In this document: piece after piece, positions 1 through 32,499 of the stretch
Layout of the letters: each line of letters starts with the position of its first letter
Numbering within the stretch: the first letter of the stretch is position 1
Program-made: the position numbers and the translations under genes
Notes under the pieces: model-generated
Told to the model about the DNA's origin: nothing
The model's input: the letters and a program-made list of their open reading frames with translations, nothing else
The model's database searches: none
Origin: Crocinitomicaceae bacterium
GTDB lineage: Bacteria; Bacteroidota; Bacteroidia; Flavobacteriales_D; Crocinitomicaceae
Direction of reading: 5' to 3'
Assembly: GCA_020832365.1 (NCBI GenBank)
Contig: JAFIEX010000010.1
Coordinates: 1 to 32,499 of the forward strand
DNA: 32,499 nt

Positions 1-436
1 AGTTTGGTGTGCCTGCTTCTTGATCGAAACAATACAAATATTTTAATGCAGGCAGGTCATCTTTGATACTGTTTATTTTATCGTACAACTCTTTGGTGCC
101 CGTTGCGCAAAGTTTAATATTCGCATCTGAAAAAATAAACTTGTAATCTTTTACAGAAATATTGGGATAAATTGGCACGCCTATGGCTCCCACCTGCTGA
201 ATTGCAATATCCATGATGTTCCACTCTACTCGGTTGGCAGAAACTAATCCAACTTTATCGCCTGGAGTAATACCTAATGCAACTAATCCTCGCGCATTTT
301 CGTTCACTTTTTCAATAAACCCTTTGGTGCTCAAAGATTCCCATTTTCCATTGATTTTACTGGAAAACATGGTGTCTTGAGGGAAATTTTCCAATTGGAA
401 ATAGGGTATGTCAAATAGTCTTTTTATTGCTTCCAT
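1..436 (-). CDS. AMP-binding long-chain acyl-CoA synthetase, N-terminal part (truncated by window edge)
   Basis: Reverse-strand reading from ATG at 436 gives MEAIKRLFDIPYFQLENFPQDTMFSSKINGKWESLSTKGFIEKVNENARGLVALGITPGDKVGLVSANRVEWNIMDIAIQQVGAIGVPIYPNIS..., typical of the FadD-like AMP-binding N-terminus; open to position 1. Confidence 0.85.
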   Translation of the reverse strand, partial: MEAIKRLFDIPYFQLENFPQDTMFSSKINGKWESLSTKGFIEKVNENARGLVALGITPGDKVGLVSANRVEWNIMDIAIQQVGAIGVPIYPNISVKDYKFIFSDANIKLCATGTKELYDKINSIKDDLPALKYLYCFDQEAGTPN

Positions 437-765
437 TTTCGTTGTTTTTTAGTTTCTAGCTTACCAATATAAGTAAAAAATATTTTCGAAGATTAATATT
501 GTACTTTTAATTAACAGTCTTTTACAAAAGTAGTTTGTTGTATTGAAAGTCTATTCGATGAAATACAACACGTTACACATGATGATATCCTTAAGTTTGA
601 GCATAAAAAATTCAATATTATTGTTTAAAACCGTTGCTTCTTGTAATAGGTGTAAAAATAAGAAAGATAAAAAATAGTTGTTAAAACACTTTTGGTCGGT
701 TGTAAACAAAAATTAATTCGCCTATTAGTAAAAAAATTATATGTGTTTGCAAAACGAAAATAACT

Positions 766-773
766 TATATTTG
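766..773 (+). promoter_or_regulatory. Candidate Bacteroidota -7 element TATATTTG (TAnnTTTG) upstream of the DksA-like gene
   Basis: Exact TAnnTTTG match at 766-773, TTTG at 746-749 as possible -33 (16-nt spacer, slightly short), start codon 47 nt downstream. Confidence 0.45.
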
Positions 774-819
774 TTCGCCTTAGAGCAAAACGTTTAGCAT
801 TTAACTTATTTAGCAATAT

Positions 820-1203
820 ATGAGCAAAGAAAAAACAAGGTATTCAGATGAGGAGTTGCAAGAATTCAAAGAGTTGATTTTAAGCAAGCTCGAAGAAGCG
901 AAAGAAGATTTAGCGTTGTTAAAGGCGTCATTATCACATAGCGATAATCACGGAACTGACGACACTGGTCGGTCTTTTAATATGATGGAAGATGGGTCTG
1001 AAACACTTTCTAGGGAAGAGATGGCACAGTTAGCTGTTCGACAAGAAAAATTCATTACCAGTTTGAATAATGCACTGATAAGAATTGAAAATAAGACTTA
1101 TGGTATTTGCAGACAAACAGGAAAGTTGATTCGTAAAGAAAGATTGCGTTTGGTGCCACATGCTACTTTGAGTATCGAAGCTAAGAATTCACAGCCTGAT
1201 TAA
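820..1203 (+). CDS. TraR/DksA family zinc-finger-like transcriptional regulator
   Basis: 127 aa; C-terminal YGICRQTGKLIRKERLRLVPHATLSIEAK is characteristic of the Bacteroidota DksA/TraR family; the zinc cysteines are reduced to one. Confidence 0.85.
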   Translation: MSKEKTRYSDEELQEFKELILSKLEEAKEDLALLKASLSHSDNHGTDDTGRSFNMMEDGSETLSREEMAQLAVRQEKFITSLNNALIRIENKTYGICRQTGKLIRKERLRLVPHATLSIEAKNSQPD

Positions 1204-1214
1204 AACTTCTCAAA

Positions 1215-1874
1215 ATGGCTGTAATGAAAAAACACTTCTTGCTTTCTTTGGGGATTATAATTTTATTATTAATCATCGATCAGGCAGTTAAAATTTGGGT
1301 GAAAACATCTTTTCATTACAGTGACCCAAGTATACCACTTATAGGTCAGTGGTTTCGTTTGAACTATGTTGAAAATCAAGGTATGGCCTTTGGAGCAACA
1401 CTAGGTGGCGGCATGTGGGGGAAGCTGCTGTTGTCAGTTTTTAGAGTTGTTGCCATTTCATTTATTGGCTATTATATCTACAAGCGCATTCGCAACGGTG
1501 CATCTAAAGAGTTTATTATTGTGGCTTCTTTAGTTCTAGCTGGTGCCATTGGCAACTTATTAGACTCAATGTTTTATGACTTCATTTTTGAATTTGATGC
1601 CTGTGTGCCATTTAATCATTTAGATGGTTCTGGCATTGTTGCTACTTGTGAAATTTTTGGCTATGTGGATGAAATTGAGGTTAGACACCAAGGCTTTTTA
1701 TTTGGAAACGTTGTAGACATGTTTCAATTTTATGTAAGCTGGCCTTCATGGGTGCCATGGCTAGGAGGTTCACAGGTTTTTCCTGCTGTATGGAACGTAG
1801 CCGACGGAGCAATTTCCGTTGGGGTAATTTATGTGTTGTTTAGGCAAAAACATTTCTTCCCAAAAGAAGCCTAG
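1215..1874 (+). CDS. lspA: Lipoprotein signal peptidase (signal peptidase II)
   Basis: IIDQAVKIWVK, NYVENQGMAFG, GAIGNLLDS, GNVVDMFQFYV and VWNVADGAISVGV motifs in a multi-TM protein; follows the DksA-like gene. Confidence 0.9.
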   Translation: MAVMKKHFLLSLGIIILLLIIDQAVKIWVKTSFHYSDPSIPLIGQWFRLNYVENQGMAFGATLGGGMWGKLLLSVFRVVAISFIGYYIYKRIRNGASKEFIIVASLVLAGAIGNLLDSMFYDFIFEFDACVPFNHLDGSGIVATCEIFGYVDEIEVRHQGFLFGNVVDMFQFYVSWPSWVPWLGGSQVFPAVWNVADGAISVGVIYVLFRQKHFFPKEA

Positions 1875-1889
1875 TAAAGCTTTTATCCA

Positions 1890-3341
1890 TTAGCTGTACT
1901 TAACAAATATGTTTTTAGGCTCTGTAAAAAATCTTAGCGCTTCCCACCCGCCTTCTCTTCCAACACCAGAAGATTTTACACCACCGAAAGGAGTTCTTAA
2001 GTCTCTAACGAGCCAAGCATTAATCCAAACAATACCTGCTTGGATATTATCTGCCATGCGATGTGCTCGCTCTAAATTAGTCGTCCAAATGGTAGCACTC
2101 AGACCATAATCTGTTGAATTAGCCATCATTAAGGCTTCCTCTTCGGTATCAAATGGTGTAATGGTTACTACAGGACCAAATATTTCTTCTTGGTTAGTAC
2201 GACAATTATAAGCTAGTCCTTCAATAACCGTTGGCGCAATATAATATCCTTCATCATAAGGAGCATCTAACTGAACACGATGACCACCAGTGAGAACTGT
2301 ACCGCCCTCTTGTTTTGCTAATTCAATATAGCTCAAAACCTTTTCCATGTGTGGTTTAGAAACAACCGCTCCTAAATGCGCCTGTGGATCATCTGGATAG
2401 GAAACCTTACTTTTTTGCACTTTAGCTACAAAAGCATTCTTAAATTTTTCATAAATTCCTCTTTGCACAAATATGCGTGACCCACACAAACAAATTTGAC
2501 CTTGATTAGCAAAGCTTGAGCGCATTGTAGTAGCAAGCATTTCATCAAAATCACAATCATCAAAAATGATGTTTGGATTTTTTCCTCCTAATTCTAAAGA
2601 TAGTTTTTTGAACATGGGTGCTGCAATACTTGCTATGGTCTTTCCAGTACTTGTGCCTCCAGTAAACGAAATAGCCTTAGTTAATGGATGACGCACAATG
2701 GCGTCGCCTGTTTTGTGACCAAAACCATGCACTATGTTTAATACGCCCTTTGGAAATTGTATTTCATCCATAACCTTACACAATAGGAAGGCCGTATATG
2801 GTGTAACTTCAGATGGTTTAGCCACAACACAGTTCCCAGCAGCTAGTGCGGGAGCTATTTTCCAAGTAAATAAATATAGAGGCAGGTTCCATGGTGAAAT
2901 ACAACCAACGACGCCTATGGGTTTTCTAAGCGTATAATTGACCCCTGTTCCCACCATGTAGTGAGATTCGGAAGCATAATGGATAATTGCTGTGGCAAAG
3001 AAGCTAAAGTTTTGCACTGCTCTTGGAATATCAACATGTGCAGCTAACTTAAGTGGCTTTCCATTATCCTTGCTTTCTGCTGCTACAAACAAGTCCATTT
3101 TTGCTGCGATACCATTGGCCAAACGCTGCAACCACTCGCTCCTTTCTTCATTGCTAAGCTTTGACCAACTTGAAAAAGCTGTTTGTGCCGCATCAACTGC
3201 CCTATTAACATCATCTTCATCAGAATCGGGAATCCAGGAATAGGGTTTACCCGTTGCGGGTGCGATATTTTCAAAAAAATTACCTGAGCTTGCTGCTTGA
3301 AACTCTCCATTAATATAGTTTAATAGCTTTTCCATATTCAA
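1890..3341 (-). CDS. NAD(P)+-dependent aldehyde dehydrogenase (start at 3341 or 3335)
   Basis: 483 aa; ISPWNLPL, SFTGGTSTGK, LELGGKNPNIIF, FANQGQICLCGSRIFV (catalytic Cys), EEIFGPVVTI, PFGGVKSSGVGREGG. Confidence 0.93.
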   Translation of the reverse strand: MNMEKLLNYINGEFQAASSGNFFENIAPATGKPYSWIPDSDEDDVNRAVDAAQTAFSSWSKLSNEERSEWLQRLANGIAAKMDLFVAAESKDNGKPLKLAAHVDIPRAVQNFSFFATAIIHYASESHYMVGTGVNYTLRKPIGVVGCISPWNLPLYLFTWKIAPALAAGNCVVAKPSEVTPYTAFLLCKVMDEIQFPKGVLNIVHGFGHKTGDAIVRHPLTKAISFTGGTSTGKTIASIAAPMFKKLSLELGGKNPNIIFDDCDFDEMLATTMRSSFANQGQICLCGSRIFVQRGIYEKFKNAFVAKVQKSKVSYPDDPQAHLGAVVSKPHMEKVLSYIELAKQEGGTVLTGGHRVQLDAPYDEGYYIAPTVIEGLAYNCRTNQEEIFGPVVTITPFDTEEEALMMANSTDYGLSATIWTTNLERAHRMADNIQAGIVWINAWLVRDLRTPFGGVKSSGVGREGGWEALRFFTEPKNIFVKYS

Positions 3342-3409
3342 AAAAATGAAGGCTAAAGTTAATTAAATTCATCTGAATTGATGATTTTTGATGCTTTCCT
3401 TTTTAATTA

Positions 3410-4357
3410 TCAACGCATTTCCCAAGTGGCCAAATTAGTGAAAAGCACTGTTTCTTTTCCGGTATGCTCTTGAATGTATATGGAGGTTGGGGCTTTTATG
3501 TGCTCAACCACATTGTTTTCCATATTGCCGTTAAATGGCCCTTTTAAGGTTACGGGAGTCCCGTTTTTATAATGAATCTTTACAAGGACACTTTTGTTTT
3601 CCAACTCTATGGATTTTGTCTCAGCCTCGGATTTGATTCTGGTGTTTCCTGTTCGAAAAACATGGGTTTTTCCATCGTGCTTTAAATACCCTAAGTGCTG
3701 TTTGGTTTTCCAACCTAAAAATTTTGGCTCTGCCTGAGCAATTAAAATAGATGTATTGGCACAATTTTCGAAGCAATTGGCATGCAACCAAAAATAATGA
3801 TCCGGAAAATCTTGCCCCCAACTTGTTTCAGCATAATAGGTAAACGCTCCATGGAAAACTTGATTTTGGTAAATGATTGTTCCACGCAGTATTTGATCCG
3901 AACACAAAACTTCGTGTTTGCAATCTACAAAAGGAACAAATTTTTTAAGCCCAATAAAAGAGGTTTGCTCAGATCGATTCAAATGACTAGCCAACTCACA
4001 CTCCATTTGAATGTTTGGTAAATTCATGAAAAGCTGCTTTTTTGTAAAGTAGTTTTTCCCAATTTGAACTCGTTTTTTTGTGATAATTAAATCATCAATT
4101 GGAAAACGAAAAAAATGTTGTTTCCCATCGACAGCAGAGGCAACTTGAATAAATGCAAATTTATTTTTTTTATTTGCAATATAACCAAAAATCACCAAGA
4201 AAAAAGTTTTGGTTTCTGGGCAAGTCAGTTTATGATACCAACCTTCAAAATAGGGCTTTCCAAGCATTTTATTCCACAGGGCTGATTTCGTCAGATTATT
4301 TTGTGAAATATCGTTTAAATGCCATGCCATATCAGATCGGAGTTTGAAGACAAACAC
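3410..4357 (-). CDS. Tocopherol cyclase-like family protein
   Basis: 315 aa; KPYFEGWYHKL near the N-terminus, AFTYYAETSWGQDFPDHYFWLHANCFEN mid-protein; pattern resembles the tocopherol cyclase-like (Tocopherol_cycl) family. Confidence 0.65.
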   Translation of the reverse strand: MFVFKLRSDMAWHLNDISQNNLTKSALWNKMLGKPYFEGWYHKLTCPETKTFFLVIFGYIANKKNKFAFIQVASAVDGKQHFFRFPIDDLIITKKRVQIGKNYFTKKQLFMNLPNIQMECELASHLNRSEQTSFIGLKKFVPFVDCKHEVLCSDQILRGTIIYQNQVFHGAFTYYAETSWGQDFPDHYFWLHANCFENCANTSILIAQAEPKFLGWKTKQHLGYLKHDGKTHVFRTGNTRIKSEAETKSIELENKSVLVKIHYKNGTPVTLKGPFNGNMENNVVEHIKAPTSIYIQEHTGKETVLFTNLATWEMR

Positions 4358-4486
4358 AATTCGACGACAAAAGTTTCAATGTTTAGATAAATTGCAATCA
4401 ATTCAGTTTTAAGTTTAAACTTAAGAAAGTTCATTTGTTGTGCTTTCGCTTTTTCGCCAAAGTTTCTAAATTTAGTTACAAAAAAT

Positions 4487-4494
4487 TAATTTTG
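4487..4494 (+). promoter_or_regulatory. Candidate -7 element TAATTTTG (TAnnTTTG) upstream of alkaline phosphatase
   Basis: Exact TAnnTTTG match 40 nt upstream of ATG 4535; no convincing -33 TTTG. Confidence 0.4.
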
Positions 4495-4534
4495 AATTAA
4501 ATTACCATTCGGAAGCAAAATATAATTTTAACGC

Positions 4535-5947
4535 ATGAATCGTAGAAAATTTATTCGCACCTCTGGACTTTTGGGTTTCGGAGCGGCCATGACAACACCA
4601 GTTTTTGGACAAACCCAAAATCAGTTACTCACTTCATTAGACAAGAGCTTTCAAAAAAGTGCAAAGAACATTATTTTCTTGGTAAGTGATGGGATGAGCA
4701 TTGGCACCTTAAAAATGGCCGATATTTTGATTCAACAGCGAGAAGGTAGAAAAAGCTATTGGATGCAAGCCTATGCTGATAATCTGGTGAAGCGGGCTTT
4801 AATGGATACCTCATCGGCCGATTCTATGGTTACAGATTCAGCGGCAGCGGGTTCGGCATGGGGAGGAGGAAGTCGTGTGCCCAATGGAAAGCTAAACATG
4901 GATGCCGAAGGAAATAAATTCACGCCGATTCTACAAAAATTCAAAAAGCAGCATAAAGCTGTGGGCTGTGTGACTACTGTGCCCATTACTCACGCCACTC
5001 CAGCCTCTTTTTGTGTGACGCAGCCTCACCGCTCCATGCAAGAAGAAATCGCGGAAGATTACCTAGCACTTCGTTTTGATGTTATGCTGGGAGGAGGGGC
5101 TAAATACTTCAAAAAAAACACTCGAAAAGATGGCAAAGACTTATTGAAATCATTTAAGGATGCTGGGTTCTATGTTGCAGAAGATAAAAATAATTTAAAC
5201 GCATTAAAATCAGAAAACAAACCTGTTTTAGGCGTTTTCGACGAAGAGGGACTACCCTACACCATCGATCAAATGGCAGATGCCACATTGCAAAAGGCTA
5301 TTCCTACTTTAGCAGAAATGACCAAATTCGCTATCGATAGCATGAAAGACAACGCAAATGGCTTTGTTTTGCAAGTCGAAGCAGGAAAAGTGGATTGGGC
5401 GGCACATGCTAACGATACGGCGGCCATTTTATATGATCAAGTAGCTTTTGACGATGCGGTAAAAGTTGCATTGGACTTTGCTCAACAAGACCAGAACACT
5501 TTAGTTATTATTACCACAGACCATGGAAATGCTAATCCAGGACTGTTTTATGGTAAAAATGTAGCCGAAAGTTTTCAACGTGTAATAGATGCCAAACAAT
5601 CCAATGAGTGGATTTTAAAAGAGGTGAATCGTTCGTCTTCTATTCAACAAATTGTAGAAAGAGTAGAACACGCATCCAATTGTAAACTTTCCGATGGTGA
5701 AGCACTCGAATTAATGGGGTTTTTGAAATCTGTTGATCCCGACCAAATATACAACCCTTATCGCCTGCCATTTGCAGATTTGGCAAAATTACAGCAACGC
5801 TATACACAGGTTGGCTGGGCAGCCACCAATCACTCCGCAGATTTTGTAGAGCTTGCTATGTATGGACCAGGAAGTGAAGCTTTGGTGCCGTTCGTAAACA
5901 ACTACGAGCTACACGATTTCATGTTAGCAGTTACTGGAACAAAATAG
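4535..5947 (+). CDS. Alkaline phosphatase family protein with Tat signal peptide
   Basis: MNRRKFIRTSGLLGFGAA twin-arginine signal; IIFLVSDGMS; VTDSAAAGSAWGGGSR nucleophile region; VEAGKVDWAAHANDTAAILYDQVAFDDAV; ITTDHGN. Confidence 0.93.
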   Translation: MNRRKFIRTSGLLGFGAAMTTPVFGQTQNQLLTSLDKSFQKSAKNIIFLVSDGMSIGTLKMADILIQQREGRKSYWMQAYADNLVKRALMDTSSADSMVTDSAAAGSAWGGGSRVPNGKLNMDAEGNKFTPILQKFKKQHKAVGCVTTVPITHATPASFCVTQPHRSMQEEIAEDYLALRFDVMLGGGAKYFKKNTRKDGKDLLKSFKDAGFYVAEDKNNLNALKSENKPVLGVFDEEGLPYTIDQMADATLQKAIPTLAEMTKFAIDSMKDNANGFVLQVEAGKVDWAAHANDTAAILYDQVAFDDAVKVALDFAQQDQNTLVIITTDHGNANPGLFYGKNVAESFQRVIDAKQSNEWILKEVNRSSSIQQIVERVEHASNCKLSDGEALELMGFLKSVDPDQIYNPYRLPFADLAKLQQRYTQVGWAATNHSADFVELAMYGPGSEALVPFVNNYELHDFMLAVTGTK

Positions 5948-5959
5948 AAAAGTTCTGCG

Positions 5960-6991
5960 CTAATCGAGGTTACCATCTTTGGACATCATGATGGCTATGG
6001 GCCTTAATCTTGGAATTTTAGAAAAGGCAATTACAAGAATAATCATTAATGGAACACTTAAAAACATGCCGATAATTCCCCAGATAGCACCCCAAAAAGA
6101 CAACGACAGTATGATCACAAGGGGACTTAAGTTCACATGGTTGCTCATCAACTTTGGGTCTATGAAGTTGCCTATAACTACCTGAATTGTACCGATAGAG
6201 AAAAGCACCAATAGCGCCGGTCCAAAGCTGCCGAATTGCAACAAACTAAATACAAAAGGAATAAAAGTAGCAATGTAAGAACCTAAAATCGGGATATAGT
6301 TAAATAGGAATATGATGAAAGCCCAAAAAACAGGGAAATCAACACCTGTCAATAGTAACACAAAATAACTTAGAACACCTGTAAGAAGGCAAATTAATGT
6401 TTTTAAACCCAAATATTTTGCAATAGATAAATCTACTTTTTTGAAAAGCTTGAAAGTTTCTTCAAAATCATAGTTTTCCGGAAAAACTTTTCTAAGCTTG
6501 GAACGAAAAGAAGGTTCTTCAAGAACGATAAAAATGGTGTAAACGAATACGATAAATATTGTTCCTATTATACCTGTGGAATAATTGAATAAAGGTAGAA
6601 AAAAGGATTTCAAATCGATTTCTTCATAATAAATAATGAGCGTTGCCATGACATCCACGTTAAATTGCTCATTCAGATTTTGAATAATCGTATCAAATTT
6701 ATTGGTGTAGTCTTCAATAGAATTAGCTAGCATTTTAAAATTGACATAAACCAAATTAATAACAAAGTTGATAACAATTAAAATCACAAGGAACGAGAAA
6801 ATGTTTTTCACCCACTCTGGCAACCATTTACTAGCTAGCGGTATTCTATTGATTAGCAGCTTGATGTTTTTCATGATAAACCATAAAAAAAGCGCAAAGA
6901 CCAATGGAATTAAAAAATCCTTACCAACCCATAGTACGAATACACTTGCAATAGCAATAATAAAGAAATAGCTTACGTTTCTGGCGCTCAT
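5960..6991 (-). CDS. AI-2E family transporter / permease
   Basis: 343 aa multi-TM; FLFNYIPILGSYIATFIPFVFSLLQFG and FIDPKLMSNHVNLSPLVIILSLSFWGAIWGIIGMFLSVPLM. Confidence 0.9.
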   Translation of the reverse strand: MSARNVSYFFIIAIASVFVLWVGKDFLIPLVFALFLWFIMKNIKLLINRIPLASKWLPEWVKNIFSFLVILIVINFVINLVYVNFKMLANSIEDYTNKFDTIIQNLNEQFNVDVMATLIIYYEEIDLKSFFLPLFNYSTGIIGTIFIVFVYTIFIVLEEPSFRSKLRKVFPENYDFEETFKLFKKVDLSIAKYLGLKTLICLLTGVLSYFVLLLTGVDFPVFWAFIIFLFNYIPILGSYIATFIPFVFSLLQFGSFGPALLVLFSIGTIQVVIGNFIDPKLMSNHVNLSPLVIILSLSFWGAIWGIIGMFLSVPLMIILVIAFSKIPRLRPIAIMMSKDGNLD

Positions 6992-7063
6992 GAAATTAAT
7001 TATTAAACATTTCAGCAGTGTTTTTGAAATTTGGATTTATCTCGCTGAATCAAAGTTAGCCAA

Positions 7064-9751
7064 CTATTTTTGAATTTTATCCATTTTCAATAAAATAAAC
7101 TTTTCTATCTCCACTAAAATAAACACAATCATTCCTGAACCGATCGGATAAAGCCAGTATCCCCAATCAATGGCTCGTGTGTCAAAGTAAGTGTTCATAA
7201 ATGGAAGGTAAACAAATGCCAACTGTAATAGTATTAATGCTCCCGCTGCAATAAAGGCATAAGGGTTGTCAAAAAATCCTTTTCCAATAGATGGCGTCTG
7301 GATATGTCGGCAATTGAAAAGGTAGAATAGTTGTCCAGCCACAAGCGTATTTACTGCTACTGTTCTTGCGTAAGCCTCTTCTAAACCACTATTTTTTAGA
7401 ATGGTAAAAACACCTAATGTCAATGCGCCAATAATCACTGACACAAAAGTGATGCGCCAAATAAATAATTTTCCTAAAATGGCTTCCCCTTTTGGTCTTG
7501 GAGGTCGTTCCATGACATTACTTTCCATGGGTTCGAAGGAGAGTGCCAAAGCCAGCGTAACCGCCGTAACCATATTTACCCACAAAATTTGAGCGGGCGT
7601 AATGGGCATTACAATTCCCAATAATATAGCCGACATCAATACCAACGATTCTGCACCATTAGTGGGCAAAATGAATAACAACGCTTTTCGAATGTTGTCG
7701 TAAACGGTTCGTCCTTCTTCAATAGCGTTGACAATCGTTGCAAAATTATCATCTGCTAAGACCATTTCAGCAGCATCTTTGGAAACCTCTGTCCCTTTGA
7801 TTCCCATGGCAATTCCAATATTGGCTTTTTTCAATGCCGGCGCATCGTTTACACCATCTCCTGTCATGGCAACGAGTTTGTTGTTTTGCTGCAAAGCCTG
7901 AACCAGTCGCAGTTTGTGTTCGGGACTGGTACGAGCGTAAATATCATATTCATCAACGATTTGCTGTAATTCTTCATCGCTCATTTCCTCTAGCTCTTTT
8001 CCGGTTATTGCCTTTATTCCATCGCCAATACCGATTTGTTTTCCAATCGCTTTAGCCGTAACAACATGGTCACCGGTAATCATTTTTACTTTAACCCCAG
8101 CTTCTTTACATTCTTGAATCGCATCGAGCACTTCATCCCTGGGAGGATCCATAATTCCAACAACGCCGAGAAAAGTTTTTTCTTTTTCGCAATAGTCCTT
8201 GTCTATGCTTGTTCTATCTGAATTTGTTTTTCCAAAGGCTATACCAAGCATCCGTTGTCCTTTTTCTGCAATTTGCTCCATTTTTTCAGTCCAATAGGAT
8301 GGATCTATTTTTTCGGCACCCTTTGAGGTGTATTGATGTGTGCAAAAATCAACTAAACGGTCAGGGGCTCCGGTAATAAAAACAAACACCTCTTCATCTA
8401 CCTTGTTGAGCGTGGCCATGTATTTGTGTTCCGATTCAAAAGGAACCGTATCTATGCGTTCTGGTTGGAATTCGTTCAACCCAGCCTTGTGACTTAAAGT
8501 CAACAATGCGCCTTCGGTGGGCGCACCTGTTAATTTCCACTTACCGTTTTCTTGATTGATTTCAGCATTATTGGATGCACGTGCACTTTTTAATAATTGC
8601 AATAAAACCGCATCATTTTGAGGGTCAATCGTTTTACCGTCCTCTTTGATTTTTCCTTCTGGCGCATAACCAGTTCCCTCCACCTCGTATTCTTTTTCAG
8701 CTGTAATTATGATTTTGGCGGTCATTTCGTTTTTGGTGAGTGTTCCCGTTTTATCGGAGCAAATAACACTCACTGCACCAAGCGTTTCAACCGATGGTAA
8801 GCGTCTGATAATTGCATTGCGGCTTGCCATTTTCTGCACACCAATAGCCAAAGTAATCGTCATGATTGCTGGCAACCCTTCTGGAATAGCCGCTACCACT
8901 AATCCAATGGAAGCTAAGAAAAGTTCTGCAACGGAATAATCTCTGAAAAAGTAACCAAATCCAAAGAAAGCAGCTGTAGCGAGTAAAATGATTACAGAAA
9001 GCCATTTTCCAAACTTTTCAATTTGTTGTAACAATGGAGTGGTCATGGTACCAACCGCTGAAATCATTTCATTGATTCGACCAAGCTCTGTTGTGCTGCC
9101 AGTACTTACGACTATTGCTGTGGCGCTTCCATAAACCACTACGGTTCCTGAAAAAGCCATTGAGCGTTGGTCACCAATAACAGCATTGTCCTCAACTGGT
9201 GATGTGTTTTTTTCCACAGCGGAAGATTCTCCGGTAAGCGGTGATTCTTCTACACGAAAATCTTTCGTCTTGATTAGTCTAACATCCGCCGGAACCTTGT
9301 CCCCTGATTTTAAATGAATAATATCTCCAGGCACCAATTCTTCAGCGTTGATTTTTTGTTTTTTATCATCGCGAAGTACAATCGCCTCTAGTGATAACAT
9401 TTTACGAATGCCTTCTAATGCTTTTTCTGCTTTTCCTTCTTGAATATATCCAATGATTGCGTTAATGAAGATAACCGCCAAAATCACCCATGTATCTACC
9501 CAATGGTCCATTAAAGCAGTAATTAAAGCCGCAACCATGAGCACATAAATCAATACGTTGTGGAACTGCGTTAATAGTCGCATCCACCAAGTTCTTTTTT
9601 TAGCAGAAGGGATTTCATTACGACCATATTTCAAAAGCCTTTCACTGGCTTCGTCTTTAGAAAGCCCACTTTTTTCATTGCTGTTGAGCATTGCTACCAC
9701 CTCTTTAATCGGTTGGGCGTGCCAACTATTTACCTCTTTCTCTTGCTCCAT
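7064..9751 (-). CDS. HAD-IC / type II-like P-type cation-transporting ATPase
   Basis: 895 aa; VEESPLTGESSAVEKN, ICSDKTGTLTKNEMT, TGDGVNDAPALKKANIGIAMG, M4 PEGLP, 10-TM architecture with N-terminal cation ATPase domain. Confidence 0.95.
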   Translation of the reverse strand: MEQEKEVNSWHAQPIKEVVAMLNSNEKSGLSKDEASERLLKYGRNEIPSAKKRTWWMRLLTQFHNVLIYVLMVAALITALMDHWVDTWVILAVIFINAIIGYIQEGKAEKALEGIRKMLSLEAIVLRDDKKQKINAEELVPGDIIHLKSGDKVPADVRLIKTKDFRVEESPLTGESSAVEKNTSPVEDNAVIGDQRSMAFSGTVVVYGSATAIVVSTGSTTELGRINEMISAVGTMTTPLLQQIEKFGKWLSVIILLATAAFFGFGYFFRDYSVAELFLASIGLVVAAIPEGLPAIMTITLAIGVQKMASRNAIIRRLPSVETLGAVSVICSDKTGTLTKNEMTAKIIITAEKEYEVEGTGYAPEGKIKEDGKTIDPQNDAVLLQLLKSARASNNAEINQENGKWKLTGAPTEGALLTLSHKAGLNEFQPERIDTVPFESEHKYMATLNKVDEEVFVFITGAPDRLVDFCTHQYTSKGAEKIDPSYWTEKMEQIAEKGQRMLGIAFGKTNSDRTSIDKDYCEKEKTFLGVVGIMDPPRDEVLDAIQECKEAGVKVKMITGDHVVTAKAIGKQIGIGDGIKAITGKELEEMSDEELQQIVDEYDIYARTSPEHKLRLVQALQQNNKLVAMTGDGVNDAPALKKANIGIAMGIKGTEVSKDAAEMVLADDNFATIVNAIEEGRTVYDNIRKALLFILPTNGAESLVLMSAILLGIVMPITPAQILWVNMVTAVTLALALSFEPMESNVMERPPRPKGEAILGKLFIWRITFVSVIIGALTLGVFTILKNSGLEEAYARTVAVNTLVAGQLFYLFNCRHIQTPSIGKGFFDNPYAFIAAGALILLQLAFVYLPFMNTYFDTRAIDWGYWLYPIGSGMIVFILVEIEKFILLKMDKIQK

Positions 9752-9878
9752 TGTGCTAAAAAATATTGAAACTTAAAGATAATTGAAATCTTGAAATAGC
9801 GGATGTTAGGCGTGTGTTAAATTTAGAGAAGCATTTTTTTACAGTGTAAGTATTTCGAATAAAACTGTATGTATTCGG

Positions 9879-9947
9879 TTACAATTTTTGTAATAAAAAA
9901 TTGTAATGGATTACAATAAAACACGCTAAAAAATGTAATCTATTACA
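9879..9947. promoter_or_regulatory. Cluster of three inverted repeats (candidate operator array, alternatively tandem AT-rich terminators)
   Basis: TTACAA-N3-TTGTAA 9879-9893; ATTGTAAT-GG-ATTACAAT 9900-9917; TGTAAT-CT-ATTACA 9934-9947; intergenic between the P-type ATPase and the upstream hypothetical lipoprotein. Confidence 0.6.
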
Positions 9948-9976
9948 ATTTGTTTGGTTTTTTGTATTAAATCGGG

Positions 9977-10831
9977 CTACTCAGATTTTTGTATGTTCTT
10001 TTTAATCAGATTTTTGAGTTCAACTTTTACTGCTCTCTTTTCTGTTTGAACTAAACCGTACTCAGGGTTTAGACCAATTAATGTTCCTGTATCAATCAGG
10101 TTATGTCCAGTTAAAAAAGAAATATCTTCGCCAAGTGATAACTCACCAAACTGATCTTCTTTAGAAAAAATCATATCCTGTGTTACGTTACGGACTTTTA
10201 TTTTATTCGGGTGGTGCACAAGGAGGGTTATTCGCTTGTCATGATTAAAATTAATAATCGTAGCATTAAAATGATTATTTAAAACCCCTTTAAAAATGAC
10301 ACGTTGATTTATTTTGAAAAAGTTGGTGTTGTCTTGCCGTCGCGGCTTCAATTTCTCCAAATAAGCGTCGTTCAGAGTAATTGAATAATTGGTATCACGC
10401 CTTACCACATCCGAAAAAACAAACACCTCTGAACGCGTAATAAAAGGAAAAAAGGTTTTACGCTCTGGAAGTATTAAGTTTTCAAAACTTTCTCCTTTAG
10501 ATAACGGATAATTTGCGAATAATTTTTGCTTGGCTTCATGCACCTGACTGGCCGTTCGGTAACCGCCAAAACCAATGAAATAATGAATTTTACTGTAACC
10601 AACCGCTTCATCTACGTATACAACATCACTTTTGTTTATTGGATGAAGAGCCGTAATCATGCCTTGATGAACCACTGTACAGGAGCTCAAAATTATCAAA
10701 ACAAGGCAAAACATATAAATGAAAACTGACTTGTAAGTTAAACCCAGCAACTTCCTTTTTCTTTTTGGAAGCAACGCCACTTTTTCTAAATCTATTAAAA
10801 CACTTTGAACTACAACCATAATCTCATGCAT
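9977..10831 (-). CDS. Hypothetical lipoprotein / membrane-anchored protein
   Basis: 284 aa; hydrophobic segment VFIYMFCLVLIILSSC with lipobox-like LSSC; no recognised catalytic motif; start codon uncertain (N-terminal extension). Confidence 0.6.
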   Translation of the reverse strand: MHEIMVVVQSVLIDLEKVALLPKRKRKLLGLTYKSVFIYMFCLVLIILSSCTVVHQGMITALHPINKSDVVYVDEAVGYSKIHYFIGFGGYRTASQVHEAKQKLFANYPLSKGESFENLILPERKTFFPFITRSEVFVFSDVVRRDTNYSITLNDAYLEKLKPRRQDNTNFFKINQRVIFKGVLNNHFNATIINFNHDKRITLLVHHPNKIKVRNVTQDMIFSKEDQFGELSLGEDISFLTGHNLIDTGTLIGLNPEYGLVQTEKRAVKVELKNLIKKNIQKSE

Positions 10832-10915
10832 CTTTCAAAATAAGGTGAAATAAAGCAAAAATAAGCTGAACCTAACAAAAAAAACTTTATTTTCGTTGCA
10901 ATAAATAATAAAAAC

Positions 10916-11356
10916 ATGAATGCTTTAGTAAGTGCACACTCTGGGTTGAGATATATAGTTTTACTTTTATTGGTGGTCGCTATTGTGAACGCCTTGCTGA
11001 ATTTAAAAAGTGGTAAGTACGAGAAAAAAGACAAGATGATTAATCTCTTTACGATGATCTTTTTGCACATTCAATTGCTTATTGGTTTAGTTTTGTATTT
11101 TACTTCTGATAAAGTACAGTTTGTTTCGGGATTAATGGCGGACAAAAGTTTGCGATTTTTTGATGTGGAGCATCCTGTATTAATGATTTTAGCCATTATT
11201 TTGGTCACATTAGGTCGTAAAAAAGCCGAATTACGTGAAGTTCCAGATGTAAAGCACAAATTAATTTTGCGTTATTACCTACTTGGTTTAGTGTTAATTT
11301 TCATTTCAATTCCATGGCCATTTACGCATCCTCATTTGGGCGCTGGTTGGTTCTAA
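10916..11356 (+). CDS. Conserved 4-TM membrane protein (cytochrome-b-like, Bacteroidota)
   Basis: 146 aa; N-terminal HSGLRYIVLLLLVVAIVNALL, further TM segments with conserved His; upstream of and overlapping the c-type cytochrome. Confidence 0.7.
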   Translation: MNALVSAHSGLRYIVLLLLVVAIVNALLNLKSGKYEKKDKMINLFTMIFLHIQLLIGLVLYFTSDKVQFVSGLMADKSLRFFDVEHPVLMILAIILVTLGRKKAELREVPDVKHKLILRYYLLGLVLIFISIPWPFTHPHLGAGWF

Positions 11357-11652
11357 GCCTTTGGCTTGGACTATTTTCTTGTCATAGTCCAGATTGGGCA
11401 GACGAAGTAACAGGCGAGGTTAGAGGAGATTATATTTACAATTATTATTGTACCAGCTGTCATGGCAAGCAAGGTAACTCAAATATCAGTGGCGCATCGG
11501 ATTTAACCAAAAGTAGTTTGGCCCCTGAAGAAGTGTTAACAGTTATTCTCAATGGAAGAGGGCGAAACATGCCCTCCTATCGCAATATGATTGTAGAGGA
11601 AGAAGAGCAATTCAAATTAGTGGAGTACATCATGCAATTAAGAGAAGAGTAA
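11314..11652 (+). CDS. c-type cytochrome lipoprotein
   Basis: 112 aa; lipobox-like GLFSC; heme motif CTSCHGKQGNSN (CxxCH); distal NMPSY Met ligand region; overlaps the preceding gene by 43 nt. Confidence 0.85.
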   Translation: MAIYASSFGRWLVLSLWLGLFSCHSPDWADEVTGEVRGDYIYNYYCTSCHGKQGNSNISGASDLTKSSLAPEEVLTVILNGRGRNMPSYRNMIVEEEEQFKLVEYIMQLREE

Positions 11653-11655
11653 GTT

Positions 11656-12855
11656 ATGGAAGTAGGAAAAATTGCGGAAGGCATAACAGGAGAAAAAGCA
11701 GTTTTGGTAGGTGTAATCAGTCAAAATCAGACGCAAGAAGAGGCGGAAGATCATTTGGATGAACTGGCATTTTTAGCAGAAACCGCTGGAGCAGTTACGG
11801 TGCAAAAATTTCTACAAAAACTCCCAACACCGCATCCAAAAACATTTCTTGGTACAGGAAAAATAGAAGAGGTGGCCGCTTATGTTAAAGAGGAAGAAAT
11901 CGATATGGTCATCTTCGATGATGATTTATCTCCTTCTCAGCTTCGTAACATAGAACGTACAATGAACGTCAAAATTCTTGATAGAAGTAATTTAATTTTA
12001 GATATTTTCGCCTCTAGAGCAAGAACCTCTCACGCCAAAACACAAGTAGAGTTAGCCCAGTATGAGTATCTTTTACCAAGACTAACGAGAATGTGGACAC
12101 ACCTTGAGCGTCAAAAAGGAGGGATTGGTATGCGCGGACCAGGCGAGACACAAATTGAAACTGACCGAAGAATCATTAAACAGAAAATTAGTCTACTCAA
12201 AAAGAAGTTGGAAGAAATTGACAAGCAAAAAGCTGTTCAAAGAGGGAATCGCGGACAATTAGTACGTGTTGCGCTTGTTGGTTATACCAATGTGGGCAAA
12301 AGTACCATTATGAATTTATTGAGTAAATCAGAGGTTTTTGCAGAAAACAAATTATTTGCTACCCTAGACACCACTGTGAGAAAAGTGGTTATCGAAAACT
12401 TGCCCTTCCTGCTTTCGGATACCGTAGGGTTTATCCGAAAATTGCCGCATCAATTGGTTGAATCTTTTAAATCTACATTGGACGAGGTGAGGGAATCAGA
12501 TATTTTAGTGCATGTTTTAGATATTTCCCACCCGAATTTTGAGGACCATTACAAAGTCGTCAACGAAACACTTGCTGAAATCGATAAAGAGGTAAAACCA
12601 ACCATCATTGTTTTTAATAAAATCGACAATTATCAATACACGCCTCAAGAAGAGGATGATTTAGGAGAAAAAAAGAAAGAAAACTATACCTTAGAAGAAA
12701 TCAAACAACAATGGATGGCGAAAATCGGACCACATGCCTGCATCTTTATTTCCGCCCACCAAAAAGAAAATATCGAAGAATTCAAGGATGTCCTTTACGA
12801 AGAAGTAAAGCGTATTTTCAAAGAACGATACCCCTACAATAACTTTTTGTATTAA
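11656..12855 (+). CDS. hflX: GTPase HflX
   Basis: 399 aa; GMRGPGETQIETDRR, VALVGYTNVGKSTIMNLL, LFATLDTT, DTVGFIRKLPHQLVESFKSTLDE, NKID. Confidence 0.96.
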   Translation: MEVGKIAEGITGEKAVLVGVISQNQTQEEAEDHLDELAFLAETAGAVTVQKFLQKLPTPHPKTFLGTGKIEEVAAYVKEEEIDMVIFDDDLSPSQLRNIERTMNVKILDRSNLILDIFASRARTSHAKTQVELAQYEYLLPRLTRMWTHLERQKGGIGMRGPGETQIETDRRIIKQKISLLKKKLEEIDKQKAVQRGNRGQLVRVALVGYTNVGKSTIMNLLSKSEVFAENKLFATLDTTVRKVVIENLPFLLSDTVGFIRKLPHQLVESFKSTLDEVRESDILVHVLDISHPNFEDHYKVVNETLAEIDKEVKPTIIVFNKIDNYQYTPQEEDDLGEKKKENYTLEEIKQQWMAKIGPHACIFISAHQKENIEEFKDVLYEEVKRIFKERYPYNNFLY

Positions 12856-12870
12856 TTGAATTAAAAAGTA

Positions 12871-12900
12871 AGGGGACACTTCCTAGATGTCCCCTTTTTG
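12871..12900. terminator. Bidirectional intrinsic terminator between hflX and the convergent surface-protein gene
   Basis: GGGGACA (12872-12878) / TGTCCCC (12888-12894), followed by TTTTT on + and a shorter U-rich run on -. Confidence 0.85.
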
Positions 12901-12917
12901 CTACTTTGATTATACTA

Positions 12918-15900
12918 CTAATTCTTCACTACTCTAAATTGTGCATGACCTTCTTTCCAGTGGATGCTAATCCAGTAAACACCTGGAGCAAACGGATTCA
13001 ACTCAATTTGTGCTTTGTCTTGAATGCTCATTTGCGTATGCACGAGTCTTCCCGTCGCATCGTAAACATGAATGGCTTTGTCGCCTGAAATTTCAGAAAG
13101 CCCTTCAATTGTAACTAAACCATTAGTGGGATTAGGATACACTTGAAGCAATAAATCTTTTTCTTTATCATTTGTTGATAAGTTGCAATTTACTTCTATT
13201 TCCATTACACCACCTTCGCAACCCAACTCATTGGTCTCTACCACACTAATTATCCCGAAATTACCGTTGAAGTTGACGATAATGGCGTTTGTGCCTTGTC
13301 CATTTACAATAGTTGCACCAACCGGAACAGTCCATAGGAATGACGAATTAGCGTCTCCTATAACTTGGTAAACTTCTGCATCGGCATTACACGACACCAA
13401 TTCAGCACCAGTAATTATGCTTGTTTGTGGCAAGGCGTTCACCACTACCGAGGTACTTCCGGAGTTTTCACAGCCATTGTTGTCTATCACCAATACATTA
13501 TAGTTTTCGGTGCTAGTTGGAATAAACGCTACACCATTTTGCACGTTATTGTCCCAAATGAATGTAACCCCACCTTGTGCAGTTAGTGTGACCTCTTCTC
13601 CAGCACAAACTTCATTCGCACTTGCTTGAATCGTAACTGTTGGTAAAGGATTTACCACAACTGTTGTGCTACTTGTATTTTCACAGCCATTGTTGTCTGT
13701 TACCATTGCCGTGTAAGTCGTTGTGCTGGTTGGAATAAATGCTACACCATTTTGCACATTATTATCCCAACTGATGTTATTGCCTCCCTGCGCGGTTAAA
13801 GTCACAGCATCTCCAGCACAAACCTCATTCGCACTTGCTTGAATCGTAACTGTTGGTAAACTTAACACAGAAACAGTAATCGGTGCAGAAGTTGTAATAC
13901 AAGACGCTTGAGAAGCAGAAACTGTAAACGTTCCGCTATTGGATACCGTAATAGCTGGACCAGAAATGTTATTATTCCACTCATAATTTTGTGCGCCGCT
14001 GGCAGTTAGCGTTACCTGACCACCATCACAGAAAGTCGTTGGTCCATCTGCATTTATAACTGGTGTGTCCAGAGCAATTTCTTGTGTTTGAAAAGGAGCG
14101 GACTCACTTTGACAGCCATTAGCATGTGTAATCACAACAGAAAACGTTCCTGTTTGAGCAACTGTAATCTCTGAAGATGTTGCTCCATTGCTCCACAAAT
14201 AGCTATCGCCATTGGAGGCACTCAATAAAATAGCTTGTCCATTACAAATGTCTCCATTTCCGGAACTCGCGCTAATGTTGGCAGCTGGCACAAACAACAC
14301 ATCTACATTAAGCTCTTGTGTGAGTAAAACAGCACCACAACCTGGCGAACTTGCCGAAATTTCAACGGTATTATTACCAATTTGTAAGTCTGCTGCAGGT
14401 AGTTGAAACAACAGATCAACACCTTGTCCTACTTGTTGGCTGGTTGTGGTTAAACCATTTACTAAAGCAGTGTAAACAACATTGTTTTCTGCGCCTTCAA
14501 TCGTAAATGTATAGTTATCTCCATCACAAATCTGAGTAGGGCCATTTAAAATTAAATTAGTTGCTGCAACATTATTTACAATTACACTTACAGGAACTCT
14601 TTGGCTTTCGCATCCGTTCAATACTGTGCTTACATACCGTGTTTCAGTTTGGGTCACGTTAGAAATGTTTAACACATTACTTGTTTGATTAGCAATTGCA
14701 GTGCCGCCTACCGCCTGGTTATACCATAAGAAAGTAGCGCTAGGGTCGCTAGATACAGCCTGTAAAGATGCGTTACCCGAACCACAAATCGTATCGTTGA
14801 TTACAGCTGTTATAGTTGGCGTTGGCAGAATTTCAACACTCACGGTTTGTGGCAGTGAAGTACACCCATCTCTGGTAACCGTTAAAGCATAAACCCCCTC
14901 ATGGATTACTTTTTCTGTGTTTTCAATTGCGGCAGGAAGCTGATCTGCTGAGGTAAAACCATTAGGTCCAGACCAAGCGTAATCTGCACCAGAAAAACTT
15001 GGAGCTGTTAAAATCAAGTCTTCTCCCTCACAAATAGGCGCATTAGAAAACGCAACAGAACCATCATTGTAAAGTGCTGTAATTTCGTTTACCGATAAAG
15101 CCCTGTTATATAGTCTTATATCATCTGCATCGCCTCTATAAAAGGTACTACTCGTACCATTTGCTTGTCTTCCAAACTCTAAATTCGTAATCGTATTAGT
15201 AATAGTTCCCGTGTGATTGGTTTGACCAGTTAAAACACCGTTTTGATAAATTCTCAATTGTGCACCGTTGTAAGTGCAAACAATATGATGCCACTGATTG
15301 AAAGGAACATTGACATTAGATTGAGCTAAACCAGCATTATTTACTCTCCACCTCACCCTGTTTTCATTCGGCTGATTTGGGGATGTTTGGAAACTATTTA
15401 ACCCAACAAACAAGCCATTCATCTGCCATTTATTTAGTAATGGTGTAGTTGCCCCCCAATTCGATGGTGTTTGTCTCACCCACATGGCAATGGTAACTTG
15501 ATTGGTCAAGGCCCCAACTTGTGGTGGGTTTCCTGATGTGGTATATGTCGATCCATTCAAATTAAGTGCTGAACTTGCGTTACCTTTCCTATCATCAACA
15601 TAGGAAAAATTGCTCCCTACAATAGCAGCATTAATATTGTTACCACTTTGGTCTTGGGTGTTTCCATTAAAAGTATAATGCACCAAAAGACCGGAAGACA
15701 AATCTATTTCAGGAGATAACGGTTGAATAACCACTGCGTGCACTTGGGCCGTATCGCTTTCACAACCGTTAAGGTCAGTAATTGTAACAAAATAAGTTTG
15801 TGTCATCCAAATAGAATCTGTTGTAAATTGACCATTGGTATTGGATGAAAGTAAGTTTGTCAATGATGGGTTGCTATACCAATTATACACTTCATTTGGT

Positions 15901-17852
15901 TGAGCACCTGAAGCTGTTAAATCCAGTTCACCACCATTACAAATTTGGTCTCCAACTACGATTGGTTTGTTGGGCAATGCCCAAGTATCTATAGTGATAG
16001 TATCTTCCATCCATCTTTGACAGCCAGTATTTGGATCCTGTGATCTGATTAAAAAGTTCGATGCACCAGTCAATGCACTAGTTGTGAAAAACAAGGTGTC
16101 GTTGTTGCCATTTTGTGTTGTTCCAACCATATCCAAAGAAGGCAAAACGTGCAAGGAATATGTTAAATTGGTTTCTGTTTGCTCAACATATATTTCAGCC
16201 GTAGATGCTTCACATACGATTAAACTATTCGTTCCTACAGGTTTGTTAACAGATAATGGGTTAACTGTTAAGCCCACTGTCCAAGCGCTTGATGAACATC
16301 CGTTTTTTTCTAAGGTTAGGGAGTATGTTCCGTCGTTTGGCATTCCTACATTTGGTATTGTTGGGTTCTGATCATTAGAGGAAAAACCACTAGGACCTGT
16401 CCAACTGTATGTTGCTCCGGCTAGTTCTGCAGGTGAAAAAATAGCCGAGGCACCGTCACATTCTGCAAAATGTAAACCTGCTGGTTCTAACTGCAAATAA
16501 TAATCTCTGCTTTCTGATGGAGCTAAACCGTTCCACCTTCCGTTATCCAATCGCATAACAGCATGGTTATTAGATCCTGGTTGACTAGGGTGCCAGTTTA
16601 AATAGGGCGATGTGAAATTGTTTTGCCAAGTAAACACACCTCCTACCCTTCTAAATCCAATCCAAGCTGAATTCGAAGACAAGTAAGATGTTAAAAGATT
16701 TTGATCAGATTGGTCGCCAATGTTCGCCAAATGACCACCGTTATTGATGCAGTTAGTATTGGCTGTATTAAAATTCGCTGCAACAATGTTTCTGTAGTAA
16801 AACCTGCCATTTGATTCCCCTACAAACCTAAATAAACTTGGGTCAGGAATATCGCCAACAACTCCTTGAATACTGATTAATTGTGCGTTTGGAGTGCCTA
16901 CAGACATGACGTTTGTTGAGCTCACCCGCAACAAATAATTAGTTCCAGATTGTGCACCTTCGGGAATAACACCTGTTAGTGTTCCTGTTAGTGCATCGCT
17001 TTGTATTTTGCCTATTTCAATATTATCCACAAAATCACCATTCAAATCCGAGAGTTCTAACAAGTACTCATTGCCGGTTAATACCTCACCAGTTGCCGAA
17101 AAATCAACTGAGAAAGTTTCACCAGCGCATAAATTCGTTTGGCTAATGGCTGTAATGTCAACAGTAACTGAATTAGAGTTAAATAATGCCGAAACCTCAT
17201 CAGCATTTATTACTCTATTGTACAACCTCACATCATCTATCCTGCCCCGCAGCCATGTGTTATTGGATTGGTTAACAACATTCCCACCAATGTTAAAATT
17301 GTGACTAGTATTTACCGCTGTAAAGTTCCCTAGCTCTGTTCTCACTAAATTACCATTGTGGTAACAACGAAGAGCAGAGTGATCACCAGTAATTACCACA
17401 TGGTTCCATGTTGTTGGCGAGGCAATTGGGAAACTTAAAGAACCAAATGTTGGATGGAATACAATAACTCTATTTGAATTCGTATAGTAACCCGACTCTA
17501 TTGAGTTGTCTTGACCAACCAAACTCATCGCATTAATATTTGAATTAATTCGAAACCAATAAGAAATAGACCAATTCGTTAAACTATTCATGAGGGGCGC
17601 ACCCATAGAAATCATTCCGTTTGAATGGTTACCGTCAAAATTTATCGCTTTCATTTTACTACCAAAGCGGTTTTCAGAAACAATCAAATGCTGACCCGTG
17701 CCGTGGTTATTATTACCGCTAACATCCAATGTGTTATTGTCTAATGGCAAATGAAAAACTAGACCATTTGTTAAGTTGACTTGCGCAAAAGTAGTCTGCA
17801 AAAAAGCAACTACAAATACTAGCAAAGACCAAGTAAATATTCGATTTTTCAT
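12918..17852 (-). CDS. Large T9SS-secreted multidomain surface protein (LamG-like x2, C-type-lectin-like, Ig/PKD-like repeats, type A C-terminal sorting domain)
   Basis: Likely start MKNRIFTWSLLVFVVAFLQTTFAQ at 17852 (ORF extends to 17876); two GLVFHLPLDNNTLDVSGNNNHG-type LamG modules; C-type lectin-like module around 16480-16845; C-term LQVYPNPTNGLVTIEGL...GVYWISIHWKEGHAQFRVVKN. Confidence 0.9.
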   Translation of the reverse strand: MKNRIFTWSLLVFVVAFLQTTFAQVNLTNGLVFHLPLDNNTLDVSGNNNHGTGQHLIVSENRFGSKMKAINFDGNHSNGMISMGAPLMNSLTNWSISYWFRINSNINAMSLVGQDNSIESGYYTNSNRVIVFHPTFGSLSFPIASPTTWNHVVITGDHSALRCYHNGNLVRTELGNFTAVNTSHNFNIGGNVVNQSNNTWLRGRIDDVRLYNRVINADEVSALFNSNSVTVDITAISQTNLCAGETFSVDFSATGEVLTGNEYLLELSDLNGDFVDNIEIGKIQSDALTGTLTGVIPEGAQSGTNYLLRVSSTNVMSVGTPNAQLISIQGVVGDIPDPSLFRFVGESNGRFYYRNIVAANFNTANTNCINNGGHLANIGDQSDQNLLTSYLSSNSAWIGFRRVGGVFTWQNNFTSPYLNWHPSQPGSNNHAVMRLDNGRWNGLAPSESRDYYLQLEPAGLHFAECDGASAIFSPAELAGATYSWTGPSGFSSNDQNPTIPNVGMPNDGTYSLTLEKNGCSSSAWTVGLTVNPLSVNKPVGTNSLIVCEASTAEIYVEQTETNLTYSLHVLPSLDMVGTTQNGNNDTLFFTTSALTGASNFLIRSQDPNTGCQRWMEDTITIDTWALPNKPIVVGDQICNGGELDLTASGAQPNEVYNWYSNPSLTNLLSSNTNGQFTTDSIWMTQTYFVTITDLNGCESDTAQVHAVVIQPLSPEIDLSSGLLVHYTFNGNTQDQSGNNINAAIVGSNFSYVDDRKGNASSALNLNGSTYTTSGNPPQVGALTNQVTIAMWVRQTPSNWGATTPLLNKWQMNGLFVGLNSFQTSPNQPNENRVRWRVNNAGLAQSNVNVPFNQWHHIVCTYNGAQLRIYQNGVLTGQTNHTGTITNTITNLEFGRQANGTSSTFYRGDADDIRLYNRALSVNEITALYNDGSVAFSNAPICEGEDLILTAPSFSGADYAWSGPNGFTSADQLPAAIENTEKVIHEGVYALTVTRDGCTSLPQTVSVEILPTPTITAVINDTICGSGNASLQAVSSDPSATFLWYNQAVGGTAIANQTSNVLNISNVTQTETRYVSTVLNGCESQRVPVSVIVNNVAATNLILNGPTQICDGDNYTFTIEGAENNVVYTALVNGLTTTSQQVGQGVDLLFQLPAADLQIGNNTVEISASSPGCGAVLLTQELNVDVLFVPAANISASSGNGDICNGQAILLSASNGDSYLWSNGATSSEITVAQTGTFSVVITHANGCQSESAPFQTQEIALDTPVINADGPTTFCDGGQVTLTASGAQNYEWNNNISGPAITVSNSGTFTVSASQASCITTSAPITVSVLSLPTVTIQASANEVCAGDAVTLTAQGGNNISWDNNVQNGVAFIPTSTTTYTAMVTDNNGCENTSSTTVVVNPLPTVTIQASANEVCAGEEVTLTAQGGVTFIWDNNVQNGVAFIPTSTENYNVLVIDNNGCENSGSTSVVVNALPQTSIITGAELVSCNADAEVYQVIGDANSSFLWTVPVGATIVNGQGTNAIIVNFNGNFGIISVVETNELGCEGGVMEIEVNCNLSTNDKEKDLLLQVYPNPTNGLVTIEGLSEISGDKAIHVYDATGRLVHTQMSIQDKAQIELNPFAPGVYWISIHWKEGHAQFRVVKN
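13434..13860 (-). repeat. Tandem duplication of about 213 bp (71 codons) within the surface-protein gene
   Basis: PTVTIQASANEVCAGDAVTLTAQGG...NGCENTSSTTVVVNPL followed by a near-identical PTVTIQASANEVCAGEEVTLTAQGG...NGCENSGSTSVVVNAL; GCACTTGCTTGAATCGTAACTGTTGGTAAA recurs at 13618 and 13831. Confidence 0.85.
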
Positions 17853-18152
17853 GCTAATTGTTTTAATTTCAAGCAAAGCTATGTCAACACTAAAAAGTCA
17901 CAAAAAAAGGGGGTGATTAATGTTTTAACCAATGTTGCAAATAATTGTACTATTGTTTCTTTTTTTGTTAATCAGTTGAATTTGATGGCTTTATGTGTTG
18001 AGTTGAATTTGAAAAAGTCGCGTCGGTTATTAATTTCCTAGCATTCAATAAGATTGCATTCACAAATTATTATCTTTATTTCTCGTATCAATTCATCTTG
18101 ATTTAAAAGTTGGGTTTGGCGTAAATTTTGATTTTACGGTAAGAAAAAACAA

Positions 18153-20771
18153 ATGAAAAGCATCTTTGCCAGTTTTCTAATTATGATATTCTCCTTTTGT
18201 GCATTTAGTCAAGCACAAATTAGGGACTTGCAATCGATAGAAAAAGAACTGTCAAACATTTCTAATGAAACAAAGCGTTTAGATGTCGTCAAAATCTTTT
18301 TAAAAGAGACCGAATCACTTGCGTTAACAGATAGGTTGGCAGTTCTAGAAGATTTTTTTGCCTTGCCAATTGTACAAAACCAGGCTGCTTTGCAACTAGA
18401 AATTGGATGTGAGATAGCCACCATTCATTCGAAGTTGGGACAATCCGACGCAAGCTTGGATATGTATTTTGCGCTCCTAAACAGTTTAGACAAAGCCCGA
18501 TTTCCAGTTTACTATTCAAAAATAAAAACAGGAATTGGATATGAATACTTTTACTTACAAGAGTTCGATAAAGCAACGACCTATTTTAAAACTGCACTTG
18601 AAAATAACCGCATACACCGAGACAGCGCAACGGTTGCGGCCAGCTTCATCAATTTAGCAACTGCTTATTCTAGAACGAAAGAAGCGGATAGTGCAAAGCG
18701 CTATTTTGAATATGGATTGAGTTATTATGAAAACTTAAAAGATTCTGCAAAAATTGGGCTTACACTTAATAATTTAGGTTCCTTTTACCATAGGGTCGTT
18801 GGAGAAACAGCAAAAGCGATTGACTATTTTGAAAAGGCTTTGCACATACATCAAAAAATACATAATCAGTATGACGAAGGAGTAACATTACTCAATTTAG
18901 GCACTTTATATTATGATAAGGGGGAGATAAACAAGGGTCTTCAATTGTTGCGATTAGCGCTATCTCGTGGTCAACAACTCCAACATATACCTTTGTATAA
19001 ATTAGCATTACAAAACTTGCTCATGATTTATGAAAACGAGCAGGTTTACGATAGCGCTTTCTTCTATCAAAAGCAGTATCATAATTTACTAGACTCTCTG
19101 CAAATCAGCGAACAAAAAACGATTATTGCTAAATTAGAAGATGCCCATTTTAAAGCTCAAACACAAAAAGAAAAAGAAATTGCCGCCCTAAAAATTTCTA
19201 GACTTTATCAGGGTATAACTATTGCTATTTTGATAAGTATTTTACTCTCTTTTACCGCTATTTACTATTGGCGTACCAAAAAATTGAAAGAAGATCTTGA
19301 GAAGAAAAAATCTATGTTTTATGCCAATCTAGCACATGAATTCAGAACACCAATTAGTTTGATTCAGTCCCCAGCAAAACAAATTAGCAGTAATTCAAAA
19401 GACGATAAAATCAAGCAAAACGCTAAGCTAATTTTAGCACAATCAGAACACTTATTAGAACTATTCAATGAATTAATCACAGTTTCTAAGTTAGAGGAGG
19501 GTATATTGCAGCCCAATTTCAGCGAAACAGATTTGGTACAGTTTTGTAAGGAAATTATAAGTGAGTTTGAAGCGATGGCGGAAAAAAAGCAAGTCAGACT
19601 TGTTTTAAAAAGCGATTCAAACTCTTTTTACTATTCATTTGACTTCAACTTTTTAAAAAAAGCGCTAAACAATTTGATTTCCAATGCCATTCAATTTTCG
19701 CCCATTGGAAAAGAAATAATTATTGAACTTTCAATCAATCAATCCGCACAAGTTATCATCGCCGTAAAAGATGAAGGGCCAGGTATAGACAAGGATTTTG
19801 TTCCAAAATTATTTCAGCGCTACCAAACGAATAAAAAAGAGCAAGGTGTAGGACTAGGACTTGCTCTATCAAAATCTTTATTGAATAGTTGTGGTGGAGA
19901 TTTATATTTGGCAAAAAACAGTTCTTCGGGTGCAATATTTAATCTTGTACTTCCAAAAACACCTGAAAAAAATATTATTTCTCCGCAAATAAATCAAGAA
20001 GATAAACCAGTTGTATTGATTGTAGAGGATCACAAAGATTTGCGTAGTCATCTTGCAGCTGAGTTGTCAGAGAGCTTTCAATGTTACACTGCTGAAAACG
20101 GAAAAATTGGTCATCAACTTGCGTTAGCCCATATTCCAGATGTTATCTTATCAGATGTTATAATGCCCGAAATGGATGGTGTAACAATGGCAAGCTTAAT
20201 TAATCAAAATGAATTAACTGAACACATACCTATTGTATTGCTTTCGGCAAAAACAGACACGCAAAGTATTCAAAAAGGTCTAGAAGCTGGAGCTATTTCT
20301 TATCTTGGAAAGCCTTTCGTAATAGATGAAATAAAACAATTAATTTTTGGCTTTTGGAATTGGCAAAAAAAACTAGAACAACGCTTTTCCACTAAGGCAC
20401 ACCAAACGACTACTGATAAAGAAAACAATGGACTACTCCATCATCCAAACGGCTTTATTCAAAAAATAAATTGTATTATTGAAAAGCAACTATCAAACAA
20501 TGCGTTTGGTGTTAATGAGCTTTCCGAAGAATTGGGCTTAAGTCGAACACAAGTGCATAGAAAATTAAAAGCTATTTGTGGTTTATCTACAACCGCTGTA
20601 ATTAAACATATTCGTTTGGAGCACGCAGCACTATTGTTCTCTACAGAAAAAGAGTTGAATATAAGTGAAGTTGCCTATAAAACCGGCTTTTCGAGTATTG
20701 CCTATTTTTCAAAAAGCTTTTCTGAGTACTTTCAAAACACACCAAGCGAGTATAAGAAACTGGGTGGCTAA
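18153..20771 (+). CDS. TPR-containing hybrid histidine kinase / response regulator with AraC-type output domain
   Basis: Signal peptide, TPR repeats, TM (GITIAILISILLSFTAIYYW), HisKA (FYANLAHEFRTPISLIQ), HATPase (VKDEGPGIDKDF...GVGLGLALSKSL), REC (VVLIVEDHKDLR...DVILSDVIMPEMDGV...LGKPF), HTH_18 (VNELSEELGLSRTQVHRKLKAICGLSTTAVIKHIRLEHAALLF...GFSSIAYFSKSF). Confidence 0.95.
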   Translation: MKSIFASFLIMIFSFCAFSQAQIRDLQSIEKELSNISNETKRLDVVKIFLKETESLALTDRLAVLEDFFALPIVQNQAALQLEIGCEIATIHSKLGQSDASLDMYFALLNSLDKARFPVYYSKIKTGIGYEYFYLQEFDKATTYFKTALENNRIHRDSATVAASFINLATAYSRTKEADSAKRYFEYGLSYYENLKDSAKIGLTLNNLGSFYHRVVGETAKAIDYFEKALHIHQKIHNQYDEGVTLLNLGTLYYDKGEINKGLQLLRLALSRGQQLQHIPLYKLALQNLLMIYENEQVYDSAFFYQKQYHNLLDSLQISEQKTIIAKLEDAHFKAQTQKEKEIAALKISRLYQGITIAILISILLSFTAIYYWRTKKLKEDLEKKKSMFYANLAHEFRTPISLIQSPAKQISSNSKDDKIKQNAKLILAQSEHLLELFNELITVSKLEEGILQPNFSETDLVQFCKEIISEFEAMAEKKQVRLVLKSDSNSFYYSFDFNFLKKALNNLISNAIQFSPIGKEIIIELSINQSAQVIIAVKDEGPGIDKDFVPKLFQRYQTNKKEQGVGLGLALSKSLLNSCGGDLYLAKNSSSGAIFNLVLPKTPEKNIISPQINQEDKPVVLIVEDHKDLRSHLAAELSESFQCYTAENGKIGHQLALAHIPDVILSDVIMPEMDGVTMASLINQNELTEHIPIVLLSAKTDTQSIQKGLEAGAISYLGKPFVIDEIKQLIFGFWNWQKKLEQRFSTKAHQTTTDKENNGLLHHPNGFIQKINCIIEKQLSNNAFGVNELSEELGLSRTQVHRKLKAICGLSTTAVIKHIRLEHAALLFSTEKELNISEVAYKTGFSSIAYFSKSFSEYFQNTPSEYKKLGG

Positions 20772-21890
20772 TCAAGCCCGATGTATGTATCGCATTACCT
20801 CAAAAGTAATATTCGTAAACAATATTTTTGGATTGGCGTTTCTGTCTAAATGATATATCGCATCATTGAACAGTTGCGTAAAAGGCAAAATATTGTTATT
20901 GGTGATAAAGCGAGCAAATTTTTCTAAAAATTCAATTTCTTCTTGAGATGCTCGCATTAAATCGCCATTCGTATAGTTTTTCATAATGCTTTGCCGCACC
21001 ATAAACAAGGCATATGCGAGGAAATCTTTTTGTTCATCTTTACCATAACTCGCTAGCTTTTCTGACCAGTCGAACATAGGTAGCACATCCTTTTTAAAAC
21101 AAACACGCATCAACTGAATAAAATCGGTTCTGTTTTGATGGCTTGTTTGATTATCAGATAACATTGCATTTGCTGCAATTACATTACCCTCAGAGCGCAA
21201 GGCAATACTTGAGATAAGGTCTGAGTTGTTTATCCCTTTACTCCTTAAAAGCTCTTGTATTTCGGTATCTGGTAATGGTTTAACTTTCAGTATTTGGGTT
21301 CTACTCAGAATGGTTGGCAAAATGGCTCCATTTTGTTCGGCTAATAAAATAATCAATGTTTTAGGAGGAGGCTCTTCAATTAATTTAAGTAGTTTATTAG
21401 CACATTCATTCTTCATTGCATCTGCCATCCATACAATCGCCACCTTATACCCTCCTTCAAAAGATTTTAAAGTGAGCTTATTGATTAATTCCTGACTTTG
21501 GTGAACAGAAATTATTGCATTTCTTCCTTTTGGGTCAATTTTATGACTCCATTCTTGCAGGTTGAAATATGGAGATGCAACAACCTGTTCTCGCCAAGAT
21601 ACCATTAAAGGGTCACACACTTTACTATCCGCTTGAACAGTAGGGAAAGTATAATGCACATCAGGGTGCTGCAGTTGTTCCATTTTTCTGCAAGACGGGC
21701 AAGTTCCACAGCTATCGTGATCTGTTTTGTTTTCACAAAAAAGGTATTGAACATACGCGATAGATAAAGCGAGAGCACCATGACCTAAATTTCCAAGAAA
21801 TAACTGAGCATGACTAACTCTTTCATCCTTAACAGATTTTATTAGCTGCGCTTTAATTGCATTTTGCCCTATAACATCCTTAAATTGCAT
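20772..21890 (-). CDS. holB: DNA polymerase III subunit delta-prime
   Basis: 372 aa; MQFKDVIGQNAIKAQLIKSV, zinc-finger CENKTDHDSCGTCPSCRK, LLKLIEEPPPKTLIILLAEQNGAILPTILSRTQ (SRC-like). Confidence 0.9.
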   Translation of the reverse strand: MQFKDVIGQNAIKAQLIKSVKDERVSHAQLFLGNLGHGALALSIAYVQYLFCENKTDHDSCGTCPSCRKMEQLQHPDVHYTFPTVQADSKVCDPLMVSWREQVVASPYFNLQEWSHKIDPKGRNAIISVHQSQELINKLTLKSFEGGYKVAIVWMADAMKNECANKLLKLIEEPPPKTLIILLAEQNGAILPTILSRTQILKVKPLPDTEIQELLRSKGINNSDLISSIALRSEGNVIAANAMLSDNQTSHQNRTDFIQLMRVCFKKDVLPMFDWSEKLASYGKDEQKDFLAYALFMVRQSIMKNYTNGDLMRASQEEIEFLEKFARFITNNNILPFTQLFNDAIYHLDRNANPKILFTNITFEVMRYIHRA

Positions 21891-22010
21891 GCGCTAAATT
21901 AACAACAAAATTGCAGATAAATCGAATTTCTAAATCAAATCAATTAGTCTTTATATCAATTAAACACGGTTAATTTAATTTCTATTTGTCAATCGCAAAA
22001 CAGTTGTGCT

Positions 22011-24167
22011 TTGACAGCTAACTTTTTTATCCCTATATTAGCCCAAATTATTTTTGTGAGATATTACGCACTACTATTATCAATTACATTTTTCATTAAT
22101 TTCAATCATGCACAAGAAAATTGGTGCGGGTTTGATCATCACTTGGCTCAAGAAAAAGCCAAAGACCCTTTGTTTATGGAAAAGCTGGCTCAATCCGTTC
22201 AACAAATTCGGCAGGAAGCAGCAAATAGTAATTTTGAAAGAGGACAAAGTTTTATCATACCCGTAGTTTTTCACATTATTCATGATGGGGGGGCTGGTAA
22301 TATTTCCATGTCACAAATTCAAAGTGGCATCGATGTAATGAATGAAGACTTTAACGCATACAATGCAGATGCTCACTTAGTAAGACAAACCTCAGACGCT
22401 CCTTTTCAAGAGATTCATGCAGATGTTCAAGTTGAGTTTCGTTTGGCAAAAATTGACCCACAAGGTAACTGCACAAATGGCGTTCAGAGAAAATTTGCAC
22501 CACACCTTACCAATAATGCTGGTGAAAGTTGCAAATATTCAAATAATGGCGGTTTAGACGCTTGGCCTAACAGTAGGTACATCAATATTTGGGTGGTTAA
22601 CTCCATCGCAGGAAGCGGTCAAGGTACTACACTTGGGTATGCATTTCTTCCGTATAACAACTGGGGAGCTGGTCACGGCATTCTCAACAGACACGATAGA
22701 ATTGGGCGTGTGGGAACGGCTGCCTCTTTTGGTGGAAGAACGCTAACACATGAAATGGGTCATATCTGCGGACTATTGCATACTTTTCAAGGTGGTTGTC
22801 ATACAAGTGATTGTTCCAATTCAGGCGATTTCATCTGCGACACACCGCCAGCAGATCAAGTATGGGGCTGTAATAGCTTGTTAAACACTTGTAATTCTGT
22901 TCCAATCAATGATGCTTTTGGGTTCGATGTGTTTGACCAAATAGAAAATCATATGAGCTATTCTTCTTGCAGAAGAATGTTTTCTGAGGGGCAAAAAGAT
23001 TTAATGCATGCTAATTTTACAGGCATACCCAACTTTATTTCCATTACCTCTCAGAGCAATTTAGAGGCCACAGGGGTCTTGTTACCTGATGAAATTTGTA
23101 AGGCAGACTTTCGGAGTAATCAACATGTAATTTGCAAAGGAGCGCAGATACAATTTTTTGATGAATCCTATCATGCACCTGTTTCTTGGCAGTGGAGTTT
23201 TCCTGGAGGTATGCCCTCACAAAGCAACAGCATGAATCCAGCAATCACATACGCCAATCCAGGAACCTACGAAGTTTCATTGACCGTTTCAGATGGAAAT
23301 AATTCTGCTTCTGTTACAAAAACAGCTTTTATCACTGTCTTAGATAACGTGCTTTCACCGCCATTCTTCGAAGGTTTTGAAAATATGACAGTGCTTCCTG
23401 CTTCGCGATGGACATCTAATGAATGGGGACTGGATACTGGTTTTGAAATTGCTGACTTCGTAGGCAGAACAGGAAATCAATCGGTATATTTGAATAATTT
23501 CGACTTAATTACTGGAATAGAGAATGAATTAGCATCAGGAAACATTGACTTATCAGGAATCACAGATCAAGTTACATTGTCTTTTCGTTTTGCTTATCGC
23601 AGAAAGAATAACGACAACAATGAGCGACTTCGTGTTTTTGTTTCCAACAATTGTGGTGATAGCTGGCTAGTTCGCAGCTCATTAATTGGAACAGCACTTG
23701 GCACGAACACTTCGAGTGTACCATGGCAACCTAACCCTGAAGACTGGACTACCATGCATGTTACAAATATTAGCAGTAGCTTTTGGACAGAAAACTTTAG
23801 GTTTAAATTTAATTTTTTGAGTGATGGCGGAAACAATCTTTATATTGATGACATCAATTTATATAGCGGGCCACCTAGCGAAGATTTAATTTTAAGCACA
23901 ACTAATTCTTTCGATTTAGAAGCAATTCAAGTATTCCCTAATCCAAGTGAGGACATCGTTCAGGTTAAGTTTGCATTAAAAAGCGCTGAACATATCACGG
24001 TAAAATTATGGGACTATTCAGGTAAAGAGGTTTGGTCCTCTAAGATTTTTGGAACTTCTGGAGCAAACATACTTCCAATTCCTATCAATGAGTTTTCAAA
24101 AGGCGCCTATAAGTTAGTCTTAAGCGGCGCTCAAACAAACTATCAAACCACAATTATCAAGAATTAA
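22011..24167 (+). CDS. M43-family (cytophagalysin/pappalysin-like) zinc metalloprotease with PKD and T9SS sorting domain
   Basis: HEMGHICGLLH zinc motif, Met-turn ENHMSYSSC, PKD domain (WQWSFPGGMPSQSNSMNPAITYANPGTYEVSLTVSDG), C-term VFPNPSEDIVQVKF...YKLVLSGAQTNYQTTIIKN. ORF starts at TTG 22011; GTG 22056 is an alternative. Confidence 0.92.
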   Translation: MTANFFIPILAQIIFVRYYALLLSITFFINFNHAQENWCGFDHHLAQEKAKDPLFMEKLAQSVQQIRQEAANSNFERGQSFIIPVVFHIIHDGGAGNISMSQIQSGIDVMNEDFNAYNADAHLVRQTSDAPFQEIHADVQVEFRLAKIDPQGNCTNGVQRKFAPHLTNNAGESCKYSNNGGLDAWPNSRYINIWVVNSIAGSGQGTTLGYAFLPYNNWGAGHGILNRHDRIGRVGTAASFGGRTLTHEMGHICGLLHTFQGGCHTSDCSNSGDFICDTPPADQVWGCNSLLNTCNSVPINDAFGFDVFDQIENHMSYSSCRRMFSEGQKDLMHANFTGIPNFISITSQSNLEATGVLLPDEICKADFRSNQHVICKGAQIQFFDESYHAPVSWQWSFPGGMPSQSNSMNPAITYANPGTYEVSLTVSDGNNSASVTKTAFITVLDNVLSPPFFEGFENMTVLPASRWTSNEWGLDTGFEIADFVGRTGNQSVYLNNFDLITGIENELASGNIDLSGITDQVTLSFRFAYRRKNNDNNERLRVFVSNNCGDSWLVRSSLIGTALGTNTSSVPWQPNPEDWTTMHVTNISSSFWTENFRFKFNFLSDGGNNLYIDDINLYSGPPSEDLILSTTNSFDLEAIQVFPNPSEDIVQVKFALKSAEHITVKLWDYSGKEVWSSKIFGTSGANILPIPINEFSKGAYKLVLSGAQTNYQTTIIKN

Positions 24168-24278
24168 GCCCTTTATTTTGATATGCACAAGACGAATCTT
24201 GCAATTTAATCAACAATAATTACCGTTTAAAAAAAGAGTATAGGTAATTAATCTGAAATTAAATATTTTAGCCAAAAC

Positions 24279-24296
24279 GATTTTCTCAAGAAAATC
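24279..24296. repeat. Perfect inverted repeat GATTTTCT-CA-AGAAAATC in the 5' leader of the second M43 protease
   Basis: 8+2+8 palindrome ending 15 nt before ATG 24312. Confidence 0.7.
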
Positions 24297-24311
24297 ATCT
24301 AAAATTATTTT

Positions 24312-26420
24312 ATGAAAAACTTTTTTGCTCTACTGTTATGCTTAACCTTTTTAACACCCCTATTCGCGCAACATCACCATCATCATGGTGAAGAGCCTCA
24401 TTTCTGTCATCAAGTAGAAGAGACAGAAAAATATTTTGAATCGCTAAGTCCTTCGGAACAAGCAGAATTTAAAGCAAATGAGGACGCCTTAAGACAGTTC
24501 CGTGATCATTTCATTGCCAACCACCCTGAATTGCTACAAAGTAATGGAAATAGAAGCATCTCCTACACCATTCCTGTTGTTTTTCATATTATTCATGCTG
24601 GGGGTCCAGAGAATATATCTAACGAGCAGGTGGAAGATTGTATCCGTATTTTAAACAATGACTTTCAAAAGTTAAATAATGATGCCAACAACGTGAATAG
24701 TGCTTTTCTTCCTATTGTAGCTGATGTTGAAATTCAGTTTAAATTAGCCAGAAGAGACCCTAGTGGTAACTGTACCAATGGAATTACTAGAACTTTTTCT
24801 AACCTAACTTTTGGCGCTTCTGGTCAGCAGCGAGTTAGTTTAGTGCAACAAAACCATGGTAATTGGCCTGGAGACCGTTATTTAAATGTTTTTGTTGCTG
24901 CAGACATTGGCGGTGCCGCTGGTTATACATTCTTGCCGAATTTCTCTGGAATGGGTAATGGTATTCATGTGCTTCACAATTATGTTGGGGGAATAGGAAC
25001 AGCCAATTTCCAAACAAGTAGAACAATGACGCATGAAGTAGGTCACTGGTTAGACTTACCACACACCTGGGGGCCAACAAACAATCCTGGTTTACAAAGT
25101 AACTGTGACTCAGATGATGGTATTGCTGATACTCCAAACACCATTGGTTGGACAACTTGTAACGTAAACGGTGAATCTTGTGGTTCTTTAGACAATGTGG
25201 AAAACTACATGGAGTACTCATTTTGTGCAAAAATGTTTACCAATGGCCAAAAAGCAAGAATGCATGCGGCACTTAACTCTGCTGTTGGAGGGAGAAACAA
25301 CGTTGTTTCCGCTAGTAATTTACAAGCTACTGGTGTATTCGATCCAGACATTTTGTGTCGTGCAGACTTTGATGCTAATAATCGGGTAGTTTGTCCAGGA
25401 CAATCTATTACTTTTTCAGATTTATCATTCCACGCACCCAACGGATGGACATGGAATTTCCCTGGTGGATCTCCTTCTTCTTCATCAGATCAAAATCCAA
25501 CCGTTACTTACAATACGCCTGGCACATATGCTGTAACTTTGACCGCAACAGATGGTACTGGGTCTGATACACAAACCAAAAGTGGATTTATCACTGTGCT
25601 TCCTGAGGGCGCCACACTCCCTTTCTTGGAAGGGTTTGAAACATACGCCACACTAGCAGATAGCCCATGGTCGGTTAACAACCCTGGAAACAATGCAGCT
25701 TTTGAAATCACCAATAATGCAGCTCACACCGGCGAAAAAAGCGTGCGATTAGCAAATTTTGGTCAAAGTGCAGGCAATACAGACGAACTGATTTCTGCTC
25801 CTGTTGATTTATCAAGTATAACTGACAATGTTACGCTTACATTCCGCTATGCATACAGAAGGCGCAGTAATGCAAACAATGAGTGGTTACGTGTTTTAAT
25901 TAGTAACAACTGCGGTAATTTATGGGCTACAAGAATGAATCGTGGTGGCAACAACCTTGGTACTTTAATTAGCACAAACTCTTGGACACCTTCTTCAAAA
26001 GAAGACTGGGTTACAGTACACGTTACAAATATCACTAGTCAATTCTGGGTGAATGATTTAAGAGTGATGTTCCGCTTCGAAAGCGATGGAGGTAATAATT
26101 TCTTCTTAGATGATATTAATATATATAGCGGAGGACCAAGTGAGTTAAGTATTTCAGAAGAAATTAATTTAACTGAATTCAACGTATTTCCAAATCCTGC
26201 AGATAAAGAAGTTAATGTTCAATTTCATTTAAGCAATGACCAACACGCAGATGTTCAATTGGTTAATATGTTAGGTCAGACGCTAGACAGTTTTCCAATT
26301 CAAGGTAAGTCTGGGGAAAATTTAGTGTTAATTTCAACTGAAAATTACCGCGCTGGGGTTTATTTAGTTCGGGTATCAACTGGTGATAGCCAGCAAGTAA
26401 GACAAATCGTAATAAAATAA
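24312..26420 (+). CDS. M43-family zinc metalloprotease with PKD and T9SS sorting domain (paralog of the previous gene)
   Basis: Signal peptide then QHHHHHGEEP; HEVGHWLDLPHTW zinc motif, Met-turn ENYMEYSFC, PKD (WTWNFPGGSPSSSSDQNPTVTYNTPGTYAVTLTATDG), C-term VFPNPADKEVNVQF...YLVRVSTGDSQQVRQIVIK; co-linear similarity with 22011..24167. Confidence 0.93.
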   Translation: MKNFFALLLCLTFLTPLFAQHHHHHGEEPHFCHQVEETEKYFESLSPSEQAEFKANEDALRQFRDHFIANHPELLQSNGNRSISYTIPVVFHIIHAGGPENISNEQVEDCIRILNNDFQKLNNDANNVNSAFLPIVADVEIQFKLARRDPSGNCTNGITRTFSNLTFGASGQQRVSLVQQNHGNWPGDRYLNVFVAADIGGAAGYTFLPNFSGMGNGIHVLHNYVGGIGTANFQTSRTMTHEVGHWLDLPHTWGPTNNPGLQSNCDSDDGIADTPNTIGWTTCNVNGESCGSLDNVENYMEYSFCAKMFTNGQKARMHAALNSAVGGRNNVVSASNLQATGVFDPDILCRADFDANNRVVCPGQSITFSDLSFHAPNGWTWNFPGGSPSSSSDQNPTVTYNTPGTYAVTLTATDGTGSDTQTKSGFITVLPEGATLPFLEGFETYATLADSPWSVNNPGNNAAFEITNNAAHTGEKSVRLANFGQSAGNTDELISAPVDLSSITDNVTLTFRYAYRRRSNANNEWLRVLISNNCGNLWATRMNRGGNNLGTLISTNSWTPSSKEDWVTVHVTNITSQFWVNDLRVMFRFESDGGNNFFLDDINIYSGGPSELSISEEINLTEFNVFPNPADKEVNVQFHLSNDQHADVQLVNMLGQTLDSFPIQGKSGENLVLISTENYRAGVYLVRVSTGDSQQVRQIVIK

Positions 26421-26450
26421 TTAAGTTTACCATTGTTTATACATAACATA

Positions 26451-26480
26451 AAGGGGTGCAAATTGTACCCCTTTTTTTTT
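26451..26480 (+). terminator. Intrinsic terminator after the second M43 protease
   Basis: AAGGGGTGCA-AAT-TGTACCCCTT hairpin followed by T run. Confidence 0.88.
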
Positions 26481-26583
26481 ACTAACAAATTTAAAGCACA
26501 CTTATTAATCAATGCTTTGCTGGACAAAGAACGCTGACGCCAATTGTTGAAAAATTTATTATTTTAATACCTTTGAGCGCCAA

Positions 26584-27840
26584 ATGGAACACAAGCTAAA
26601 AAATAACATCCAAAACTCGATTTATGTTTTAATACGCTGGTGTATAGCGATTTTACTAATTGGAACAGTATTGGGGTTACTTTCTGCCTTTTTTTTAATC
26701 GCGTTAGACTTAGTAACTAACACAAGGGAAGGTCATCAAATTTTTATCTGGTTACTACCATTAGGAGGTCTTTTAATTGGTTATCTTTATCACTTACTAG
26801 AAAAGGGTGTAGAGGGTGGTAATGAACGCCTCTTACAAGAAATGATATTGACCAAAAGACACATCCATTGGAAGATGGCTCCTCTAGTCTTTTTTGGAAC
26901 ACTTATTACTCATTTATTTGGTGGTTCAGCAGGAAGAGAAAGCACCGCTGTTCAAATGGGCGGAACCTTGGCTGATCAAATAACTAAGCCCTTAAAACTA
27001 ATTACTATTCAAGATAGAAAGACCGTTTTAAGAATGGGGGTCGCCGCCGGTTTTTCTGGTGTATTTGGAACGCCATTTGCTGCTTTTATTTTTGCTTTTG
27101 AATGGGCACGAGATAAAAAATTTGTTCCATCCTCTTTGATTCCAATTCTAGCTGCTTCTTTTTTAGCAAACTATATTTGTCACTCAACTGGCGTAGCACA
27201 CGCAGTTTATCCGAGCGTTGCACTTGACTCTTATTCCGCAATTAGTTTTTGGTGGATATTTGTTGCAGGAATATTTTTTGGTTTGGCTGCTCTTTTGTTC
27301 AATGTCGCAAAAAGCAAATTAAGTGCACTACTGCCAAAAATCATCCGATTCATGCCCCTTAGAGTTGGGTTTGGAGGTGTTCTACTTCTTTTATTTTTTA
27401 TCTTTTCAGGAACCACCAAATATTTCGGGTTAGGTGTGCCAATTATACAATCAGCATTTGTTGATTCGGCTGCTTACTATGACTGGTTTATCAAACTTTT
27501 ACTAACAGTTTTGACTGTAAGCGTTGGTTTTAAAGGTGGCGAGGCAACTCCATTATTTTTTATAGGTGCAACATTAGGGAGTGCATTAGTGGGTTTCCTG
27601 CCATTAGACATAGTGCTCCTTGCCGCTTGTGGCTTTCTAGCTGTTTTTGCAGGCGCCACAAATACACCTATAGCCTGCACGATTATGGGTGCAGAAATTT
27701 TTGGTTGGAGTGGTTTGCCTTATTATTTAATTGCATGTGTCTTGGCTTATGTTATTTCAGGAAACACCAGCGCTTATAGCGCACAACAAACTTTTTTGCG
27801 CAAAATATCTTTGCTTCAGCGCAAAACGGTGAACAAATAG
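26584..27840 (+). CDS. CLC-family anion channel/antiporter, CLC-F (fluoride/proton antiporter)-like
   Basis: 418 aa; GGNERLLQEMILTKRHIHWKMAPLVFFGTLITHLFGGSAGRESTAVQMGG and GFKGGEATPLFFIGATLGSALVGFLP, matching the bacterial CLC-F-like pattern rather than GSGIPE-type CLCs. Confidence 0.85.
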   Translation: MEHKLKNNIQNSIYVLIRWCIAILLIGTVLGLLSAFFLIALDLVTNTREGHQIFIWLLPLGGLLIGYLYHLLEKGVEGGNERLLQEMILTKRHIHWKMAPLVFFGTLITHLFGGSAGRESTAVQMGGTLADQITKPLKLITIQDRKTVLRMGVAAGFSGVFGTPFAAFIFAFEWARDKKFVPSSLIPILAASFLANYICHSTGVAHAVYPSVALDSYSAISFWWIFVAGIFFGLAALLFNVAKSKLSALLPKIIRFMPLRVGFGGVLLLLFFIFSGTTKYFGLGVPIIQSAFVDSAAYYDWFIKLLLTVLTVSVGFKGGEATPLFFIGATLGSALVGFLPLDIVLLAACGFLAVFAGATNTPIACTIMGAEIFGWSGLPYYLIACVLAYVISGNTSAYSAQQTFLRKISLLQRKTVNK

Positions 27841-27853
27841 TACTTTGTAAAAA

Positions 27854-29644
27854 CTAAAAAGGATAAATTACAGGAACCATTATGCTCGCCGTAATCCAAA
27901 AAATAATATTCAGCAAAACACCAATACGCGCAAAATCTCTAAACTTGTATCCACCAGCGCTAAAAACCATTGTATTTGTTTGGTAACCAATTGGAGTAAT
28001 AAAACTAGCTGAAGCAGCAATCGTTACAATAATAATAAACGGTAGCGGCTGCAACCCTAATGCACTAGCCGTTGTAATCGCAATAGGGGCCATTATGGCA
28101 GCCGAAGCATTGTTGGACATTACCTCTGTTAACAAAGATGTTACAATATAAAGGCTAGAAAGCACAATATATGGTCCATAATCACCTAAAGTATGAGTTA
28201 TTCCTTGACCAATAAGAACGTCCAAACCAGAGTTTTTCATGGCAACACCAAAAGAGAGCGAGCCCGCCAAAAGAAAAATCACCTTCCAATTGATTGCATC
28301 GTATGCCTCCTTCATTTGAATAATACGAGTTAAAACCAACAAAATTGTTCCAAGAATAGCCGCAATCATTATATCTAAAAGACCTAGAGACGCAGAAGCA
28401 ATAACAGCGACCAAAACAGTTAGTACTTTGATGAACTTGCTTTTATCAAAGTCTAATATTTTGTTTTCTGAAAGAATAACAAAGGGAGAATCATTTTCTA
28501 ACTCTTTTTTTTGAACTTCTTTAATGAAGTGATTTTTCATCTCAGCGAGAATAACGTCTCCTGCACGCAACTTTACATCGTAAAGGTTTTCATTTTGAAT
28601 TTGCTCTCGATGTTGAATGGCTAATGGTGTGGCGCGATATCTCCTTCTAAAGTCCGCCTGTTTTAGTGTCTTTCCTTCAAGTTCAGAATCAGAGGTGATA
28701 ATCAACTCAATAATCGATGTCTCTTTTCCTCTTAAGTTTTGGTCACCTATTTTTATTGGATCTTTAAATAATAACTTTGCTTTATCTTTTAAAGCGACCA
28801 TCTTATCAACGCTGCACTTCACCTTCAAAATATCATCAGCAGCAATAATAAAGTCCCCTTGAGGTAAATAAAAAACACTTTTCCCCCTTCTTACTTCAAT
28901 AACATCCATGTTCAGCTCTTTGACAAGATCAGCATTCATAATACTCTGACCTACGGCTTGAGAGTCTGCTAAAATTTGAATCTCAGAAATATAATTTCTT
29001 AAACTCACTGCTTTTAAGCTTTCAGTTTTATTTCGCTCCGGAAGTAATCGTTTTCCAAAAAAAATAATGTAAGCAGTACCGATTAAGAACAAAACTATAC
29101 CAATTGGCGCCAACTGAAACATTTTTAGTTCTGGAAGGCCTTCACTAGCAATAATTCCCGAAACCAAAATATTAGTTGATGTTCCGATTAAAGTTGTCAT
29201 CCCCCCAAAAATAGATGCAAAGGATAAGGGAATTAACATTTTCATAGGACTTTGACCAGATGTATGCGCTATTTGTAAGATAACAGGAATAAATACCGCA
29301 ACCACCGGTGTGTTGTTAATAAATGCAGAAACAGAGGCTATTAAAAACATCATCAACAGCATTCCTTGATTAAAATTTCTAATAAATATTTTAGAAAGGC
29401 TATTAGCCAAATACTGCAAAGCACCTGTTTTGAGAAGCGCTGAACTCAATATAAATAAAAACATTACCGTTACTGTGGCTTTATTACTGAATCCTGCAAC
29501 TCCTTCTTCAGGAGTAATAACCCCTAGAAGCACGAAACTTGTTAAAACTAGTAATGCCACTATATCAATGGACAGGACTTCCGTAATAAACAAAATCAAC
29601 GCTAAACAGATAATCACAATGGTAGCGATGGCGGCGAATGTCAT
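27854..29644 (-). CDS. SLC13/DASS-family permease with two RCK_C (TrkA-C) domains
   Basis: Likely start MTFAAIATIVIICLALILFITEVLSIDIVALLVL at 29644 (ORF extends to 29734); INNTPVVAVFIPVI, GTSTNILVSG, central RCK_C-like modules, NNASAAIMAPIAI, PIGYQTNTMVFSAGGYKFRDFARIG. Confidence 0.93.
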   Translation of the reverse strand: MTFAAIATIVIICLALILFITEVLSIDIVALLVLTSFVLLGVITPEEGVAGFSNKATVTVMFLFILSSALLKTGALQYLANSLSKIFIRNFNQGMLLMMFLIASVSAFINNTPVVAVFIPVILQIAHTSGQSPMKMLIPLSFASIFGGMTTLIGTSTNILVSGIIASEGLPELKMFQLAPIGIVLFLIGTAYIIFFGKRLLPERNKTESLKAVSLRNYISEIQILADSQAVGQSIMNADLVKELNMDVIEVRRGKSVFYLPQGDFIIAADDILKVKCSVDKMVALKDKAKLLFKDPIKIGDQNLRGKETSIIELIITSDSELEGKTLKQADFRRRYRATPLAIQHREQIQNENLYDVKLRAGDVILAEMKNHFIKEVQKKELENDSPFVILSENKILDFDKSKFIKVLTVLVAVIASASLGLLDIMIAAILGTILLVLTRIIQMKEAYDAINWKVIFLLAGSLSFGVAMKNSGLDVLIGQGITHTLGDYGPYIVLSSLYIVTSLLTEVMSNNASAAIMAPIAITTASALGLQPLPFIIIVTIAASASFITPIGYQTNTMVFSAGGYKFRDFARIGVLLNIIFWITASIMVPVIYPF

Positions 29645-29956
29645 GGTAAATTTTTGACAAAAATAATATTTAATAGAAATAACAACATAAAAATAAGTGA
29701 ATGTATGATAGTTAGAAATATTCTTGTCCATCAAAAAATGAAATTAGCGCATTTTTTATGGGTTTTCTTTTTTAGCACAAGTAGCTAATTTATAAAGTTT
29801 TATCCGATATTTTTCATTTACAAACGAATATTTATCGACAACAATCATTTAAAAACCGAATGATTTTTTGAAGCCGCCCCAACTTTGCATCGTCAAACGC
29901 TGAAAGACAGCACAACGACAGTAACTAGTTCAAATTATTAATTAAAATTTACAGAC

Positions 29957-30304
29957 ATGAACACGTTAAAAAACACAGTGAGTTTGATTGGAAACTTAGG
30001 AAAGGATCCAGAATTAACAACGCTTACAAGCGGGAGTAAATTAGCAAAGTTTTCTATTGCGACAAACGAGTCTTACAAAGACAAAAACGGACAGTGGGCA
30101 AACACTACGCAATGGCACAATGTTGTAGCATGGGGAAAAACTGCTGAATTAGTCAATCAAGTACTTAAAAAAGGGGCCGAAGTAGTCCTTGAGGGCAAGT
30201 TAGAAAATGATTCCTACACGGACAAAGAAGGAGCCAAGCGTTATATCACACAGATCAACTTGAGAGAGTTTATGCTCATCCGTAAAGAGGAGCAGAAAAA
30301 ATAA
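29957..30304 (+). CDS. ssb: Single-stranded DNA-binding protein (short OB-fold form) 1
   Basis: NTVSLIGNLGKDPELTTLTSGSKLAKFSIATNESYKDKNGQWANTTQWHNVVAWGKTAELV...KGAEVVLEGKL; lacks acidic C-terminal tip. Confidence 0.93.
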   Translation: MNTLKNTVSLIGNLGKDPELTTLTSGSKLAKFSIATNESYKDKNGQWANTTQWHNVVAWGKTAELVNQVLKKGAEVVLEGKLENDSYTDKEGAKRYITQINLREFMLIRKEEQKK

Positions 30305-30319
30305 TGCACCTTCAATTTT

Positions 30320-30344
30320 GAGGGGGATTACTCCCCTCTCTTTT
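30320..30344 (+). terminator. Candidate weak terminator/attenuator hairpin between SSB 1 and SSB 2
   Basis: GAGGGG-GATTACT-CCCCTC (30320-30338) followed by TCTTTT. Confidence 0.5.
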
Positions 30345-30375
30345 CAATTATTTACACCTTTTAAAAACAATAGTT

Positions 30376-30705
30376 ATGACAGTTTCACAAATGAACCACG
30401 TAAACCTAATTGGTCAAATGTCAAGTGACCCGAAGGTAATTCAACTGAATAATGGCAAAAAAATCGCTCGTTTTTCACTTTCCACAAATGAAACCTACTT
30501 AGATGAGGAAGGCAACATGAAAAATATTCAAAATTGGCACCGCATCACTGCATGGGGCAAATGGGTACAAATTTTGGAACAACTAGGGCAAAAGGGTCAA
30601 GCACTTGCCATCGAAGGAAAGCTGAGATCACGCTTTTTTCAAGATGCATCTGGAGGTAAAAAAGCTTTTACAGAGGTAGAAATCAACGATTTAATTATTT
30701 TATAA
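30376..30705 (+). CDS. Single-stranded DNA-binding protein (short OB-fold form) 2
   Basis: NHVNLIGQMSSDPKVIQLNNGKKIARFSLSTNETY...NWHRITAWGKWVQILEQLGQKGQALAIEGKL; ends after OB fold (EINDLIIL). Confidence 0.9.
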   Translation: MTVSQMNHVNLIGQMSSDPKVIQLNNGKKIARFSLSTNETYLDEEGNMKNIQNWHRITAWGKWVQILEQLGQKGQALAIEGKLRSRFFQDASGGKKAFTEVEINDLIIL

Positions 30706-30720
30706 ACTAAACCAGTAATT

Positions 30721-31038
30721 ATGAAAAATCAAGTTCAATTAATCGGAAATTTAGGAATGAATCCTGAAATCACCAATTTCGAAAGTGGTGCAAAAAAAGT
30801 AAGATTTACACTTGCCACAAACGAATCCTTCAAGTCAAAGGATGGCACAACTGAGCAGAAAACCTTTTGGCACAACCTACAAGCATGGGGCTCCACGGCA
30901 AGCTATCTAGCAAAAGTCGGTAAAAAAGGGGCGCAAGTTGCTATCACTGGAAAACTTGTAACTCAGCGTTACAAGAGTAAAGATGGTTTGCCTAAAAAAT
31001 TTACAACCATCGAAGTAAACCAAGCCGTTGTTTTATAA
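30721..31038 (+). CDS. Single-stranded DNA-binding protein (short OB-fold form) 3
   Basis: NQVQLIGNLGMNPEITNFESGAKKVRFTLATNESF...FWHNLQAWGSTASYLAKVGKKGAQVAITGKL; ends EVNQAVVL, no acidic tail. Confidence 0.92.
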   Translation: MKNQVQLIGNLGMNPEITNFESGAKKVRFTLATNESFKSKDGTTEQKTFWHNLQAWGSTASYLAKVGKKGAQVAITGKLVTQRYKSKDGLPKKFTTIEVNQAVVL

Positions 31039-31098
31039 TCCTTTTAACCAAGTCGCAAGTTGCGATTAAAACCTATCTTTAAACAACGATTATGCAGT

Positions 31099-31132
31099 AC
31101 ACCCAGAGCAACTATCTCTGGGTGTTTTTTTT
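31099..31132 (+). terminator. Intrinsic terminator of the SSB cluster, overlapping the 3' end of the convergent gene
   Basis: Perfect 10-bp stem ACACCCAGAG (31099-31108) / CTCTGGGTGT (31116-31125), 7-nt loop, then T run. Confidence 0.9.
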
Positions 31133-32491
31133 ATGGTTTAGCGCATTAAGTACCATTTTTGGTATGACCGAATCTTTCAAAAGGCCTCCTGTAAACGTAA
31201 TAGAGCTTCCAGCAAAAACAAAGCCACCACCAGGATGATCATAATAAGTCAAATAAGCTCCTCCGTTTTTATCCGCTTCTTCATCACCCAATTGTGTTAA
31301 GCGCTGCTTGTTCAATCCTTCTGCCAATAAAACAATGTTTTCCGCTGAATACTGCGTAATTTTATCTGTTTCGTCTCCACTTGCCCATCCCCCATGCACG
31401 CTTTCACCAAACAAATCTCCTTTTTTTAAAGTTACTCCATCAAAGAGCCAATGCTCAGGGTTCACTACCATAAAAGGCGCATAAGTTCCTGCCCCGGCCG
31501 GGGTGTACTGCGTGCCTAAAACAGCAGATTCTGGTCTACCTAAGTTTCGCCAAGTACCTCCGGCAGACTCATCGTGTTTATGAACATGCTTATGTGTACC
31601 ATATTTTACACATTCCATTTGCTCCCCAGCTTCATCATAGGTCACTTTCCAATAAATACCGTTGCCAGATAAATAAAGTAAGTTGCCACCGTTGTTCAGG
31701 TAGTCCTCTAAATGATTATACATCTTTTCCGACCAATATTCCCCATGACAATGAATCACTAAAAAAGGATAAGTTTTTGGGTCAATGGATTGATGGTGGA
31801 AATCTGGATCCGTAATTACATCAAAATCAATGTTTTCTTTTTCTAACCAGTGGGTTAAATTTAACTCGCCCTCAAAACCACCTTTTTGGTAAGGCATGTT
31901 TCTAAACGTATAAAGCGGTCGATGAAAATGAACGAAAGAGGACAATGTTTGATCACAATCATATTTTAAATTATACCTGTAAAAAGACGCTCCTCCAGCA
32001 ACATTATAGGCTTGCCAAGTATTATAAGAGGCTATAACTAAGATATCACCATTTTTAGTGGCAGGCTGAACAGCGATAGGAATTCTGAATGATGTGTCAC
32101 CGACATTCAAATCCACACTATAGTAGCCAGATTTTAATTCTTTTGGAAGTTCAAATGAAAAAGTTTTATCCCAATTATAACCTAGTTTATAACCACATTC
32201 ATTAATGTTCTGTTTGGTGGCATTGTTGTTTTGATAATGCAAGACCGTGTCTTCCTCCAAGGTATGATGTACCAAGAAAACATCAACCATTGTCGACTTA
32301 GAATGAATATACAAGTCAACTATTTCAGATGGGAAATAAGAAGGTTTGTCCGCATATCCCTCAACCTCCCTGTTGTTTTCGTAGCTCACTTTCACATCAC
32401 AAAAACAATCTTCTAGATACCCCTTTTGCTTGCAAGCCGATATGATGAGCAAGCTAAAAACAGTACAAATAATTTTTTTAAACGCAACCAT
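31112..32491 (-). CDS. N,N-dimethylformamidase large-subunit-like lipoprotein
   Basis: 459 aa; lipobox-like LLIISAC; ILVIASYNTWQAYNVAGGASFYRYN, YPFLVIHCHGEYWSEKMYNHLEDYLNNGGNLLYLSGNGIYW, resembling the DMFase beta-subunit C-terminal-like family. Confidence 0.7.
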   Translation of the reverse strand: MVAFKKIICTVFSLLIISACKQKGYLEDCFCDVKVSYENNREVEGYADKPSYFPSEIVDLYIHSKSTMVDVFLVHHTLEEDTVLHYQNNNATKQNINECGYKLGYNWDKTFSFELPKELKSGYYSVDLNVGDTSFRIPIAVQPATKNGDILVIASYNTWQAYNVAGGASFYRYNLKYDCDQTLSSFVHFHRPLYTFRNMPYQKGGFEGELNLTHWLEKENIDFDVITDPDFHHQSIDPKTYPFLVIHCHGEYWSEKMYNHLEDYLNNGGNLLYLSGNGIYWKVTYDEAGEQMECVKYGTHKHVHKHDESAGGTWRNLGRPESAVLGTQYTPAGAGTYAPFMVVNPEHWLFDGVTLKKGDLFGESVHGGWASGDETDKITQYSAENIVLLAEGLNKQRLTQLGDEEADKNGGAYLTYYDHPGGGFVFAGSSITFTGGLLKDSVIPKMVLNALNHKKNTQR

Positions 32492-32499
32492 GTTGCAAA

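Follow-up and report, generated by a model that had tools for sequence, protein, structure and literature searches.

What lies at the locus?

The window, by which we mean the whole stretch of 32,499 nucleotides that was analysed, carries at 29957-31038 three consecutive genes for SSB-type OB-fold proteins; a sequence-only reading had proposed as much, and both the open reading frames and the matches to PF00436, which score 115.9-83 bits against a cut-off of 26, bear it out (Table 1). The genes lie where that reading placed them, but the functional unit starts about 140 bp further upstream, with a conserved operator and promoter at about 29813-29898. Pairwise identity among the three proteins is 35-46%, ssb2 being the most distinctive copy. 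Their description as tail-less also holds, in that the Gly/Pro linker and the acidic tip (DDDIPF-like) are missing from each: ssb2 (...EVEINDLIIL) and ssb3 (...EVNQAVVL) stop at the last OB strand, and ssb1 ends in a short basic stretch (...RKEEQKK). In E. coli SSB, residues W40, W54, F60 and W88 stack on ssDNA. At the positions of E. coli W40, W54, H55, F60 and W88 the window copies read YWHWY, YWHWF and FWHWY, with an aromatic residue at every ssDNA-contacting position in all three, and the W40 position varies among ssb3 orthologs. No known RNA family was matched near the array, and defence-system models gave no match.

Table 1. Features of the ssb array, its upstream region and its downstream neighbour, in window coordinates
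Feature	Position	Strand	Details
Operator	29813-29862	+	Row of AWMCG-type sites; cores at 29825 (CG), 29836 (CG), 29846 (CA), 29857 (CG)
Promoter box (-7) CAACTTTGCA	29880-29889	+	TTTG at 29884; TTTG invariant in alignment
Leader start	29890-29918	+	Conserved TGTCGA-like stretch (TCGTCAA in window); T85 and C86 invariant in alignment
Small leader hairpin	29899-29911		GCTG-AAAGA-CAGC, at the start of the ssb1 leader
ssb1	29957-30304	+	115 aa; PF00436 E 1e-33; own orthologous group
Terminator-like hairpin, possible attenuator	30320-30338	+	ssb1-ssb2 gap; pattern scan; weaker than operon-end terminator
ssb2	30376-30705	+	109 aa; PF00436 E 1.8e-23; group support 100; alignment A1
ssb3	30721-31038	+	105 aa; PF00436 E 1.4e-24; group support 94; alignment A2
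Operon-end terminator	31099-31132	+	10-bp stem, then T run; pattern scan
Converging gene	31112-32491	-	Putative lipoprotein; C-terminal N,N-dimethylformamidase-like domain (PF20254)

Are the three genes distinct, and how widespread are they?

A triple array had been thought less ordinary, but within Crocinitomicaceae this is not so. Named relatives (Brumimicrobium, Fluviicola, Lishizhenia and Taishania) place the genome in this family. Of the family genomes examined, 21 have the three ssb genes in identical order, and three SSBs are found at 79 of 80 named loci, a figure that measures the completeness of the array rather than the frequency of ssb2, by which the 80 loci were picked. Copy number ranges from one to three, several genera having two ssb genes and two genomes one. 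The array is thus ubiquitous within the family, and it does not appear to be already characterised, in that the open-access papers searched yielded no earlier description of it. In a tree of 113 proteins, built on a short alignment and with many of its forks unresolved, ssb2 groups with two orthologs from two-copy genomes (support 100), ssb3 forms a separate group (94) and ssb1, with two further orthologs from two-copy genomes, a third (91), all well apart from the canonical SSBs (99). The suggestion that the copies are subfunctionalised is therefore supported by this phylogeny, with three orthologous groups kept in fixed order across many genera. One could still argue that the copies serve gene dosage, as redundant duplicates with no roles of their own, since fold and contact residues are the same in all three and copy number varies; however, each copy belongs to a separate ortholog group and shows a conserved signature in its sequence, unlike recently amplified copies, and we regard dosage as a highly improbable explanation.

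Does the array replace the replicative SSB?

Almost certainly it stands beside it. The assembly is 3.13 Mb in 325 contigs and 98% complete, and what we say of this bacterium's own genome is the outcome of searches in it. These found two further SSBs, a full-length one on contig C123 and a divergent SSB-like protein on C248. The first has the acidic tip DDDDDVLPF and is closest to the canonical SSBs of Crocinitomicaceae (88/112 residues); it bears out the earlier view that the array is not the replicative SSB and, because a canonical SSB is encoded elsewhere, the array is accessory. The C248 protein (L005:1387-1821; 144 aa) is strongly diverged, has the acidic end TIDEDDF and lies beside a coproporphyrinogen-oxidase-like gene.

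What drives the array?

Upstream regions of the ssb arrays align with almost no gaps. Plain DNA comparison of this region with its own genome gave just short, chance-level matches, and a profile search was therefore used. Profile R1 matches the window at 29813-29898 with E 2.8e-19, and the profile, which uses sequence only, turns up a single full-length copy in almost all genomes, located at the ssb array. Across the order, 121 of 249 genomes have a match, and these genomes represent nine families or more. Most of the genomes are drafts, and a restricted number of candidates is scored in each of them, so that weak sites can escape; matches weaker than E ~1e-3 mostly resemble chance. What is conserved is a rigid geometry: in an alignment of 28 genomes the operator cores follow one another at steps of 11, 10 and 11 bp, and the same geometry is kept in 77 of 78 named loci, with steps off by one base in a few families. 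At about 10.5 bp per step, all sites fall on one face of the helix. The third core is CA in the window and CG or TG in relatives. Of 78 named loci, 77 keep a distance of 25 nt from the last core to TTTG, in what we take to be the Bacteroidota -7 box, and this fixed position just upstream of the core promoter would suit an activator.

Phased repeats of this kind might instead be intrinsically bent, A-rich promoter DNA rather than protein sites, and the A-rich spacers at about 10.5 bp speak for such a reading. The conserved positions, however, are CG cores and single A positions, not A-tracts, and full copies are nearly unique in each genome and common to functionally related genes, which leaves bent DNA with very little to recommend it. 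We are very nearly certain of a narrower joint claim, namely that this is an ancient, accessory array with a conserved promoter dedicated to it. Folding analysis gives the small hairpin at the start of the leader a weak signal, with a mean z of -1.3 across 77 leaders; its stem sequence changes among many relatives, and control at the RNA level is possible.

Which other genes share the operator?

Matches away from ssb genes were taken at E<=1e-4; an additional copy of the ssb promoter, which sits at the end of a G038 contig, is not counted among them. A single type of tyrosine recombinase follows directly on four of these matches (G017, G007, G198 and G237), RecQ follows on another (G185, E 1.5e-8), and one, in G062 (E 5e-8), stands before a small ORF that is followed by a PIF1-like helicase; two have no evident target (G023, inside a gene, and G195). 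The same geometry precedes two more recombinases (G048, E 1.4e-4, and G030, E 1.5e-3, a broken gene), which brings the genomes with the operator at this XerA-like recombinase to six; the RecQ and PIF1-like sites are single cases each. At these promoters the last core lies 24-25 nt from TTTG, counted by eye. As a negative control, housekeeping Xer genes were inspected, and none has the operator upstream. The recombinase promoters of G003, G025 and G037 were tried as the same operator and rejected, as their sites are arranged differently, in steps of 12 bp. What unites the targets is single-stranded or branched DNA.

The sequence-only reading had offered competence, recombination or stress as settings for the array. 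Recombination is favoured by an operator common to the recombinase, RecQ and the PIF1-like helicase; a link to the competence genes tested, dprA and comEC, is not supported. B. subtilis SsbB is tail-less, and the array proteins share that form, with 3vdy among their matches. Of the 15 genomes tested, all have ComEC and 14 have DprA, so the operon could in principle coat DNA imported by transformation and be controlled together with the uptake genes. The operator is nevertheless absent near dprA (14 loci) and comEC (15 loci), and the lone strong match near comEC (G033, L277) proves to be the operator of the ssb array, at a distance of about 1 kb. On the evidence of these two genes we therefore rejected a competence regulon and think SsbB-type competence SSBs a rather unlikely reading of the array. 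G033 is the one genome in which comEC precedes the array by about 1 kb, a placement probably due to chance.

An operator of a damage regulator, with ssb, recQ and integrase as SOS-like targets of accessory SSBs, also deserves a hearing. Predictions for some Bacteroidetes place ssb and recQ among the SOS targets (PMC8565304), and integron integrases are under SOS control in other bacteria, according to a reference listed in that paper. The known Bacteroidetes boxes, CTAA-N5-TTAG and GGA-N5-TCC, are on the other hand palindromes, and neither has a match within 29735-29956, for which reason an SOS box was rejected for the ssb promoter; phased direct sites at a fixed upstream distance would also fit an activator better than a LexA-type repressor. 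SOS control of the array thus seems to us distinctly unlikely.

What is the recombinase behind the operator?

The recombinase scores 231.7 bits against the XerA model NF040815, above its cut-off of 220, and 203.7 bits against the IntI model TIGR02249, below its cut-off of 265; about 45 residues of IntI4 have no counterpart in it, the IntI-specific domain being missing. Genome G003 is complete, and there about 33 attC-like repeats of about 178 bp each come after the recombinase, spread over 30 kb. The R' end of a repeat is complementary to the preceding R'' flank at 5.4 of 6 bases (2.9 for its own, 2.7 for others), the trace expected from cassettes inserted at G^TT, and the longest ORF points in the same direction in 26 of 29 intervals. 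A candidate attI, an inverted repeat followed by GTT, lies directly after the recombinase in G003, G237, G007, G198 and G017, and the first attC end fits it in G003 and G237. Folding of the attC strand, assessed on one strand, is not significant (z -0.8), so that the claim of an integron rests on the repeats and the cassette boundaries. By its structure, as read from these repeats and boundaries, the G003 locus is an integron with a non-IntI recombinase, and its recombination activity is putative. At least two cassettes are present twice in the G003 array (L239:5000-20000 and L251).

G003, the clearest integron, is not among the six genomes with the shared operator; what ties it to that operator is the orthology of the recombinase together with G237, where a cassette with a matching first attC end comes right after the operator-bearing gene. 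Repeats that follow the recombinases of G056, G026 and G014 on the 3' side are not attC-like, and those downstream of the G037 recombinase look attC-like and are few in number. The search of the window's own genome found no such recombinase. In several relatives (L199, L212, L215, L218, L219 and L229) the gene has stop codons or is truncated, a pattern suggestive of an integron in decay beside an ssb array that is kept. Because the recombinase is absent or decayed in many array-bearing genomes, the window's own included, the array is not integron-specific and, since this genome and several relatives keep array and operator intact without the recombinase, the SSBs must have a role beyond the integron. 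Complete integrons have been reported rarely in Bacteroidetes (Salinibacter ruber, PMC9024848), and our search of the open-access literature found no paper that treats Crocinitomicaceae and integrons together. E. coli SSB binds and opens folded attC sites (PMC8946536), which makes a link between specialised SSBs and integrons sensible, the link itself being putative.

What might the operon do?

We think that the array belongs to an accessory ssDNA-handling regulon under a putative activator, and put the probability of this at roughly 0.55. A putative regulator would bind the phased sites, which face one side of the helix immediately before the promoter, and, judging by the fixed distance to the -7 box, would activate that promoter. 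The operon would then yield three specialised OB-fold proteins that coat ssDNA but would be unable to use the acidic SSB tip for docking partners. The regulator may, in some relatives, also drive the integron recombinase, RecQ and the PIF1-like helicase, and the operon probably protects or presents ssDNA during recombination, be it the capture of incoming DNA or repair, working next to the replicative SSB rather than replacing it. Here we infer the activator, its signal, the coating of ssDNA in vivo, the assembly of the SSBs and the physiological process. A wider formulation, for which we would not claim even odds and which we put forward tentatively, is that of a Flavobacteriales ssDNA regulon in which a putative activator on phased sites couples tail-less SSBs to integrons with XerA-like (non-IntI) recombinases, an overlooked class.

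The reasons why a bacterium should have several SSBs are largely open outside the known competence SSBs, and three specialised copies, kept together throughout a family behind one rigid, recognisable promoter, make their role directly testable. The operator is also a handle for finding the regulator, and it exposes Bacteroidota integrons whose recombinase falls below the cut-off of the standard IntI model.

How does the array compare with known systems?

Like canonical SSB (PF00436, TIGR00621; E. coli 1eyg), the three proteins have the OB fold, pass the family cut-off and keep the aromatics; unlike it, they have neither linker nor acidic tip, stand three in tandem behind a dedicated operator and coexist with a separate canonical SSB. 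They resemble B. subtilis SsbB (3vdy) and the third SSB of S. aureus (PMC5945547) as extra short SSBs beside a full-length one, and differ in being three, in belonging to another phylum and in having an operator that neither dprA nor comEC shares. With the Bacteroidetes SOS regulon (PMC8565304) they share ssb and recQ among the targets, whereas the operator is a phased direct array at a fixed distance from the -7 box rather than CTAA-N5-TTAG or GGA-N5-TCC. Finally, the G003 locus is like sedentary chromosomal integrons in its many attC-like sites, with each R'(n+1) complementary to R''(n), in ORFs running mostly in one direction and in a candidate attI; it is unlike them in that the XerA-like recombinase is without the IntI-specific insert, that the candidate attI and the array lie on the 3' side of the recombinase gene, and that the window's genome, as searched, keeps the tail-less SSBs without such a locus.
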